NCBI RefSeq assembly: GCF_022267315.1
Contig: NZ_JAIKLE010000024.1
Location: 1-64,000 of the forward strand
DNA: 64,000 nucleotides
Reading direction: 5' to 3'
Source of the DNA: Maribellus maritimus
GTDB taxonomy: Bacteria > Bacteroidota > Bacteroidia > Bacteroidales > Prolixibacteraceae
Position 1 is the first letter of the stretch. Each line of letters begins with the position of its first letter. Position numbers and translations under genes: made by a program. Below the pieces are notes generated by a model. That model saw only the letters and a list, made by a program, of their open reading frames with translations. It was not told where the DNA came from and searched no databases. Positions 1 to 64,000 of the stretch are shown here, one piece after another.

Positions 1-97
1 CTGTCCAAAAAGGATTTTGTATTCGGGTAGGTATCTGAGAAATTTTTCAAATACTCAACTCTTCAAATACATAATCAGACTTTTGGGACAGCCTCGT
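1..97. mobile_element. Probable insertion-sequence terminus (remnant at window edge)
   Basis: Reading leftward from base 97, the sequence starts GAGGCTGTCCCAAAAGTC, which resembles terminal inverted repeats of insertion sequences common in Bacteroidota. Base 1 begins CTGTCCAAAA, an imperfect inverted copy of the same motif. No transposase is visible because the window starts here. The family cannot be assigned from this fragment, and a solo terminus or short derivative is equally possible. Confidence 0.35.
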
Positions 98-120
98 TTT
101 TAATCTTAATTATTCCTGGA

Positions 121-837
121 TTAGTTGGCTGGTTTTTCAAAAACGCTGTCAGCAATATCAGGATTAAATTTTATATCTTCCATTATAATTTCGGCGTCAC
201 CCATTGGAGTTGTTGAGATGATCCTGGTAGCCATTTTTATACCATCAAAATCTTTATATTCCACCATTTTCTGGGTTACATTCACTTCTTGTCCCATTGA
301 AATGGCTCTTGCTTTTACCTGGCTGAGTAAATATTTATCAGTATCGATATAATAGTTTTTTATATTCCCGTTTTTATCGGTCAGTTTCAGGTTATACACG
401 TCTGTGCCATCAATATTCTCTTTACCTGCCAACTCAAGCTTGTGGCCTTTTTTCTCATAGTTATATAGTTCTCCGTCGATGTCAGCCTGAGCCATTGCTT
501 GTTCGAGTTCTGCTCCGCTTAATTCCTGTGGTTCACTGCTAACCCATGGGGCGACAATCCAGCCTTTTTTCCCGTCGAAAGCCTGAATCATTTTTTGCCC
601 CGCCATATCCATTTCCATCCTGAATTTATCGGGTCTTTTCATTTTCATTTCCATTGGAATTTCCATTCCCATCTGGTTGACTTTTGCTTTTACCAAATAT
701 GTTTCCACTTTGGTAAGTTTTTCCTGACCTATGGCTTTAAAATGTTTGTCGAGAATTTCTTTTAAGTTTTGTGCATGAATAACACTCACCGAAGAGGCCA
801 AAAAGAAAACAATGAGTATAAAAATTGATTTTTTCAT
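121..837 (-). CDS. LolA-like outer-membrane lipoprotein-sorting family protein
   Basis: This is a 238-residue secreted protein. The reading frame is open to 939, but the start at 837 is preferred because it opens with a clean signal peptide (MKKSIFILIVFFLASS, cleavage after HAQ). The mature part has alternating beta strands, methionine-rich segments (EIPMEMKMKRPDKFRMEM) and a YYIDTDKYLLSQVKA strand, the pattern of the LolA/LppX half-barrel that holds lipid or a lipoprotein acyl chain in the periplasm. Bacteroidota encode many such proteins of unknown cargo, so a role in lipoprotein trafficking is only inferred. It lies 82 bases downstream of the flavoprotein gene on the same strand. Confidence 0.7.
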   Translation of the reverse strand: MKKSIFILIVFFLASSVSVIHAQNLKEILDKHFKAIGQEKLTKVETYLVKAKVNQMGMEIPMEMKMKRPDKFRMEMDMAGQKMIQAFDGKKGWIVAPWVSSEPQELSGAELEQAMAQADIDGELYNYEKKGHKLELAGKENIDGTDVYNLKLTDKNGNIKNYYIDTDKYLLSQVKARAISMGQEVNVTQKMVEYKDFDGIKMATRIISTTPMGDAEIIMEDIKFNPDIADSVFEKPAN

Positions 838-919
838 TTTCGTATTGTTATGTAGTTTGATTTCATGAATTAGTAAAACTAACGAAATATTAGTTACAAA
901 TATGGGATTATTAATTGGC

Positions 920-1591
920 TCAAAAATATATTTCGGCAACTATATTTTCAAAGGGAACTCCCTTCTCGATCAATAAATCGCGAATTTCGACGACCATGAT
1001 TGCTTTTCCGCAGATGTAGTATTTTTGATTTGGGAAATGACTTTGTTCGGCCAGATAGGCAGTGACTCTTCCGGGGTAAACATCGCAAGAGGATTCGCGT
1101 GAACAGCAGCGGACATAGTTTTTTCCAAGCGCCCAATCTAACTCATCTTCAAAATAAAATTGATTCAGGTAACTTACCCCGTGAATGAGCTTTTTATTTT
1201 CAAACAAACCCGATTGAAACATACTGTAAAACGGTGCGACCCCTGTGCCGGTAGCAATACACCAGGCAGGGGCTTTTGACCCCAGAAAACTTCCGTAAGG
1301 TTTTGAAACCAAAATCTTATCACCGGGAATGTATGCAGCAAGTTTTGGCGTCAGAAAGCCATCGTCTTTTATATTAAAAAGAATCTTTATCTCGTTTTCA
1401 TGATTTCCACTGCAAATACTGTAAATGCGCGGTGGTGTTTTTATTTCGATTCCAATTTTTACTACTTGTCCAGGAGTAAAATCAACATCACGGTCAAAAG
1501 AAATCAAATGGACGCCTGGCGAGATCTCTTCATTCCCTTTTAACGTATATTCTTTTAGTTTATCAGGAGTATTTTGTTGTCTGGCCTGCAT
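920..1591 (-). CDS. Ferredoxin-NADP reductase-like flavoprotein
   Basis: The 223-residue protein has the two-domain ferredoxin-NADP+ reductase fold. RIYSICSG (residues 55-62) is the FAD-binding RxYS motif, and GTGVAPF (115-121) is the pyridine-nucleotide-binding glycine motif. The protein ends in an aromatic residue (EIYF), as in bacterial reductases of this family whose terminal aromatic stacks on the flavin. It would move electrons between NADPH and ferredoxin or flavodoxin in the cytoplasm. The length is slightly short for the family (about 245-260). It starts 15 bases after the end of the upstream PHP gene, so the two may be co-transcribed although no functional link is obvious. Confidence 0.8.
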   Translation of the reverse strand: MQARQQNTPDKLKEYTLKGNEEISPGVHLISFDRDVDFTPGQVVKIGIEIKTPPRIYSICSGNHENEIKILFNIKDDGFLTPKLAAYIPGDKILVSKPYGSFLGSKAPAWCIATGTGVAPFYSMFQSGLFENKKLIHGVSYLNQFYFEDELDWALGKNYVRCCSRESSCDVYPGRVTAYLAEQSHFPNQKYYICGKAIMVVEIRDLLIEKGVPFENIVAEIYF

Positions 1592-1606
1592 TTTTTAATT
1601 TCTCGT

Positions 1607-2722
1607 TTATAAATTCCGAAACGAAAAAGTAACGATTAGATTTTCCTCCGGATTAACCAGCATATTTTTAATCCCGTAATATACTTTTAATGTTTTAACC
1701 TGTGAAATTTCGTCCGAATTTCCAGTGATTGTTAAAGGAGTGATTTGACCTGCTTTTAAGGTCACATTTTCAGGCGCATCAAACCCCACCCCTGGTTGTA
1801 CCAGCTCCAGTTCATAATCAATATCTGATTTATTTGTTATTTCAATTCGTCTGCTTGCGCCATTCTGAATTTTTAAAGGGTTGTCTTTAAATGCAAGTGA
1901 AGCAAAAAATAATGGTTCCAGAATTTCTGATTTACCTATCACTGTCTCGTCGAAATACACTGCGGTTCTTTGGCTAAATAATGCTTCCTTAATACCTCCT
2001 GTGGTCTTGCTTTTTGCAAATACAAGTGTCATGGGTCTGCGCCCGGTGGATAAATCATATGACATTCCGATAGGGTCATGAACATCTGAGTTGCCGAGCA
2101 TGGTAAGGCTCTTTTCATTTGCCCACTCCAACGCTTCGGGGTAATATTCATTGCTGTTATAAACTTCGATGCCATGTAGTAAGCCATTGTCGAGTAATTC
2201 AGTATGTTCTTCCCACCAAACGGTTGAGTCTGGCTGTTGAGCTTTCCAGCCGGGATGATTCCAGAAAATAAATGAGCCTTGTTCGCGTGCTTCTTTTATT
2301 GCATCCATAACATCGTCCCGTTCAAGTAAATTGGCGTTTCGGATAAATAATGCATTTAAATGTCCCGGCGGCATACTGCGTGTTATCTCTGCTGCGCGAA
2401 TTAAAACAACATTTTTTTGTTGAGCCAGCGGTTCCGCAATTTCAAACGAGCGATTATGATCTGCAACCACATCTTTGGAATGAGGCCTGTATTCAATGTG
2501 ATCGGAGATAGCAATTGCATCAAGGCCTTCTTCCCACGCTTCCTCTATTCTCACTGTTGGCCATACTGTGCCGTCAGAAAAGATGGTGTGTATATGAAAA
2601 TCGCACTTTAAAGTCTGATAGCCAGCGATATCAGGAATGTTTATTATTTTTCTCGATTGTCCGGAAACAATTCCAGTAAAAAATATGAAGATCCAAAGTA
2701 TAATTTGCTTTTTAGTGCACAT
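1607..2722 (-). CDS. Secreted PHP-domain phosphoesterase (Sb-PDE-like)
   Basis: This 371-residue protein has a Sec signal (residues 1-21, ending VSGQ) followed by a PHP metal-dependent phosphoesterase domain. Visible metal-site motifs are DFHIH (41-45), AISDHIEY near residue 73, and GNSDVHDP near residue 213. The C-terminal 100 residues form a beta-rich module like that of the Sb-PDE family of phosphodiesterases. It probably hydrolyses phosphate esters or diesters in the periplasm, but the substrate cannot be read from the sequence. It is the first gene of a leftward run and is divergent from the ROK regulator at 2920. Confidence 0.75.
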   Translation of the reverse strand: MCTKKQIILWIFIFFTGIVSGQSRKIINIPDIAGYQTLKCDFHIHTIFSDGTVWPTVRIEEAWEEGLDAIAISDHIEYRPHSKDVVADHNRSFEIAEPLAQQKNVVLIRAAEITRSMPPGHLNALFIRNANLLERDDVMDAIKEAREQGSFIFWNHPGWKAQQPDSTVWWEEHTELLDNGLLHGIEVYNSNEYYPEALEWANEKSLTMLGNSDVHDPIGMSYDLSTGRRPMTLVFAKSKTTGGIKEALFSQRTAVYFDETVIGKSEILEPLFFASLAFKDNPLKIQNGASRRIEITNKSDIDYELELVQPGVGFDAPENVTLKAGQITPLTITGNSDEISQVKTLKVYYGIKNMLVNPEENLIVTFSFRNL

Positions 2723-2847
2723 AGTTTCAATTCTTTAATCGTTGAATGAATGAGTAAATATCTGCTATTTTGTTCAAGTTTGAAATATATCAGGTATTAA
2801 AAATTTATGAATTGTAAACGAATCGCTAAATTTAACAAAAAGACTGC

Positions 2848-2874
2848 AATCTTTTTAATTTTTTTAAAAAGATT
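2848..2874. promoter_or_regulatory. Perfect 11-bp inverted repeat upstream of ROK regulator
   Basis: AATCTTTTTAA and TTAAAAAGATT face each other across five bases, 45 bases before the ROK regulator start at 2920. ROK repressors of the NagC/Mlc type bind AT-rich palindromes and often autoregulate, so this is a plausible operator. It could also control the divergent PHP gene, or be chance in AT-rich DNA. Confidence 0.4.
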
Positions 2875-2919
2875 CTTTCGTAATAAAAATTTTATTCTGA
2901 TCTTCGCAAACGAAATTGT

Positions 2920-4140
2920 ATGGAACACCTATTTAAAAATACCGGAGGACAAAGTCAGGCGGTTGAATTGAAAAAGATCAGCCACAAGAAACAGATCTTA
3001 AGAGCTATTTATTTCGATGGCTCTTTATCCAACTCAGAACTCTCTAAGATTGTAAAACTGAGCACACCAAAGATTAACAGTTTGCTCATTGAGTTAATCG
3101 AAGATGGTTTGGTAAAAGATCTTGGTCGTGGAGATTCGAGTGGTGGCCGGCGGCCCAATATTTATGGTCTTGTTGAAGATGGTTTTTATGTAGTTGGAAT
3201 TACTATAAATATTAAACGAACCATAATCTCCATTTTTAATGCCAGCAACGAGGAGGTAAGTGGTCCGCATTATTTCCCGATTAAAGTTCATTCTGACATC
3301 GGCATTTTTAATGAAGTAAATAAAGCGCTGGAAAAAGTAGTAATTGAAAGTAACATTTTAAGGGATAAAATACTGGTGGCTGGCATAGAATTGCCTGGGC
3401 TGATAAATGAGAAAAAGGGAGTGAACAAGACCTATTTTCCACATGTCCCGGATTTGTATGAAGAGTTACACAAAATTTTTGGCATTCCGGTATATTTTAA
3501 CCACGATTCAAAATTAAGGACTTTTGCTGAACAGTATTTTGGCCTGGCTAAAAATAAAAAGAATGTTTTGATGCTTCAGGCTGACTGGGGATTGGGTTTG
3601 GGAATAATTGTAAATGGTAAGTTATACAATGGCAAATCGGGTTTTTCCGGAGAATTTGGACATCTTCCAATTGTAGATAACGGAGAGCTCTGTAGTTGCG
3701 GGAAAAAAGGGTGTTTGGAAACCATCGCCTCGGCAACTGCAATTGCGCGGATGGCTAAACAAGGAATTAAAGACGGAAATTCATCTTTAATATTGGAACT
3801 TGTAAATGGAGAAACCGACAAAATAGAAATATCAAATGTAATTCAGGCGGCTAATTCAGGTGATCAGTTTGCTATTTCGCTTTTTACCGACGTGGGTTAT
3901 TGGCTTGGAAGAGGAATGGTATACCTGATTCAGATATTTAATCCCGAACTCATTATTGTTAGCGGCAAAGTTGCCGAAGCCAGTCAGTTTATTCTGGCTC
4001 CCATCCAACAGGCAATTCAAACGTTTAGCAACCGCGATATAAGCAACGACACTGAAATAAAGTTTTCGGAGTTAGGCGCAAAAGCAGGAACAATGGGAGC
4101 TGCTGCTTATGCATTGGAGAAAATATCTTTTTCAAAATAA
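2920..4140 (+). CDS. ROK-family transcriptional regulator (NagC/XylR type)
   Basis: The 406-residue protein has an N-terminal winged helix-turn-helix (about residues 18-75, including LSKIVKLSTPKINSLL) and a ROK sugar-binding domain. The ROK zinc signature is complete: GHLPIV followed by CSCGKKGCLE at about 255-265. Such proteins repress sugar genes and release DNA on binding an amino-sugar or sugar-phosphate ligand. The next two genes, starting 8 bases later, encode glucosamine-6-phosphate deaminase homologues, so amino-sugar control is the natural inference. A palindrome at 2848-2874 is a candidate autoregulatory site. The kinase at 11908 is a separate ROK protein without the DNA-binding domain. 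Confidence 0.85.
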   Translation: MEHLFKNTGGQSQAVELKKISHKKQILRAIYFDGSLSNSELSKIVKLSTPKINSLLIELIEDGLVKDLGRGDSSGGRRPNIYGLVEDGFYVVGITINIKRTIISIFNASNEEVSGPHYFPIKVHSDIGIFNEVNKALEKVVIESNILRDKILVAGIELPGLINEKKGVNKTYFPHVPDLYEELHKIFGIPVYFNHDSKLRTFAEQYFGLAKNKKNVLMLQADWGLGLGIIVNGKLYNGKSGFSGEFGHLPIVDNGELCSCGKKGCLETIASATAIARMAKQGIKDGNSSLILELVNGETDKIEISNVIQAANSGDQFAISLFTDVGYWLGRGMVYLIQIFNPELIIVSGKVAEASQFILAPIQQAIQTFSNRDISNDTEIKFSELGAKAGTMGAAAYALEKISFSK

Positions 4141-4148
4141 ATAAAACG

Positions 4149-6470
4149 ATGGAATTAAATTTTTCAAAAGTTGAAGAGGCATTTTTTAAAGAGGCAGGAT
4201 TGGAAAAAATTACAACACGGATTCCATATATCCCGGTTGATAGTTTTCCAAAACTAGGGTTACTTTCTGCCATGAGTTTTTTGGAGTGGGTGAGTGAAAA
4301 TCCGGATGGAGTTGTGAGTTTACCAACAGGGAAGACTGCCCAGCACTTTTTGAATTATACAAAACTAATTCTTGAAAATTGGGAAAATAAAAAAACACAG
4401 GATGCACTTGTAAAATATGGGTTGGGAGCAACTAAAAAACCTGTTTTGAAAGACTTGCAGTTTGTTCAAATGGGTGAGTTTTACCCCATAAGCTCGAAGC
4501 AGCACAACAGTTTGTGTAACTATGCCGAGAAGTATTACATTGAAGGGTTTGGCCTTGATAGAAAAAAAGCACTGTTAATAAATTCCGATGAGATTGAATT
4601 GGCTCAAAACAAACATTTTAGCGAAATTTTTTCGGATTATAGCATTGACTTAACCTTGCGATACAGGGAGGCAAAAACGCAAATGGAACAGTTGCAGCAG
4701 GAATCGATTTTTAAAATAGACAACTGGTGCACTAATTACGAAAACCAAATAAGGGAAAAAGGTGGGATCGGATTTTTTCTTGGCGGAATCGGGCCAGATG
4801 GGAATATTGCATTTAATACCCGCGGCTCCGATCATTTTTCATCTACGCGTTTAAAAGAAACCAATTTTGAAACGCAGGCGATAACTGCAGCCGATTTGGG
4901 CGGAATAGAGGTTTCGCGTAAACGTTTGGTGATTACCATCGGCTTAGGCACACTCCGGTTTAATCCTGAAAATAAAGCAATAATTTATGCGGCAGGAGAG
5001 GCTATTGCCGATACAATAAAAGATTCTTTGGAACGGGAGCCAGTAGTAAATTATCCGGCATCTTCTCTGCAGAAATTAAAAAACAGCCGTTTTTATCTTA
5101 CTGAAAGTGCTACTGTAAAACTGGAAGATAGCATTGAATGTTTTTATAACTGTGGCCCATGGACGCATAAAAAGACGGAACGTGCTGTTATCGACCTTTG
5201 CAGGAAGATAAACAAGTTTGGAGGTAAATTGACCCTTGAAGACTTACAAGCCGACAAATATTGCCGCCGGATTCCGGATTTGAATGAGAATACTGTTCAG
5301 AGTGTTATTGACTCTATTTTAGTCAAGCTCAAACGTGGAATGCATAAAGAAGTCAACCAGGTGTATTATCACACCGGCCCGCACCACGACGATATTATGC
5401 TGGGAATTATGCCAGTAACAAATCGTCAATCGCGTGATGCCAGCAACGAGATGCATTTTGCAGTGGCTACTTCCGGCTTTAATGCGGTAACCAATCATTT
5501 TCTGAAAGATTTGCTTGTTGATACACGTGATTTAATAAATCAGGGTAAAATAGAAATGATCAATTTCCCCGATTTTTTTGATGCAGGTTACAAATTTAAA
5601 TGGGACAAGGATATTTACCACTACCTGGATAATATTGCAGCACAGAATAGTGATGAAAAAAGACGTGGGGTTTGTCACCGTGCGGTTCGTGCATTGGTTT
5701 CAATCTGGGATATAAAAGATGAGAAAGGCCTGAAACAGGTAATAGAAGAAATTATTGAGTCGCTTGAGAGTACTTACGACGGTGGAAAAAATCCTTCTGA
5801 AATACAGAAATTAAAGGGGATGATTCGGGAGCTTGAAGAGGAATTGGTGTGGGCACACTACGGAATATCGGTAAAAAATGTTCACCACTGGCGACTTGGG
5901 TTTTACCAGGGAGGCGGATCTTCGAGTCAACCCGATAAGGAGCGCGATGTTTTACCTATTCTTGAAGAATTCAGGAAATACAAGCCAACCGTAATAAGTT
6001 TAACAATGGATCCGCAGGGAAGTGGACCAGATACGCATTACAAGGTATTACAGGCAATTGCAAGGGCAGTTGAAGAATGGAACAAGGAAGAAGATTTAAG
6101 TAATTTGAGGATTATTGGCTACCGTAATGTTTGGTTTAAATATAATCCGTGGGATGTAGAGGTTCTTGTGCCTGTTTCTTTAAATGCTTTAGCTACACTT
6201 GATAAATCGTTTTCAGAGTGTTACGTTACGCAGGTAAACGCATCGTTTCCAAGTTACCAACTCGATGGAAAATTTAGCGATGTCGCACAACGTGTTTGGG
6301 TGGAGCAACACAAGCAGATTCAGTTTTTATTGGGAAAAAACTTTTTTTATCAAAATGACTCGGCATTGTTAAGAGCGACACACGGGATGATATATTTGCA
6401 TGAATTAAATGTTGAGCAGTTTCTTGAAGAAGCATTTTCTCTGGAAAAATCAATGGAAGGAATTTTTTAA
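4149..6470 (+). CDS. NagB-like domain fused to PIG-L/LmbE deacetylase domain
   Basis: This 773-residue fusion has a glucosamine-6-phosphate deaminase-like domain (about 1-330) and a PIG-L/LmbE-type zinc N-deacetylase domain from about 405. The PIG-L metal motif is visible as PHHDD (411-415). In the NagB-like half the catalytic positions are changed: MDEY becomes MGEF (G109) and DGHxAFNE becomes DGNIAFNT (N219), so ring-opening deamination is unlikely and this half may be a sensor or scaffold. Homologues of this architecture occur in Bacteroides next to genuine nagB. Here it sits 8 bases after the ROK regulator and 15 before nagB, consistent with an operon for N-acetylated amino sugars. The actual substrate is unknown. 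Confidence 0.8.
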   Translation: MELNFSKVEEAFFKEAGLEKITTRIPYIPVDSFPKLGLLSAMSFLEWVSENPDGVVSLPTGKTAQHFLNYTKLILENWENKKTQDALVKYGLGATKKPVLKDLQFVQMGEFYPISSKQHNSLCNYAEKYYIEGFGLDRKKALLINSDEIELAQNKHFSEIFSDYSIDLTLRYREAKTQMEQLQQESIFKIDNWCTNYENQIREKGGIGFFLGGIGPDGNIAFNTRGSDHFSSTRLKETNFETQAITAADLGGIEVSRKRLVITIGLGTLRFNPENKAIIYAAGEAIADTIKDSLEREPVVNYPASSLQKLKNSRFYLTESATVKLEDSIECFYNCGPWTHKKTERAVIDLCRKINKFGGKLTLEDLQADKYCRRIPDLNENTVQSVIDSILVKLKRGMHKEVNQVYYHTGPHHDDIMLGIMPVTNRQSRDASNEMHFAVATSGFNAVTNHFLKDLLVDTRDLINQGKIEMINFPDFFDAGYKFKWDKDIYHYLDNIAAQNSDEKRRGVCHRAVRALVSIWDIKDEKGLKQVIEEIIESLESTYDGGKNPSEIQKLKGMIRELEEELVWAHYGISVKNVHHWRLGFYQGGGSSSQPDKERDVLPILEEFRKYKPTVISLTMDPQGSGPDTHYKVLQAIARAVEEWNKEEDLSNLRIIGYRNVWFKYNPWDVEVLVPVSLNALATLDKSFSECYVTQVNASFPSYQLDGKFSDVAQRVWVEQHKQIQFLLGKNFFYQNDSALLRATHGMIYLHELNVEQFLEEAFSLEKSMEGIF

Positions 6471-6485
6471 AATCAGTAAACCGAA

Positions 6486-7268
6486 ATGAAATTAATTATT
6501 CAAAAAAATTATGAGGAGTTAAGCAAGTGGACTGCTGACTATATTGCAAAAAGAATAAACGAGTATCAACCCAACGAAAAAAGACCTTTTGTGTTGGGTC
6601 TTCCAACCGGCTCTACACCTGTGGGTACATACCAAGAATTAATTCAGTTAAATAAAGCCGGAATCGTTTCATTTGCCCATGTAATTACATTTAATATGGA
6701 TGAGTATGTTGGCTTGCCAGAGGAGCATGCTGAAAGTTACCATACTTTTATGTTCGAAAATTTCTTTAATCATATTGATATAGAAAGAAAGAACATTCAT
6801 ATTTTAAACGGAAATGCTAAAGACGTGTTAAAGGAATGTTCTGATTACGAGGAGAAAATAAAAGAAGTTGGAGGTATCCATTTATTTCTTGGGGGTATGG
6901 GAGCTGACGGACACCTTGCTTTTAATATTCCCGGGTCTCCGTTGACATCGCGAACAAGACGGGTCGATTTAAACTATGATACTGTTGTTGCCAATTCACG
7001 TTTTTTTGACAATGACATTATAAAAGTTCCCAAGCAAGCACTTACCGTGGGGGTTCAAACTGTTATGGATGCCAAAGAAGTTTTGATTGTGGTAAACGGT
7101 TATAAAAAAGCCAGGGCGCTGCAAAAAGTGGTTGAAGAGGGTATAAATCATATGTGGACATTATCGGCATTACAAATGCATCCGGGCGGGATTGTTGTTT
7201 GCGATGAAGAAGCGACAATGGAATTAAAAGTAGGTACCGTAAAATATTTTCGCGATTCGCTTGCTTAA
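6486..7268 (+). CDS. nagB: Glucosamine-6-phosphate deaminase
   Basis: The 260-residue protein would convert glucosamine-6-phosphate to fructose-6-phosphate and ammonia in the cytoplasm. It aligns without gaps to the E. coli NagB active site: D72 in [11 protein letters not shown]141 and H143 in GADGHLAFN. The residue matching catalytic Glu148 is isoleucine (FNIP rather than FNEP), which is unusual. The remaining family landmarks are intact ([43 protein letters not shown]). It is the last gene of the ROK-fusion-nagB operon and is followed by a hairpin terminator. Deaminase activity is likely but should not be assumed given the Glu replacement. Confidence 0.85.
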
Positions 7269-7271
7269 AAC

Positions 7272-7304
7272 AAAAACTGCCTTTCTTCCAGGAAAGACAG
7301 TTTT
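7272..7304 (+). terminator. Hairpin terminator after nagB
   Basis: AAAACTG and CAGTTTT, extended inward by CTTTC/GAAAG with one mismatch between, form a stem-loop starting 4 bases after the nagB stop. The trailing T tract is short (TTTT), so efficiency may be moderate. Confidence 0.55.
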
Positions 7305-7438
7305 AAGGAATAATCCCGAATTGACGTGTTTTAAACACACTCCGAAAATACATTTTCTTTTAATTTGAAACAAGAAATATTGTCTCTTTGAATGTGTTTT
7401 TAAATATTCATAATCTTTTTAAATAATTTTTTGGTTTG

Positions 7439-7636
7439 TTATGGAGATGGCTTGTCCGGGCCCATTTTTTTCATTGGCTTTATAACAACTTCTTTTTTAC
7501 AAGACGGGCAAATATAAATTTCACAACCCGTGCAGGCAAAGCAATTGCTGCAACTTCGGGGGACATCTAAATTTGAAAATTCAAAGCCACATTTACTGCA
7601 ACTGTAAAATTTTTCCTTTTTTGCACGGCCAATCAT
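7439..7636 (-). CDS. Small 4xCxxC zinc-ribbon-like protein
   Basis: This 65-residue protein has eight cysteines in four CxxC pairs (CSKC, CSNC, CTGC, CPSC), enough for two tetrahedral zinc sites, and a basic proline-containing tail. It overlaps the end of znuB by four bases (ATGA arrangement), so it is translationally coupled to the zinc importer. That suggests a role in handling imported zinc, for example as a small chaperone or buffer, but no family function was recognised. A generic zinc-ribbon fold with another binding role is possible. Confidence 0.65.
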   Translation of the reverse strand: MIGRAKKEKFYSCSKCGFEFSNLDVPRSCSNCFACTGCEIYICPSCKKEVVIKPMKKMGPDKPSP

Positions 7637-8445
7637 TTGCGGAGAAATTTAAACAACCGCAATAGTCCAAAAATAATAACAAGTGTAAAAATTATGGCTG
7701 CACCGGAAGGAATATTCAGGAAATAGGAAATAAACAAACCGGAAATAGTTCCGGTAAATGCAAAAACCGACGAAAGAATAAGTAGTTTTTTAAAGTTATT
7801 TGTAAATAAATTTGCCGTTGCCTGCGGTATCGTTAAAAGTGATAAAATAAGGATAATTCCCACCACGCGAATATTCAACACTACAGTAAGGGCAATAAGT
7901 GTTATGGTAATATAGTTAAATAAAGTAACCGGCAACCCGGCGGCACGTGCAAATTCCTCGTCGAAAGCAACAAAAAGTATTTTGCTGAAAAGCAACGTAA
8001 AAAAAGCAATGATTATCACATTCAGAATAAACATCCACCATAATTCTGAAATTGTTACCGTAAGAATATTTCCAAAAAGATAACTCATAGGGTTAGGTGT
8101 ATAACCGGGAGTCAGGAAAATAAAAATAATACCCAATGCCATTCCCAGCGACCACCAAATAGCAATTGATGAATCTTCTCTGATTTCGGCTACTTTGGTA
8201 AAAAACTGAATTCCTAATGCTGCAAGAACAGCAAAAAGTACTGCGCCAAGCAAAGGATTAAATCCTACCAAAAATGCAAGACCGATTCCCCCAAACGAAG
8301 CATGTGTTATTCCTCCACTGATAAAAACAATACGACGGGAAACAATATAGCTGCCGATTACCCCACATGAAATGCTGGCAAAAACTGCGGCTAAAAAAGC
8401 TTTTTGAAAAAAATCGTAGTTAAATAATTCAATTACAGAATTCAT
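7633..8445 (-). CDS. znuB: Zinc/metal ABC transporter permease
   Basis: This 270-residue membrane protein has about eight hydrophobic helices and the ABC-3 permease pattern: GGITHASFGGIGLAF near residues 40-55 and AFDEEFARAAGLP near 163-175, the latter contacting the ATPase. It forms the inner-membrane channel of a Zn(II) or Mn(II) importer with the adjacent ATPase and binding lipoprotein. It begins 2 bases after the znuC stop and overlaps the small CxxC gene. Zinc is the favoured metal because of the neighbouring cysteine-rich protein, but ABC-3 permeases also carry manganese or iron. Confidence 0.85.
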   Translation of the reverse strand: MNSVIELFNYDFFQKAFLAAVFASISCGVIGSYIVSRRIVFISGGITHASFGGIGLAFLVGFNPLLGAVLFAVLAALGIQFFTKVAEIREDSSIAIWWSLGMALGIIFIFLTPGYTPNPMSYLFGNILTVTISELWWMFILNVIIIAFFTLLFSKILFVAFDEEFARAAGLPVTLFNYITITLIALTVVLNIRVVGIILILSLLTIPQATANLFTNNFKKLLILSSVFAFTGTISGLFISYFLNIPSGAAIIFTLVIIFGLLRLFKFLRK

Positions 8446-8447
8446 TT

Positions 8448-9194
8448 TTAATGGTGGTGTTTTAAAATGGTGTGTGGAATATCGCCATGCGAAATAATTT
8501 GAATGGGGCAGTTGTATCCGTCAAGTTGCTCTTGTGTGATGTTATTGCTTAAGTGATAATGTAAAGCGCCGTTTACACACGCAATGGTTTTTACATAACT
8601 TGAAATAGTTCCTAAATCGTGCGAAACCAGAATGATAGCAATTTCTTTATTCAACTGAATTAAACGATTATATAATTCACCTTCGAAACGGTTGTCAACA
8701 AATGTGTCGGGTTCATCAAGAATAAGAATTTTAGGTTCGCTTATTAGTGCCCGACACAAAAAAACACGTTGCATTTGTCCACCGGAAAGCTCTCCGATAG
8801 CTTTGTGCCGAATGTTTGAAATGCCTGTTTCATCGAGCAACCGGTTTATTTTCTGTTTCAGATCTGAAGACGAAAGTTCCTTTTGTTTCATTAAGAAACC
8901 CGAACGAACGACATCAAATACAGTAATAGGGAATTTTCTGTCGATGTGTCGAACCTGTGGTAAATATCCAATGGGTTTTTTCTTTCCTGCAATATCTTTT
9001 CGGAATGTAATTTTTCCCCCTGATGGTTTTAACAATCCCAAAACAGCTTTCAGAAGTGTTGTTTTTCCTCCACCGTTTGGGCCGATAACACCTATAAAAT
9101 CTTTCTCAAATATATCAAGATTTACATTCTCAAGAACAGGTGTGTTATCATAACCAACCGTCAGGTTTTCTATTTTTATAAGTGGTTCCATCAA
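8448..9194 (-). CDS. znuC: Zinc/metal ABC transporter ATP-binding protein
   Basis: The 248-residue ATPase carries Walker A GPNGGGKTTLLKA (about 39-50), signature LSGGQMQRV (about 141-149), Walker B ILILDEPD (about 161-168) and the switch histidine in LVSHDLG. It powers the ABC-3 permease ZnuB. Its start overlaps the znuA stop by four bases, as expected for a tightly coupled importer operon. The C-terminus is histidine-rich (HTILKHHH), a possible weak metal site. Confidence 0.87.
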   Translation of the reverse strand: MMEPLIKIENLTVGYDNTPVLENVNLDIFEKDFIGVIGPNGGGKTTLLKAVLGLLKPSGGKITFRKDIAGKKKPIGYLPQVRHIDRKFPITVFDVVRSGFLMKQKELSSSDLKQKINRLLDETGISNIRHKAIGELSGGQMQRVFLCRALISEPKILILDEPDTFVDNRFEGELYNRLIQLNKEIAIILVSHDLGTISSYVKTIACVNGALHYHLSNNITQEQLDGYNCPIQIISHGDIPHTILKHHH

Positions 9195-10069
9195 AAATTG
9201 TCAACAAGGATTTGGGTAATTTCCATCAAATTATCAGACCAGGCCGGGTCAAGTGGGCTTATCTGAATTATTTCACCGCCAATTTCTTCGGCAAAAACAC
9301 GCGCATGCTCGCGATCAAACTCACTTTGGATATAAATTACCTTTATGTTTTCTTTTTTTGCCAAATCAACCACTTCTTTCATATGTTGCGGTGTTGGCTC
9401 TTTTCCTCCGGATTCCAGAGAATACTGCTCCAGTCCGTAATCTCTCGCATAATAAGTAAGACTTGGGTGAAAAACAATTATCTTTTTGCCCTGATAGTCT
9501 TTTAGTGAGTTTTTTATTTTGATGTTGAGCTGGTCAATTTCCTTTACAAATTTTAAATAGTTAACCTTGTATTCAGGTCCTTTTTCAGGATTCAATATGG
9601 TCAGTTCATTAGCAATTCGTTCAGCCATTTTTTTTACCAGAGCAGGTGACAGCCAAATGTGCGGATCTACACCGTTCATATGCACATGGTCACCGTGTTG
9701 TTCGGTTTCGTCAGCTATCAGATCCAATCCTTCCGAAAGATCGACTACCTTCATATTTTTGTTGGCTTGCTCTATTTTGTCTTTCCACGAATATTCAAAT
9801 CCGATGTAACCCATCCTAAACCAAATGGCTGAATTTGCGATTTCTTTCAATTGCGAAGGAAGCAGTGTATATGCAGCAGGACTGGCACCTGGAGGTATTA
9901 GCACGTTGACCTCAAAATCGTCGCCGGCAATTCTTTTAACAAAAGTTTTTTCAGGTAAAATACTAACTGTAATTACATTTTTACCTTCAGCTTCGTTACT
10001 TTTTTTCTTACTTGAACTACACGAAAATAGAAGTACTGCGGTTGTAAATATTAAGATTAGTTTCTTCAT
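9191..10069 (-). CDS. znuA: Zinc-binding lipoprotein of ABC importer
   Basis: The 292-residue cluster A-I solute-binding protein has a lipoprotein signal with lipobox LLFSC (Cys17). The metal-ligand and histidine-loop region is visible as EQHGDHVHMNGVDPHIWLSP (about 141-160), with a further ligand region around FHPSLTYYARDYGL. It captures Zn(II), or possibly Mn(II), in the periplasm and delivers it to ZnuB. It is the first gene of the leftward importer operon. A -7-like box and a palindrome lie directly upstream, suggesting metal-responsive control. Confidence 0.87.
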   Translation of the reverse strand: MKKLILIFTTAVLLFSCSSSKKKSNEAEGKNVITVSILPEKTFVKRIAGDDFEVNVLIPPGASPAAYTLLPSQLKEIANSAIWFRMGYIGFEYSWKDKIEQANKNMKVVDLSEGLDLIADETEQHGDHVHMNGVDPHIWLSPALVKKMAERIANELTILNPEKGPEYKVNYLKFVKEIDQLNIKIKNSLKDYQGKKIIVFHPSLTYYARDYGLEQYSLESGGKEPTPQHMKEVVDLAKKENIKVIYIQSEFDREHARVFAEEIGGEIIQISPLDPAWSDNLMEITQILVDNF

Positions 10070-10086
10070 TTTTTTCTAATTCAAAA

Positions 10087-10121
10087 TTTTGTTGAATTGT
10101 AAACAACAAAATACAAATTTA
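10087..10121 (-). promoter_or_regulatory. Promoter and candidate operator of the zinc importer operon
   Basis: On the minus strand TAAATTTG at 10121-10114 matches the Bacteroidota -7 consensus TAnnTTTG. Overlapping the expected start of transcription, TTTTGTTG and CAACAAAA (10087-10111) form a perfect inverted repeat across nine bases. A repressor such as a Fur/Zur-family protein bound here would block initiation. No good -33 element was seen, and no metal regulator is encoded nearby. Confidence 0.4.
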
Positions 10122-10144
10122 GTTCTAACATCCAGATTCCTTTA

Positions 10145-10426
10145 TTATTTGACTTTCATTTTTTTAACCTTAATTTTTTCTTTTGGCGGCACCGGATCGT
10201 AGCCGTGCGTTCCCCATGGATGGCATTTTGAGATACGTTTTGTTGCTAAAATAAATCCTTTAAACGGGCCATGGATTTTCAGGGCCTGCACTGCGTATTC
10301 AGAACATGTTGGAACGTGACGGCATGAAGCTGGTGTTAAAGGCGAAATTCCATATTTATATAGATACACAGGTAGCAGCAAAATCCAACTTAGCATTTTC
10401 TGTAATATGTTTCCAATTTTTCTCAT
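10145..10426 (-). CDS. yidD: Membrane protein insertion efficiency factor YidD
   Basis: The 93-residue protein matches the YidD family: an amphipathic N-terminus, then YKYGISPLTPASCRHVPTCSEYAVQAL with the invariant cysteines, and HPWGTHGYDPVPP near residue 70. YidD assists YidC-mediated insertion of inner-membrane proteins. The C-terminal tail is lysine-rich (KEKIKVKKMKVK). It is not next to rpmH/rnpA, as often seen in other phyla. Its stop is 75 bases upstream of znuA on the same strand. Confidence 0.9.
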   Translation of the reverse strand: MRKIGNILQKMLSWILLLPVYLYKYGISPLTPASCRHVPTCSEYAVQALKIHGPFKGFILATKRISKCHPWGTHGYDPVPPKEKIKVKKMKVK

Positions 10427-10501
10427 TTTTCTGAATCTACAAATTTACAAATTAAATATTAGCCTAATTTGGTTAAATAACATCTCTCTTTTATGTTTTT
10501 A

Positions 10502-10535
10502 TTGTTGGTGGAAACAATGATTAATTCTATTTTTA
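10502..10535 (+). promoter_or_regulatory. Possible promoter of the MFS transporter gene
   Basis: TTG at 10505-10507 is followed after 20 bases by TATTTTTA (10528-10535), one base from the TAnnTTTG -7 consensus. Transcription would start near 10542, about 58 bases before the MFS start codon. The match is imperfect. Confidence 0.3.
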
Positions 10536-10599
10536 CGCGATTCGATAGAGGGATTCGAAAAAATCTCAAATAATTATTATCAACTTAAAGAATAAACTA

Positions 10600-11889
10600 A
10601 TGAGTTCTCAAGACAAAAATTATGTATTACCCATTATTATGATGATCCTGTTATTCGGGATGATCGCATTTGTTACAAACTTGGCAGCACCAATGGGGGT
10701 TGTACTGAAAAGCCAGTTTGGCGCATCTAATTTTCAAGGTATGTTGGGAAACGCGGCGAATTTTATTGCTTACGCAGTAATGGGAATTCCCGGAGGTCTT
10801 CTCCTGCAGCGAATTGGTTACAAAAAAACTGCCTTAATTGCCATTGCGGTTGGCTTTATTGGCGTTGGAATTCAATATTTGTCCGGGCATGCAAGTGAAA
10901 CTTCTGCATTTACGGTATATTTGATCGGTGCATTTGTAGCAGGTTTTTCAATGACACTTTTAAATACTGTTGTAAATCCAATGTTGAATACTTTAGGTGG
11001 CGGTGGAAACAAAGGAAACCAGTTGATTCAGGTTGGAGGTTCTTTTAACTCAGTTATGGCTACTTTTACACCTGCTTTTGTAGGTATTTTAATTGGTGAG
11101 GCAGTCAGTGCACGTATTACTGATGTGTTCCCGGTAATGTATATCGCTTTGGGAGTCTTTGCTCTTGTATTCTTTGTTTTGTTAGCAGTTAGAATTCCGG
11201 AACCAAGCATTGAGTTCGCTTCAGAACCCATAAAAAATTTGATGTCAGGTGCATTACAATTCCGTCATTTTATTTTTGGTGCCATCGGTATTTTTGTATA
11301 TGTAGGTGTTGAAGTAGGCGTACCCGGAACTATGATGCTTTGGTTAACTGATCCATCGGTTGGAATAGGTGCAGGCATTGCAGGTTCTGTTGCCGGAACT
11401 TATTGGTTGTTAATGTTGGCCGGCCGCTTGGTTGGTGCATCAATAGGAAGCAAAGTGTCGAGTAAAATGATGTTAACTGTTGCTTCATTTGTTGGTTTGG
11501 TTTTGGTTCTTGCTGCCATTTTATTCCCATCATCAACTATGGTTAATATGCCTGTATTTAAAGCAGCAGGAAGTTCATTATCGTTTGGATTTGCTGAAGT
11601 TCCGATCAATGCCATGTTTCTTGTACTGGTAGGTTTATGTACCTCAATTATGTGGGGAGGTATTTTCAACCTTGCTGTAGAAGGATTAGGTAAATATGTT
11701 GCAGCTGCTTCAGGTATTTTTATGACACTCGTTGTAGGTGGCGGACTACTTCCGTTGGTACAAAATGCCATTGCCGACAGTTTTGGCTTCCAGCCTTCAT
11801 ACTGGGTTCCTCTACTCGGTCTTGCTTATCTCTTGTTCTACGCTTTGGTTGGTAGTAAAAATGTAAACACCGACATCAAAGTTGATTAA
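10600..11889 (+). CDS. MFS sugar transporter (FucP/NagP-like)
   Basis: The 429-residue protein has about 12 hydrophobic helices in two bundles, with the cytoplasmic loop motif LLQRIGYKKTALIA near residue 70 as in the major facilitator superfamily. The glycine-rich segment GGGGNKGNQLIQVGGSFNS (about 130-148) resembles the FucP/NagP branch used for fucose, glucose or GlcNAc uptake by sugar/H+ symport. It is followed 18 bases later by a ROK kinase, which fits import then phosphorylation of a free sugar. The substrate is not determined. GlcNAc or glucosamine is suggested by the nearby deaminase genes. Confidence 0.75.
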   Translation: MSSQDKNYVLPIIMMILLFGMIAFVTNLAAPMGVVLKSQFGASNFQGMLGNAANFIAYAVMGIPGGLLLQRIGYKKTALIAIAVGFIGVGIQYLSGHASETSAFTVYLIGAFVAGFSMTLLNTVVNPMLNTLGGGGNKGNQLIQVGGSFNSVMATFTPAFVGILIGEAVSARITDVFPVMYIALGVFALVFFVLLAVRIPEPSIEFASEPIKNLMSGALQFRHFIFGAIGIFVYVGVEVGVPGTMMLWLTDPSVGIGAGIAGSVAGTYWLLMLAGRLVGASIGSKVSSKMMLTVASFVGLVLVLAAILFPSSTMVNMPVFKAAGSSLSFGFAEVPINAMFLVLVGLCTSIMWGGIFNLAVEGLGKYVAAASGIFMTLVVGGGLLPLVQNAIADSFGFQPSYWVPLLGLAYLLFYALVGSKNVNTDIKVD

Positions 11890-11907
11890 GCAAAAACTCT
11901 GAATCGA

Positions 11908-12885
11908 ATGAAAAAAGTTTCAATTGGAATAGATATTGGCGGGACGAATACTGCAATTGGTATTGTAGATCAGGGTGGAAATGTTATGGTTAAAGATAAT
12001 ATTGCAACTCCAGATCATGGAGATTTCAAACGATATATTTCTGACCTTTCCATAGCTATTAACAGCCTGGTAGAAAAATTAAAAATCATTAATTCTGAAA
12101 TTGAAATTTTAGGGATTGGAATTGGTGCACCAAGTGGCAATTATTACAGTGGAGCAATTGAACATGCAGCAAATCTTTCTTTCAAAGGAATAGTAAATAT
12201 TGTAAAATCTCTCCGTGCTCATTTCCCTGCTTTGGGAGCAATTGTATTGACAAACGACGCAAATGCTGCCGCTGTTGGAGAGATGATTTATGGAGGAGCA
12301 AAAGGCATGAAGAATTTCGTGATGTACACGTTGGGAACAGGTGTAGGAAGCGGAATTGTTGTAAATGGTGAGGTAGTTTATGGCCATGATGGGTTTGCAG
12401 GAGAATGCGGACATACAACGTTAGTCCCCGGTGGTCGACCGTGCGGATGTGGCGCTTTAGGGCATTTGGAAGCGTATTGCTCGGCATCAGGAATGAAAAG
12501 AACTGCTTTCGAGTTGTTACTTAAATACAATGCTGATGATAGCTTGCTTGCCGATAAATCTTACAAAGAACTTGATTCGAAAATGATTTATGACGCAGCA
12601 ATAAAAGGCGATAAAATTGCATTGGAAGTATTTGAAAAAACAGGCGAGTGGCTTGGGTTAGGTTTTTCTGATACCGTACATTATTTAAGCCCGGAAGCGA
12701 TATTCCTTTTTGGTGGCCCAACTGCTGCAGGGGATTTAATTTTTAAACCGACAAAGGTGAGCATGGAGAAATACTTGCTCCCGATGTACAAAGACAAAGT
12801 TAAAATTCTGCCATCAGAACTAAAACCCGGCGACGCTGCTATTGTTGGGGCGAGCGCAATGGTTTGGAAAGAACTTGAAAAATAA
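11908..12885 (+). CDS. ROK-family sugar kinase (glucokinase or amino-sugar kinase)
   Basis: The 325-residue protein starts with the phosphate-binding motif GIDIGGTNTAIG and contains NDANAAAVGE (about 112-121), LGTGVGSG and the ROK region GHTTLVPGGRPCGCGALGHLEAY. The usual zinc motif CxCGxxGCxE reads CGCGALGHLE, so one zinc cysteine is replaced by histidine. It lacks a DNA-binding domain and is therefore an enzyme, phosphorylating glucose, GlcNAc or a related hexose at O6. Coupling to the upstream MFS gene (18 bases) and closeness to nagB support an amino-sugar or glucose substrate. A terminator follows. Confidence 0.8.
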   Translation: MKKVSIGIDIGGTNTAIGIVDQGGNVMVKDNIATPDHGDFKRYISDLSIAINSLVEKLKIINSEIEILGIGIGAPSGNYYSGAIEHAANLSFKGIVNIVKSLRAHFPALGAIVLTNDANAAAVGEMIYGGAKGMKNFVMYTLGTGVGSGIVVNGEVVYGHDGFAGECGHTTLVPGGRPCGCGALGHLEAYCSASGMKRTAFELLLKYNADDSLLADKSYKELDSKMIYDAAIKGDKIALEVFEKTGEWLGLGFSDTVHYLSPEAIFLFGGPTAAGDLIFKPTKVSMEKYLLPMYKDKVKILPSELKPGDAAIVGASAMVWKELEK

Positions 12886-12906
12886 TTCAGTTTTAATTAT
12901 AAGAGG

Positions 12907-12935
12907 AGAGCGGACATTTAGTTCGCTCTTTTTTG
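12907..12935 (+). terminator. Intrinsic terminator after ROK kinase
   Basis: AGAGCGGAC pairs with GTTCGCTCT (one G-T pair) across a five-base loop, followed by six T residues. It lies 21 bases after the kinase stop codon. Confidence 0.8.
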
Positions 12936-12995
12936 TTTTTAGCTATTGAAATATAGCTCCTTCAAAACAAAAATTCTAAGAAAAGAGCTATTTAT

Positions 12996-13402
12996 TTACC
13001 AGTTAAATTTGATTGTTTGTTTTAAATCGGGATGTAAGCTCAAAGGAACAGGACTAGTTCCTGCCACACTTTCTACAATTCGTTTTTCTTCAGCGGAATA
13101 ATTTTTCTTTGGGAAGTAAAAGTCAACAATTATCTCTGCAACACGATGCGGTTCGGAAGCCATAATTTTTGTAACATCAACAGTGGTTCCTTTCAGGTCG
13201 ATATTGTTGTCCCGTGCTTTTATTCCCATTATTGTCATAATACAATTTCCTAATGCAACGGCCGGAAGATCAGTGGGCGGAAAATATTCTCTTTTACGCG
13301 GTTGTCGTTTGGAGCGTCGGTAATGACTGTAATTCCACTTTGCAGATGTTCGTTTTCCGTACAAAGTTCACCTAAATATATTGTCTTTATTGTTGCTGCT
13401 AT
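12996..13402 (-). pseudogene. OsmC-family peroxiredoxin-like protein, start lost and frameshifted
   Basis: The intact downstream part reads PPTDLPAVALGNCIMTIMG and continues to the end of a normal OsmC/Ohr-type protein. The matching N-terminus (YLGELCTENEHLQSG, then ITVITDAPNDNRVK) is present but in another frame. Adding one base near 13291-13294 restores the family-typical VKGEYFPPTDL junction. The N-terminal frame opens after a stop with ATA at 13402-13400 where ATG is expected (then AATIKTIYLG). Two independent lesions argue for a decayed gene of about 135 codons. A sequencing error could explain the frameshift but not the start. Confidence 0.75.
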
Positions 13403-13531
13403 ATTTTAATCTGACTAAATGAAGTATCCCTTTTTATTGTTTGAATTTTATACACAATTAAATTCTTTCTATAGTGTTTTAAAAGTTCGTGTTTATTTTT
13501 TAAATCTGTTTGATTTCATTTCGATTTAATA

Positions 13532-13567
13532 TATTTTCGTAACACGAATTTGAAGTTTAATAACACT
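13532..13567 (+). promoter_or_regulatory. Promoter-proximal spaced repeat upstream of nikR-like gene
   Basis: TATTTTCG (13532-13539) is close to the -7 consensus. GTAACACG (13539-13546) and ATAACACT (13560-13567) are direct repeats 21 bases apart, the second touching the ATG. The same arrangement occurs before the TonB receptor, with GTAACACGAA and a following TT shared. This is a likely binding site for the NikR-fold protein. Confidence 0.5.
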
Positions 13568-13969
13568 ATGTCGGTAAAAAGATTTGGAGTTTCATTAGAT
13601 GAAGAGTTACTGGAAGCATTGGACAGTTATGTTTCTGATAACCGGTTTGCCAATCGCTCGCAGGCCATAAGACACCTAATCGAGAAAAATTTGGTGGAAG
13701 AAAAATGGAAATGTGATAACATAGTAGCCGGAGCAATAACACTTGTTTTTAGTCATCAGAAAAATGATATACTCAAAAGATCTTCCGAAATTCAATATAA
13801 ATATAGAGATGTGATACTGTCTTCTCAGGGATTCTATTTAAACGAGCAAAACTACCTTGAAATCATTGCCGTAAAAGGGCCTTCTCATAAGCTGACTGAG
13901 GTTTCTGAAAAGCTGATAAGTATCAAAGGAATTCAGCACGGAAAATTAGTAATGAGTAAAGCGCAATAA
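13568..13969 (+). CDS. NikR-fold ribbon-helix-helix regulator lacking the nickel site
   Basis: This 133-residue protein, the same length as E. coli NikR, has an N-terminal ribbon-helix-helix (KRFGVSLDEELLEAL, NRSQAIRHLI) and a C-terminal ACT-like tetramerisation domain (residues 52-133). The ATG at 13568 is preferred to an upstream TTG because it gives the family N-terminus. Gap-free alignment places the E. coli nickel ligands H76, H87, H89 and C95 at Y77, G88, Y90 and Y96, so all four are lost. It therefore probably does not sense Ni(II) in the usual way. It is followed 50 bases later by a TonB-dependent receptor whose promoter shares its upstream repeats. The natural effector is unknown. 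Confidence 0.8.
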   Translation: MSVKRFGVSLDEELLEALDSYVSDNRFANRSQAIRHLIEKNLVEEKWKCDNIVAGAITLVFSHQKNDILKRSSEIQYKYRDVILSSQGFYLNEQNYLEIIAVKGPSHKLTEVSEKLISIKGIQHGKLVMSKAQ

Positions 13970-13985
13970 TTTTTTTACCCATATA

Positions 13986-14014
13986 GTAACACGAAATTAT
14001 AAAATAGTAATACG
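13986..14014 (+). promoter_or_regulatory. Spaced repeat upstream of TonB receptor
   Basis: GTAACACG (13986-13993) and GTAATACG (14007-14014) are 21 bases apart, two DNA turns, ending five bases before the receptor start codon. The first copy continues GAAATT, nearly identical to the site before the NikR-like gene. Shared control by that regulator is inferred. Confidence 0.5.
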
Positions 14015-14019
14015 TAAAA

Positions 14020-15873
14020 ATGAAAACAAAAGCCATTCTTCACCTTGTTCTGACCGTAACATTTTTATTTAGTTTAAAATCGTACGCCCAACTTTCGATA
14101 ACAAAAGATACAATTCAAATTGACGAGATTGTGGTGACCGGAACTCCTGTGAAAGTAAACCGCAGTAGCATACCAATGGCTGTTTCAGTTGTAAATCGGG
14201 CGCAAATTGAAGATACCGATGAGTCTGCTCTTCTTCCTGTATTAAATGGGAAAGTTCCAGGTCTTTTTGTTACCGAAAGAGGAATAACCGGTTTTGGGGT
14301 CGCAACTGGTTCTGCCGGACAGATTTCGATTCGTGGCATTGGCGGAAACCCAACTACCGGTGTGTTAATGTTAATCGACGGACATCCCCAATTCATGGGA
14401 ATTATGGGACACCCTCTTCCCGATTCATATGTTTCTTCCGATGTGGAAAGAGTGGAAGTAATCCGCGGGCCTGCGTCCATTTTATATGGTTCCAATGCCA
14501 TGGGCGGAGTGATTAATATTATCACCAAAAAACAAAACAAAGAAGGGATTCATGGAAATGCACGAGTTTCATATGGTTCATATAATACACTTAAGTACAT
14601 GGGGGCTCTGGGGGTCAAAAAGCAGAAATTTAATGCATTTGTTTCCGTCAACCACGATCAAACCGATGGGCATCGGGAACACTCTGATTTTAATATTACC
14701 AACGGGTATACGAAGTTAGCGTATAAAGTTAATGAACATCTCAATGTATCTACAGATTTTAGCCTTGCTAACTTTGATGCTGCTGATCCTGGCCCTGATA
14801 CATTAAACGCTGTTTTTGGCGAAACAATAGACATTACCCGGGGGTACTGGGCTTTTGCTGTTCAGAATGAATTTGAAAAACTATCGGGATCGCTTAAACT
14901 TTTTTACAATTTTGGAGAACATGATATTACAGACGGTTTTCATTCAAAAGACCATAATTTTGGACTGAAGTTTTTTGAATCGTTACGTCTTTTTGAAGGA
15001 AATAATATTACGCTTGGTGTTGACTATATAAATTATGGTGGAATGGCGGAAAATACAAAGGCAATGAGTGGGGCAGGTATTGTGTTTGCCGACACTACAC
15101 TTAATGAGTTGGGGTTATATGGTTTTATCCAGCAAAGCTTTTGGAACAAATTAACATTAAATGCCGGCTTAAGATTTCAGAATAATAGTATTTACGGAGG
15201 TGAGTGGATTCCTTCAGTTGGATTCGCATATAAATTCGACGAAACAATGTCGTGGAAGGGAAACATTTCAAAAGGATTCAGAAGTCCTACACTTAAAGAA
15301 TTATTTATGTGGGGACCACAAAATCCTGATTTAAAACCCGAGTCTATTCTAAATTACGAAACTGGTATTTTAAAAACATTTTTGAATAAAAAAGTTAGTG
15401 CTGAGTTGACTTTTTTTGCAGTTAACGGCGACAATTTGATTACTTCGGTACCGGTAAATGGCACACCAAAATATATGAATTCAGGTGAAATTTCGAATCA
15501 AGGAATAGAGGTTGCAATGAATGCTGAAGTACTTGAAAATTTAGTTTTAAGCACAACGTACAGTTATATAAATATGGAAAATCCGGTTTATGCCACACCG
15601 GAACATCAGTTTTATTTTAGTATGCATTATAGTCCTGATGCATTTCAGTTAATGGCAAGTATTCAGCAAGTCAGTAATCTAGATAATGACCCGCTTTCGG
15701 TTGTAAATAAAGAGAGCTACACACTGCTAAAAGCTAAGGCAATTTATAACTTTACAAAAGGTTTGAAGCTATACGTAAGTGGCGAGAATCTACTGGACCA
15801 GACTTACCAGGTGAACCGATATTATACTATGCCAGGAACAACTTTTTTTGGCGGTATCAACTACAGTTTCTAA
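14020..15873 (+). CDS. TonB-dependent outer-membrane receptor
   Basis: The 617-residue protein has a Sec signal (1-23, ending SYAQ), a TonB-box-like segment (DEIVVTGTPV), a plug domain (about 35-165, with VERVEVIRGPASILYG and GGVINIITK) and a 22-strand barrel ending in phenylalanine (GGINYSF). The size is that of vitamin B12, metal-chelate or siderophore receptors, not of the large SusC glycan receptors. A methionine/histidine-rich plug segment (GHPQFMGIMGHPLPD) might contact a metal. Pairing with a NikR-like regulator suggests transport of a metal complex, but the ligand is not known. No ABC importer genes follow. Confidence 0.85.
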   Translation: MKTKAILHLVLTVTFLFSLKSYAQLSITKDTIQIDEIVVTGTPVKVNRSSIPMAVSVVNRAQIEDTDESALLPVLNGKVPGLFVTERGITGFGVATGSAGQISIRGIGGNPTTGVLMLIDGHPQFMGIMGHPLPDSYVSSDVERVEVIRGPASILYGSNAMGGVINIITKKQNKEGIHGNARVSYGSYNTLKYMGALGVKKQKFNAFVSVNHDQTDGHREHSDFNITNGYTKLAYKVNEHLNVSTDFSLANFDAADPGPDTLNAVFGETIDITRGYWAFAVQNEFEKLSGSLKLFYNFGEHDITDGFHSKDHNFGLKFFESLRLFEGNNITLGVDYINYGGMAENTKAMSGAGIVFADTTLNELGLYGFIQQSFWNKLTLNAGLRFQNNSIYGGEWIPSVGFAYKFDETMSWKGNISKGFRSPTLKELFMWGPQNPDLKPESILNYETGILKTFLNKKVSAELTFFAVNGDNLITSVPVNGTPKYMNSGEISNQGIEVAMNAEVLENLVLSTTYSYINMENPVYATPEHQFYFSMHYSPDAFQLMASIQQVSNLDNDPLSVVNKESYTLLKAKAIYNFTKGLKLYVSGENLLDQTYQVNRYYTMPGTTFFGGINYSF

Positions 15874-16022
15874 TCATTTTACCGGGAAGAGAAAATGGTG
15901 ATGATTTGCACAGTTCTTGTGACAAAATGCAGTGTCTTTTTTTGATGTAATTCCTTTGAATTTTATTAACTTATTCCGCAATAAAGTATAAATAGTTTAG
16001 GAATAGGATCGTATCGTTCAAT

Positions 16023-16976
16023 ATGGAATCAAGAAGAAATTTTATCAGAACAACAGCAGCGGGGGTGATTGGAATGTCGTTGAAAAATAATGCATTTTCG
16101 TCAAATTTATTTTTAGAAAAGAGAAAAAGGCCAGTTCATGTTTTTAGCAAATGTCTTCAATTTCTTGATTATTATAAAATGGCTGAAGTAGTTGCTGAAA
16201 ATGGTTTTGACGGGGCTGATTTGACTGTCAGACCGGGAGGACAGGTTTTGCCGAAAAATGTGAAAGTCGATTTGCCAAAAGCTATTGCTGCATTGCGAAA
16301 AAACGGTGTAGATTCAAAAATGATTGTAACAGGTATAAATAACCCGGACGATCCTTTGACAACCGACATTTTACAAACGATGGCAAATCTCGGTATTAAA
16401 TATTACCGTTTGGGGTATTTGGATTACGATTCGGATAAATCAATTCCGGAAAATTTGGAAATATATAAATTTACCTTCGAAAAACTGGAGAAACTAAATC
16501 AAAGATTTGGAGTGCATGGTGGTTATCAGAATCATTCGGGAACAAGAGTTGGTGGACCGGTTTGGGATTTGTATCACCTGTTGAAAAACAGAGATCCGCA
16601 ATATATTGGTGTTCAGTACGACATTCGCCATGCAATTGTAGAGGGCGGTACTTCCTGGTCACTTGGGATGAAACTCCTGGCTCCCTGGATAAAAACGACC
16701 GATATTAAGGATTTTATTTGGAAAAAAACCGAAAAGGAGAAATGGGAACTTGTTAACGTTCCTCTGGGTGAGGGCATGGTTGATTTTGACGACTATCTTG
16801 AACTTTACAACTCCAGTAATATTGAAGCTCCGATTTCTATTCACTATGAATATGATTTGGGTGGAGCAGAACACGGGCGTTTAAATCCAAAAATGAGTCT
16901 GGATGAAATTTCCGATTGGCTAAAGCGAGACAATGATTTTTTTAAAAACAAATTGAGAGAATTCGGATTGTATTGA
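16023..16976 (+). CDS. Tat-exported sugar phosphate isomerase/epimerase-like TIM barrel
   Basis: The 317-residue protein starts with a twin-arginine-type signal (SRRNFIRTTAAGVIGM). The rest is an AP-endonuclease-2/xylose-isomerase-like TIM barrel: ENGFDGADLTVRPGGQ (about 59-74), the NHSG region near 175, and DIRHAIVEGG near 205. Such exported proteins are abundant in Bacteroidota and often act on sugars or inositols. The reaction here is unknown. It stands alone between the receptor gene and the leftward second gldK. Confidence 0.75.
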   Translation: MESRRNFIRTTAAGVIGMSLKNNAFSSNLFLEKRKRPVHVFSKCLQFLDYYKMAEVVAENGFDGADLTVRPGGQVLPKNVKVDLPKAIAALRKNGVDSKMIVTGINNPDDPLTTDILQTMANLGIKYYRLGYLDYDSDKSIPENLEIYKFTFEKLEKLNQRFGVHGGYQNHSGTRVGGPVWDLYHLLKNRDPQYIGVQYDIRHAIVEGGTSWSLGMKLLAPWIKTTDIKDFIWKKTEKEKWELVNVPLGEGMVDFDDYLELYNSSNIEAPISIHYEYDLGGAEHGRLNPKMSLDEISDWLKRDNDFFKNKLREFGLY

Positions 16977-17004
16977 TGGCTTATTAAAATTTAGCCAGGC
17001 TTCC

Positions 17005-18354
17005 TTAGCGGTTCTGAAGGTCGTTTCTAAATGAGGTACGGACACACCGGAAACCGATATATGATTTTGCTGTATCCTGGTATTCATAAGTTCGTGTTGA
17101 TGTTCGAATAAAATAAGCCATGTCTTTCCATGAGCCACCTCTGATAACTTTTCGTTTCATTATAGGCGGATCGTCCGGTTTTGCGTCATATTGTAAGTCC
17201 GGATTTAAGTCACTCACAACATCATAAGCTCCTTCATAAAAGGCTGTACTCGTCCACTCTGCTACATTTCCTGCCATATCATATAGTCCGAACGGATTGG
17301 GATCAAATTCTCCCACTTTCATTGCTGTTGTTGTGGTGGGACTGTCTGCGACATAGTTTCCCCGCAACGGTTTAAAATTGGCAACAAAACAACCTTTTTG
17401 ATTCCGTGTATAGTAACTTCCCCAGGGATACATCGTATTTAGCAATCCTCCCCGGGCTGCCATTTCCCATTCACTTTCGGTAGGAAGTCTGTAGTCGTGG
17501 GCGGGTGTTTCTTTAAAACGCGAATTGTATACCGTTTTTAAATTGGTTCGCCATTGGCAAAAAGCTCTGGCTTGTTTCCATGTAACTCCAACCACGGGGT
17601 AATCGTCGAAACCCACATGTGAAAAATACTTCATTGTAAACGGTTCGTTGTATGTATAGGCAAAATCTCTTACCCAACATAAAGTGTCAGGATAAATCGG
17701 AACAATTTCATGCATCAAAAAGCTACTTCGGTTTTCAATCGGGACCATCTCACCATTTGGTTGCATTACAGCGCCGTTATATCTCTGATTTTTAAAATCG
17801 TAGTTATTTTTTCGTTTTGCAGCTTGTTTGTAATCTACCCAGTAATATTCATAAATAAGTTTTCTGGAGTCAATTTCTTTTTTGTACGCAAAACGCTCCT
17901 CTTCAGGAATATAAAGCTCTTCCATTGCCATCTGGTAGTCTGGATCTTTCCAGTCTATCTCTTCATCCCAGTTAAGTATTGGATTCTCAAGCGGAACCCC
18001 ATAAAAATCTTCAGAGATAAGGAAATCTGGATCAGCATCTCCCAGCAATCTTCTGGCTATTGAATCCCTCACCCAAAATACAAATTGGCGGTATTCGTTA
18101 TTGGTAATTTCGGTGTCATCCATCCAGAAAGCTTCCTGGGATACTACGCGTGTTGGAGTTCCAATGGGCATAATTTCATCGTCCGAAGGTCCCATCCTGA
18201 ATTTGTCGCGTTGTATATAAGCCATTCCAAAGGGACTGGGTTCAAACCATTCACCGCTGACTTTTTCTTCTCCGGGAAGATAGAGGTTGGGTTTTTGACA
18301 TGAATGGAAAAGCATTCCTAAAATTGGAATTATATATAGAATTGCTTTTTTCAT
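17005..18354 (-). CDS. Second GldK-like SUMF1-domain lipoprotein
   Basis: This 449-residue lipoprotein (lipobox MLFHSC) is a close paralogue of GldK at 21954, with the same SUMF1/formylglycine-enzyme-like fold and nearly co-linear motifs: FRMGPSDDE, DDTEITNNEYRQFV, YPDTLCWVRDF, VVGVTWKQARAFCQWR, YRLPTESEWEMAARGG and VIRGGSWKD. The formylglycine-enzyme catalytic cysteine pair is absent, so it is structural. GldK forms periplasmic rings with GldN at the outer membrane in type IX secretion. A terminator at 18426-18455 separates this gene from gldN, so it is transcribed on its own. It could be GldJ-like, but it is much closer to GldK in the region compared. Confidence 0.8.
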   Translation of the reverse strand: MKKAILYIIPILGMLFHSCQKPNLYLPGEEKVSGEWFEPSPFGMAYIQRDKFRMGPSDDEIMPIGTPTRVVSQEAFWMDDTEITNNEYRQFVFWVRDSIARRLLGDADPDFLISEDFYGVPLENPILNWDEEIDWKDPDYQMAMEELYIPEEERFAYKKEIDSRKLIYEYYWVDYKQAAKRKNNYDFKNQRYNGAVMQPNGEMVPIENRSSFLMHEIVPIYPDTLCWVRDFAYTYNEPFTMKYFSHVGFDDYPVVGVTWKQARAFCQWRTNLKTVYNSRFKETPAHDYRLPTESEWEMAARGGLLNTMYPWGSYYTRNQKGCFVANFKPLRGNYVADSPTTTTAMKVGEFDPNPFGLYDMAGNVAEWTSTAFYEGAYDVVSDLNPDLQYDAKPDDPPIMKRKVIRGGSWKDMAYFIRTSTRTYEYQDTAKSYIGFRCVRTSFRNDLQNR

Positions 18355-18425
18355 CCGATTTTTTACCCTTATAATTTTATATTAGTTAACGCAAAACAGC
18401 ATGTTTAATTATACGCTTTTGCGAA

Positions 18426-18455
18426 TAAAAAAGCCTTATGAAAACATAAGGCTTT
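18426..18455 (-). terminator. Intrinsic terminator of the porP-gldKLMN operon
   Basis: AAAGCCTTATG and CATAAGGCTTT form a perfect 11-bp stem with an AAAA/TTTT loop. On the minus strand it is followed by a run of T residues (GGCTTTTTTATT). It lies 19 bases beyond the gldN stop and before the second gldK. Confidence 0.85.
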
Positions 18456-18473
18456 CAGAATGTTTTATATTTT

Positions 18474-19325
18474 CTAATATTCCCAAAGATCCTGCTCAAA
18501 ATTGAAAATCTCATTTTCAATTCTTTTTGATTCAAGCATTGCTTCCTTCCCGGTTAAATAGTCATTGATTCCACGGTTATTATAAACGTTTGATTCCTTG
18601 GTAATATAGCTATTGAAGTATCTTTTTATAAAAAGATCATCGAAAGACATTTGGCTTGCATCATTATTTGGATTCAAAACCAAATTGCTTGCGAGTAAAT
18701 CTCTAACTTCGGGGTAATATACCCAAAAAATTTGCTGGCGCTGCACTTCTCCTGAGGCATCATTTTCACGAACGTATTCGCGGATCGGGCAAAGTCCAAC
18801 GATACGTACATTTAGAGTAGAGCTTTGTTTATCAAAGTACCATTCTTCTTTAACCATGTACTGTTTTATTTCATTTGGACGTATTTCACCTTCAATAGTG
18901 ACTTTCTCCATTTCTCCGGTGTCAAAATTTCGTCTTTCAATTGTAGAAGCTTCTGCACCAAATGATTCCTCCACCTGTTCGTAGGTCATAGGTATTTTGA
19001 AGTCATCATCTTGTCTCGCGTCGTACGGTGTAATTTGTCCGTTTTTAATTCCTTCGAGAAGGAGCGTAATCAAATTCACCTTACCGCCCATTTCTGTGGT
19101 TGGATAGTACAACGGCAGATTCATCTTTTCACGCAAATCGATGATACGCCACACTTTTTTTGACCAAAAAATATCGGCTTCGCGAGCACTTGGCAGTGGC
19201 ATTGGTTTTTTTTGGAAAACATCGGTACGTTTGTATGCACCGTTTACAATTTGTGCGTTAGATTGTTTCTCGGCCAAAGCAAATGTAAACACTAGTATTC
19301 CTATATAAACAACTAACTTTTTCAT
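18474..19325 (-). CDS. gldN: Type IX secretion/gliding protein GldN (PorN)
   Basis: The 283-residue periplasmic protein has a signal peptide (1-24, ending SNAQ) and the GldN/PorN body: ADIFWSKKVWRIIDLREKMN (49-68), YPTTEMGGKVNLITLL (74-89), and YYPEVRDLLASNLVLNPNND in the C-terminal half. GldN associates with GldK rings on the periplasmic face of the outer membrane. It begins 3 bases after the gldM stop and is the last gene before a strong terminator. Confidence 0.92.
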   Translation of the reverse strand: MKKLVVYIGILVFTFALAEKQSNAQIVNGAYKRTDVFQKKPMPLPSAREADIFWSKKVWRIIDLREKMNLPLYYPTTEMGGKVNLITLLLEGIKNGQITPYDARQDDDFKIPMTYEQVEESFGAEASTIERRNFDTGEMEKVTIEGEIRPNEIKQYMVKEEWYFDKQSSTLNVRIVGLCPIREYVRENDASGEVQRQQIFWVYYPEVRDLLASNLVLNPNNDASQMSFDDLFIKRYFNSYITKESNVYNNRGINDYLTGKEAMLESKRIENEIFNFEQDLWEY

Positions 19326-19328
19326 AGC

Positions 19329-20939
19329 TTAAATAATTTTAAAGGAAATTGAATTGAGATCCCTTGATTCACCATTTTCTCCAACTGCCTTAATATTTGT
19401 AATATGAACCCAACTTTGTGGGTTTAACCTTTTGAATTCATTTAATTGTTCCTGTGTAAAACGATTTGAAGTTGCAGGATATCTATTGGTGTATCCACCT
19501 GCCCCTGTTGTTTCAACAGTAAACTCGGTAACCGTATATTCAAAATCGAAATCAAAGTCTTCCAAGACGGCTAAAACTCCCTGTTGAATTACCAATTCTT
19601 CTTTACGGATATCCCCACTTGAACGGCCAGCAATTTGTGCAACCGGGTCCGGCACTGGTTTTACTCTCCAATCTGAAGTTCCGACCAGCCTTCTTGTTCC
19701 CCCTATATTTGCATATACCGAAACTTTTGTGCGACGCCCCTGTTCGTCTAAATCTGTTGGTTCGATAACATAAGCTTCGCCTTTTTTAGTAACCTTCCCG
19801 TTGGTCATCGAAACCTCAAGGTTTTCTTTTGGTATTCCACCGCCACCTACATCAAATGGGTTTTCAAGTCCGCGATAAAATACGTTCATTTTTGTAGCTG
19901 ACATTGTAACACTCGGAGCAGTAACCTGGTAGTCCTGTTCAAAACGGTAATTTTGAATTATGCCCGCAGGTGTTTTGTATTTTATTAATCCACCCCAGCT
20001 AAATTCACCAACTTGATTTGCACTTGCGGTGTAGGTTGCTTTTCCGTCAATCACTGGCATTTGTCTGCCATTAATGAATATTTCGGGTTGCTGAGTTGTA
20101 TCTTCTGCGGCCAGAAAAACTTCTGCCACATATTCATCTCCTTGCAAAACTACGCTAGAAGTTGGAATAACCTGAGCCGCCAGTTTGTTAAATTTGAATG
20201 AACCTGCATCAATTTGCGCATAAAGGTACTTGATGAGGTTGGCTTCAGAGTTTTTTACATCGATTTGAATTTTGGAAAGCAAAGTTAAAACGGCAACAAT
20301 TGGTTTATCTTCAAAATGTTCAGATTCCCATGATTTGCTTTCTCCTCCCTCGGCCAGATCGACAGGAGGATCTGAGGTTTCCAGTTCCTGAAGAATTGTT
20401 TCTCTCAATTCTACATCATCTTCCGAAAGCATTCCAACCAACGTTTCTCTAAAATTTTCGATTTCAATTTTTAATTCCTCACCCTTTTTTTGGGTTATCA
20501 TCATTTCTGAAGGAACATTCAGATCCTGCTCATTTTTTAGCTGTAACGTGTCTCCATTTTCTGTGTAAAGATAAAAACCATCAGAGGAGTATGGATTTTC
20601 TTCGTTAACCGGTTCACTTCCAGAAGACTTTACCAATTCCTCTTTGAGTTGAGAAATGTATGAAATTAACGATTTTGTATCGTCACGAATGATATCCGCC
20701 TTATTTTTCCACTCCTCTGTTTTTGTTGGGTTTTCGATAAATGCTTGTTCAAAAGACGAATAAACCTGTGCATTTTGCATGTCCACAGCTTTCATTGTTT
20801 GCATTAAGCTTGAATCCACAACCTTAAATGCCTCCAATACTTCTGCGGCTACATTTAATGCCAACATTGCCGTTAGGACAATGTACATCATGTTTATCAT
20901 TTTTTGCCTCGGGGTTTCCGGACAATTTTTTGCACCCAT
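19329..20939 (-). CDS. gldM: Type IX secretion/gliding motor protein GldM (PorM)
   Basis: The 536-residue protein opens with the diagnostic NCPETPRQKMINMMYIVLTAMLAL, whose hydrophobic part is the single inner-membrane helix (about 13-32). The long periplasmic part consists of tandem beta domains, including PSVTMSATKMNVFYRGLENPFDVG (about 345-368). GldM with GldL forms the proton-motive-force-driven motor that powers type IX secretion and gliding, spanning the periplasm to GldK/GldN. It starts 15 bases after the gldL stop. Confidence 0.93.
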   Translation of the reverse strand: MGAKNCPETPRQKMINMMYIVLTAMLALNVAAEVLEAFKVVDSSLMQTMKAVDMQNAQVYSSFEQAFIENPTKTEEWKNKADIIRDDTKSLISYISQLKEELVKSSGSEPVNEENPYSSDGFYLYTENGDTLQLKNEQDLNVPSEMMITQKKGEELKIEIENFRETLVGMLSEDDVELRETILQELETSDPPVDLAEGGESKSWESEHFEDKPIVAVLTLLSKIQIDVKNSEANLIKYLYAQIDAGSFKFNKLAAQVIPTSSVVLQGDEYVAEVFLAAEDTTQQPEIFINGRQMPVIDGKATYTASANQVGEFSWGGLIKYKTPAGIIQNYRFEQDYQVTAPSVTMSATKMNVFYRGLENPFDVGGGGIPKENLEVSMTNGKVTKKGEAYVIEPTDLDEQGRRTKVSVYANIGGTRRLVGTSDWRVKPVPDPVAQIAGRSSGDIRKEELVIQQGVLAVLEDFDFDFEYTVTEFTVETTGAGGYTNRYPATSNRFTQEQLNEFKRLNPQSWVHITNIKAVGENGESRDLNSISFKII

Positions 20940-20954
20940 AACTGAATCTTCAAA

Positions 20955-21926
20955 TTATTTTTTATAACTCATTGCTCCCAGCATGTTGCCATAAATTGTA
21001 TTTAAGGCCTCCAGGTTTTTATTCAATTGCTCTGCGTTATCTTTATATTTCTTCAATTCATCAACAGAAGATGCCAGAATCTCATTCATTTGAGTTAGAT
21101 CGTTATTGAACTTTTGGCTCGCAACCATTTGAGATTTCGTGTCGGTTAACTGCGCCTCAAAATTTTTGTTTAGTTCATTAATATTTTGATTTAGTTTCTG
21201 GAGATTGCCGGAATACTGTTTTGAACCTTCTCCGATGGTATTTAAACCACTGGTTATCGAGCTTGAGGCCATTTCAAATGAGTTTGCCAGGTTTTTTCCT
21301 GCTTCGGCAAGTTGAGATGAGAACTGCTCACCGGTTTGTTGCATCGTCGATATTGCACTTTTCCCTGATTCTGACAACTGTTTTGCCGTATTAATATATG
21401 ATTCAGCAAGATTTCCTACTGATCTGTTTATGGTCTCGTTGGCTTTGTTGTTAATTTCCGCAAATGTACCCATTGATTCAGACGCTGAACCGATGTTTTT
21501 GACGTATAAGTCAGTTGCCAGAGTAGCTGCTGAAATATCGCTGATTCCTCTTGCTGTATTACTTAACTCATTTAAACCTTTTCCCACTTTGTCCAACAAC
21601 TCAGGAGTAAGCTCTGAGCTTGAAAACAATTCATCAATACCTTTCTTATTTCTTGGACTTATTTCGTCCATATCCATAATTTCATAATCCTCTCTTAATT
21701 CAGGATAAACCTTACTCCATTCAGGCATTTCCAAAGGTGGTTCGAAGGCAGATAAAAAGAATATAAATGCTTCCGTTATCAAACCGATAGTTAGAAAAAG
21801 TCCCGAATGATTCCAGTGCTGGAGTTTAAAAAGTGCTCCAAGCATTACTACAGATGCGCCCCATCCGTAAACGTATCCCATGAATGTTTTCCAACGCTTA
21901 GTCTTAAAAATTTCTCCCAGGTTCAT
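20955..21926 (-). CDS. gldL: Type IX secretion/gliding motor protein GldL (PorL)
   Basis: The 323-residue protein has two N-terminal membrane helices (about 15-34 and 40-60, around LGALFKLQHWNHSG), the stator-like part of the GldLM motor, then a long cytoplasmic region. The C-terminal 200 residues are rich in Ser, Asn and Gln with heptad character (LNQNINELNKNFEAQLTD, LKKYKDNAEQLNKNLEALN), probably a coiled coil. The length resembles PorL of Porphyromonas and exceeds the shorter flavobacterial GldL. It lies 27 bases after gldK. Confidence 0.92.
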   Translation of the reverse strand: MNLGEIFKTKRWKTFMGYVYGWGASVVMLGALFKLQHWNHSGLFLTIGLITEAFIFFLSAFEPPLEMPEWSKVYPELREDYEIMDMDEISPRNKKGIDELFSSSELTPELLDKVGKGLNELSNTARGISDISAATLATDLYVKNIGSASESMGTFAEINNKANETINRSVGNLAESYINTAKQLSESGKSAISTMQQTGEQFSSQLAEAGKNLANSFEMASSSITSGLNTIGEGSKQYSGNLQKLNQNINELNKNFEAQLTDTKSQMVASQKFNNDLTQMNEILASSVDELKKYKDNAEQLNKNLEALNTIYGNMLGAMSYKK

Positions 21927-21953
21927 ATCTTTAGATATAGGTTAATATTCTTT

Positions 21954-23297
21954 TTAGTTGAATTCGTCTCCGAAAGTAGAACGCACACATCGGAATCCTA
22001 TAAAAGATTTCGTCGTATCCTGATATTCATAACTTCTAGTTGATACTTGAATATAATGTGCAATATCTTTCCATGATCCTCCCCGAATTACTTTTCTTTT
22101 CATAACAGGAGGGTCGTCTGGTCTAGCATTATATGTAAAAGAAGGATTTATATCACTGAAATATTGGTATCCGGCTTCATCGTATGCTGTTTCTGTCCAT
22201 TCGGCTACATTTCCTGACATATCATAAAGGCCGTATTCATTCGGTTCGTAACTGCCGACTTTCATTGCCCCAATTCCACCATCTTCAACATAATTTCCAC
22301 GAAGCGGCTTAAAATTGGCCAGAAATACACCTTCTTCATCCCTTGCGTAGTATCCGCCCCAAGGATACATAGAATATGTTTTTCCTCCTCTTGCAGCATA
22401 TTCCCATTCAACTTCTGAAGGCAAACGGTATGCCTGCAGTTCTGGCTCTCCTCTTGAGTTTAAATATGTGGTTTGAATTTTTGTTCTCCAACTGCAAAAT
22501 GCACGAGCCTGTTCCCAGGTCACGCCTACAACAGGGTATTCAGCAAATCCCGGATGCCAGAAATACCTGGTAGCCCATGGTTCATTAAACGAATATGTAA
22601 AATCTCTTATCCAACACAATGTATCCGGATAAATGTATGCCTCATCCTGCATAATAAAAGAAGAGCGGTTTTCAATTGGAATCAGTTCTCCTTCAGCATT
22701 ATAAACATTTCCCTCATAGCGCTGATTTTCAAAATTGTAGCTATTGGAGCGTTTGGCTGCTTGTTGAATATCGATCCACCAGTACTCATAAAGCAATTTT
22801 CTTGTATCGATCTCCTTCTTTCCAAAAAATCTTTCATTTTCAGGTATATATAGGTCTTGCATTGCCATTTGCATATCGGGGTCTTCCCAATCAATTCTTT
22901 CTCTCCAGTTTATTCTCGGGGGGTCTATGGGATTCCCTTCCCTGTCTTCTGTGATTAAGAACTCGGGATACTGATCACCTAACATTCTTCTTGCAATTGA
23001 ATCTTTCACCCAATTGGTAAATTGCCTGTATTCAGAATTTGTAATTTCGGTATCATCCATCCAAAATGCTTCTTGAGATACCGTTTTAGTTGGGAGCATT
23101 GACTTACTTGGATCCTGGTCGCTTGGCCCGATATTGAAACTTCCCCTTCTGACATACACCATGCCATAAGGTTGAGATTCACTCCACTTGCCCCTGTCTT
23201 GTACTCCCACCAATTCACCATTCCCTCCGGATTGGTTACAACTTGTAAATGTCAAAATGCTCAAAAGTACAATTCCGAAATAAAGAAGTTTTTTCAT
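21954..23297 (-). CDS. gldK: Type IX secretion/gliding lipoprotein GldK (PorK)
   Basis: The 447-residue lipoprotein (signal ending LTFTSC) has a SUMF1/formylglycine-enzyme-like fold with FNIGPSDQDP, DDTEITNSEYRQFTNW, VVGVTWEQARAFCSWR, YRLPSEVEWEYAARGG and VIRGGSWKD. It lacks the enzyme's catalytic cysteines and is the outer-membrane ring component of the type IX machine. It is placed between porP and gldL, the canonical order, so this is the true GldK. The paralogue at 17005 lies outside the core operon. Confidence 0.93.
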   Translation of the reverse strand: MKKLLYFGIVLLSILTFTSCNQSGGNGELVGVQDRGKWSESQPYGMVYVRRGSFNIGPSDQDPSKSMLPTKTVSQEAFWMDDTEITNSEYRQFTNWVKDSIARRMLGDQYPEFLITEDREGNPIDPPRINWRERIDWEDPDMQMAMQDLYIPENERFFGKKEIDTRKLLYEYWWIDIQQAAKRSNSYNFENQRYEGNVYNAEGELIPIENRSSFIMQDEAYIYPDTLCWIRDFTYSFNEPWATRYFWHPGFAEYPVVGVTWEQARAFCSWRTKIQTTYLNSRGEPELQAYRLPSEVEWEYAARGGKTYSMYPWGGYYARDEEGVFLANFKPLRGNYVEDGGIGAMKVGSYEPNEYGLYDMSGNVAEWTETAYDEAGYQYFSDINPSFTYNARPDDPPVMKRKVIRGGSWKDIAHYIQVSTRSYEYQDTTKSFIGFRCVRSTFGDEFN

Positions 23298-23321
23298 AGC
23301 ACAATAAAAATATGGCTTTTT

Positions 23322-24281
23322 CTATAAAAATCTTATACTCTTATATTTTTGGTTTCGGTTTTTCTCCAAGTCAATAGAATACGTCACAAAAAATTCGTGT
23401 GATGCAAAACCATAACTCCCTATCACTGAGGTAACTAAATCGAAAGAATATCCCACTTTTAGTCCGTTCAGCATTTCCAAACCCATTAACAACGAAACCG
23501 CGTCGTTTAAACGGTAAGAAATCCCGCCCCAAAATTTTTCATCATAAACAATTCTGCCTGTTACATCGAACTGCCACCCGGCCAGGTCGGTTTTTAACAA
23601 AGCAGTGGGTTGCAATTCAAATAACGGGTCAGCTAATTTAATATTGTATCCTCCCATCAAATAATAATGCCTTGCAAGGAAGGTAGTTGCTTGATCTGAA
23701 AACTCAATTTCCGCCTGATTTAGGTGAGTTGCAGATATCCCTAAAAAATAACTATTGGATGAAAGGTAAAGTCCAAATCCCACGTCCAGAGCCATTTGGC
23801 TTACTTCTCCCTGCGGAATAGCAGGGTCAGAACTTGGATCAGTATAAATTTCAGATGTAAGGTCTTTATTATCGCCCCCTTTCCAATCTCCGTTATATCC
23901 TTTTGTCATTAATCCCATTGATAGTCCTATTCCCAATTCACCAAAATTAACCGTCGTTTTGTAAGCGTAACTAAAGTTTACCGATGTGTTTTCTTCATTC
24001 CCAATCTGATCGCTCACAATATTTAAACCTATTCCACCTTCCGAACCAAATGGCTTTATTGCTGCGTCCATACTAAAAACCAGTGTTTTTGGAGCACCTT
24101 TAAAGCCCTCCCACTGATATCGGTTTAACAAAAGTCCACTTATTGCATTCTCTGCTCCGGCGTAACCCGGATTAACCCCCAATTTATAGTACATATAATT
24201 GGTGTATTGCGGATCTTGCTGACTATAAGACGCTAAATTTAACACAAATACTAAAAATAAAAAAGAAATTATTTTTTTCAT
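23322..24281 (-). CDS. porP: Type IX secretion outer-membrane protein, PorP/SprF family
   Basis: The frame is open to 24314, but the start at 24281 gives a clean signal peptide (MKKIISFLFLVFVLNLASYSQ). The mature protein opens with the family signature QDPQYTNYMYYKLGVNPGYAGA and continues as a 14-strand-like beta-barrel to YKSIRFL. PorP/SprF proteins work with the type IX translocon and anchor or secrete surface partners such as SprB or PorE. The gene is first in the porP-gldKLMN operon, 24 bases before gldK. Confidence 0.88.
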   Translation of the reverse strand: MKKIISFLFLVFVLNLASYSQQDPQYTNYMYYKLGVNPGYAGAENAISGLLLNRYQWEGFKGAPKTLVFSMDAAIKPFGSEGGIGLNIVSDQIGNEENTSVNFSYAYKTTVNFGELGIGLSMGLMTKGYNGDWKGGDNKDLTSEIYTDPSSDPAIPQGEVSQMALDVGFGLYLSSNSYFLGISATHLNQAEIEFSDQATTFLARHYYLMGGYNIKLADPLFELQPTALLKTDLAGWQFDVTGRIVYDEKFWGGISYRLNDAVSLLMGLEMLNGLKVGYSFDLVTSVIGSYGFASHEFFVTYSIDLEKNRNQKYKSIRFL

Positions 24282-24361
24282 CCGTTTTAACTGCATCTTA
24301 CGTTTCTTTTTCAAACCGGTTTAAAGAAATAAAAAATTGTTTTCTGTAACAAACTTTTACC

Positions 24362-24395
24362 ATTTGGTATGCAAAGAACGTTAACAATTTGGTAT
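24362..24395. repeat. Direct repeat ATTTGGTAT ahead of the T9SS operon
   Basis: ATTTGGTAT occurs at 24362-24370 and again at 24387-24395, 25 bases apart, between the arginase-like gene and porP. The first copy is also part of TACCA-TT-TGGTA. It may be a regulator site for the type IX operon, or may be chance in AT-rich DNA. Confidence 0.3.
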
Positions 24396-25552
24396 TATTT
24401 TGACAATTCATCTATTTTTTGAACAAACTTTAACCAATTCTCTGGTATTTCATCACCCGATGCTTCATCATATTCTTTCTTTGAACAGGCAATTAAATAT
24501 TTATTTCCTTTTATAGATTGAATCTCAAACCACCACCGCGCCGTTTCTGTACATTTGTAAAATACAATTGGCTCGTCAATCTCTTTTACTTCTACTTTAT
24601 ACATTTGCAGATTTTCAGGTAATTCCTTTTCTTTTTGTACTCTGTTAAGAAATCCTTCCAAAAAATACCAGATAATCTGTGCTGAAAGTTTAAAAGATAT
24701 CCCGTTATTATCTTTATCCCAATCGGTTTCAAAAATACCAAAAACTTTCAATTTATTACTCAAACCTGCATACTTTGCCAACTGGCAAGCCTCTTCGCTA
24801 TATAATCCATTGGGGTTTTTAACCTGACTTCCGTTAATTTCAGAATATTTCAATGCATTGCTATCAAACGAAAGAACATCCGTATTGCGAAAAACAGGTT
24901 CGGCATTTATGGAATCTTCGTGTAAAAGTCCAAGCCTTACATGCGTAACAAGCCCTTTGGTTTTGGAAAAAAGTTCTCTGGGAACCAGGTGTGTTTGGTA
25001 TCCGACGAGATTAAACTGAAAAATTTGCGGATTTTTTTGAAAAACCCTGGTCAAAAAGTTGGTGGATGAAAAGGTTTCCCTGCCTTTCTTTACATCAAGT
25101 ACCGAATCAACAGATGTGAGAGAAAAAAAGGTTTCACTCTTAAATGCTTCACAAATGCCAACTGTTAAGTCCTGGCTGCCACCAATTAACAAAGTAACGA
25201 TGTTTAATTCAGTAAAATATTCTATAATATCACGTACTGCAAGAAAAGCTCCTTTTTGACTTTTTGTTTTTTTTAGTTGGCCGAAATCGACAATACTTAG
25301 CTTCCTGTCAATGGTTGAAAGCCGGTATAACTCTTCTCTTATTTTTTCTGTTGGATTTGTTTTGCCGCTTTTCCATGTTCCATTGTAAAAGGGGACGCTA
25401 AACACAACTACTTCAATTTTATGAATATTGGCTGGAGTTATTTTGTTGGTTGATTTTTCGATGGTTTGCCCCAAAGAGTATTTCCATTTTTCTTTGAATT
25501 TGTCGGAATACTTCGAAAAATCAATCGGTTCAAAATATTGTCGTACATCCAT
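24395..25552 (-). CDS. Arginase/formimidoylglutamase-fold protein with degenerate metal site
   Basis: This 385-residue ureohydrolase-fold protein keeps the frame of the arginase motifs but not the ligands. GGDH reads GGSQ (124-127), DAHxD reads DSVLD (149-153) and SxDxD reads SFDSN (about 226-230). Three of six manganese ligands are therefore replaced and hydrolase activity is unlikely. It lies between topA and porP, a neighbourhood I recall in other Bacteroidota, where the protein is usually annotated formimidoylglutamase. A structural or accessory role linked to type IX secretion is an inference from position only. Confidence 0.75.
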   Translation of the reverse strand: MDVRQYFEPIDFSKYSDKFKEKWKYSLGQTIEKSTNKITPANIHKIEVVVFSVPFYNGTWKSGKTNPTEKIREELYRLSTIDRKLSIVDFGQLKKTKSQKGAFLAVRDIIEYFTELNIVTLLIGGSQDLTVGICEAFKSETFFSLTSVDSVLDVKKGRETFSSTNFLTRVFQKNPQIFQFNLVGYQTHLVPRELFSKTKGLVTHVRLGLLHEDSINAEPVFRNTDVLSFDSNALKYSEINGSQVKNPNGLYSEEACQLAKYAGLSNKLKVFGIFETDWDKDNNGISFKLSAQIIWYFLEGFLNRVQKEKELPENLQMYKVEVKEIDEPIVFYKCTETARWWFEIQSIKGNKYLIACSKKEYDEASGDEIPENWLKFVQKIDELSK

Positions 25553-25593
25553 AAGTCAGGCAAAAAAGCAAATGTGTTTATTTGCTCTGTTTT

Positions 25594-27930
25594 TTATTTT
25601 TTTCGACCACGTTTGGATTTTGGCTCCGGAGCATTGTTGATAATATTCATACAATCTTCCAGTGTTAATTCCTCTGCATTTGTTTTTTTCGGAATTTTAT
25701 AATTTTTCTTTTTGAACGAAATATATGGTCCCCATCTTCCATTCAAAACTCTTAAATCCGGTTCCTGTTCAAATACTTTAATTACTGCTTTTCTGTCCTT
25801 TTCTCGTTTAGCTTCTATCAGCTCGATGGCTCTGTCAAGTTTAACTGAAAAAGGATCATCCTCTTTTCCGAGGGATACAAATTTATTGTCGTGCCGTACA
25901 TACGGTCCGAAACGACCGATGGCAACAGTCACCTTTTTATCTTCATATTCTCCCAATTCGCGCGGGAGCTTAAATAAATCCAGTGCTTCTTCCAAAGTTA
26001 TTGTTTCAAGGTGTTGTCCGGCTCGTAAACTGGCAAATTGCGGTTTTTCACCTTCTCCGTCAGTTGATGCCTGCCCCAATTGGGCAACCGGGCCAAAACG
26101 GCCAATTTTCACAGAAACTTCTTTTTCTGTTTTTGGGTCAATTCCCAATATACGTTCTCCTTTGGATCGCTCAGAGTTTTTTAACGCATCTTCAACATTT
26201 TCATGAAATGGCTGATAGAAGGCATCAATCATCTCGTTCCAAATCTTTTTTCCTTCCGCAATGTCATCAAATTCTTTTTCCACTTTTGCGGTGAAATTGT
26301 AATCCATTATTTGCTGGAAGTTGTCAATAAGGAAGTCGTTTACCACCATTCCAACATCAGTTGGAAAAAGTTTTGATTTCTCAGCACCTGTTATCTCTGT
26401 TTTTGTTTTTTCGGAAATATTTTGATTCCTCAGTGTTAAAACGTCATAGTTGCGTTCTATTCCAGGTCGATCTTCTTTAACTACGTAATTTCTGTTCTGA
26501 ATGGTTGTGATGGTTGGCGCATAAGTAGAAGGACGCCCAATGCCAAGTTCTTCCAGTCGTTTTACCAGAGAAGCTTCCGTGAAACGAGGAGGTCTCTGCG
26601 AAAAGCGTTGCGTGGCAATGGCTGAAGACATCTCCAGTAAATCATTTATTTTTACAGGAGGTATAATTACATCGCCACTTCCATTGCTTCCATTGTCGTC
26701 ATCTGTCGATTCAATATAAACTCTAAGAAATCCGTCAAAAATTAAAACTTCACCTGTGGCAACAAATTTTTCACTGGTATTCGATATTGAAATGGTAACT
26801 GTTGTTTTCTCCAGTTCTGCATCTGCCATTTGCGAAGCAATTGTTCGTTTCCAAATCAAATCATACAAACGTTTTTCCTGGCCCGAACCGTCAACAGTTT
26901 CATTATCCATATAAGTCGGACGGATGGCTTCGTGTGCTTCCTGTGCCCCTTTTGTTTTTGTTTTGTAATTTCTGATTTTTACGTACTTGTCACCGTGTAA
27001 CTCCTGTATTTTTTGTTTTGAAGTATTGATGGCAAGTCCCGACAGGTTTACCGAATCGGTACGCATATATGTAATCTTTCCACTTTCGTATAAGCGCTGA
27101 GCTACAGCCATAGTTTGTGAAACAGAGAAGCTGAGCTTTCGGCTGGCTTCCTGCTGCAGGGTTGATGTTGTAAATGGTTTTGCCGGAGATCTTTTTCCTG
27201 GTCGTTTTACTACATCAGCAACCGAAAAGTCAGCATTCTTACATTTTTCAAGGAAAGCAAATGCTTCTTTCTTATTATCAAATCGTTTAGAAAGTTCTGC
27301 TTTTAATTCGGTTTGTTTCCCCTCTTTGTCTTCCACCAGAAAGTAGCCATTTACACGGAAGGACGATTCACTTTTAAAATTGATGATCTCTCTCTCCCGT
27401 TCTACAATTAAACGAACGGCAACCGACTGCACCCTTCCTGCTGATAACGATGGTTTAACTTTTTTCCATAAAACGGGTGAGACTTCAAAACCAACAATCC
27501 GATCAAGCACACGACGTGCTTGCTGCGCATTTACAAGATTTTCATCGATTGAGCGCGGATTTTCAACTGCATTCAAAATCGCATCTTTTGTAATCTCGTG
27601 AAAAACAATTCGCTTTGTGTTCTCTGGTTTTAGTTTTAAAACCTCTTTCAGATGCCAGGCGATTGCTTCCCCTTCGCGGTCTTCATCGGAAGCTAACCAT
27701 ACCATTTCAGCATCTTTCGACAACTTTCGAAGTTCTGTAACAACTTTCTTTTTATCAGGGGTGATAATATATTTTGGATGATATTTTTTTTCAATGTCAA
27801 TCCCAAAATCTTTCTTTTCCAAATCTCTTACGTGTCCCATGCTCGAGGTCACAAAATATCCATCCCCCAGAAATTTTTCTATGGTTTTTGCTTTGGCTGG
27901 CGACTCAACAATTACAAGGTTTTTGTGCAT
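25594..27930 (-). CDS. topA: DNA topoisomerase I
   Basis: This is a type IA topoisomerase of 778 residues from the preferred ATG at 27930, which yields the usual MHKNLVIVESPAKAKTIEKFLG start; an ATG 21 bases upstream is less likely. The TOPRIM domain carries SDEDREGEAIAWHL, the catalytic tyrosine lies in SGKITYMRTDSVNLS (about residue 292), and the C-terminus has TOPRIM-C repeats (KIGRFGPVAQLG, AIGRFGPYVRHD, GRWGPYISFKKKNYKIPK) without four-cysteine zinc fingers. It relaxes negative supercoils. It is followed by the arginase-like gene on the same strand. Confidence 0.95.
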   Translation of the reverse strand: MHKNLVIVESPAKAKTIEKFLGDGYFVTSSMGHVRDLEKKDFGIDIEKKYHPKYIITPDKKKVVTELRKLSKDAEMVWLASDEDREGEAIAWHLKEVLKLKPENTKRIVFHEITKDAILNAVENPRSIDENLVNAQQARRVLDRIVGFEVSPVLWKKVKPSLSAGRVQSVAVRLIVEREREIINFKSESSFRVNGYFLVEDKEGKQTELKAELSKRFDNKKEAFAFLEKCKNADFSVADVVKRPGKRSPAKPFTTSTLQQEASRKLSFSVSQTMAVAQRLYESGKITYMRTDSVNLSGLAINTSKQKIQELHGDKYVKIRNYKTKTKGAQEAHEAIRPTYMDNETVDGSGQEKRLYDLIWKRTIASQMADAELEKTTVTISISNTSEKFVATGEVLIFDGFLRVYIESTDDDNGSNGSGDVIIPPVKINDLLEMSSAIATQRFSQRPPRFTEASLVKRLEELGIGRPSTYAPTITTIQNRNYVVKEDRPGIERNYDVLTLRNQNISEKTKTEITGAEKSKLFPTDVGMVVNDFLIDNFQQIMDYNFTAKVEKEFDDIAEGKKIWNEMIDAFYQPFHENVEDALKNSERSKGERILGIDPKTEKEVSVKIGRFGPVAQLGQASTDGEGEKPQFASLRAGQHLETITLEEALDLFKLPRELGEYEDKKVTVAIGRFGPYVRHDNKFVSLGKEDDPFSVKLDRAIELIEAKREKDRKAVIKVFEQEPDLRVLNGRWGPYISFKKKNYKIPKKTNAEELTLEDCMNIINNAPEPKSKRGRKK

Positions 27931-28091
27931 ATGCTTAACTCTTCCTTTCAAAAAATTTCTGCAAATTAAAGAAAATCAAACGCTAAGTTCAAAATTTAAT
28001 AGCTTAATTTTTTTTAATTCTATATTATTGATAATGATGATTTTATTTTTCAGAAGTCAAAATAATGCTGTTAATCTGTTCGTTTAAACAA

Positions 28092-28121
28092 TTGCTGCGT
28101 AGGCAGAATCATATATATTTG
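28092..28121 (+). promoter_or_regulatory. Promoter of the PBP1A gene
   Basis: TTG (28092-28094) and TATATTTG (28114-28121) are separated by 19 bases, matching the Bacteroidota primary-sigma promoter (TTG-N19-TAnnTTTG). Transcription would start near 28128, about 19 bases before the start codon, so the 5' leader is short. Confidence 0.65.
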
Positions 28122-28146
28122 TTGTGCGAATTTAATTGTAAATTTT

Positions 28147-30519
28147 ATGTCAGAAAAGAAAAAAAAATATACAAAATATATTATTGCATTCTGGTCGGTT
28201 ACAGGCTTGGGAATACTTGGAGTTTTTCTTTTGTTTTTTATGATTGCAAAAGGGAAGTTGGGTTTTATGCCCAGTTTTGAAGAGCTTGAGAACCCGCAAA
28301 ACAATTTGGCTTCAGAAATTTATTCGACAGACGGGAAAGTACTTGACAAGTATTTTATCAGGGAAAATCGTACCTATGTGGATTATGAGAATCTGCCTGA
28401 AGATTTGATTGATGCTTTAATCGCTACAGAAGATGTTCGTTTTTACAATCACTCCGGGATTGATTTACGGGGCTTGGTGCGTGTTGTAAAAGGAATTGTT
28501 ACACGCAATACCAGTTCGGGAGGTGGAAGTACATTGAGTCAGCAGCTGGCAAAAATGTTATTTCCCCGCGATGCAATGGAAAATGGCCTGCAACTGGCGC
28601 TTCGTAAATTTAAGGAATGGGTAATTGCTGTTAAACTTGAGCGCAGTTATACAAAAGAGGAGATTATTTTAATGTATCTGAACAAATACGACTATTTAAA
28701 CAATGCGGTTGGGATAAAAACCGCAGCTCAGGTATATTTTAGTGTTCAGCCCGATTCGTTGCAACTGCATCAGTCTGCGATGTTGGTTGGGATGGCAAAA
28801 AATTCATCGCTTTATAATCCGGTAAGGAGGCCTGAATTGGTTTTACAAAGAAGAAATGTCGTCCTGAATCAAATGTTTAAATACGGATATATTTCTAAAG
28901 AAGTAAGGGATTCTGTAAAACAACTTCCGCTCGATTTGGATTATCACAAAGTAGATTATAAAAGTGGAGCAGCACCCTATTTCAGGGAATATTTGCGTTT
29001 AACGATGACGGCCAAGAAACCTGTACGCGAGAATTACGCATCATGGCAGGAGCAGAAATTTATCGAAGATGTGGATGAATGGGAAAACAACCCGCTTTTT
29101 GGCTGGTGCAACAAAAATGTAAAGCCCAATGGCGAAAACTATGACCTATATAACGACGGGTTGAAAATTTATGCAACCATCGATTCAAGGATGCAGAAGT
29201 ATGCTGTTGAAGCCATTGAGCAACACCTTCGTTATGATCTTCAACCGCTGTTTGACGGGAGCATGCAAGACCTGAATAATCCGCCTTTCGCAAATAATAT
29301 GACGGCCGAGGAGACTGAAGATTTACTTGACAGAAGTATCAGGCAAAGCGAACGTTACCGGGTTCTTCGTTTGCAGGGAATGAATTTCAAAGAGATAAAG
29401 GAGAATTTCAAAAAGCCGGTTGAAATGACCGTTTTTTCATGGCAGGGAGAGAGAGATACGGTAATGACTCCTTTGGATTCAATAAAATATTATTTGCGCT
29501 ATTTCCGTTCTTCGTTTATGGCTACCGATACGGAAACAGGAGCTGTACGAGCTTATGTGGGCGGGCCAAATTACAAGTATTTTATGTATGACATGGTAAA
29601 AGACGGAAAACGCCAGGTGGGTTCTACTGTAAAACCGTTTTTATACACTCTTGCCATGCAAAACGGCTTAACACCTTGTACAAAGGTTCCTTATGTTAGT
29701 CAACAGTTTCAAATGCCCGATGGTACCATTTATGAACCCAAAGACTCTGACGTGGATGAAGAGAAGGATGGACAGTTGGTTACATTGAAATGGGGGCTGG
29801 CAAATTCGAAAAACCGCATTTCGGCGTGGGTGTTAAAACAGTTTAGTCCACAGGCTGTGGTTGAAGTTATGAAACGACTTGGCGTTTACAGTCCGGTTGA
29901 CCCGGTTCCTTCTATGTTCCTCGGAACTTCTGATATTACGCTTTACGAAATGGTGGGAGCTTTTACTACCTATGCAAACCTGGGTGTTTTTATAAAACCC
30001 TATTTTGTTACGCGTATTGAAGATAAACACGGAAATGTAATTGCAACATTTCAACCTGAAAAACATGAGGCCATTGATGAACAAACTGCTTATCTGATGT
30101 TGAATCTGATGCAGAGTGTAATAAATGATGGGACAGGTGTTCGGTTACGATTTTCAAATCTTTGGCGTGATAGAGTGACGAAGGAATATGGCGATTTCGC
30201 TGTGCCGATTGCCGGTAAAACAGGGACAACACAGAACCACTCCGATGGCTGGTTTATTGGAGTAACTCCAAAATTGGCCGGAGGTGTCTGGACAGGGGCC
30301 GATCTGCGAAGTATTCATTTCCGTTCTCTTGGAAGCGGACAGGGAGCAAATATGGCACTTCCAATCTGGGGGTATTTTTACAAAAAAGTTTTAGCCGATC
30401 CTACCCTGGGAATTACAGAAGAACAGGAATTTAAAAAGCCTCTTAATTTTACAATTGATCTTGATTGCGATGAAGAGGAAGATGCAAATTCGCCGACCGA
30501 TTTTAACGATTTCTTTTAG
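28147..30519 (+). CDS. Bifunctional penicillin-binding protein 1A
   Basis: This 790-residue class A PBP polymerises glycan strands and cross-links peptides at the outer face of the inner membrane. It has one N-terminal membrane helix (about 11-34). The GT51 glycosyltransferase domain shows ATEDVRFYNHSGID with catalytic Glu95 and GGSTLSQQLAKMLF. The transpeptidase domain has STVKPF (serine near 492), SKN and KTGTTQNHSDGWF (near 690). The C-terminus is acidic (DCDEEEDANS). Its own promoter is immediately upstream, and it is divergent from topA. Confidence 0.92.
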   Translation: MSEKKKKYTKYIIAFWSVTGLGILGVFLLFFMIAKGKLGFMPSFEELENPQNNLASEIYSTDGKVLDKYFIRENRTYVDYENLPEDLIDALIATEDVRFYNHSGIDLRGLVRVVKGIVTRNTSSGGGSTLSQQLAKMLFPRDAMENGLQLALRKFKEWVIAVKLERSYTKEEIILMYLNKYDYLNNAVGIKTAAQVYFSVQPDSLQLHQSAMLVGMAKNSSLYNPVRRPELVLQRRNVVLNQMFKYGYISKEVRDSVKQLPLDLDYHKVDYKSGAAPYFREYLRLTMTAKKPVRENYASWQEQKFIEDVDEWENNPLFGWCNKNVKPNGENYDLYNDGLKIYATIDSRMQKYAVEAIEQHLRYDLQPLFDGSMQDLNNPPFANNMTAEETEDLLDRSIRQSERYRVLRLQGMNFKEIKENFKKPVEMTVFSWQGERDTVMTPLDSIKYYLRYFRSSFMATDTETGAVRAYVGGPNYKYFMYDMVKDGKRQVGSTVKPFLYTLAMQNGLTPCTKVPYVSQQFQMPDGTIYEPKDSDVDEEKDGQLVTLKWGLANSKNRISAWVLKQFSPQAVVEVMKRLGVYSPVDPVPSMFLGTSDITLYEMVGAFTTYANLGVFIKPYFVTRIEDKHGNVIATFQPEKHEAIDEQTAYLMLNLMQSVINDGTGVRLRFSNLWRDRVTKEYGDFAVPIAGKTGTTQNHSDGWFIGVTPKLAGGVWTGADLRSIHFRSLGSGQGANMALPIWGYFYKKVLADPTLGITEEQEFKKPLNFTIDLDCDEEEDANSPTDFNDFF

Positions 30520-30691
30520 ACTCTTCCATATAGAGCCTAACAGGAAAGGAGTTTGGTGGTATTTTTCTTCCGATTGTCGATCAGTCTAAAACTGAAAAGG
30601 AAATCAGTTGTTATAACAATGTTTTCCAGAACTTGAGATAGCTTTTACAAAGCACTATTTTGTACTTTTACCATCAGATGGAATAATTTGA

Positions 30692-30994
30692 ATGATGGAA
30701 AACGGGACAACGGTAAATTATTATTACAAAATTAAAGTTCTTTTATCCCCCGATGATTTCAAAACAATAGAAGAAGGATTGGATTATGCTCCCAATAATA
30801 GCCTTGAAGCTTTTTATCACATTATTGTTGCAGGGTATTCGGCAGAATTTGCGCTGGCAAACTATCGAAATCTATACGAGTATGTGACTGAAAAGTCAAT
30901 TACTTATTCCAACGCACTGGTAAGTTATGCCTTTTATCCGGGGATGGATGCAGGAATGTATGTTACAAAAACGCAATGGTACGAGTTGAATTGA
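30692..30994 (+). CDS. Hypothetical protein, 100 residues
   Basis: No family was recognised. The protein is soluble, without signal peptide or membrane helix, and rich in Tyr (about 13%) and Ala. Predicted alternation of short strands and helices (YYKIKVLLSPDDFKTIEEGL, YRNLYEYVTEK) suggests a small alpha/beta domain. It stands alone between PBP1A and a convergent nitroreductase, with no clear operon partner. The frame is uninterrupted and coding-like, so it is probably real. Confidence 0.5.
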   Translation: MMENGTTVNYYYKIKVLLSPDDFKTIEEGLDYAPNNSLEAFYHIIVAGYSAEFALANYRNLYEYVTEKSITYSNALVSYAFYPGMDAGMYVTKTQWYELN

Positions 30995-31006
30995 ATATAA
31001 ATAGAT

Positions 31007-31525
31007 TCAGAAATTATTATTTCTGATTTTTTCAAACTGTAATTCTTCAAACGATTTTCCCTCCCTGATTTTTGCAGGATAACCAAGAGTTACAATGCTC
31101 AATACTTTAAAATTCTCAGGAAGATTTGTCATCCTTCTTATGTATTCTTCAGAAGAAATTTCGTTTGTATACATCCGGTTGCGAATTTGAATCCAACAAC
31201 TTCCCAATCCAAGCGACTGGCCCGTTAATTGAAGCAAAATGGATGCGATGGAGCAGTCTTCAATCCAAACATCATTTTTGGTTTCATCTGCACAAACAAC
31301 AACTGCAAGAGGTGCTGTTGCCAGTGGAGTAACTCCGTGTGGTTTACATCCTTTTAACTTTTTGATTTTATCGGGGTCGTCAACAAAAATAAATTCCCAT
31401 GGATTAATATTTTTAGAAGAAGGAGAGCGCAATATTGCCTCTTTCAGAATCAGAATTTTTTCTGATTCAACTTTTTTAGTGCTGTAATTTCTTATACTTC
31501 TGCGGTTTCTTAGAATTTCTATCAT
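31007..31525 (-). CDS. Nitroreductase-family flavoprotein
   Basis: The 172-residue protein has the FMN-binding nitroreductase pattern: RNRRSIRNYSTKKVE near the N-terminus, LRSPSSKNINPWEFIFVDD (about 33-51), a central ASILLQLTGQSLGLGSCWIQIR, and a C-terminal LGYPAKIREGKSFEEL. Such dimeric enzymes reduce nitro compounds, quinones or other acceptors with NAD(P)H. It is short relative to the usual 180-220 residues. The physiological substrate is unknown, and it converges on the hypothetical gene at 30692. Confidence 0.85.
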   Translation of the reverse strand: MIEILRNRRSIRNYSTKKVESEKILILKEAILRSPSSKNINPWEFIFVDDPDKIKKLKGCKPHGVTPLATAPLAVVVCADETKNDVWIEDCSIASILLQLTGQSLGLGSCWIQIRNRMYTNEISSEEYIRRMTNLPENFKVLSIVTLGYPAKIREGKSFEELQFEKIRNNNF

Positions 31526-31654
31526 TTGGTTTGTTTTCGATTTTTCCGGGCAAAAGAAAGGAAAATTATCTGAAGTATAGTATTTATTCCGCAGTAGAAG
31601 TCTATTGATGAATAAAATTTCATAACTTCAACACCAGCAAATCAATCATAAAAA

Positions 31655-32719
31655 ATGAAAAGAAAAAGTTACTCTCTTCTATTAATTACAATTGTGTTTT
31701 TTGCATGCGAGAACAAGTATTACACGGTTGAAGATTTTCCCGAAGTTGAAAAAATTGATGCACATTATCATGTTTATACAAACAATAACAGTTCGCTGGA
31801 ACAGGCTGCGAATGATAATTTTAAATTGTTTGCGATAAATACTTATTCCGGTGGATGTGAACGGGTTGTAACTGCCCATCAGTGGTTAAAAGAGCTTGGA
31901 GAGGAAAAACCGGATGAGTTTGCATATTCAGCAACCTTTTGTTTGGATGGCTGGGATGATCCTGCGTGGGTTGATAATACCATTTCCTGGATAGAGCAAT
32001 GTGTTGCAGATGGCGCCAATTCGGTAAAAGTGTGGAAAAATATTGGCATGGAATACCGCGATAAAGACAGCGTGCTTATTATGATTGACGACCCGAAATT
32101 TGATCTGATTTTTGAATATCTGGCTAAAAATAATATTCCGCTTGTAGGGCATTTGGGTGAACCCAAAAATTGCTGGTTGCCAGCTGATGAAATGACCACA
32201 AAAAACGATAGCAGCTATTTTTCACGTCACCCCGAGTATCATATGTATTTGCATCCTGAGTTCCCTTCATATGAAGAACAAATGGCCGCCCGCGACAGAA
32301 TGCTGGAGAAAAATCCGGATTTGGTTTTTATCGGTTGTCATCTGGCCAGTTTGGAATGGAGTGTGGATGCGCTTGCTGAGTTTCTTGATCGTTTCCCTAA
32401 CGCTTCGGTTGATATGGCGGCGAGATTGGGCCAGGTTTTCTACCAAACCAGAGACGACCGCGAGAAGGTGAGGAAATTTTTTGTGGATTATCAGGACAGA
32501 TTAATGTATGGAACCGATGTAATTGATAGCGGACAGGAAAAAGAAGCGTTTCAGAAAGAACTGCATCAAACCTGGTTGCACGACTGGGAGTTTTTGGTGA
32601 CCGACAAAACAATGAGTAGTTCTTTAATCGAAGGTGATTTTCAGGGGCTCAAACTTCCCAAAGAGGTTATAAATAAAATATATACCGAAAACTTTAAAAA
32701 GTGGTATAAAACTTTTTGA
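31655..32719 (+). CDS. Amidohydrolase-superfamily lipoprotein
   Basis: The 354-residue protein has a lipoprotein signal (lipobox FFAC, Cys18) and an amidohydrolase-2-type TIM barrel. Metal-site residues are visible: the HxH motif as DAHYHVY (36-42), a barrel histidine in PLVGHLGEP, another in FIGCHLASLEW, and the conserved aspartate in LMYGTDVIDS. The family includes decarboxylases and hydrolases of cyclic or aromatic acids, and the substrate here is unknown. Location in the periplasm follows from the lipobox. It converges on the methyltransferase gene. Confidence 0.75.
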   Translation: MKRKSYSLLLITIVFFACENKYYTVEDFPEVEKIDAHYHVYTNNNSSLEQAANDNFKLFAINTYSGGCERVVTAHQWLKELGEEKPDEFAYSATFCLDGWDDPAWVDNTISWIEQCVADGANSVKVWKNIGMEYRDKDSVLIMIDDPKFDLIFEYLAKNNIPLVGHLGEPKNCWLPADEMTTKNDSSYFSRHPEYHMYLHPEFPSYEEQMAARDRMLEKNPDLVFIGCHLASLEWSVDALAEFLDRFPNASVDMAARLGQVFYQTRDDREKVRKFFVDYQDRLMYGTDVIDSGQEKEAFQKELHQTWLHDWEFLVTDKTMSSSLIEGDFQGLKLPKEVINKIYTENFKKWYKTF

Positions 32720-32729
32720 TTGAACCTTC

Positions 32730-33518
32730 TTATTCTTTTTGGGCTTTTACTGAATAAACCATTGGTATTTTGTCTTCCAGACCTTTTATTTTAAATTTTC
32801 TGTCCCCGGTTTTAACTGTGTTTTCAAAACAATTGTAAGGTGAATGGTTGTATTCTTTAAAATCTTTAAGTTTCATGCCTGTTTTTATAAGTGCATCAAT
32901 AACCGTGCTTAAGCCATGATTCCAACACATCGATTTTTCTTTGATCTCAGCACCTCCATCAGTGTAGGTTCCTTCCAATTCTTCTATAATCGGATTTGAA
33001 TCCATGTAGTTAAATTCAATCTGTTTGAAATCGTAACTAAACATCCAAACCACGGGGTGAAACTCTGCCATTATAAATTCTCCTCCGGGTTTTAGAAAAT
33101 GGTGAATAACTTCTGCCCATTGTTTCATATCGGGCAGCCAGCCAACCACACCGTAGGAAGTGAAGACAACATCAAATTTATCATCCAGAATTTCAGGAAG
33201 TTTATACACATCACTCTGAAAAAATCTGGCTTTTGTTCCTGTAAGCTTATTGAGTTGTTTCGCTTTCTCAATTGCTTTTTCAGAAAAATCCACTCCAGTG
33301 GAAAAAGCTCCGCGTCTTGAAAGTGAAATAGTATCCATCCCAAAATGACATTGCAGGTGCAAAACTTTCTTTTCCTTCAGATTCCCAAGCAGCTCTATTT
33401 CTATCGGATTTAAAGAATCTTTGCCTGCAATAAAGGACTTAACATCATAAAAATCAGAGTTAAAATGGGTTTCAGTTCTTTTATCCCAGAGTTTCCTATT
33501 GATGTCAGTGTAATTCAT
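32730..33518 (-). CDS. Class I SAM-dependent methyltransferase
   Basis: The protein is 262 residues from the preferred ATG at 33518 (MNYTDINRKLWDKRTETHF), which matches the usual family start; the frame extends 12 codons further. The Rossmann glycine motif is degenerate: KKVLHLQCHFGMDTISLSRRGA (about 50-71), followed by TGVDFSEKAIEKA and FDVVFTSYGVVGWLPD. It probably methylates a small molecule. No substrate is indicated by the neighbours. Confidence 0.8.
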   Translation of the reverse strand: MNYTDINRKLWDKRTETHFNSDFYDVKSFIAGKDSLNPIEIELLGNLKEKKVLHLQCHFGMDTISLSRRGAFSTGVDFSEKAIEKAKQLNKLTGTKARFFQSDVYKLPEILDDKFDVVFTSYGVVGWLPDMKQWAEVIHHFLKPGGEFIMAEFHPVVWMFSYDFKQIEFNYMDSNPIIEELEGTYTDGGAEIKEKSMCWNHGLSTVIDALIKTGMKLKDFKEYNHSPYNCFENTVKTGDRKFKIKGLEDKIPMVYSVKAQKE

Positions 33519-33652
33519 TTTGATTTGGTTTTGTTTCTTGCGAAATAAAAGCATTAGTCTTAGCTATGAGATACCTTTTATCTCAAATCGTATCGTAAAA
33601 TTTAAAGCTGTTTCTTTGGTTCATCAACGTTCTGCAATAGCGTGGTTGTAGA

Positions 33653-35707
33653 TTATTTCATGCCGCTTCGTTCCAGTAATGCATTTACAGTTGGTTCTTT
33701 CCCCCGGAATTTTTTATACAGGGTCATTGGATGTTCAGTGCCGCCTTTTTCTAAAATATTTTTACGGAAAGAAGCCGCTACTTCTTTATTAAATAATCCA
33801 TTTTCTTTAAAAACACTAAAGGCATCAGCATCCAGCACTTCGGCCCATTTGTAGCCGTAATATCCGGCGGCGTATCCTCCGGCAAACAAATGCCCAAACT
33901 GCGTGCTCATACAAGTACCTTCAATAGAAGGGAAAATCTGTGTTTTCTTCCAGGCCTCTTCTTCGAAATCTTTAACATTCCCATCAAAAGGTTCTACCTG
34001 TGTATGCCATGCCATATCGAGATAGCCAAAACTTAATTGCCGAACAGAAAGATAACCTGCCAGAAAGTTTTGAGAGGCTTTAATCTTTTCCACCAGTTTT
34101 TCGGGAATTTTATCACCGGTTTTGTAATGAACGGCAAAACGATCAAGAAAATCTTTTTCAACTGCCCAATTCTCCATGATTTGTGAAGGAAGTTCTACAA
34201 AGTCGCGGAAAACATTTGTGCCCGATAGTCCTGAATAAGTACATTTTGTTAATATTCCGTGAAGTGCATGGCCAAACTCGTGCAAAAAGGTTTCCACTTC
34301 TCTGAAAGTTAGCAACGCCGGCTTCGTTTCTGTTGGGCGTGTAAAGTTCATTACAATTACGATGTGTGGCCGTGAATCCTGTTCGCCTTCTTTCCATTGT
34401 CCTTTAAAATCGTTCATCCAGGCACCGCCCTGTTTCCCTTTACGCGGATGAAAATCAGCATATAACACCGAAAGAAACTCTCCGTTGGCATCGTAAACTT
34501 CATAAGGGATTACTTCATCGTGGTACACCGGAATTTCATTATTTGGTTTAAAAGTTATTCCATACAGTTCGGTTGCCAATCCAAAAACTCCGTCGATCAC
34601 CCGGTTGAGTTCGAAATAGGGTTTTAGTTTTTCATCATCCAAATCGAATTTTTTAACTTTTAATTTTTCGCTGTAATAGGTCCAGTCCCAGGGCATGATT
34701 TCTTCTTCAAAACCAATGACTCTCGCATATTCTTCTACTTCTTGCTTCTCATTCTTAGCCACTTTAAAGGAGGCAGTATACAAATCTTCCAGAAGTTTGT
34801 ATACTCCTTCGGCATTCGTTGCCATCCGGCGTTCCAATACATAATCGGCATAATTTTTATATCCCAAAAGCTGAGCCATTTCCAGACGCAGGTGAACCAT
34901 TTTTTTTACATTTTCCTGATTGTCTAGTTCATCGCCTTTAAACGATTTTGACATGTAAGCCAAAAACATTTCTTTTCGTAACCCGCGGTTATCCGCATAT
35001 TTCATGAATGGGAGGTAGCTGGGCGCAGTAATATCAAAAATCCAGCCTTCTTTCTCCTTCTCTTTTGCTTTTTCGGCCGCTGCCTCCAGTGCACTTTCCG
35101 GAAGACCTGTCAGCTTGGTGTCGTCTGTAATGTGTAGTTCGTATTTATTGGTTTCTTTAAGTACGTTTTGGTGAAACTTAAGCGAAAGAACCGATAATTC
35201 AGTGCTGATTTTACGGAACTTTTCCTTTTGTTCTTCAGAAAGATTCGCGCCGCTCCGAACAAAGTTTTGATAGGTGTTTTCAAGTAAGGTTTCCTCTTCA
35301 ACCGTTAAATTCAGGTTTTCTTTTTGTTCGTAAACCGATTTAATACGCTCAAAAAGCTCGGGATTGAGTGTAATGTCATTTTGAAATTTGGTTAAGAGAG
35401 GGGAAACTTCTTCTGCAATTTTTTGGAGTTCGTCGCTGGTTTCTGCATTTAAAAGATTAAAAAATACGCCGGCAGTCCGACTTAATAAACGTCCTGCGCT
35501 ATCAAGAGCTGCAACAGTATTTTCAAAAGAAGGTAGTTCTTCCGTTTCAAAAATGGCTTTTATTTCAGCTTCTCCTTTTTTTATTGAACTTTGAAAAGCA
35601 GGTAAAAAATGTTCATCCTTTATTTTTCCAAATGGCGCTGTTTCGTGCGGAGTGTTAAATGTTTCCAGAAGGGGATTGTTTTGTATTGTATTGTTTTCCT
35701 GACTCAT
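33653..35707 (-). CDS. M3-family metallopeptidase (peptidyl-dipeptidase Dcp-like)
   Basis: The 684-residue protein is a thimet-oligopeptidase-type enzyme with the zinc motif HEFGHALHG near residue 475 and the family context TFREVETFL just before it. The C-terminal AGGYAAGYYGYKWAEVLDAD region is typical of M3 enzymes. It would trim dipeptides or short peptides. No signal peptide is evident, so a cytoplasmic location is likely, although secreted Dcp relatives exist in Bacteroidota. It is a single gene upstream of the methyltransferase, with about 135 bases between. Confidence 0.9.
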   Translation of the reverse strand: MSQENNTIQNNPLLETFNTPHETAPFGKIKDEHFLPAFQSSIKKGEAEIKAIFETEELPSFENTVAALDSAGRLLSRTAGVFFNLLNAETSDELQKIAEEVSPLLTKFQNDITLNPELFERIKSVYEQKENLNLTVEEETLLENTYQNFVRSGANLSEEQKEKFRKISTELSVLSLKFHQNVLKETNKYELHITDDTKLTGLPESALEAAAEKAKEKEKEGWIFDITAPSYLPFMKYADNRGLRKEMFLAYMSKSFKGDELDNQENVKKMVHLRLEMAQLLGYKNYADYVLERRMATNAEGVYKLLEDLYTASFKVAKNEKQEVEEYARVIGFEEEIMPWDWTYYSEKLKVKKFDLDDEKLKPYFELNRVIDGVFGLATELYGITFKPNNEIPVYHDEVIPYEVYDANGEFLSVLYADFHPRKGKQGGAWMNDFKGQWKEGEQDSRPHIVIVMNFTRPTETKPALLTFREVETFLHEFGHALHGILTKCTYSGLSGTNVFRDFVELPSQIMENWAVEKDFLDRFAVHYKTGDKIPEKLVEKIKASQNFLAGYLSVRQLSFGYLDMAWHTQVEPFDGNVKDFEEEAWKKTQIFPSIEGTCMSTQFGHLFAGGYAAGYYGYKWAEVLDADAFSVFKENGLFNKEVAASFRKNILEKGGTEHPMTLYKKFRGKEPTVNALLERSGMK

Positions 35708-35814
35708 AATTTGCTTTGATTTTTCAACAATAATTAAATTTTCAAGGCCTTAATAATATTCCTTTCATTACAAAAATAACGGGATATTGTTCAATTTGCA
35801 TGTCGCCGACAATT

Positions 35815-36393
35815 TCACTTTTTTTTCTTCTTCTTTTTCTCAACCGACCATCCAAATTTTCCAATTTTTTTTCCAAGTCCAAAATAATGCCCGTGGCTGT
35901 ATACCAATGGTTTTGCTTTTGAGAAACTAAATGCATTTTTGTCATTCAGAAAAGCATCATCAACAGAAACACTTACAACTTCGGCAATAAACATGTGGTG
36001 CGTACCAAGCTCCACAATGTTTTTCACTTTGCATTCAATATTCACGGGAGATTCTTCAACAATTGGTGCCTTAACCAATTTGGCAGGGGCAGGAGTGAGA
36101 TTCATTTCTTTCCATTTGTTGTACTTTCGACCTGAACGACAGCCGCACCAGTCTGTTGCCCTGGCAAGCTTTTCGGTAGTGAGGTTAATAACAAATTCTC
36201 CCGTTCGTTTAATTATTTCGTATGAATGCCTGCCCGGCCGGACTGAGATGCTGCACATGGGCGGATCGCTGTTAATGGTGCCGGTCCAGGCAATGGTAAT
36301 AATATTGTATTCTTCTTCTTTTTCGCCGCAACTTACCATCACTGCGGGAAGGGGATAAATTATGGTTCCAGGTTTCCAGTACGTTTTTACCAT
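35815..36393 (-). CDS. Flavin reductase-like FMN-binding protein
   Basis: The protein is 192 residues from the ATG at 36393 (MVKTYWKPGTIIYPLPAVMVSCG), the usual start of this family; upstream codons encode a basic, unconserved stretch. It has the split-barrel flavin-reductase pattern (ITIAWTGTINSDPPMCSISVRP, EFVINLTTEKLARATDWCG, HHMFIAEVVSVSVDD). It probably reduces FMN with NAD(P)H or binds FMN for another redox step. The last seven residues are all lysine, an unusual tail arising from an A-rich tract just before the stop. Confidence 0.83.
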   Translation of the reverse strand: MVKTYWKPGTIIYPLPAVMVSCGEKEEEYNIITIAWTGTINSDPPMCSISVRPGRHSYEIIKRTGEFVINLTTEKLARATDWCGCRSGRKYNKWKEMNLTPAPAKLVKAPIVEESPVNIECKVKNIVELGTHHMFIAEVVSVSVDDAFLNDKNAFSFSKAKPLVYSHGHYFGLGKKIGKFGWSVEKKKKKKK

Positions 36394-36511
36394 TGGTTTT
36401 CTTTTTCGTTTAACGACAAAAATATAAAATCGGCGTGAGGATAAAAACCGGGAGCCACGCAACCCAAAGTGATTTTATTTTATCTTTTCAGAACAAAAAG
36501 AAATACGTTTA

Positions 36512-36976
36512 ATGAAATACAGTAAAAATTACTTCTTGATAATGCTGATTCCTTTGTTATTTATTTTCTGCTCCAAGTCAGATGATGAGTTTGGGGAACA
36601 CGGCAGTATTACAATTGAGTTTGGCAACGTTTGTGGCTGGTGCGTAGGGGAAGAGAAAATAATTGTTTCCTCAGTGAAAACAGACTATTATAAAAATATT
36701 CCCTGTGGCGAAAATAAAGGAACAGTTAATAAAACGGACGCAATAACTTCTGATGAATGGAAGGAAATTTCTTCTTCTTTTGATTATAACGATTTTCTTG
36801 AGCTTGAATATGATGAGTGCAACGTTTGTGCCGATGGCTGCGATGAATTTATTATTATCACAAAAAACGGGTCATCTCACGAAATCAGATATACTCCTTC
36901 CGAAGAAATTGAAGGCGTAGAAGAATTAAGACAACTGTTAAATAATAAATTGGAAGACTTAAAAAATTTCGATTAA
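36512..36976 (+). CDS. Cysteine-rich hypothetical lipoprotein
   Basis: The 154-residue protein has a lipoprotein signal ending LFIFC (Cys20) and was not recognised as a known family. Its mature part is acidic and contains clustered cysteines: CGWC near 40-43, one in IPCGE, and CNVCADGC near 105-112. These could form disulfides or bind metal in the periplasm. Its stop overlaps the convergent ispG stop by four bases. It has no apparent operon partner. Confidence 0.55.
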   Translation: MKYSKNYFLIMLIPLLFIFCSKSDDEFGEHGSITIEFGNVCGWCVGEEKIIVSSVKTDYYKNIPCGENKGTVNKTDAITSDEWKEISSSFDYNDFLELEYDECNVCADGCDEFIIITKNGSSHEIRYTPSEEIEGVEELRQLLNNKLEDLKNFD

Positions 36977-38832
36977 TCTTCCGGATCCTGCCAGTCACCG
37001 TTTTCGCGAATCAATAATTCCAGTTCCTCTACAGCATCTTCATATGGAATATTTCTTTTTATGGGTTTTAATCCTTTATAAAGATTCACCCGGTTGTTTC
37101 CGGCACCTACAAAGCCATAATCGGAATCGCCCATTTCACCGGGGCCGTTTACAACACAACCCATAATTCCAATCTTGAGGTGATCAAGATGTTTAAAATG
37201 TGCTTTTATTTTTAATGTAGTTTCGTGCAAATTAAATAATGTGCGGCCGCATCCCGGGCAGGAAATAAATTCTGTTTTTGTTGTTCTCATTCTGCTTGCC
37301 TGCAGAATGCCAAAACTAAGGTCTTTCAATTCGGTAAAAGTAATAATATCACTATCATTTGATATACAGATACCATCACCATACCCATCCAGGAAGAGTC
37401 CGCCAAAATCAACAGAAGCCTTTATTTGAAGGTCTTCCAGGGTTTCTTCGTTGTACCTTCGGTACAGAATTACCGGAACCTTCCATATATGTGTTTCCAG
37501 ACTCATAAAGAAAGCCCTTAATTCTGCCATCGGGTTTTTATTAAAGCTTTCCAGTATAAGTACAGTTTTTCTGGTTTGTTTCAGTTTGGTAATAATTTCG
37601 GGATGTCTGTCCATAAAACGGTCGAATTCCATTTTATTGGTACGGATAAACTTCATTCTTCCCCAGCGAGTACTTTCAAAAAGATATTCTTCGAGCGTAA
37701 TAATCGGGTATTCTTCCCCGTGAATATCCAGAATTTTATTTCCGGAAAGAAAATAATCAGGAATCAATTTTCCCCTTATCGGAATCATTTCCTGTAAACT
37801 GCGATCTCCTAAGTCGGCAACAACCACCGGCAGTTCTTCTCCTCCCATATTTAATACAGGGCGGGTTGATCGTCTTTCGTATTCAAACGGATTTGGCTGA
37901 GCAATTAAAGGAGCAGTTATCGCTTCATGATTTTCGTAGCTTCTTACATGATTGACGAGTTTTAAAGCCACGGGAATTTCCCTCACCGGTCTTTCGGTTA
38001 AAGATACACGCACGGTGTCACCAATCCCGTCTGCAAGTAAAGCTCCAATTCCGACTGCCGATTTTATTCGGCCGTCTTCGCCTTCTCCGGCTTCAGTAAC
38101 TCCAAGATGCAATGGGTATTTTAAGTCTTCCAGTCGCATTTTGTAATTTAACAAACGTACAGTATACACCATTACACGGGTGTTGCTCGACTTGATGGAG
38201 ATAACTACATCGTTAAAATCTACCTTTTTACAGATACGTAGAAACTCCATAACAGACTCAACCATTCCGGAAGGAGTATCTCCAAAACGGCTCATTACCC
38301 TGTCAGATAGTGAACCATGGTTTGTTCCAATTCTTAAAGCGGTATTGTTTTCCTTAAGGATTTTTAAAAACGGGATAAACTGATCTTCAATTTTATGAAG
38401 TTCCTGTTTATATTCTTCGTCGGAATAAATTTTATTGATGAACTGAGCACGTTTATCATAAAAATTTCCAGGGTTAATCCTTACTTTCGAGATGCTTTTA
38501 GCCGCAATCTCGGCCAGTCGCGGATTAAAATGGATATCCGCAATTAGTGGAGTTTTATATCCTCTTTCTGCAAGTTTGTTTTTTATGTTTTTCAGGTTTC
38601 CTGCGTCGGCTATACTTTTAACCGTTACACGCACATAATCTGCTCCTGCTTTGATTAAGCGGATAATTTGCTCAACGATCGCTTCGGTGTCCGATGTATC
38701 GGTATCGGTCATCGTTTGAATTCGGATAGGATTATTTCCACCTACAGGAACACCTCCGATATTTACTTCCCATGTTTTTTGTCTCTCGTAGCGGGTTAAA
38801 TCCTTTATATAATTGAAATTACGATCTTTCAT
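36973..38832 (-). CDS. ispG: 4-hydroxy-3-methylbut-2-enyl diphosphate synthase (long type)
   Basis: This 619-residue protein is the three-domain IspG found in Bacteroidota, Chlamydiae and plants, about 250 residues longer than E. coli IspG because of a domain inserted between barrel and iron-sulfur domain. The barrel shows IRIQTMTDTDTSD and LIADIHFNPRLAEIAA. The iron-sulfur cluster cysteines are in SCPGCGRTLFNL and GIMGCVVNGPGEM near the C-terminus. It performs the penultimate step of the MEP isoprenoid pathway using two electrons at a [4Fe-4S] cluster. Confidence 0.95.
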   Translation of the reverse strand: MKDRNFNYIKDLTRYERQKTWEVNIGGVPVGGNNPIRIQTMTDTDTSDTEAIVEQIIRLIKAGADYVRVTVKSIADAGNLKNIKNKLAERGYKTPLIADIHFNPRLAEIAAKSISKVRINPGNFYDKRAQFINKIYSDEEYKQELHKIEDQFIPFLKILKENNTALRIGTNHGSLSDRVMSRFGDTPSGMVESVMEFLRICKKVDFNDVVISIKSSNTRVMVYTVRLLNYKMRLEDLKYPLHLGVTEAGEGEDGRIKSAVGIGALLADGIGDTVRVSLTERPVREIPVALKLVNHVRSYENHEAITAPLIAQPNPFEYERRSTRPVLNMGGEELPVVVADLGDRSLQEMIPIRGKLIPDYFLSGNKILDIHGEEYPIITLEEYLFESTRWGRMKFIRTNKMEFDRFMDRHPEIITKLKQTRKTVLILESFNKNPMAELRAFFMSLETHIWKVPVILYRRYNEETLEDLQIKASVDFGGLFLDGYGDGICISNDSDIITFTELKDLSFGILQASRMRTTKTEFISCPGCGRTLFNLHETTLKIKAHFKHLDHLKIGIMGCVVNGPGEMGDSDYGFVGAGNNRVNLYKGLKPIKRNIPYEDAVEELELLIRENGDWQDPED

Positions 38833-38921
38833 CTACAAAATCTGTTTTGCTGAACTGCAAATTTAAACTAATGCTTTCAAAATAAAAAGAATCAACTATT
38901 TTTGTTTTCATTTATAAATGT

Positions 38922-39836
38922 ATGACAGTAGAAACGAGCAACATAACAAAATTATTTGGAAAGCAAAAAGCGCTCGATAATGTCAGTATCTCGGTTAAAC
39001 AGGGAGAACTTGTTGGTTTTCTGGGGCCAAATGGCGCAGGAAAGTCGACTCTGATGAAAATTGTAAACGGTTATTTACCTGCTGACTCCGGTGAAGTTTT
39101 TGTGAGTGGGCAGAGGGTTACACCACAAAATATGGAGATCAGACGAAATATTGGTTATCTTCCTGAAAACAACCCGCTTTATACTGAGCTTTATATTAAG
39201 GAGTTTTTAGAAATTACTGCCGGTTTTTACCGAATTTCCAACAAAAAAAAGCGAGTGGACGAGATGATAGAACTAACCGGATTAGGAGAAGAACAACACA
39301 AAAAAATACGGGCACTTTCAAAAGGATATCGCCAGCGTGTAGGATTGGCGCAGGCATTGATTCATAATCCTTCCGTTTTAATTCTTGATGAACCTACAAC
39401 CGGCTTGGATCCTAATCAGCTGGAAGAAATCCGGGGATTGATTCGTGATATCAGCAAAGAAAAAACGGTTATTCTCTCTTCGCATATTATGCAGGAGGTA
39501 GAAGCGGTCTGCAACCGCGTTATCATTATAAATAAAGGAAGGATTGTAGCAAATGGCAGCATCGCTGAAATTAAAAGCGGTAACATGGGGCAGGGGCAGG
39601 TTGTTCTTGCTGAGTTTAATAAAAAAGCCGATGAAGCGAAGCTGGCTGCTGTTCGGGGAGTTAAAAACCTGCAGGCTGAAGAAAATTTTTGGATAATTGA
39701 ATCGGATGGCGAACAGGATATCCGCCCGCTTCTTTTTCAATTTGCTGTTGAGAATAAATTAGTATTGCTGACGCTGCAGGAAAAGCAGCAGAATCTGGAA
39801 AACGTATTTCATCAGTTAACGCAAAATCAGAATTAA
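38922..39836 (+). CDS. gldA: Gliding-motility ABC transporter ATPase GldA
   Basis: The 304-residue ATPase has Walker A GPNGAGKSTLMKI (about 35-46), signature LSKGYRQRVGLAQAL, Walker B VLILDEPTTGLDPNQ and switch histidine SSHIMQEVEAV. The sequence (QKALDNVSISVKQGELVGFLGP) and the 300-residue length fit GldA, partner of permeases GldF and GldG, which are not in this window. In other gliding bacteria gldA also stands apart from gldFG. A generic ABC-2 exporter ATPase is the alternative. It is divergent from ispG. Confidence 0.75.
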   Translation: MTVETSNITKLFGKQKALDNVSISVKQGELVGFLGPNGAGKSTLMKIVNGYLPADSGEVFVSGQRVTPQNMEIRRNIGYLPENNPLYTELYIKEFLEITAGFYRISNKKKRVDEMIELTGLGEEQHKKIRALSKGYRQRVGLAQALIHNPSVLILDEPTTGLDPNQLEEIRGLIRDISKEKTVILSSHIMQEVEAVCNRVIIINKGRIVANGSIAEIKSGNMGQGQVVLAEFNKKADEAKLAAVRGVKNLQAEENFWIIESDGEQDIRPLLFQFAVENKLVLLTLQEKQQNLENVFHQLTQNQN

Positions 39837-39895
39837 GTCTTCTGCAATATGGTTTGCAGAGGTATTGATTGTTCCGCCAGTATTAACGCATTGTT

Positions 39896-40900
39896 ATGAA
39901 TCATGAAATTTCGGTTGTACTTCCGTTTTTTAATGCTGAAAATACATTGAAAAGGGCCATTGAAAGTATCCTTAACCAAAGATATCTTGATTTTGAACTG
40001 CTGCTGGTTGATAATCTTTCAACCGATGGAAGCATACAAATTGCCCGAAAATTTGCATCAGAAGATAAACGAATCAGGCTTTTGAAAGAATCCAAGCCCG
40101 GAGTTGCAAATGCCATGAATTGCGGACTTCAAAATTCTCGTGGCAGCGTTGTTGCCCGAATGGATGCCGATGACGTTTCTTCCCCAAATCGATTGGAAAA
40201 GCAACTGCAATTTTTGAGAGAAAATCCTGATATTGGGCTGGTTGGCTCAACCGTAAGATATTTTCCACACAATAAAAACACGGTGGGGTTTAAACGTTTT
40301 GTCAGGTGGGTAAATTCGTTTTGTTCTCCTGTACAAATTGAGTTAAACCGTTTTGTGGAGATTCCGGTTGTCAACCCGACAATCATGTTTCGAAGAGAAA
40401 TTTTTGAAAAGTATGGTGGATGTATTCACGGTGATTTCCCGGAAGATTATGAAATGCAACTTCGTTACCTGGAGACGGGAATTAAAATGGCAAAAATAGA
40501 AGAGCCACTGCTGGAGTGGCATGACTATACCACTCGTTTGACTCGCACTGATGAACGATATTCAACAGATGCTTTTTTCAAAGTCAAGGCAAGATATTTC
40601 AAAAAGTGGTCAGAAAAAAATAATCCTTTTCATCCTGTAATTTGGGTGTGGGGAGCGGGACGAAAAACAAGGCAACGGGCAAAACTTTTGGAAAAAGAAG
40701 GGTTGAGTATAGAAGGTTTTATTGATGTTGTAAAATCAAAAACTTCTGTGAAAAAAGTTTTGCACTTTGAAGAAATTCCCAACTCCCGGAGAATGTTTGT
40801 TGTTTCATTGGTTACAAATCCCGGCGCAGGTCAGCAAATCAAGGAATTTCTGAAAAAAAGAAATTATATTGAAGGCGAAGATTTTATTTTGATGGGGTAA
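39896..40900 (+). CDS. Family 2 glycosyltransferase
   Basis: The 334-residue GT-A enzyme shows SVVLPFFNAENTLKRAIESIL at the N-terminus, DNLSTDGS, and the DxD nucleotide-sugar motif in VARMDADDVSSPNRLEKQ (about 83-100). HGDFPEDYEMQLRYLE follows in the acceptor half. The final 110 residues have a basic region and a beta-alpha tail (VWVWGAGRKTRQRAKLLEK) that looks like a small nucleotide-binding add-on. It probably transfers a sugar to a surface polysaccharide or lipid. It follows gldA by 59 bases. Confidence 0.83.
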   Translation: MNHEISVVLPFFNAENTLKRAIESILNQRYLDFELLLVDNLSTDGSIQIARKFASEDKRIRLLKESKPGVANAMNCGLQNSRGSVVARMDADDVSSPNRLEKQLQFLRENPDIGLVGSTVRYFPHNKNTVGFKRFVRWVNSFCSPVQIELNRFVEIPVVNPTIMFRREIFEKYGGCIHGDFPEDYEMQLRYLETGIKMAKIEEPLLEWHDYTTRLTRTDERYSTDAFFKVKARYFKKWSEKNNPFHPVIWVWGAGRKTRQRAKLLEKEGLSIEGFIDVVKSKTSVKKVLHFEEIPNSRRMFVVSLVTNPGAGQQIKEFLKKRNYIEGEDFILMG

Positions 40901-40902
40901 TT

Positions 40903-41763
40903 TTATAACCTATCGAAATATTTTACTACCTCTCCGGTTTGAGTATCAATATACACCGCAATAGTATACCCCGCATAAGGTATTTCAACGGTATAAACAA
41001 TCCAACAATCTCTGATTTCGAATTGATTGTTATTTTTTATTTTTAACAACAAAGAATAAGAGCTATAATTTTCTTTTGATTCCCAAATATTTCTTCCGGT
41101 TTGTTTCAAAATTTCTCTGTATGCAATACCCAACGCGTCACCTTCGCTATAAATTTTGTCTTTCGGAACGACTATTTTTGAGAGCCAGTTTCCCTGAATT
41201 TTTATTGAACTTTTATTAATGTTGAAATCGAAAGATATTTCAACTCCATCAAGAATTTTTTCATCAAATTGATTTTCTGTTAAATAGAATTTGTATCTAA
41301 TATCTCTCATGTAGTCTTCAAAGTATCCTTTTTCTTTTGCATTTTCCATGCCTTCATAAAAAGAGCGTATTCCAACTTTGGTGGCTCTGGGAATAGAATT
41401 GGTGGCAAGAATCTGAATTTGATTCTCATAGTCAAAGGTCATTTCTTCAGGGATTCCTAAAAACTCATGGTACATGGATACCAAAGTATCAATTTTATTT
41501 GTTACTAAGTCTTTTGTAATTGAATCAACATTTATTAATGGAATCTCACCTTCCGCGAATCCATATTCATTCAAAATCAAACCCCCATAAATATTTATTT
41601 TTTGGAAATCATCATTTCTTTCGGCCCATTCAGACTGTGATAACGGTTTGTAGGTAGTTGGATAACTTGGATCAGGAAGAGGTTTGGGCTCTGATTCTTC
41701 CTGGCAGCTAAAGAAAGTTAGTACTGAAAGAACCAGAACAAAAAGATTTATTTTTGCATTCAT
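40903..41763 (-). CDS. Hypothetical lipoprotein with PepSY-like C-terminus
   Basis: The 286-residue protein has a lipoprotein signal (lipobox TFFSC, Cys20) and a proline-rich linker (EPKPLPDPSYPTTYKP). The last 40 residues (CWIVYTVEIPYAGYTIAVYIDTQTGEVVKYFDRL, shown here as two overlapping motifs IPYAGYTIAV and DTQTGEVVKYF) resemble a PepSY-type strand pair. The middle was not recognised. It may be a periplasmic inhibitor or binding lipoprotein, but no function can be assigned. Its stop is 2 bases from the convergent glycosyltransferase stop. Confidence 0.55.
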   Translation of the reverse strand: MNAKINLFVLVLSVLTFFSCQEESEPKPLPDPSYPTTYKPLSQSEWAERNDDFQKINIYGGLILNEYGFAEGEIPLINVDSITKDLVTNKIDTLVSMYHEFLGIPEEMTFDYENQIQILATNSIPRATKVGIRSFYEGMENAKEKGYFEDYMRDIRYKFYLTENQFDEKILDGVEISFDFNINKSSIKIQGNWLSKIVVPKDKIYSEGDALGIAYREILKQTGRNIWESKENYSSYSLLLKIKNNNQFEIRDCWIVYTVEIPYAGYTIAVYIDTQTGEVVKYFDRL

Positions 41764-41994
41764 TGAGCGCGTGGTTTAAAAGATTAATCAATCAAATGTA
41801 ATTAATATCAGGATCGCAAAATGAAAGGAAGGGTTGTTTTTAAGCATTGTTTATTTGGAATGTAAAAAATATAATTCCTTGCTATATGAAGTTATTCTGT
41901 TTGTTTTTAGGTAGTTGCATTTTGTTTGTTTGGATTTTAAAAGAATGTCATTTAAAAAGATTCTAAATAACTTTTTTATTAAAAATAACTGTCG

Positions 41995-42002
41995 TATTTT
42001 TG
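41995..42002 (+). promoter_or_regulatory. -7 box of the metK promoter
   Basis: TATTTTTG matches the TAnnTTTG consensus exactly and would start transcription near 42009, just before the riboswitch. The -33 region about 20 bases upstream is a T-rich CTTTTTT rather than a clean TTTG. Confidence 0.55.
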
Positions 42003-42007
42003 CTAAC

Positions 42008-42070
42008 GCTACGTGGAAAGATTTGAGATTGATTGCAACCACTGAAAAAAATGCTAAAGCAATCGTGCTT
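42008..42070 (+). ncRNA. SAM-II-like riboswitch in the metK leader
   Basis: The segment forms an H-type pseudoknot. GTGG (42013-42016) pairs with CCAC (42039-42042), and GATTGC inside that loop (42031-42036) pairs with GCAATC (42059-42064). The SAM-II core bases are present in order: GATTT (42020-42024), TTGCA (42033-42037), an A-rich stretch, then GCTAAA (42053-42058). SAM-II RNAs bind S-adenosylmethionine and turn down methionine or SAM genes. Here the gene 90 bases downstream is SAM synthetase. A T-run follows, so attenuation is possible. Confidence 0.8.
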
Positions 42071-42159
42071 TTTTTCAATTTTTCAATCAACACATCCCGG
42101 AGCCCAAATAGTAAATTGTTTAACAAAGCTGATATGTTCAGTAAAAAAACTAGGGATTT

Positions 42160-43413
42160 ATGAGTTATTTATTTACAAGTGAGTCGGTTTCAGAAGGTCA
42201 TCCTGACAAGGTTTCCGACCAGATTTCAGACGCAATGTTGGATCAGTTTTTATCATTCGACCCGGATTCGAAGGTAGCTGTTGAAACATTGGTAACCACC
42301 GGACAGGTTGTGGTTGCGGGCGAGGTAAAATCGCAAACTTATGTCGATGTGCAGGAAGTTGCACGCGGAGTAATTAACAAAATTGGTTATACTAAAGGAG
42401 AGTATCGTTTTGAAGGTGATTCCTGCGGTGTTCTGGTGGCTATTCACGAACAAAGCCCCGACATCAACCGGGGAGTTGACAAAGAGGATAGAAAAGACCA
42501 GGGAGCAGGCGATCAGGGGATGATGTTTGGTTATGCCTGCAAGGATACCGATAATTACATGCCGCTTCCGTTGGAACTGTCGCACTTGATTTTGCAGGAA
42601 CTGGCGGTTATTCGCAGAGAAGAAAAAGAGATGACTTATCTCCGACCGGATTCAAAATCGCAGGTAACCATTGAATACACTGACGATAACGAACCGGTAA
42701 AAGTTCATACGATTGTAGTTTCAACTCAACACGATGAGTTTGACACAGATGAACCAATGCTGGCAAAAATCAGGGAAGATGTAATTAACATTTTGATTCC
42801 CCGTGTAAAAGCCAAGTTACCCGAACGTGTTCAGGCCTTGTTTGGCGACGATATTATTTATCATGTCAATCCAACCGGAAAATTTGTAATAGGTGGTCCG
42901 CATGGAGATACCGGTTTAACCGGACGAAAAATTATAGTTGATACGTATGGTGGGCGGGGAGCTCACGGCGGTGGTGCTTTTTCCGGTAAAGACCCGTCAA
43001 AAGTTGACCGCTCAGCGGCGTATGCATCGCGTCATATTGCAAAAAATTTAGTGGCTGCCGGAGTTGCCGATGAAATTCTGGTACAATTGGCCTATGCAAT
43101 TGGTGTTGCTCAACCTGTAGGAGTTTATGTAAATACTTACGGGAGAAAAAATATTTCACTTTCTGACGGTGAAATTGCTGAAAAAGTGAAAACAATTTTC
43201 GATCTTCGGCCTGCCGCAATTGAAGAAAGACTTAAGTTGCGTAACCCGATTTATTCGGAAACAGCGGCCTATGGTCATATGGGGAGGGTTCCCACAGTGG
43301 TGAAAAAAACGTTTGAGTCGCCCTATAACGGGAAAGTTGAACTGGAAGTAGAGCTTTTTACATGGGAAAAGCTTGATTTTGTTGATGCTATTAAAGAAGC
43401 TTTCGGGATTTAA
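42160..43413 (+). CDS. metK: S-adenosylmethionine synthetase
   Basis: The 417-residue enzyme makes S-adenosylmethionine from methionine and ATP. Landmarks are the N-terminal [21 protein letters not shown] (5-25), the methionine-loop motif [13 protein letters not shown] (about 117-129), and the phosphate-binding motif [19 protein letters not shown] (about 269-287). It is preceded by a SAM-II-like riboswitch, so its own product probably represses it, and is followed by a strong terminator, making it a single-gene unit. Confidence 0.97.
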
Positions 43414-43442
43414 TTTCGAGGGTAGTATTAGTAATACGCTCT

Positions 43443-43476
43443 AAGGCGGTCTGTCGGTTGACAGATCGCCTTTTTT
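43443..43476 (+). terminator. Intrinsic terminator after metK
   Basis: AAGGCGGTCTGTC pairs with GACAGATCGCCTT (13 pairs, one G-T) across a GGTT loop, followed by a T tract. It lies 30 bases after the metK stop. Confidence 0.9.
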
Positions 43477-43562
43477 ATAAAAACGGCCTGTTTAATGTAA
43501 CTTCTTTTTTCTTCAATCGAATAAATAAATGAAAACAACAGTTCAACTTAAAGCCAAAAGTC

Positions 43563-44672
43563 ATGGAAGAAAAACTGGTTACAATTGTGGTGTTGCCGTA
43601 TTCCAAAGCGCATATTTTAAAAACGCGGTTGGAGGCAAAAAAAATAGACTGTGTTCTTGAAAATCTGAATTGGGTGGGAGGCACAATTTCGTATTCAACA
43701 AGTGTAAAAGTGTTGGAAAAAGATGTGCCGAAAGCTATGCCTGTTCTGGATAATTTGCTTGGAACAAAAGCTACTTCACCTGAACCGGTGCAGGATAAAA
43801 AGGAAAGGCACGTTTTGGTTCCCATTGATTTTTCTCTCAATTCTGAAAAAGCCGGTAAAATGGCTTATAATATTGCCAGTCATCTGGGAATTAAAATCGT
43901 GTTTCTGCACTGTTATATCAATCCCCTGATTCATTCCATTCCGTTTAGTGATGTGTACGCCTATGATCCTACTCTGTTGGTGAAAATGGAATATGCGGAA
44001 AAAGATGCCAATAAACAATTTGAGCAATTTATTGGCAAACTCTCAAAATCGCTTGGAAAGGAAAAGTGGAATGAGGTTGCTTCGGAATTTATCATTAAGT
44101 CGGGTTATCCGGATGAAGATATTCTTGCATATGCAGAAAAACATCAGTCACAATTGATTGTGATGGGACGTGGCGGAACCTCTGATGTTGCAGAAACAGT
44201 AGGCAGTGTGGCTGTTTATGTTATCTACAATGCGCGTGTTCCGGTTTTGGTTGTTCCCGAATACTCAAAAACAAAAGAATTGAAAGATTTTTCAAAAGTT
44301 TTGTATGCTACCAATTTTGATGAAAAAGATTTTGTGGTGGTTGACAAGTTGTTGGAATTACTCAAACCTTTTGATGTAAAACTGCTTTGTGCTCATGTAG
44401 GTCAGCCTAAAGGGAATGGATGGGATTTGGCGCGATTGGAAGGAATGAAAGATATTCTTCAGAAAAAGTATGAAAAGAAGGACTTTGAGTGTAAACTGCT
44501 TATGGGGAATGATGTTTTGGGGGCACTGCAAAAAGTAATTGATGAAGAAAAAGTTGATATTTTATCACTGACGACACACAAACGAAATATGATTTCGAGG
44601 TTGTTTAATCCGAGTTTTGCACGCGAAATGGTATTTCACACTAAAACGCCGTTGCTTGTTTTTCATGCTTAG
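43563..44672 (+). CDS. Tandem universal stress protein with N-terminal signal-transducing-like domain
   Basis: The 369-residue protein has a small N-terminal domain (about 1-70, LVTIVVLPYSKAHILKTRLEA) resembling the putative signal-transducing DUF2007 type, then two universal stress protein domains (about 83-235 and 240-369). The first carries VLVPIDFSLNSEKAGKMA and the ATP-binding-type glycine motif VMGRGGTSDVAETVGSVA. The second is more degenerate. Such proteins respond to starvation or oxygen stress in the cytoplasm. The stop overlaps the convergent epimerase gene by four bases. Confidence 0.8.
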   Translation: MEEKLVTIVVLPYSKAHILKTRLEAKKIDCVLENLNWVGGTISYSTSVKVLEKDVPKAMPVLDNLLGTKATSPEPVQDKKERHVLVPIDFSLNSEKAGKMAYNIASHLGIKIVFLHCYINPLIHSIPFSDVYAYDPTLLVKMEYAEKDANKQFEQFIGKLSKSLGKEKWNEVASEFIIKSGYPDEDILAYAEKHQSQLIVMGRGGTSDVAETVGSVAVYVIYNARVPVLVVPEYSKTKELKDFSKVLYATNFDEKDFVVVDKLLELLKPFDVKLLCAHVGQPKGNGWDLARLEGMKDILQKKYEKKDFECKLLMGNDVLGALQKVIDEEKVDILSLTTHKRNMISRLFNPSFAREMVFHTKTPLLVFHA

Positions 44673-45700
44673 TTTCCGGGAGAAAAATCTTTTTTCAGAA
44701 AAGAGGCTGTCTGTTTTATGGATTCAGCAATTGGTGTGTATTGGAAATCGATCTTTTTAGTAATTTTTGTACCGTCGAATTTGTTTACATCGTTGGAGTT
44801 GGAAACCGATTCACGGGTTATCATCGAAGGTTTGCGTGTAAGCCAGCCCCAAAAAGTAGCAGCTCTCCAAACCACTCCCAAAAGACTGTTGGAAGTAAAG
44901 TATTTTGGTCGTGGCTTTTCCAGCACATCGGCAATTTGCGAGAAAAATTCACGGTAACTAATATTGTCGGCATTAAGAATGTACCTTTGATTTTTGCAGT
45001 TTTCAAAATTTTCAGGATGCATAAGTTGGAGCATTGCCTGAATCACATCTTTTACATCTACAAATCCTGTAACGCCGCGTGTGTAGAATGGCATCCCGTC
45101 CCAAACGGTTTTGAAAAGCTTGGCGCTTCCTGCATCCCATTTTGCCGGACCTAATATAATGGAAGGGTTTAAAATTACAGCATCCAGCCCTTCTTCCATC
45201 CCCCGCCAGATTTCATTTTCCGAGAAAAATTTACTTTCGGAATATCCTGAAACTTTTTTCGAAGGAATCCAGTTGGTTTCTTCAGTAACCAAATCACCAT
45301 TTTGCAAACGTCCAAGACCGGCAATGGAACTCACATGGCAGATTCTTTTTACTCCATTTTCAATAGCCGCATTTACCAGGTTGGCTGTTCCTTCCACATT
45401 ATTCGAAATCATATTTTTGCGCTCCCCTGAGCGAAAAGAAACAATCGCGGCGCAGTGGTAGATTTCTGTAACTCCTTCGAGGATTTTTTCCAGTGCAAAA
45501 TAGTCCAGAATATCACCATCAACCCACTCGATTTGGCTAAATAGTTCTTCGGATTTTTCAGAATAGTTTGAAAAAGTTTTTTTAACCTGTTTCAAATTGC
45601 TGGTTTCCCGCTTTAGAGCTTTTACTTTTTGTCCGGCACTTACCAATTCATAAAGTAAATGCGAGCCCACCAAACCTGTTCCTCCGGTTACAAAAATCAT
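44669..45700 (-). CDS. NAD-dependent epimerase/dehydratase family protein
   Basis: The 343-residue extended short-chain dehydrogenase has the glycine motif FVTGGTGLVGSHLL (3-16), IYHCAAIVSFRSGE, and the catalytic YSESKFFSE (YxxxK, about 154-162). It resembles NAD(P)-dependent dihydroflavonol-reductase-like or 3-beta-HSD-like proteins. The substrate is unknown. A similar but non-identical family member lies at 52723. The gene is monocistronic and converges on the stress-protein gene. Confidence 0.8.
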   Translation of the reverse strand: MIFVTGGTGLVGSHLLYELVSAGQKVKALKRETSNLKQVKKTFSNYSEKSEELFSQIEWVDGDILDYFALEKILEGVTEIYHCAAIVSFRSGERKNMISNNVEGTANLVNAAIENGVKRICHVSSIAGLGRLQNGDLVTEETNWIPSKKVSGYSESKFFSENEIWRGMEEGLDAVILNPSIILGPAKWDAGSAKLFKTVWDGMPFYTRGVTGFVDVKDVIQAMLQLMHPENFENCKNQRYILNADNISYREFFSQIADVLEKPRPKYFTSNSLLGVVWRAATFWGWLTRKPSMITRESVSNSNDVNKFDGTKITKKIDFQYTPIAESIKQTASFLKKDFSPGN

Positions 45701-45803
45701 AAATAAAATTTTTTAGCAAAGATAAAATTTAAAAGCCTTTAACCTTTTTTTGTTTTCTTTCAATAACAGAGAATTGTTATTTTATATTCTTCGTATTTGA
45801 ATT

Positions 45804-45989
45804 ATGGGAACTGATTTCGCAATAAAATTTGAAACAAAGGAAGAGTCGAACTCAAAAAGACAAGATGAAGCAACGACGCGCACTCCTCATGAACGGCTTA
45901 TTTTTTTTGAGATGGTGCAGGGAATGCAATTTTTTGCATCAACAGGCGAACGTCCAAATACAGGCCAAAACAATTTTATGATAGAATAA
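45804..45989 (+). CDS. Small hypothetical protein, 61 residues
   Basis: The peptide is hydrophilic and charged (KFETKEESNSKRQDEATTRTPHERLIFFEMV is its core; here given as motifs KFETKEESNSKRQDE and HERLIFFEMVQGMQFF). I am reminded of small Bacteroidota proteins that precede nucleotidyltransferase-like genes in possible toxin-antitoxin pairs, but that partner is missing. Only a 29-codon frame follows immediately. This may be a remnant of such a pair or a functional orphan. Confidence 0.4.
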   Translation: MGTDFAIKFETKEESNSKRQDEATTRTPHERLIFFEMVQGMQFFASTGERPNTGQNNFMIE

Positions 45990-45990
45990 T

Positions 45991-46080
45991 ATGTTATTGA
46001 GCTTTCCTCAAAGAGTTAAAGACAAATTAGACATTCAGGTACTACTGCAAATTCGACAAAATAGAAAGAAAGAAAATTAA
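45991..46080 (+). CDS. Possible 29-residue peptide or gene remnant
   Basis: An ATG one base after the stop of the 61-residue gene opens a basic 29-codon frame (MLLSFPQRVKDKLDIQVLLQ, ending KKEN) that stops on the convergent oxidase gene end. The tight spacing suggests either a truncated second gene of a pair or chance. Confidence 0.2.
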   Translation: MLLSFPQRVKDKLDIQVLLQIRQNRKKEN

Positions 46081-46559
46081 CTATTCCACGGGGTAATTGC
46101 TTTTGCCCCGAATTCTTTTGCTGATAATTTTTCAATCTTAACTTTTATAAGCCCCACATTTTTTACCGCCGGTGCATTAAACTTAAATTCGCGGTCGCTG
46201 TATTGCGCCATTAACATTTTTAGCAACGCGTACTTTTCATCATAGTCATCCACAAATTCAGCTTCACCTTCTACCAGAACCGATTCCGATTTTACACGGT
46301 AGCTACATCCCACTTGTACATCTTGCCAGGCAAGTTCTTCTCCCAGCGTCCAGTTGATGCATACTTTCGGGTTTTTTTTCAGTGTCTCCCACATTCTTCC
46401 GGTTTGTGCTGAATGTAAAATCACCCAATCGCCGTTTAATGCAAAATTCATTGGTAAAACATAAGGTGCATTTTCTTCTGCCATGGCCAGGTAGCATGTT
46501 TTACATGCTTTTATAGTCTCGTTTATTTTCTCCCGGTCTTCGATAAGATATGTTCGCAT
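46077..46559 (-). CDS. Pyridoxamine 5'-phosphate oxidase-family (Nim-like) flavoprotein
   Basis: The 160-residue split-barrel protein has the pattern of the Nim/PNPOx-like family: KTCYLAMAEENAPYVLPMNFAL (about 20-41), WVILHSAQTGRMWETLKKNPKVCINW, and CSYRVKSESVLVEGEAEFVDD. It probably binds FMN or F420/heme-type cofactors as a small dimer. Members confer nitroimidazole resistance in some anaerobes, but activity cannot be inferred here. It follows dnaG closely on the same strand (12 bases), so the two may be co-transcribed. Confidence 0.8.
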   Translation of the reverse strand: MRTYLIEDREKINETIKACKTCYLAMAEENAPYVLPMNFALNGDWVILHSAQTGRMWETLKKNPKVCINWTLGEELAWQDVQVGCSYRVKSESVLVEGEAEFVDDYDEKYALLKMLMAQYSDREFKFNAPAVKNVGLIKVKIEKLSAKEFGAKAITPWNS

Positions 46560-46570
46560 AAATTTTTGGT

Positions 46571-48517
46571 TTATATGATGGTTCGGTTGCCCAGTTGGTC
46601 CGACAAATGTTTTTCCACCCGTTTCAGGTTCATGTATTTTGATTGTTCTTCTATAATTCTGTCAAAGTCATTTTCTTTCGCTGCTACATCAATTTCTTTT
46701 TCTATCGCTTCCAGCATAATTCCGATTTTGCGCAACTTGTATTCATGCACAATTCTGGGGATAAGTATATCCAGAATGTCTTCCTCTTTTTCGGTGTAAG
46801 CACCGGCTTTTGTCCACCGTTTACTTTCAATAAACTTTTCAGAAAGCAGGTCAGTGGCAAGTTTACTTACGTCTCCGTTGGGATGATAAATAAAGTATTT
46901 CCACGGATCAAATTTTTCGTTGGCCAGGTTTTCTTTTACCTCATTAAAAATGGTCTGGAACAGCTGCTGTTGTGAAACAAGATCGTCGTTTTCAAGTTCT
47001 TCGATCATAAATTCACCAACCGTCACAATTTCTGTTTCATTTGGATTTTCTCCCTCAATTTCAAAAAGTGGTGAACCACAATGTTTCAAAAGAAAACGCA
47101 GGAATTCGAGCTCTTCCACTAAAAAATCAGAGGTTTTCTGTATGGGCTGCGGTTCCGGTTTTGGATCTGGTTTTCTCGTTTTTTCGCGAAGTTCCTTTTT
47201 GCGGAAATCATCCGTTTGTTTGCTTTTTTGTTTTCTGACTTCGGTGTACAGAACTTCTTCGTTTACACTCAGTAGTTTGCTGCATTCTTTGATATAAACC
47301 GAGCGGGTTATGGAGTCAGGAATTACTGATATCGAACGAATAACATCTGTTATTAACCGTGCTTTTGCCACCGGGTCGTTTTCGGTTGTTTTGAGCAGAA
47401 GACGTGTTTTGAACTGGATAAAATCGGTTTCGTTTTCCCGGATATAATTTGTAAATCCACTGGCTCCCATTTTTTTAGCAAATGAATCAGGGTCTTCACC
47501 ATCGGGGAGAAGCAACACCTTAACATTCATACCTTCCTCCAGTACGAGGTCGATCCCGCGTAACGAAGCTTTTATTCCTGCCTCATCGCCATCGTAAATT
47601 ATGGTGATATTGGGCGAAAAGCGCTTCATCAATCTGATTTGGTCGGGAGTTAGCGCAGTTCCCGAAGAGGCCACTACATTTTCAATTCCGGCCTGGTGCA
47701 TCGAAAGTACATCGGTGTAACCTTCCACCAGGTAACACTTTTCATTTTTGGTGATCGAACGTTTTGCCTGATATATTCCGTATAAAACTTTGCTTTTGTG
47801 GTAAATTTCTGATTCAGGAGAATTGAGATATTTTGCTGTTTTTTTATCTTCCTTCAGAATTCTTCCTCCAAAAGCAATCACACGTCCGGCGAGATTATGT
47901 ATAGGAAATATGACTCTGCCTGCGAAACGATCGCGCTGCCAGTCGTCGCGGACAATGGTGAGTCCTGTTTTTTCAAGAAAATCGATTTTATAGCCCTGTT
48001 TTTGCGCAGCCTCTGTAAACGGGGTTTTTCCGTCAGGGGCAAAACCTACTTCAAATTTTTTAAGCACATCGTCGCGAAAACTACGTTCGCGGAAATAACT
48101 TAATCCGATGGTTCTGCCTTCGTTTTCATTCCATAAATAACGTGTGAAGAATTTTTGTGCAAAAGAGGAAACAATCATCAAACTTTCGCGTTCGTCTTTG
48201 AGCTGTTTCTGTTCTTCGGTTTCCTCTTCTTCTGTAACTTCTATATTGTATTTTTTTGCCAGCCATTTTAAAGCCTCAGGGTAAGTGAGGTTTTCATGTT
48301 CCATGATAAAATTCACAGAGTTCCCTCCCTTACCACAACCAAAACATTTAAAAATTCCTTTAGCCGGAGAAACCGTAAACGAGGGTGTCTTCTCATTGTG
48401 AAACGGACATAAACCAAGCATGTTAACTCCTCTTTTGCGGAGCGTCACAAAATCGGAGACAACATCACTGATTTCAGCAGCATCTAAAATACGTTCTATG
48501 GTCGCATGATCTATCAC
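46571..48517 (-). CDS. dnaG: DNA primase
   Basis: The 648-residue primase begins with the CHC2 zinc-binding domain (CPFHNEKTPSFTVSPAKG followed by FKCFGCGKGGN, about 38-67). The TOPRIM catalytic core contains YLVEGYTDVLSMHQAG and IIYDGDEAGIKASLRG, and the C-terminus is a helicase-interaction-type helical domain. It synthesises RNA primers at the replication fork. The central linker is charged and proline-rich (RKPDPKPEPQPIQK). It is a housekeeping gene with a Nim-like gene just downstream. Confidence 0.95.
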   Translation of the reverse strand: MIDHATIERILDAAEISDVVSDFVTLRKRGVNMLGLCPFHNEKTPSFTVSPAKGIFKCFGCGKGGNSVNFIMEHENLTYPEALKWLAKKYNIEVTEEEETEEQKQLKDERESLMIVSSFAQKFFTRYLWNENEGRTIGLSYFRERSFRDDVLKKFEVGFAPDGKTPFTEAAQKQGYKIDFLEKTGLTIVRDDWQRDRFAGRVIFPIHNLAGRVIAFGGRILKEDKKTAKYLNSPESEIYHKSKVLYGIYQAKRSITKNEKCYLVEGYTDVLSMHQAGIENVVASSGTALTPDQIRLMKRFSPNITIIYDGDEAGIKASLRGIDLVLEEGMNVKVLLLPDGEDPDSFAKKMGASGFTNYIRENETDFIQFKTRLLLKTTENDPVAKARLITDVIRSISVIPDSITRSVYIKECSKLLSVNEEVLYTEVRKQKSKQTDDFRKKELREKTRKPDPKPEPQPIQKTSDFLVEELEFLRFLLKHCGSPLFEIEGENPNETEIVTVGEFMIEELENDDLVSQQQLFQTIFNEVKENLANEKFDPWKYFIYHPNGDVSKLATDLLSEKFIESKRWTKAGAYTEKEEDILDILIPRIVHEYKLRKIGIMLEAIEKEIDVAAKENDFDRIIEEQSKYMNLKRVEKHLSDQLGNRTII

Positions 48518-48737
48518 GGCTACAAATGTAGAGAATTCAGGACAAGATTTCAGAAAAAGATACTGGTCGAAACAATATTTAGGAAGAAAATAATTTTTCG
48601 TGTTTTATTGCTAATAAGACAATTTTTTTGTTTTGAGTATGAAAATTCTCTTTTTATAATAATCTTTATAAGCTAAAACCAATCGCTGATAATTTTATTG
48701 ATTTAGAGGAAATTATTCAGTACCAAAATACTAAGTA

Positions 48738-50387
48738 ATGAAATACATAATCTTTTTTTTCTTCTTGTTGGTCGGTATTAATCTGACTAATGGTCAGACA
48801 CAAAATCTGCCGGATGATGTGATTATAACTTCAGAGAAGGGTAAAATTAGCGTCAGAACAGATGACCCCGGGAAGTTATATATCAACGTTTCTCCCCAGA
48901 ATGCAAAAAGGTTTAAGAAAAATGGAGTGGTACGTTACAGCGATTTTGGTGCAAAAGGCGACAGTAAAACCGATGATATTGATGCTATCGCTGCTACTCA
49001 TGCTTATGCCAATCAGAACAGGCTTTTAGTGAAAGCTGACGAAAACGCCTCATATTATATTAGTGGAAAGGCTCGTACTGCAGTCATTCGAACGGATACG
49101 GATTTTAATACGGCTTCTTTTATTATTGATGATACCGATGTGGAAAATAGAAATGCACAGGTTTTTCTGGTTAATTCCGATAAACAAACGTTTACTCCGG
49201 AAGGTATATCGTCTTTAAAAAGAAACCAGGAGAAAATAGATGTTACTTTACCCGGAACTTGTTTGCTCACAGCTACCAATTCGAAAGTAAGGCGCTACAT
49301 CCGTTTTGGGCCAAATCAAAACAACGGGGCTCCACAGACCGATATTTTTATCGTTGACCGAAATGGCAATGTAGATATGGATGCTCCAATTATTTGGGAT
49401 TTTGATGAAATAACAGCGATTAAGGCACTTCCAATTGAAGAGAATACGCTTACAATTACCGGCGGGAAGTTTACAACCATTGCCAATCAGGCAGAATCGA
49501 AATATACGTATTATAGTCGGGGAATAGGTATCAGACGATCCAATGTGCTTGTGGATGGGCTGGAACACCATGTCACGGGCGAAAAAGATCATGGCGCACC
49601 TTATGGCGGATTTATCAATGTTGGCGACTGTGCCTATGTAACCGTTCGAAACACAACGCTTACAGGCCATAAAACTTACCGGACTATTGGTTCGGCTGGC
49701 GTTCCTGTTTCCATGGGGACTTATGATATTTCTCTCGGCCGCGCTCTCAATATTTCGTTTGTGAACTGCAATCAAACAAACGATATTAATGACCGAACTT
49801 ACTGGGGAATTATGGGATCCAACTATTGCAAAAATATTGTATTGGATAGTTGTGTTTTTTCGCGATTCGATGCTCACATGGGTGTTGCCAATGCTACGGT
49901 ACGGAACTCCACTCTTGGACACATGGGAATTAATGCCATTGGTAGCGGAACTTTTACAGTGGAGAACTCTACTATACGTGGAAGCCGGCTTATCAACCTG
50001 CGCTCAGATTACGGCAGTACCTGGCGGGGAGAATTTATTATTCGTAATTGTGTTTTTATCCCTGCAAACGGAAAACCGACTATTGCAAGTTTAATCAGCG
50101 GCTCCTATTCCGGGCAGCATGATTTTGGTTACACCTGTTACATGCCGGAAAAAATTGTTATTGAAAACCTTCGAATTGATGATTCGAATCATCCGGAGGA
50201 TTATCAGGGGCCGGCGGTTTTTGCAAACTTTAACCCGGATATGATTGATGATTCTTATGTGGAGAAGTTTCCTTACGTGAAAACGAAAGAAGTTATCCTT
50301 AAAAATGTAACTACTATAAGCGGCAGGGAGTTAAGGGTTAGTGATAATTTGTTCATGTTTAAAGATGTTAAGGTATCTGTTGAATAA
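48738..50387 (+). CDS. Secreted right-handed beta-helix protein (pectate-lyase-like fold)
   Basis: The 549-residue protein has a signal peptide (1-19) and an N-terminal VVRYSDFGAKGDSKTDDIDAI segment typical of glycan-active parallel beta-helix enzymes. The rest contains repeated beta-helix rungs with N/S/G ladders (GGKFTTIANQ, NTTLTGHKTYRT, NSTLGHMGINAIG, NSTIRGSRLINL). Catalytic residues cannot be identified, so it may be a polysaccharide lyase, hydrolase or binding protein. No type IX C-terminal sorting domain is evident. It is a single gene with no carbohydrate locus around it. Confidence 0.7.
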   Translation: MKYIIFFFFLLVGINLTNGQTQNLPDDVIITSEKGKISVRTDDPGKLYINVSPQNAKRFKKNGVVRYSDFGAKGDSKTDDIDAIAATHAYANQNRLLVKADENASYYISGKARTAVIRTDTDFNTASFIIDDTDVENRNAQVFLVNSDKQTFTPEGISSLKRNQEKIDVTLPGTCLLTATNSKVRRYIRFGPNQNNGAPQTDIFIVDRNGNVDMDAPIIWDFDEITAIKALPIEENTLTITGGKFTTIANQAESKYTYYSRGIGIRRSNVLVDGLEHHVTGEKDHGAPYGGFINVGDCAYVTVRNTTLTGHKTYRTIGSAGVPVSMGTYDISLGRALNISFVNCNQTNDINDRTYWGIMGSNYCKNIVLDSCVFSRFDAHMGVANATVRNSTLGHMGINAIGSGTFTVENSTIRGSRLINLRSDYGSTWRGEFIIRNCVFIPANGKPTIASLISGSYSGQHDFGYTCYMPEKIVIENLRIDDSNHPEDYQGPAVFANFNPDMIDDSYVEKFPYVKTKEVILKNVTTISGRELRVSDNLFMFKDVKVSVE

Positions 50388-50457
50388 TTACTATCGGTAT
50401 TCTGATTCGATTAAAATAAGCTGAATATTTTTTTGATTCAAAACCAATTTTTCCTTT

Positions 50458-51147
50458 ATGAAAAAGAAACTGGTTGTACTTTCGGGAGCCGGCATGAGTC
50501 AGGAAAGCGGATTAAAAACTTTTCGCGATATGGGTGGTTTGTGGGAACAATACGACGTAACGGAAGTGGCAAGTCCTGAAGCCTGGTTGCGAACACCGGA
50601 ATTGGTATTACGGTTTTATAATGAGCGCCGGAAACAACTTTGGGAGGCAAAACCCAATGGCGGGCACATCGGAATTGCTGATTTGGAAAATGAATTTGAT
50701 GTTGAGGTTGTCACTCAGAATGTAGATGATTTGCATGAACAGGCCGGAAGTACAAAAGTTTTGCATTTACACGGTGAACTTCGGAAAGCGCGCAGCACTA
50801 TCGATCCTGATTTGGTTTATACGCTTGATAAATGGGAATTAAAACCAGGCGATACATGCGAAAAGGGAAGTCAACTCCGGCCTCACATTGTTTGGTTTGG
50901 CGAGGCAGTTCCCGCATTAACTGATGCTCTTTCAGTGGTTCAATGCGCCGATATTCTGGTTGTTATCGGTACATCGCTGGTGGTTTATCCTGCAGCCGGG
51001 CTGGTAAATTATGCTAAACCGGAAATTCCTATATTTGTTATTGATCCGGGCCGACCGCAGTTGTTTTCCAAAAATGTAACTTATATTCAGGAAAAAGCGG
51101 GCAAAGGAGTGGAGATTTTGAAATCAGAACTTGAAAAATGGAAATGA
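50458..51147 (+). CDS. SIR2-family NAD-dependent deacylase (CobB-like)
   Basis: The 229-residue sirtuin has the NAD-binding GAGMSQESGLKTFRD (residues 10-24), VVTQNVDDLHEQAG, catalytic histidine in LHLHGEL (103-109), and IVVIGTSLVVYPAAG-like motifs (VVIGTSL). It removes acyl groups from lysine using NAD. The FYNERR motif provides the Tyr and Arg that favour succinyl or malonyl groups in class III sirtuins. The zinc CxxC pairs are largely missing (KARST where CobB has a cysteine), which I believe is common in Bacteroidota. It is followed 1 base later by the porin gene. Confidence 0.85.
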   Translation: MKKKLVVLSGAGMSQESGLKTFRDMGGLWEQYDVTEVASPEAWLRTPELVLRFYNERRKQLWEAKPNGGHIGIADLENEFDVEVVTQNVDDLHEQAGSTKVLHLHGELRKARSTIDPDLVYTLDKWELKPGDTCEKGSQLRPHIVWFGEAVPALTDALSVVQCADILVVIGTSLVVYPAAGLVNYAKPEIPIFVIDPGRPQLFSKNVTYIQEKAGKGVEILKSELEKWK

Positions 51148-51148
51148 A

Positions 51149-51769
51149 ATGACAAGAAGACTTTTATTACCGGCACTTTTTATTTTAATCGTAAATCTAG
51201 CTTTGGCGCAACGTTTTCAGGGAGGAATTCTGGCTGGATACAACGCAACTCAGGTTGAAGGAGATTCATACAAAGGATATCATAAACCGGGCATTCTGGC
51301 CGGAGCTTTTGTTCAAACTGATATTGCTCCTGCTGTTTTTGCCGGATTGGAAATAAAATATTCGCAAAAAGGGGCCCGCAACAGAATAAAACCCAAAGAT
51401 GAAGACCCGGATAAATATATCATGCGTCTGGGCTATATCGATATTCCCGTCTTTGTCGGGTTTAGGGCCAGCGATAAAAGCGCTGTAGTGGGAGGCATTT
51501 CAGCAGGATACCTTGTTCACGCCAAAGAATTTGATGAATACGGTGAGTTTGTGCGGGAAGACCAAAATGCATTCAATGACTTCGATTTACAACCTTTTGT
51601 GGGTTTTCAGTTTGATATGCTTGATCGCCTAAAGCTGGATTTACGCATCGCTTATTCAGTGTTGCCTATCCGCGGATTGCCGGGTGAGGACGCTACAAAT
51701 TATTATTGGCTGAACAATCAGTTTAACAATGTTATCTCGTTGGCATTTTATTATCGACTGGATAGATAA
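51149..51769 (+). CDS. Outer-membrane beta-barrel protein (PorT/porin-like)
   Basis: The protein is 206 residues from the ATG at 51149, which gives a clean signal (MTRRLLLPALFILIVNLALAQ); an upstream TTG overlaps the sirtuin gene. The mature domain alternates beta strands with aromatic belts (FQGGILAGYNATQVEGDS, MRLGYIDIPVFVGFRASD, FQPFVGFQFDML-like repeats) and ends in strand VISLAFYYRLDR, an eight-strand barrel pattern of the outer membrane beta-barrel-2 family. Function is unknown. It begins 1 base after the sirtuin stop, so the pair is likely co-transcribed. Confidence 0.75.
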   Translation: MTRRLLLPALFILIVNLALAQRFQGGILAGYNATQVEGDSYKGYHKPGILAGAFVQTDIAPAVFAGLEIKYSQKGARNRIKPKDEDPDKYIMRLGYIDIPVFVGFRASDKSAVVGGISAGYLVHAKEFDEYGEFVREDQNAFNDFDLQPFVGFQFDMLDRLKLDLRIAYSVLPIRGLPGEDATNYYWLNNQFNNVISLAFYYRLDR

Positions 51770-51924
51770 AAGCAATAAATAACATCTCTTGTTTTAAGAT
51801 GCTGCTTGTTGTTGTTTATAAACAAATTTTTTTAAAGCAGTGATTTCATAATGAATTCTTAAATTTCATGGGTTGAAATACCTTACAATTTTTGTAACTT
51901 GTCAGGTAAATTTAAAGCTACGCC

Positions 51925-52668
51925 ATGAATTTTCAATTAAGTTCCTCTGAAACCAGAATATCAATTCTTATTGTGGGAGTTATTCTGTTTTTTTATTTGT
52001 ACTACTATACAGCACACTCCGTTTTTTTTGTCCGTTTTGCGGAGAGAAGATATAAAAATCAGTCGCAAAAGGAACTTTATCGTTTTTTTATGCAAAAACT
52101 TACAGGTTTTGTTTTTCTGGGATTACTACCCGGAATTCTGTATTATTTTTTTGTTGATCATTCCATGGATAAATATGGATTCAGCTTGTCATTGCTACGG
52201 TCGAACATTAGTACAATTCTGCTATTGTCCGGGATAATTGGTTCAATTTTGTTTTTAACGCAAAAAGTCAAACCCGAAAGAAATTCGCTTCAAATCAAAT
52301 GGAAAGAATGGACAATTTCGATGTTTGTTTTTAATGCTCTGGGCTGGACATTGTATTTAGTTGGTTATGAATTTCTGTTCCGGGGAATTTTTTTAAATGC
52401 ATGTTTTAATGATTTTGGATTCTGGCCGGCTATTGCAATTAATGTTGTGATTTATTCTGCAATTCATATGGTGAACGGAAAAGACCAGGCCATTGGAGCT
52501 TTGGTGTTTGGAACGATTGCCTGCTACTTTACGTTGACTAAAGGGACGCTGTTAATTCCTGTTTTTATGCATATCTCGTTGAGTGTTTTTTCCGACTATT
52601 TTTCAATCCGGCTTAATCCTAATCTCAGGTTTGTAAAATCGGAAACAATTGATATCCCTTCGAGATAA
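51925..52668 (+). CDS. CPBP-family intramembrane protein (Abi-like)
   Basis: The 247-residue membrane protein has about seven hydrophobic helices. The CPBP (CAAX protease/bacteriocin-processing) motifs are recognisable: GYEFLFRG near residue 150 (the EExxxR motif with the first Glu replaced by Tyr, as in several Bacteroidota members), a histidine in YSAIHMVNG, and MHISLSVFSDY. Proteolytic or processing activity is therefore uncertain. It is a single gene preceded by an AT-rich palindromic leader. Confidence 0.7.
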   Translation: MNFQLSSSETRISILIVGVILFFYLYYYTAHSVFFVRFAERRYKNQSQKELYRFFMQKLTGFVFLGLLPGILYYFFVDHSMDKYGFSLSLLRSNISTILLLSGIIGSILFLTQKVKPERNSLQIKWKEWTISMFVFNALGWTLYLVGYEFLFRGIFLNACFNDFGFWPAIAINVVIYSAIHMVNGKDQAIGALVFGTIACYFTLTKGTLLIPVFMHISLSVFSDYFSIRLNPNLRFVKSETIDIPSR

Positions 52669-52722
52669 AATTCAGGATTTAAATTTCAAACTAAAAATAT
52701 ATCAACCGTAATTCGATTAAAT

Positions 52723-53712
52723 GTGAAATGTTTTATCACCGGGGCCACCGGATTTATAGGAAACCGATTGCTTGAGGAACTTCTGAGAAATGAGAATGAA
52801 GTGCATATTCTGGCCCGTTCGCCTGAAAAGCTGAATATTCCTGAAAAAAGAGTCACTGTTTTCAAAGGCGATTTGTTTTCAACAGACGTTTTAGAAAAAG
52901 CAATAACAGGCTGCGATGTAGTCTATCATTTGGCTGCTTATGCCAATCTCTGGTCGAAGGACAAGACCCTCGCTTACAAAACCAATTATACGGGAACAAA
53001 AAACGTTTTGGAGGCGGCGTTCAGAAATAATATTAAAAAGGTTGTTTTTACTTCCAGTGCGGCTACACTTCCACCATCAAAAGAAATGGAAGAAGTGGAC
53101 GAGACCGCACCGTTGCCGGATACCTATCTGACCGACTATGAAACAACAAAACGACAAGCCGAAAATTTATGTGTGGAATATTTTAAAAAAGGTCTTGATG
53201 TGGTCGTTGTGAATCCACCGCGTTTGTATGGTCCGGGGTTTCTGAATAAAAGCAATTCCGTTACTATCATGATAAAAAAATATATAGAAGGAAGTTGGCG
53301 TTTTATTCCGGGCGATGGGTTCCAGTTGGGAAGTTATGTATTTGTTGAAGACGTGATAAGAGGTCATATTCAGGCAATGAAAAAAGGAATTCCCGGCAAG
53401 AAATATATTTTGGGAGGAGAGAATGTTTCTTACAACGATTTTTTCAAAATACTTTCTGAATTGACAGGAAAAAAAAGGGTGATGTTTCATATCCCGTTTT
53501 CGTTTATGCTCGGTATTTCAAAGTTTGAGCTTTTTATGGCTGAAACCTTTGGGAAACCGCCACTGATTACTCCACCCTGGGTGAAACGTTATTTGCAACA
53601 CCGGCCTTTAAACAGTAAAAAGGCAATTCGCGAACTGGATTACCAGATTACGCCCCTTAGAGAAGGAATGTTAAAAACAATTGCTTGGTTAAAAACGGGT
53701 TTGTATGAGTGA
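52723..53712 (+). CDS. NAD-dependent epimerase/dehydratase
   Basis: The 329-residue protein starts with GTG (MKCFITGATGFIGNRLL) and has the extended SDR fold with YxxxK as YETTKRQAE (about 142-150) and VVNPPRLYGPGF. It resembles dihydroflavonol-reductase or hopanoid/sterol-associated epimerases; the substrate is not clear. The related protein at 44669 shows the same motifs. The gene overlaps the following SDR gene by 8 bases, so they form a two-gene operon. Confidence 0.8.
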   Translation: MKCFITGATGFIGNRLLEELLRNENEVHILARSPEKLNIPEKRVTVFKGDLFSTDVLEKAITGCDVVYHLAAYANLWSKDKTLAYKTNYTGTKNVLEAAFRNNIKKVVFTSSAATLPPSKEMEEVDETAPLPDTYLTDYETTKRQAENLCVEYFKKGLDVVVVNPPRLYGPGFLNKSNSVTIMIKKYIEGSWRFIPGDGFQLGSYVFVEDVIRGHIQAMKKGIPGKKYILGGENVSYNDFFKILSELTGKKRVMFHIPFSFMLGISKFELFMAETFGKPPLITPPWVKRYLQHRPLNSKKAIRELDYQITPLREGMLKTIAWLKTGLYE

Positions 53713-54499
53713 AGAACAGCCGAAATATTATACATTAATTACAGGTGCCAGTTCCGGAATTGGCAGGGCAATTGCCACGGAATGCGCAAAAAAAGGGTTT
53801 AATTTGTTTTTGGTCTCACTCCCCGATAGCAAACTTGATGAGACAATAGCTGAAATAAAAGCGCATTTTGCTGTTGACGTAAAATCACTGGGTATTGATT
53901 TAACTCAGACTGCTTCGCCGCAAAAGGTTTTTGATTTTTCACAGGAAAATGAAATAATAATCAATAATCTGGTGAATAATGCCGGAGTTGGTTTTGAGGG
54001 AGAGTTTGAAAATAGTGCTCCGGAGCTTGTGGATAAAATGCTCCTGCTAAATATTAGAAGTACAACATTACTGACTTTGTTGTTTCTCCCTGAAATGAAA
54101 AAGATCGAACGCGCGCATATTTTGAATATCAGTAGTTTTGCGTCGTTTGTTGCCTTGCCAAACAAGAGTGTTTATGCTGCTACAAAAACATATATTTTGT
54201 TTTTAACCCGTGCACTCAACCGCGAACTGAAAAACACCAGTGTTTTGCTTACATCTGTTCATCCAAGCGGAGTGACGTCAGAGCATACGAAGAAAAATAT
54301 TCGGAAACTGTCGGCATTAACACGTATAACAACCTTGACTCCCGAAGAAGTTGCTCAAACGGCAGTGAGAAACATGCTTAACGGGAAGAAGTTTGTTGTC
54401 CCGGGGGGGGCAACAAAATTTTATTATCTGCTTGGTTCTGTTTTACCGCAGGGATTATTATTACGTATTGTTGGCCGGATTTTTTCAAAGACTTCCTAA
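53705..54499 (+). CDS. Short-chain dehydrogenase/reductase
   Basis: The 264-residue classical SDR has the cofactor motif TGASSGIGRAIA (about 13-24), NNAGVGFEG (93-101) and the catalytic YAATK (about 160-164) with serine in NISSFASFVALP. The C-terminus is hydrophobic (FYYLLGSVLPQGLLLRIVG), suggesting membrane association and a lipid-like substrate. It overlaps the epimerase gene by 8 bases. A shared convergent terminator lies downstream. Confidence 0.83.
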   Translation: MSEEQPKYYTLITGASSGIGRAIATECAKKGFNLFLVSLPDSKLDETIAEIKAHFAVDVKSLGIDLTQTASPQKVFDFSQENEIIINNLVNNAGVGFEGEFENSAPELVDKMLLLNIRSTTLLTLLFLPEMKKIERAHILNISSFASFVALPNKSVYAATKTYILFLTRALNRELKNTSVLLTSVHPSGVTSEHTKKNIRKLSALTRITTLTPEEVAQTAVRNMLNGKKFVVPGGATKFYYLLGSVLPQGLLLRIVGRIFSKTS

Positions 54500-54561
54500 A
54501 CGCCATAGATACTTTGTTTGGAAAGGAACCAGATAAAGCTTTCAAAAAGATAAACGATATC

Positions 54562-54601
54562 AAAAATACCGGATTAAACTTATTTTCAATCCGGTATTTT
54601 T
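54562..54601. terminator. Bidirectional terminator between convergent genes
   Basis: AAAAATACCGGATT and AATCCGGTATTTTT form a perfect 14-bp inverted repeat with a 12-base loop. The A/T arms supply T runs in both directions, serving the SDR gene on the plus strand and the rhodanese gene on the minus strand. Confidence 0.8.
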
Positions 54602-54621
54602 GTATGATTAATCCTGAGTAT

Positions 54622-55668
54622 TTATTCTTCTACATAAGGATAATTTTCAATATCAGCCTCAGTAAACGGCAGCCACGAAAGTGTACTTTCTTCGTTTACC
54701 ATTTTGTCGTGCATAAATGCATTGTTTCCGTAAGTTAATGTTTTGGCATCGAACCCAAACAAACGAAGGTAGGCTGTTGCAAATCCGGAGTTGTGTCCGG
54801 TATTACAGTAAATCACTACTTGCTTATCTGTGGGGATGGTTTGCATTTCATCGACAATTCCAAGTGTCCCGCCCGGTTTGTAACGGATTGCTCCCGGGAC
54901 ATGCCCCGACTCATATTTGTCGCGTCGATCGTAATTTATAGTATAGTAATTTTCGGGCTGTTCAAATAGTTCATCAGCATGAGCAAGCGCGATGGATAAT
55001 CCTTGTGCAAACAAAGAATCCAGTCTGGAATGCAGTATTTCCTCACCCGTTGTTTTTCCCGTATTCAATTTCGGGAAATCGCCTGTTTGTGCTTTTTCGT
55101 TTGTTGCAGTTTCCAGTTTATCTTCATATTCAGAAGAAATTGCATCAAGCCAGGAACCTTCTGCAAAGTCTTTGTTCCAGCCACTCATTCCCCAGCGCAT
55201 AGCATAAACGTTGTTATACCCCGCAAGCCTTAAAAGCGATGTTGCATAACTTGAACCCTGACCGGCATAACAAACCAAAACAATTTTATCAAACGCTGAA
55301 GGATCAATATTCTTTTTGAAATACTCCTGCAGATTCTCAAATTCAACATTTACAGCGTTTTTTATGTGTCCGTTTACAAAAATCTCAGGTAGGCGAATAT
55401 CTACAATCAGAATATTACTATCCAATTCCTCATAAACCGAAGAAGGATTTATTAACGAAGGAATATCACGACTGTTTGCATAATCCCCCATTTCAACAAG
55501 TTGATCAAGCAACTTTTTTGCTTCCGGATTTATTTCGACTTTTGCTTCGGGAGCAGCCTGAAGGTTTGTCTGTTCACCTGTCTTTTTTTGTTGGTTGCCG
55601 GAGCATGAAAACATACTCAGCGTTAACAAAAGCAGGAAAATCTTTGAAATAAATTTCAGTTGAATCAT
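54622..55668 (-). CDS. Lipoprotein with two rhodanese domains
   Basis: The 348-residue lipoprotein (lipobox SMFSC, Cys22) has two rhodanese-like domains (about 70-170 and 210-345). Each retains an active-site cysteine loop: CYAGQGS near 133 and CNTGHNS near 292. Tandem rhodanese proteins transfer sulfane sulfur, for example from thiosulfate, and this one would act in the periplasm. It is followed on the minus strand by no further gene and preceded by a lipoprotein gene 21 bases upstream. Confidence 0.85.
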   Translation of the reverse strand: MIQLKFISKIFLLLLTLSMFSCSGNQQKKTGEQTNLQAAPEAKVEINPEAKKLLDQLVEMGDYANSRDIPSLINPSSVYEELDSNILIVDIRLPEIFVNGHIKNAVNVEFENLQEYFKKNIDPSAFDKIVLVCYAGQGSSYATSLLRLAGYNNVYAMRWGMSGWNKDFAEGSWLDAISSEYEDKLETATNEKAQTGDFPKLNTGKTTGEEILHSRLDSLFAQGLSIALAHADELFEQPENYYTINYDRRDKYESGHVPGAIRYKPGGTLGIVDEMQTIPTDKQVVIYCNTGHNSGFATAYLRLFGFDAKTLTYGNNAFMHDKMVNEESTLSWLPFTEADIENYPYVEE

Positions 55669-55689
55669 AATTTTTTGGGTAAGAAATGA

Positions 55690-56745
55690 TTAGCTGTTGC
55701 TTTCGACCGGATTCATGTCTTTGTCGTAACGAAGTGTTTCAATTCTTCGTCCATTATCGTCGTATTTGTATTCAACGATGGCGACACCATTATTTGGGTT
55801 GTTTACAATGTTTTTATTTTCATTCAACGAAACACTTTTAATCAGGGCTCCGTGTTCGTTGTATTCGTTTTGGGTTACCGGAACACTTTTTCCGCCTAAA
55901 TATTCGTCATCCTGATCGTACATATTTACTTCCACAACATATCCGTTTTCGTCGACAACATTTTTACGTTTTGCCCAGCCCCAGTATAAATTTGACAGTT
56001 GCCCTACAGTGTTGTGAACCGAAAAAGTAAGCAAGTCGCCATTTTCGTTGTTTTCAAACAGAAAATAAGAAACACCAACATCACCGCAGTTCTCTGCAGT
56101 ACAATCGTATAGGGTATCGGCCTCGTAATTTGCCATTCGTGTTACATAGCCTTCACTGTCGTAGGTGAAACGAAGTTCGTAGAACGGACAAAACGGATTC
56201 ATAATAACCTCTTCGCCTGCTAAATTGTAACGCAACTCCTGAATCATTCCGTTACCGAGTTTTGCCCATTTATAATTATGGATATTATTTCGGTTCTCCA
56301 CCGGTTCTCCGTTTTCATCTAAAAAACGCATGGCAATCCTTGTTCCATTTTCATCAAGAGTATATTCAAAAACGGATGCTCCGCCGTTTTGGGTTGGCTC
56401 CCCGTTCTCGTCAAAAAAATGTTTTATTTGTTTATTGCCTTCGTAGGTATAGGTGACTTTAGCAACTCTCAGGCTGGAATACCCGAGCAAAACACCGCCT
56501 CTGTTGTATTCAATCGAAACCAGTTGGTCATTTTCATTCCAGGTAAATTTGTAATTGTTTATTTTTTCTGCCTCGTCGGCAGAAATTGGATGTGTCCCCT
56601 GCTCCAGGTCCCAAGGAGTTTCACTAAACTGGAGATGCCTGTAATATTTTACATTTGCCTCCTCACTTTGCTGAGAAGGCTTTTGGTTGCATGAACTCAA
56701 ACCGATAACAGCAACCATAATCAAAATCAGATGTGTAAATTTCAT
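55690..56745 (-). CDS. Repeat-rich lipoprotein with DENG/YD-like strand repeats
   Basis: The protein is 351 residues from the ATG at 56745, which gives a lipoprotein signal (GLSSC) and is preferred to the longer frame to 56787. The body has repeated two-strand units such as FDENGEPTQNGG, LDENGTRIAMR, LDENGEPVENR and YDDNGRRIETLRYD, similar to RHS/YD-type or wall-associated repeats. Function is unknown; such lipoproteins are usually surface-exposed or periplasmic. It lies 21 bases upstream of the rhodanese gene, so co-transcription is likely. Confidence 0.65.
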   Translation of the reverse strand: MKFTHLILIMVAVIGLSSCNQKPSQQSEEANVKYYRHLQFSETPWDLEQGTHPISADEAEKINNYKFTWNENDQLVSIEYNRGGVLLGYSSLRVAKVTYTYEGNKQIKHFFDENGEPTQNGGASVFEYTLDENGTRIAMRFLDENGEPVENRNNIHNYKWAKLGNGMIQELRYNLAGEEVIMNPFCPFYELRFTYDSEGYVTRMANYEADTLYDCTAENCGDVGVSYFLFENNENGDLLTFSVHNTVGQLSNLYWGWAKRKNVVDENGYVVEVNMYDQDDEYLGGKSVPVTQNEYNEHGALIKSVSLNENKNIVNNPNNGVAIVEYKYDDNGRRIETLRYDKDMNPVESNS

Positions 56746-56853
56746 TATTGTAAGTTTTAATTGATGAATCGCATTATTTACAGTCATTTAACACATACAA
56801 GCGATTAATTGTTTATGTTTTCAGGATTACAGAAAATACAGCGAAAATTACTT

Positions 56854-57279
56854 TTATGAGTTTACCATCCAAATGGAAAAAATGTCCAGATAATGCCAGA
56901 ATGATTGTAAAACATCTTCCGGTAAATCACGTTTTTCGAGTGCTGTTTTATAACAATTGAGCCAAACTTCCCGTGCTTCAGCTGTAATTTTGTGGGGCAG
57001 GTGCCGTTTGTAAAGCATGGGTTTTCCCCTGTGTTTTGTAAAATACATCGGCCCGCCACATACCTGAATAAAAAAATCGGATGAATTTTTTTTGGCTTTT
57101 TCAAGGCCGGCTTTATCCTGCGGGAAAAGGTCTTTTATCGAACTTTTTGCAAGGAGGTCATAGTGCTCGAATATCAATTCGCGAATTCCTTCCTCGCCTA
57201 AAATGGAAAACATTTTTGAAGAAGGCAGTTGAACATCGGGGCGGTTACCCGGAGTATATTTTGAAATGATAAATTCCAT
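56854..57279 (-). CDS. Truncated haemoglobin, group II-like
   Basis: The 141-residue globin has the truncated-haemoglobin pattern: FSILGEEGIRELIFEHYDLL, FFIQVCGGPMYFTKHRGKP (about 69-87), the proximal histidine region YKRHLPHKI and a closing WLNCYKTAL. The GGP, RH and aromatic features match group II (GlbO-like) proteins that bind O2 or NO at a heme. It stands alone between the repeat lipoprotein and the GyrI-like pair. An oxygen- or nitrosative-stress role is inferred. Confidence 0.8.
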   Translation of the reverse strand: MEFIISKYTPGNRPDVQLPSSKMFSILGEEGIRELIFEHYDLLAKSSIKDLFPQDKAGLEKAKKNSSDFFIQVCGGPMYFTKHRGKPMLYKRHLPHKITAEAREVWLNCYKTALEKRDLPEDVLQSFWHYLDIFSIWMVNS

Positions 57280-57429
57280 TTGTCTTAAAATTTCACTTTT
57301 AAAACAAATGGAAAGCTAAGAGGTTGAACGATTCTGAATAAATGTAAACTTATGGCTTTTTTATTGAAGTGTAAGTTGTTTATTTACTTTGTGTTGGAGT
57401 GATTTTAGGAAAGTGTGTTTTTATGATCT

Positions 57430-58065
57430 TCAAAGGCTCCCCCGGAAAGGTAATCGGCAAATGGTCTTTAGCTTTTCGGGCGGAACCCTGCGGGAATCAT
57501 TTAAATAAATTTCCCGATATTTTCCATAAGGTTCCAGCCCTTTTGATTCCAGCTCTTTCATCAGTTTTTCCACTGTTTCGCTCACCTGGTTATATGGCCC
57601 GATATGTAAAAGCTGAACAGCCTTTTCTTTTTTTATTTTTTTGAGTTGTAAATCTTCTGTAAAATCATTTGTTTTTCCCTTTTTTATCAATTCATTTTTG
57701 GCGTGTTCAATGTGTTGGGGAGTTATGTAACCGGCCTGCATCAGCAACAATGTCCAGCGCCAGTCATTCGGGCGATTGACATCAAAACCATCACAGTTAT
57801 TCATATACCAGAAGGTCTCCATTGGGGGAATTACAAAGTCAAAATATTCGGGCGGCTGAAAGTCCGGATTTTTAAACATGAATTTTAACGTGTAGGCAAC
57901 GCCGTAAAGTGCGCCGATTTTTTGTTCAAATCCGGTGTTTTTTTCCGGATGTCCTTTCCCTTCAATTGTTAGGTAATTTAACTTAGGCGAAACAATATAC
58001 GATATTTTTTTATCTGATTGACGGAACAATTTTTTGTATTCTTTTTTGAAATCTATTTTTTTCAT
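57430..58065 (-). CDS. GyrI-like small-molecule-binding protein
   Basis: The 211-residue protein has a GyrI/SbmC-like effector fold: LNYLTIEGKGHPEKN (about 28-42) and FVIPPMETFWYMNN, then LLHIGPYNQVSETVEKL (about 152-168), the strand-helix unit of the family. Stand-alone members bind or hydrolyse small organic molecules and can sense drugs. It follows the AraC-GyrI regulator on the same strand after 31 bases, so it is probably part of the same response. No catalytic residue can be named. Confidence 0.78.
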   Translation of the reverse strand: MKKIDFKKEYKKLFRQSDKKISYIVSPKLNYLTIEGKGHPEKNTGFEQKIGALYGVAYTLKFMFKNPDFQPPEYFDFVIPPMETFWYMNNCDGFDVNRPNDWRWTLLLMQAGYITPQHIEHAKNELIKKGKTNDFTEDLQLKKIKKEKAVQLLHIGPYNQVSETVEKLMKELESKGLEPYGKYREIYLNDSRRVPPEKLKTICRLPFRGSL

Positions 58066-58096
58066 GTTGAATATTTTAAGATTGTTTTTACAGTGT

Positions 58097-58969
58097 TTAC
58101 TGAACTGGGATGTAAATTTCGGTACGTAACTTTTCAGGTTTTGTATCTTCGGGTGCGTTTAAATATTTTTCAAAACTGTGAACATTTCTTAATTCTTTTC
58201 CGCTTTCTGATAGCCATTTTCCAAAAATATAGGCGTAGGTGTTTTCCAGTTTTTCATAGGGACCTTTGTGAGTAAATACGGCATATTTACCTCCCGGAAT
58301 TTCCTGCACTCCTATTTCTCCTTCCGGAGCAATGTTTTTGGAAATCGCAACGCAGGCATCGTATCTGAGTTTTTCTGCTTCTGTAATTTTAGGATCATCA
58401 TGACTGATGCCAATAAATTCAGTTTTAAAACCAAACAGTTTTTTTATTTTGGCAAATTCACAAACAGTTTTCCAGGCTTTTTCTGCGCTTAAGTTATAAT
58501 TTCCAATTGCCCGGGCATAAATGACTGTTTTGGGTTTTACCGTTTTAATTTTTGGTTGTAAGCTTTTTAAATTTTCCATGGCGTTAAACTTTATTTTTGA
58601 ATGTTCCGACTTCAAAGTGAGTTCATTGTTTTTCCGGTACTCGACAGGGGAAATGCCGTATCTTTTTTTAAAAGCTTTGTTAAACGACGACGGTGTTTCG
58701 TACCCCACGTTGTAGGCAATGTTGTTTACGGGTTCGTTGGAATACAACAGAAGACTAATTGCGGTTTCCAGCCGAAGGCGCTGAATGTATGCTCCAAGCG
58801 GCTCTCCAAGATAAGCTTTCATAATCCGGTGGAAATGATACGGAGAATAATTTCCTATTTCAGCTAATTTGGAAACATCCAGGGTTTCGTCTAAATGATT
58901 ATTTATGTGATGAATAACTTTGTTAATTCGTTCAAAATAATAAACCTGGGTTTTGGCTTTTACATTCAT
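58097..58969 (-). CDS. AraC-family regulator with GyrI-like effector domain
   Basis: The 290-residue protein has an N-terminal AraC-type double helix-turn-helix (about 8-105: LDETLDVSKLAEIGNYSPYH, IAYNVGYETPSSFNKAFKKR) and a C-terminal GyrI-like ligand domain (about 130-290: FIGISHDDPK, GGKYAVFTHKGPYEKLENTY). This Rob/BmrR-like layout senses toxic small molecules and activates resistance genes. The adjacent GyrI-like gene is a likely target. Confidence 0.85.
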   Translation of the reverse strand: MNVKAKTQVYYFERINKVIHHINNHLDETLDVSKLAEIGNYSPYHFHRIMKAYLGEPLGAYIQRLRLETAISLLLYSNEPVNNIAYNVGYETPSSFNKAFKKRYGISPVEYRKNNELTLKSEHSKIKFNAMENLKSLQPKIKTVKPKTVIYARAIGNYNLSAEKAWKTVCEFAKIKKLFGFKTEFIGISHDDPKITEAEKLRYDACVAISKNIAPEGEIGVQEIPGGKYAVFTHKGPYEKLENTYAYIFGKWLSESGKELRNVHSFEKYLNAPEDTKPEKLRTEIYIPVQ

Positions 58970-59044
58970 TGCTCTGCTTGTTACGGTTCAAAAATAGAGC
59001 AATATCACAAAACAGCGTTTTCCATTCTTGCTAATAATTAAAAA

Positions 59045-59746
59045 TCAGATATCGGCAAAAGCGAGCGTGGCAATGGCAACCTTTACATCTTTAATTTTGA
59101 GTAATTGGAAAGCACAAGCTTCGAGTGTTGAACCGGTTGTTACCACATCGTCAATCAATAAAACTTGTTTCCCTTCAAATTGCTGAGGGTTTTTTATTCC
59201 AAAAATACCCTCTACATTTCGCCAGCGTTCAAAACGGTTTTTCCTTGTTTGTGTCGAAGTAAATATTTTTCTGTATAAGTTTTGTGTTGAAACAGGAATT
59301 CCCATTGATTTTGAAATCCCCCGGGCTATCCATTCGCTTTGGTTATAGCCACGCGATTTATATTTTTTAGGGTGCAAGGGAACCGGAACAACAGAATCAA
59401 CATTACAAAAGTTTTCCGACTCCTTTAAAATAAATCCGAACCGCTGGCCTGTTTCAAATCCCAGTTCCTTCATTCCCTTATATTTTATAAAATGAATGAG
59501 TTTTTGATATCTGCTGCCTTTCTTATAGGAAAAATAGGAAGTAGCTGAATGGATTTGTACTCTTCCCCAAAAAAGCTGGGCCACTTTGTTTTCAACGTTG
59601 AGGTGAAAGTTTGTTACCGGTAAATCCTGCCAGCAATCAAAGCATAAAAATCTTTCGCCGCTGGCCAGCCGGTTTTCACAGGTTATACAAAGCGATGGGA
59701 AAAATAACTCAAGTAGATCGTCAATATTTTGGGCTAACTGTTTCAT
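59045..59746 (-). CDS. comF: ComF-family phosphoribosyltransferase-like protein
   Basis: The protein is 233 residues from the ATG at 59746 (MKQLAQNIDDLLELFFP); five more codons are open upstream. An N-terminal zinc finger is visible (CITCENRLASG and CFDCW), followed by the phosphoribosyltransferase motif VLLIDDVVTTGSTLEAC (about 202-218). ComF proteins act on incoming single-stranded DNA in naturally competent bacteria; in Bacteroidota the role is less sure. It is divergent from the cytochrome locus. Confidence 0.87.
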   Translation of the reverse strand: MKQLAQNIDDLLELFFPSLCITCENRLASGERFLCFDCWQDLPVTNFHLNVENKVAQLFWGRVQIHSATSYFSYKKGSRYQKLIHFIKYKGMKELGFETGQRFGFILKESENFCNVDSVVPVPLHPKKYKSRGYNQSEWIARGISKSMGIPVSTQNLYRKIFTSTQTRKNRFERWRNVEGIFGIKNPQQFEGKQVLLIDDVVTTGSTLEACAFQLLKIKDVKVAIATLAFADI

Positions 59747-59884
59747 CCTGAAAAGATACAAAGAATTTTACTCGCTCAGCTGGTACTTTCTCTAAAAAGT
59801 ATTTTTGTTGTTTAACAAATCTTTAACAGTCAATTAATTGTATTGTAAACTAAAATAAAATTAAAAGCCCTAATTTGCAATCGT

Positions 59885-59990
59885 TTTTAAATACTTCAAT
59901 AGATTAAATTATTGAAAATATTTTCCCACCTCTCTAATTCTTTCTTGAAATTGTTCCCGGGTTGTCTTATCACAAGACAACCTTTTTTCT
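59885..59990 (+). ncRNA. Candidate small RNA ending in an orphan terminator
   Basis: A strong terminator (GGTTGTCTT 59960-59968, AAGACAACC 59974-59982, then a T run) points rightward although no rightward gene lies upstream; comF runs the other way. Upstream are a hairpin TTCAATA/TATTGAA (59895-59916), a C-rich single-stranded stretch (CCCACCTCTC), and TAATTTG at 59871-59877, one base short of a -7 box. Together these suggest a roughly 100-nucleotide structured RNA. No known RNA family was recognised, and no open frame fits. An alternative is a leader or attenuator for the gene at 60239. Confidence 0.4.
59960..59988 (+). terminator. Intrinsic terminator without an upstream gene
   Basis: A perfect nine-base stem GGTTGTCTT/AAGACAACC with an ATCAC loop is followed by six T residues. 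The minus-strand reading lacks a T tract, so it acts on rightward transcription. Confidence 0.75.
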
Positions 59991-60184
59991 TTTTATATCC
60001 GGAAGAAGTTTTGTTTAATTTTTACAAACTTCTATGCGTTCATTTCATTTTTTTGTAGGTGATTTTTGCATATTTGTCGTCTTTATTTTAGTGAAGTTTC
60101 TTTTTAACCCGGTTGGAAAGGAATTTTATGCTTCAAAATATTAAATATTCAATGGGAATTGTAATATTGCCTGTGTTAATTTAT

Positions 60185-60192
60185 TAAATTTG
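60185..60192 (+). promoter_or_regulatory. -7 box upstream of the cytochrome gene
   Basis: TAAATTTG matches TAnnTTTG exactly. Transcription would start near 60199, 40 bases before the ATG at 60239. No TTG lies at the usual 19-base distance, so the promoter is partial. Confidence 0.45.
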
Positions 60193-60238
60193 CGGCTTGC
60201 AATAACCGGGAAACCAGAGTTACTAAACCAATTAAAAA

Positions 60239-61771
60239 ATGCTCAAAAAATTAGGTTCATATTTACGAAAGAAAATCCTTCTGATAATTTTTATAGGATT
60301 TGTGTTAGGGATAATAATAAGTTTGTTATCTCTGAAAGTTATAGAGGAAACATCTACAAATGAATCATGTGAAGTTTGTCACGTTCATCCACATGTTTTT
60401 GATTCATGGAAATTATCAGTTCATTATGATACACGCGTTGGAATTCATATTGGATGTGTCGATTGCCACCTTCCTCCCAAAGGAGAAGGATATTTACCTG
60501 AAAAGGTAAAAGCCTTCGCCAGAGATGCTTATGGTTATGTTTTTAAAGATAGCGCAGATTTTAACTGGGAAGAAAAATCAACTTTGGAATATGCAAAAAA
60601 GCATGTCTTCAAAGAATCATGTGTTCATTGTCACGAAAATTTGTTCCCGCTTACATTAACCAAGGAAGGACAGGATGCACATTTATATTACTCACAGAAC
60701 GAAGAGGAGCTACGGTGTATTAACTGCCATTTACATGTTGGACATTACGATCCCAATGCGTTACATGCAAAAAATGTTGAGTTTGGAAGTACGGGGAATG
60801 AAAATCTGGAAATTTTTGCAGAAGCTGCAAATGTTACCACACACGAAGATTATACTGAAACTGTTCCGGGAACAACTCTTTCATTTAATATGAAGGCGAT
60901 TCCGGGTGGAACATTTAAGATTGGTAGTCCCGAGGGAGAAGAGCTTCGTGAGGCAGATGAAGGACCACAAAAGGAAGTTAAAATTAGTCCTTTCTTTATG
61001 GCAGAAATAGAGGTGAGTTGGGATGAGTATTTGACTTTCTATAGTGCTACAGCTGCAGAAGGCAGATCGACAGATACCGAAGGAACACGCACCCAACAGG
61101 ATGTTGACGCAATTTCAGGACCAACTCCTCCGTACGGACAACCCGACCAGAATTGGGGTTTAGGAGATCGACCGGCAATAACAATGAGTTATCATTCTGC
61201 CGAAACCTATTGTAAATGGTTGTCTCAGGTAACCGGTAAAACTTACCGCTTACCAACCGAAGCAGAGTGGGAATATGCAGCCCGTGGCGGTACCGAAACT
61301 CCATTCTTCTTTGAAGGAGAGCCAAAAGATTTTGCAGAAAAAGGATTTATCGGTAGCCTTTTCGGTAAAACCAGTGACGTAATCAATAATTATGTAGTTT
61401 TTGATGGTAACAGCCAGGCTAAAACTGAGGAACCCGGTTCAGTGGAAACAAATCCGTTTGGATTGAAAAATATGCTGGGCAATGCAGCTGAGTATTGTTT
61501 GGATTGGTACGCAGAAGATGCTTACGAAAAGCTACAGGATGGTGCTTTGGATCCAAGAGGACCGGCGTCAGGAGAGGAACATGTCATAAGAGGCGGATAT
61601 TTTAACAGCGAAATTGGTGATGTCAGGAGTGCAGCCCGGGATTATACAAAATCTGAAGCGTGGTTGAAAACCGATCCTCAAATGCCAAAAAGTATTTGGT
61701 GGTTGTCCGACTGCAATTACATAAGTTTTAGAGTTGTTTGCGAATTTGATGAAAAAACCGGAAAAAATTAA
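60239..61771 (+). CDS. Tetraheme NapC/NirT-type cytochrome c fused to a SUMF1 domain
   Basis: This 510-residue protein has a single N-terminal membrane helix (about 13-33) and a NapC/NirT-like multiheme domain with four CxxCH sites: CEVCH (44-48), CVDCH (73-77), CVHCH (128-132) and CINCH (160-164). NapC/NirT proteins oxidise membrane quinol and pass electrons to periplasmic enzymes. Residues about 215-505 form a SUMF1/formylglycine-enzyme-like domain (PGGTFKIGSPEGEE, YRLPTEAEWEYAARGG, HVIRGGYFNSEIGDVRSAA) without the catalytic cysteines. The fusion suggests an electron-delivery subunit with a built-in binding domain. It is followed after 38 bases by a Tat-exported oxidoreductase, the probable partner. 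Confidence 0.85.
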   Translation: MLKKLGSYLRKKILLIIFIGFVLGIIISLLSLKVIEETSTNESCEVCHVHPHVFDSWKLSVHYDTRVGIHIGCVDCHLPPKGEGYLPEKVKAFARDAYGYVFKDSADFNWEEKSTLEYAKKHVFKESCVHCHENLFPLTLTKEGQDAHLYYSQNEEELRCINCHLHVGHYDPNALHAKNVEFGSTGNENLEIFAEAANVTTHEDYTETVPGTTLSFNMKAIPGGTFKIGSPEGEELREADEGPQKEVKISPFFMAEIEVSWDEYLTFYSATAAEGRSTDTEGTRTQQDVDAISGPTPPYGQPDQNWGLGDRPAITMSYHSAETYCKWLSQVTGKTYRLPTEAEWEYAARGGTETPFFFEGEPKDFAEKGFIGSLFGKTSDVINNYVVFDGNSQAKTEEPGSVETNPFGLKNMLGNAAEYCLDWYAEDAYEKLQDGALDPRGPASGEEHVIRGGYFNSEIGDVRSAARDYTKSEAWLKTDPQMPKSIWWLSDCNYISFRVVCEFDEKTGKN

Positions 61772-61809
61772 TAATTTTAGAATCCTAAATTCAACTAAAA
61801 CATTTTATT

Positions 61810-63171
61810 ATGAGTAACAATAATTTTTCAAGAAGAAAATTTTTAACCGGAGCAGCAGCTGTGGGTGCAGCCGGTGCAATGGGAGTCGGAACTTTTACAT
61901 CATGTGCTACTGGTGGTGGTGCAGCAGCTGCCGGAGGTAGTTACGACTGGGTTCCAAGAGATTATAATTTCCCACCGATGCTGGATCAGGTTCCGGAAGG
62001 AAAAGTACTTAAAGCAGGAGTTATTGGTTGTGGCGGACGTGGTTCAGGTGCAGCCGTAAACTTTTTGGAAGCTGGTGGTACAACTGTTGAAGTAACAGCT
62101 TTGGGTGATGTTTTTAAAGACAGACTTGACAGCTGTAACGAAAAAATTAAAAATGCCGGAAGAGACGCAGTTCCTGAAGAAAACTGTTTTATTGGATTCG
62201 ATGCTTACGAAAAAGTAATTGATTCAGGTGTTGACATCGTTATTTTAGCAACTCCTCCAAAATTTCGTCCTGAGCAGTTTGAAGCTGCTGTAAAAGCACG
62301 CAAACACGTATTTATGGAAAAACCAGTGGCTGTTGATCCTGTTGGGATTCGTCAGGTTTTGGCCGCTGCAAAGATGGCCGAGAGCCAGGGTTTGGTAGTT
62401 GTTGCAGGGACACAGCGTCGTCATGAACACTCATACATCAATCTTTATAAAGAATTAACCAATAATGCGATTGGTAAAATAACCGGAGGTGAAGTTTACT
62501 GGAATGGTGGTAAATTATGGCATCGTGATAATAATCCGGATTGGAGCGAAATGGAATGGATGATTCGCGACTGGGTTAACTGGTGCTGGCTTTCAGGTGA
62601 CCATATCGTAGAACAGCATGTTCACAATATTGATGTTGCCAACTGGTACATTGGTAAACATCCGGTAAAAGCACTTGGTTTTGGTTCGCGTCAGCGCAGG
62701 GTGACAGGAGACCAGTACGACAACTTTGCTGTTGATTATATTTACGATGATGGTATGCACATTCTTAGTACCTGCCGCCAGATTAATGGCTGTTCAAACG
62801 GAGTTTACGAAATTTTCCACGGTACAAAAGCGATTGCAACAACTGATGGACATAATCCAAAAATTGTTGATGCAACCGGCGCTGAATTATTTGTTGCTGA
62901 AGGATCAGAAACTAGTCCATATGTACAGGAACATAAAAACCTGATTACCTGTATTCGTCAAAGTATTCCGTTTAACGAAGCAGAAAATGTTGCTACTTCA
63001 GTAATGGTTGCTATCATGGGACGTGTTTCGGCTTACACCGGAAAAGAAGTTACATTTGACGAAATGATGAATTCAGATATGAAACTTGGTCCGGATACGT
63101 ATGTAATGGGTGACATTGGTTACATGAAAGACGCCGAAGTTCCTGTTCCCGGAACGCTGGAAAGAGGTTAA
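61810..63171 (+). CDS. Tat-exported Gfo/Idh/MocA-family oxidoreductase
   Basis: The 453-residue protein has a twin-arginine signal (SRRKFLTGAAAVGAAGAMG) followed by CATGGG, possibly a lipobox. The Rossmann NAD(P)-binding motif GVIGCGGRGSG lies near 69-79, the EKPVAVD motif near 172-178 and the catalytic-type histidine segment GDHIVEQHVHNIDVANW near 260-276. The family oxidises sugars, inositols or glycosides, usually with a tightly bound cofactor when exported. It follows the tetraheme-SUMF1 gene by 38 bases, so periplasmic sugar oxidation with electrons exchanged through that cytochrome is inferred. Two terminators follow. Confidence 0.85.
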   Translation: MSNNNFSRRKFLTGAAAVGAAGAMGVGTFTSCATGGGAAAAGGSYDWVPRDYNFPPMLDQVPEGKVLKAGVIGCGGRGSGAAVNFLEAGGTTVEVTALGDVFKDRLDSCNEKIKNAGRDAVPEENCFIGFDAYEKVIDSGVDIVILATPPKFRPEQFEAAVKARKHVFMEKPVAVDPVGIRQVLAAAKMAESQGLVVVAGTQRRHEHSYINLYKELTNNAIGKITGGEVYWNGGKLWHRDNNPDWSEMEWMIRDWVNWCWLSGDHIVEQHVHNIDVANWYIGKHPVKALGFGSRQRRVTGDQYDNFAVDYIYDDGMHILSTCRQINGCSNGVYEIFHGTKAIATTDGHNPKIVDATGAELFVAEGSETSPYVQEHKNLITCIRQSIPFNEAENVATSVMVAIMGRVSAYTGKEVTFDEMMNSDMKLGPDTYVMGDIGYMKDAEVPVPGTLERG

Positions 63172-63210
63172 AGTTTAAATTTGATAAACAGACTGTAGTA
63201 CATAAAATAT

Positions 63211-63245
63211 TCCCCGGTGAATGAAAGTTCTACTGGGGATTTTTA
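63211..63245 (+). terminator. Hairpin terminator after the oxidoreductase
   Basis: TCCCCGGT pairs with ACTGGGGA (one G-T pair) across a 13-base loop, followed by a T tract. It lies 39 bases after the oxidoreductase stop. Confidence 0.65.
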
Positions 63246-63287
63246 TTCCTTCTCTGGTTGAAGGTATAATTAATCAATTCGGGAGTT

Positions 63288-63319
63288 GAGCCTTCTGTTA
63301 CTTGGCAGAGGGCTCTTTT
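63288..63319 (+). terminator. Second hairpin terminator before asnS
   Basis: GAGCCTTCTG pairs with CAGAGGGCTC (one G-T pair) across eight bases, with a short T tract after it. Together with the preceding hairpin it insulates asnS. Confidence 0.65.
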
Positions 63320-63439
63320 ATTTTATCAATTCGTCAAGAAAAACGGATTAATTAATTTTCCCGTTAAGCTATGTTGCATATAAAATGTACTTTTGTGCTT
63401 TATTATTTCTGAAGACATGTTTTAAGAATATTAAAGATT

Positions 63440-64000
63440 ATGGAAAGACAAAAAATTAAGAACATCCTGCTAAATGGGGAAACAAGCAAACAAGTACTTG
63501 TGAAAGGTTGGGTACGAACCAAAAGAGGTAGTAAAAATGTAAATTTTATTGCTTTAAACGATGGCTCTACAATTCATAACCTGCAAATAGTAGCTGATGT
63601 TAATAATTTTGATGATGAAATCCTGCGTGAAATTAATACAGGAGCGTCGCTTTCCGTAATGGGGAAATTGGAGGAATCAACCGGGAGTGGACAAAAGGTG
63701 GAATTAATAGCGGAAACGATCGAGCTTCTGGGAAAAGCAGATCCCGAAAAATTCCCAATTCAACCCAAAAAACATTCACTTGAATTTTTACGCGAAAATG
63801 CACACCTGCGGTTTCGTACAAACACTTTTGGAGCCGTTTTTCGTGTTCGACATGCGATGGCATTTGCTATTCATAAATATTTTAATGAAAAAGGATTTTA
63901 TTATCTGCACACTCCGATCGTTACAGCCAGTGACGCTGAAGGAGCCGGTCAGATGTTTCGGGTATCAACTCTTGATGCGAAAAACCCGCCACTAACAGAT
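63440..64000 (+). CDS. asnS: Asparaginyl-tRNA synthetase, N-terminal part (runs off the window)
   Basis: The first 187 codons of a class II synthetase are present, and the frame is open at the window end. The start ATG at 63440 begins [14 protein letters not shown]. The OB-fold anticodon-binding domain shows [25 protein letters not shown] (given as the two motifs [13 protein letters not shown] and [10 protein letters not shown]). The catalytic domain opens with [20 protein letters not shown] and the motif [12 protein letters not shown], characteristic of AsnS rather than AspS. It charges tRNA-Asn in the cytoplasm. Confidence 0.92.

Follow-up and report, generated by a model that had tools for sequence, protein, structure and literature searches.

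Partition of the PorG-reactive cysteine and an N-terminal arm motif between duplicated GldK proteins of Maribellus maritimus and related Prolixibacteraceae

Introduction

In the T9SS of P. gingivalis, a single FGE-fold lipoprotein, PorK, fulfils both the structural role in the PorK-PorN ring and the bonding to PorG, and the genes are arranged in the order porP-porKLMN. Liu et al. (2025; PMC12635249) report that a GldK cysteine (Cys343 in F. johnsoniae, Cys356 in P. gingivalis) bonds covalently to PorG and SprF, describe it as completely invariant and find that F. johnsoniae requires it for Type A export; they propose that motor rotation reaches the T9SS translocon through the covalent GldK-PorG disulfide. 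According to the same source, the ordered part of PorK begins at Gly32 and its arm crosses the neighbouring PorK. The gliding track of F. johnsoniae, composed of GldK, GldJ and GldN, contains more than one FGE-fold lipoprotein, and its GldK cysteine forms disulfides to outer-membrane proteins. The same species also has a T9SS ring subunit duplicated side by side, the gldN/gldO pair, described as partially redundant (PMC9127263).

Here, we analysed a window of 64,000 nucleotides of Maribellus maritimus (Prolixibacteraceae; positions 1 to 64,000 of NZ_JAIKLE010000024.1), the whole stretch of DNA under study. As in P. gingivalis, porP precedes gldKLMN and the lipoproteins have the FGE fold, but the structural and PorG-bonding roles are apparently divided between two paralogues, only one of which aligns a cysteine with PorK Cys356. 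Unlike the distant paralogue GldJ of F. johnsoniae, the second protein stems from GldK duplication within one family, and, in contrast to gldN/gldO, the two copies show complementary loss of conserved features; the disulfide is in Maribellus predicted from sequence. This arrangement bears on how motor rotation reaches the translocon. It constitutes a natural experiment, in which the cysteine is separated from the structural GldK and coupling could be removed without removing the ring; a subclade devoid of the cysteine in both partners allows the necessity of the GldK-PorG bond to be asked, and the family provides comparative support for this link beyond the two model species.

Results

The two copies, gldK1 and gldK2, bracket gldL, gldM and gldN, all on the minus strand with porP upstream (Table 1). 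Open frames of 767-815 aa, considered as PorP-GldK or GldK-GldL fusions, were ruled out by stops and gene ends: porP is followed by a stop codon in 22/22 loci read, and gldK1 ends normally in 25/26, the exception being the frameshifted L044.

Table 1. Features of the porP-gldKLMN-gldK2 locus in the window
Feature	Coordinates	Strand	Characteristics
Promoter-like AAAT-N16-CGTT before porP	24377..24401	-	
porP (PorP/SprF family), first gene of the unit	23322..24314	-	TIGR03519, 247 bits; PF11751; C-terminal 40 residues without Cys
gldK1	21954..23297	-	447 aa; lipobox-like Cys and N-arm GELVG kept; Val at the PorG-reactive Cys site (EEGVFLANF)
gldL, motor subunit	20955..21926	-	TIGR03513
gldM, motor arm	19329..20939	-	TIGR03517
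gldN, sole GldN found in own genome	18474..19325	-	TIGR03523, PF19841; one genome match
Intrinsic terminator, gldN/gldK2 gap	~18427..18457	-	Stem AAGCCTTATG/CATAAGGCTT, T tract
Promoter-like TAAT-N16-CGTT	18388..18413	-	End 33 nt ahead of gldK2 start
gldK2, second GldK, predicted lipoprotein	17005..18354	-	449 aa; PorG-reactive Cys322 kept (QKGCFVANF); without GELxG arm motif

The initial annotation had described gldK2 as a duplicate of GldK, and a second full-length copy is indeed present. Both products exceed the curated cut-off (350 bits) of the NCBIfam GldK/PorK model TIGR03525, with 534 bits for gldK2 and 576 for gldK1, and they align over their whole length with 60% identity. With the GldJ models TIGR03524 and TIGR03530, gldK2 scores 146 and 137 bits, below the respective cut-offs of 383 and 458. 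Profile scores agree with the tree, rooted on one GldJ-like row with a very long branch, in which both copies fall among GldK rows; a grouping with GldJ, named at the outset as evidence against duplication, was not seen. In both copies, a lipobox-like Cys follows a hydrophobic stretch at residue 19 or 20. AlphaFold models of the two proteins (mean pLDDT 46 and 63) were too poor for use.

The copies differ at the PorG-reactive site, since Cys322 of GldK2 aligns with the reactive Cys356 of PorK in PDB 9mzu and GldK1 has Val there. Across the alignment (218 rows built, 213 grouped; proteins <400 aa, identical repeats and unassigned rows left out), this cysteine occurs in 0/79 GldK1 rows, 57/76 GldK2 rows, 26/26 single-copy rows of the family and 32/32 outgroup rows. 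Three proteins read separately, the frameshifted GldK1 of L044 (V), the GldK1 of L131 (T) and the mis-called GldK2 ORF of L134 (A), leave this pattern unchanged. At a 90% threshold, and with one Cys-less clade set aside (57 GldK2 rows), it is the sole column conserved across single-copy, outgroup and GldK2 rows that GldK1 has lost. GldK1 is highly conserved otherwise (156 columns at at least 95%), and GldK2 has the full GldK length with 121 such columns. If an invariant reactive cysteine defined GldK/PorK, it would include GldK2 (C322) and leave out GldK1 (Val); by profile and tree both remain GldK and, therefore, the cysteine is no family-wide invariant.

The N-terminal arm motif GELxG has nearly the opposite distribution: it is found in 79/79 GldK1 rows versus 5/77 GldK2-labelled rows, all five from the Cys-less clade. 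In the window, GldK1 contains it and GldK2 lacks it, as do 72/77 GldK2-labelled rows. The motif is not universal, being missing in 8/56 single-copy or outgroup rows, all eight of them outgroups, and its use as a criterion is our own alignment reading rather than a published one. Counted along the alignment, PorK Gly32 is the first residue of the equivalent motif, and its loss could place GldK2 outside the ring. Judged from the alignment, neither copy can stand in for the other: the PorG-bonding cysteine is confined to GldK2, and the arm motif occurs in all GldK1 and few GldK2. The earlier reading of this DNA had missed this partition.

The PorG of M. maritimus (G000:C146:28023-28700; NF052316, 148.7 bits, above the cut-off of 130) carries a cysteine in its C-terminal tail, GKEACPAYD. 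In the clade where GldK2 has lost its cysteine, that of the PorG tail is gone as well. The PorG tail cysteine agrees with a cysteine in any GldK in 47/47 genomes (33 with both, 14 with neither), a match that represents one evolutionary event on one branch and not 47 independent observations. A search for solved structures of PorG gave none relevant.

The gldKLMN-terminator-gldK2 arrangement seen in the window holds in its gene order among relatives: porP-gldKLMN-gldK2 is kept in 78/78 stretches holding both copies (some genomes counted twice), throughout the duplicated part of Prolixibacteraceae. The type strain Draconibacterium orientale FH5T is among the two-copy genomes. Elsewhere in the order and phylum, the genomes sampled have one GldK each, with one candidate exception. 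Since the g20, g21 and g35 copies pair with each other in the tree (85/86), two duplications are possible; the AU test does not reject a single one (p 0.27 and 0.26). Of the third GldK copies, in G119 (L177), G012 (L213), G043 (L123) and G010 (L212), the first three were read and all have Asp at the Cys site.

The hairpin in the gldN-gldK2 gap reaches -15.4 kcal/mol (z -3.44; 0/200 shuffles as good). It was absent from the output of a simple terminator scan of the window, perhaps owing to a stem that extends into the T tract. A similar hairpin, at -7 kcal/mol or better, is present in 65/83 gaps of relatives (some genomes entered twice); 11/83 are <40 nt, one of them being the mis-called ORF of L134 and the other 10 too short for any terminator, and 7 more have no hairpin at this threshold. 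The strong terminator initially annotated thus stands for the window and these 65 gaps, but it is not universal across relatives.

A promoter-like element, AAT-N16-CGTT, was found in 42/66 distinct gldK2 leaders vs 0/78 coding controls, and with the same spacing in 47/57 porP upstreams of two-copy loci. The latter also match at spacings of 13 (32/57), 24 (14) and 12 (13), partly because AAT repeats there. The element is absent before porG (0/47), which rules out porG as a member of this promoter class. The pattern alone is weak, as [ACT]AAT-N16-CGTT matches 14 times when both strands of the window (64 kb) are scanned; its weight comes from conservation in the leaders. TAnnTTTG, the Bacteroidota -7 motif, was rejected for the gldK2 leaders (5/73 vs 6.2 expected). 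The element common to gldK2 and the porP-gldKLMN unit points to co-regulation and gives no support to the earlier suggestion that gldK2 could be expressed under other conditions.

One GldN was detected in 11/13 two-copy genomes tested, which is compatible with the initially proposed mixed GldK rings, themselves an interpretation. Genus g21 carries a second gldN (gldN2) after gldK2, an arrangement that fits separate rings in that genus. Single-copy G092 has two GldN, and G129 has one with a weak partial match; therefore, GldN number does not simply track GldK number.

Discussion

We favour, with some reserve, a model in which a single GldN serves as the shared base for a ring or track made by GldK1, and GldK2 acts as the PorG-attaching subunit. 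GldK would have been duplicated in the common ancestor of most Prolixibacteraceae, the copies then sharing out the ancestral tasks by duplication, degeneration and complementation. GldK1, made together with GldL, GldM and GldN, would keep the structural features and make up most of the GldK-GldN ring or track but, having lost the reactive cysteine, could not now form bonds with partners in the outer membrane. GldK2, without the arm motif in most rows and with its cysteine kept, is probably expressed from a separate promoter downstream of the terminator and may enter the same GldN-based ring or dock onto it, where Cys322 would form a disulfide with the PorG C-tail cysteine and pass ring movement to the translocon. 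We would guess that GldK2 is less abundant than GldK1, although 10/83 gaps leave no space for a terminator. The broader proposal that the covalent T9SS clutch has moved to a separate gene, so that a Cys-free GldK1 track is given limited PorG attachment points by separately transcribed GldK2, has in our view an even chance of being right; it further holds that one clade has done away with the disulfide in both partners and has to secrete without it.

The copies could instead form two rings, GldK1-GldN and GldK2-GldN, only the second being coupled to the translocon and the first serving another purpose, such as a gliding-like movement over surfaces together with GldJ. At most loci gldK2 looks like a separate transcription unit; this, the gldN2 of g21, and the GldJ-like gene and seven PorP/SprF family matches of the M. 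maritimus genome would suit this arrangement, which we nevertheless regard as unlikely given the single GldN of most two-copy genomes and the lack of an SprF-type twin-cysteine client in 6/7 of these matches. Slightly less likely still, GldK2 could be an adaptor outside the ring line, such as a second row linking PorG to the GldK1-GldN ring. For F. johnsoniae, a model places GldJ, of related fold, in a second, antiparallel row (PMC12635249), and most GldK2 lack GELxG, which in PorK lies where the ordered N-arm begins; GldK2 is otherwise a full-length, well-conserved GldK, which argues against such a role. That gldK2 is a redundant duplicate kept for dosage, with the cysteine loss of GldK1 being drift without functional meaning, seems very improbable: the high GldK scores of both copies would agree with it, but F. 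johnsoniae cannot carry out Type A export without the cysteine (PMC12635249), which occurs in 57/57 GldK2 rows outside one clade, is gone from 79/79 GldK1 rows and was lost in that clade together with the cysteine of PorG, and GldK1 has stayed highly conserved elsewhere.

The PorP/SprF family also differs from that of F. johnsoniae, which has SprF-type cysteine tails. Among the seven matches of the M. maritimus genome, the six that were read are devoid of Cys over the C-terminal 40 residues and show no SprF-type twin-cysteine tail. Over six genomes, 27 of the 30 tails read (from 33 matches) are likewise without Cys in this region; the exceptions are G129 L283, with cysteines 22 and 29 residues from the end, G060 L286 (19) and G060 L294 (18), the last a fragment of 148 residues.

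The second gene is a GldK duplicate

The two window copies, gldK1 at the head of gldLMN and gldK2 beyond gldN, encode proteins with 60% identity over their whole length. Both exceed the GldK/PorK equivalog cut-off widely and score far below the cut-off with GldJ models. They are the only full-length GldK matches in the 7.33-Mb genome, whose GldJ-like gene lies on another contig (its best piece reaches 371 bits, the GldJ cut-off being 458). A tree rooted on this GldJ-like protein places both copies within the GldK rows. Profile scores and tree thus bear out the initial annotation, which had read the second gene as a GldK duplicate: it does not group with GldJ. A weak GldK match at window positions 61157-61645 (plus strand) lies within a 511-residue open frame, probably another FGE-domain protein.

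Features of the two-copy unit in the window and of gldN2 in two loci of genus-level group g21
Feature	Location	Strand	Remark
porP	23322-24314	minus	
gldK1	21954-23297	minus	
gldL, gldM	between gldK1 and gldN	minus	
gldN	18474-19325	minus	
Terminator hairpin	18427-18457	minus	between gldN and gldK2
gldK2	17005-18354	minus	
Promoter-like element	18388-18413		before gldK2
Promoter-like element	24377-24401		before porP
gldN2	L153:9466-10374		g21
gldN2	L154:9585-10349		g21

Distribution and gene order

GldK was matched at E ≤ 1e-80 in 135 of the 140 genomes of the window's GTDB family, with at least two copies in 99 and one in 36. Thirty-two of these 36 belong to four genera (g19, g24, g25 and g33), and the remaining four come from two-copy genera and are 66-85% complete. 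One g19 genome, G066, has two GldK, each in its own porP-gldKLMN unit (L145, L146) and both with the reactive cysteine, the residue that bonds PorG/SprF. Named two-copy members include Draconibacterium orientale, D. sediminis, D. mangrovi, Maribellus sediminis and Tangfeifania diversioriginum. The order gldK1-gldL-gldM-gldN-gldK2 is found in all 78 stretches holding both copies (some genomes counted twice).

In an order sample, GldK was matched at E ≤ 1e-70 in 357 of 392 genomes. Outside the window's family only G214 (family f71) shows two matches there, which may reflect one gene that is split or a separate duplication. In a phylum sample, 101 of 392 genomes match at E ≤ 1e-45; every one of them belongs to the class of the window, and none but the window's genome has two GldK. 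Since at most four candidates were scored per genome in these surveys, a very divergent second GldK could escape them. The GldK-like match G424:C1:2263430-2263999, from an order relative, lies inside a 2885-residue open frame, possibly a fusion.

Third GldK copies occur off the main unit in G012 (L213:7400-8755; 552 bits as GldK, Asp at the reactive site) and G010 (L212), each adjoining a divergent porP on the opposite strand. Others, L177:3057-4397 (G119) and L123 (G043), also carry Asp at the reactive site.

The machine, the T9SS, is already known, and its two-copy GldK arrangement appears to be a new variant. Among open-licence papers on GldK paralogues or duplication, the Draconibacterium T9SS and GldK-PorG coevolution, none describes the arrangement in its title or the opening of its abstract. 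The main text of a T9SS phylogeny (PMC7323717) contains neither "duplicat-" nor "paralog-", and its single mention of Draconibacterium concerns misplacement in some trees.

Complementary losses in GldK1 and GldK2

In F. johnsoniae, GldK Cys343 forms bonds with both SprF and PorG, and Type A export depends on it (Liu et al. 2025, PMC12635249). That study describes the residue, Cys356 in P. gingivalis, as completely invariant. Alignment to PorK, the P. gingivalis GldK, of PDB 9mzu places GldK2 Cys322 (QKGCF) on the reactive residue and a valine of GldK1 (EEGVF) opposite it. The cysteine is present in 26/26 single-copy family rows, 32/32 outgroup rows and 57/76 GldK2 but in 0/79 GldK1, which carry V (44), E (7), K (7), T (6), S (4), I (3), N (3), R (3), A (1) or D (1). 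When columns were compared at a 90% threshold, applied to single-copy plus outgroup rows and to the 57 GldK2 that do not belong to the Cys-less clade (the part of genus-level group g18 lacking the cysteine in GldK2), this was the only one lost in GldK1.

In the opposite direction, the features gone from GldK2 are the GELxG motif that follows the lipobox, P247 and Y350, with Q417 partly lost as well. GELxG is found in 79/79 GldK1, 48/56 single-copy or outgroup rows (the eight exceptions all being outgroups) and 5/77 GldK2-labelled rows. In the 2.4 Å structure, PorK is ordered from Gly32 and its long N-terminal arm crosses the neighbouring PorK (Liu et al. 2025, PMC12635249); counted along the alignment to 9mzu, Gly32 starts the GGELTG stretch. 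Since GldK1 lost the cysteine and GldK2 the arm motif together with P247 and Y350, the losses are largely complementary. The five GldK2 rows with GELxG (L057, L128, L138, L139, L140) all belong to the Cys-less clade, where the cysteine is gone from GldK2 and, where looked at, from PorG.

The GldK cysteine and the PorG tail

All 19 GldK2 without the cysteine belong to g18 and carry S (11), N (6), H (1) or R (1); two of these rows are loci L057 and L058, whose contigs were assigned by matching coordinates to g18 genomes G063 and G043. Another g18 genome, G056, branches before the Cys-less ones and keeps the cysteine in both GldK2 and the PorG tail. PorG was matched in 47/47 family genomes searched, 46 over the Pfam cut-off, and that of the window's genome, the sole one scanned with the NCBIfam PorG model, passes its cut-off. 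Within the last 20 residues of PorG, a cysteine is present in all 33 genomes with the cysteine in any GldK and in 0/14 genomes without it, where the tails end differently (type LDWGIWNKNRKE). The agreement across 47 genomes is strong, but counts as one coincident loss because it is confined to one tree branch. The window's genome has seven PorP/SprF matches; none of the six that were read has a tail cysteine, so PorG is the likely client.

Because the unit has one GldL, GldM and GldN, the most economical model places GldK1 and GldK2 in one mixed ring or track. GldK1 would be its bulk subunit and GldK2 the subunit bonded by PorG; in light of Liu et al. (PMC12635249) on F. johnsoniae, a minority GldK2 subunit would suffice. 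A single GldN is found in 11/13 two-copy genomes tested; two g21 genomes have two GldN matches each, the second gldN lying directly 3' of gldK2 (porP-gldK1LMN-gldK2-gldN2). This count is a modest argument, since the two single-copy genomes tested also vary (G092, two GldN; G129, one plus a weak partial match).

Age of the duplication

In an IQ-TREE tree of 76 rows, built after masking the loop that holds the cysteine, the single-copy genera join the outgroups and stand separate from every duplicate (98/92; a second tree agrees). The g20/g21/g35 copies pair among themselves (85/86), so that the GldK1 and GldK2 types each need two changes. AU tests rejected neither GldK1 held together (p 0.27) nor GldK2 held together (p 0.26). 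A single ancestral duplication is the simplest reading; two duplications are possible.

Terminator and promoter-like element

The terminator proposed between gldN and gldK2 stands for the window, where its hairpin core occurs once, and for most relatives. Of 83 gldN-gldK2 gaps, 65 contain a hairpin that folds at -7 kcal/mol or better; its sequence is conserved (AAGCCTTATG…CATAAGGCTT) and T follows it. The others are 11 gaps shorter than 40 nt, one a mis-called ORF, and 7 that are longer yet have no hairpin at that threshold.

The promoter-like element AAT-N16-CGTT occurs in 42 of 66 distinct gldK2 leaders (61-259 nt), where any other spacing between 10 and 24 is seen in 0 to 4 leaders, and is absent from 78 gldN coding controls and 47 porG upstreams. 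Upstream of porP, the N16 spacing is present in 47/57 two-copy loci and in 20/67 other loci. In the two-copy loci, spacings 13 (32), 24 (14) and 12 (13) are common too, which is partly due to repeats of AAT in these upstreams. The porP promoter region of P. gingivalis is bound by the ECF factor SigP (PMC4800418), and a SigP-like factor may read the element here.
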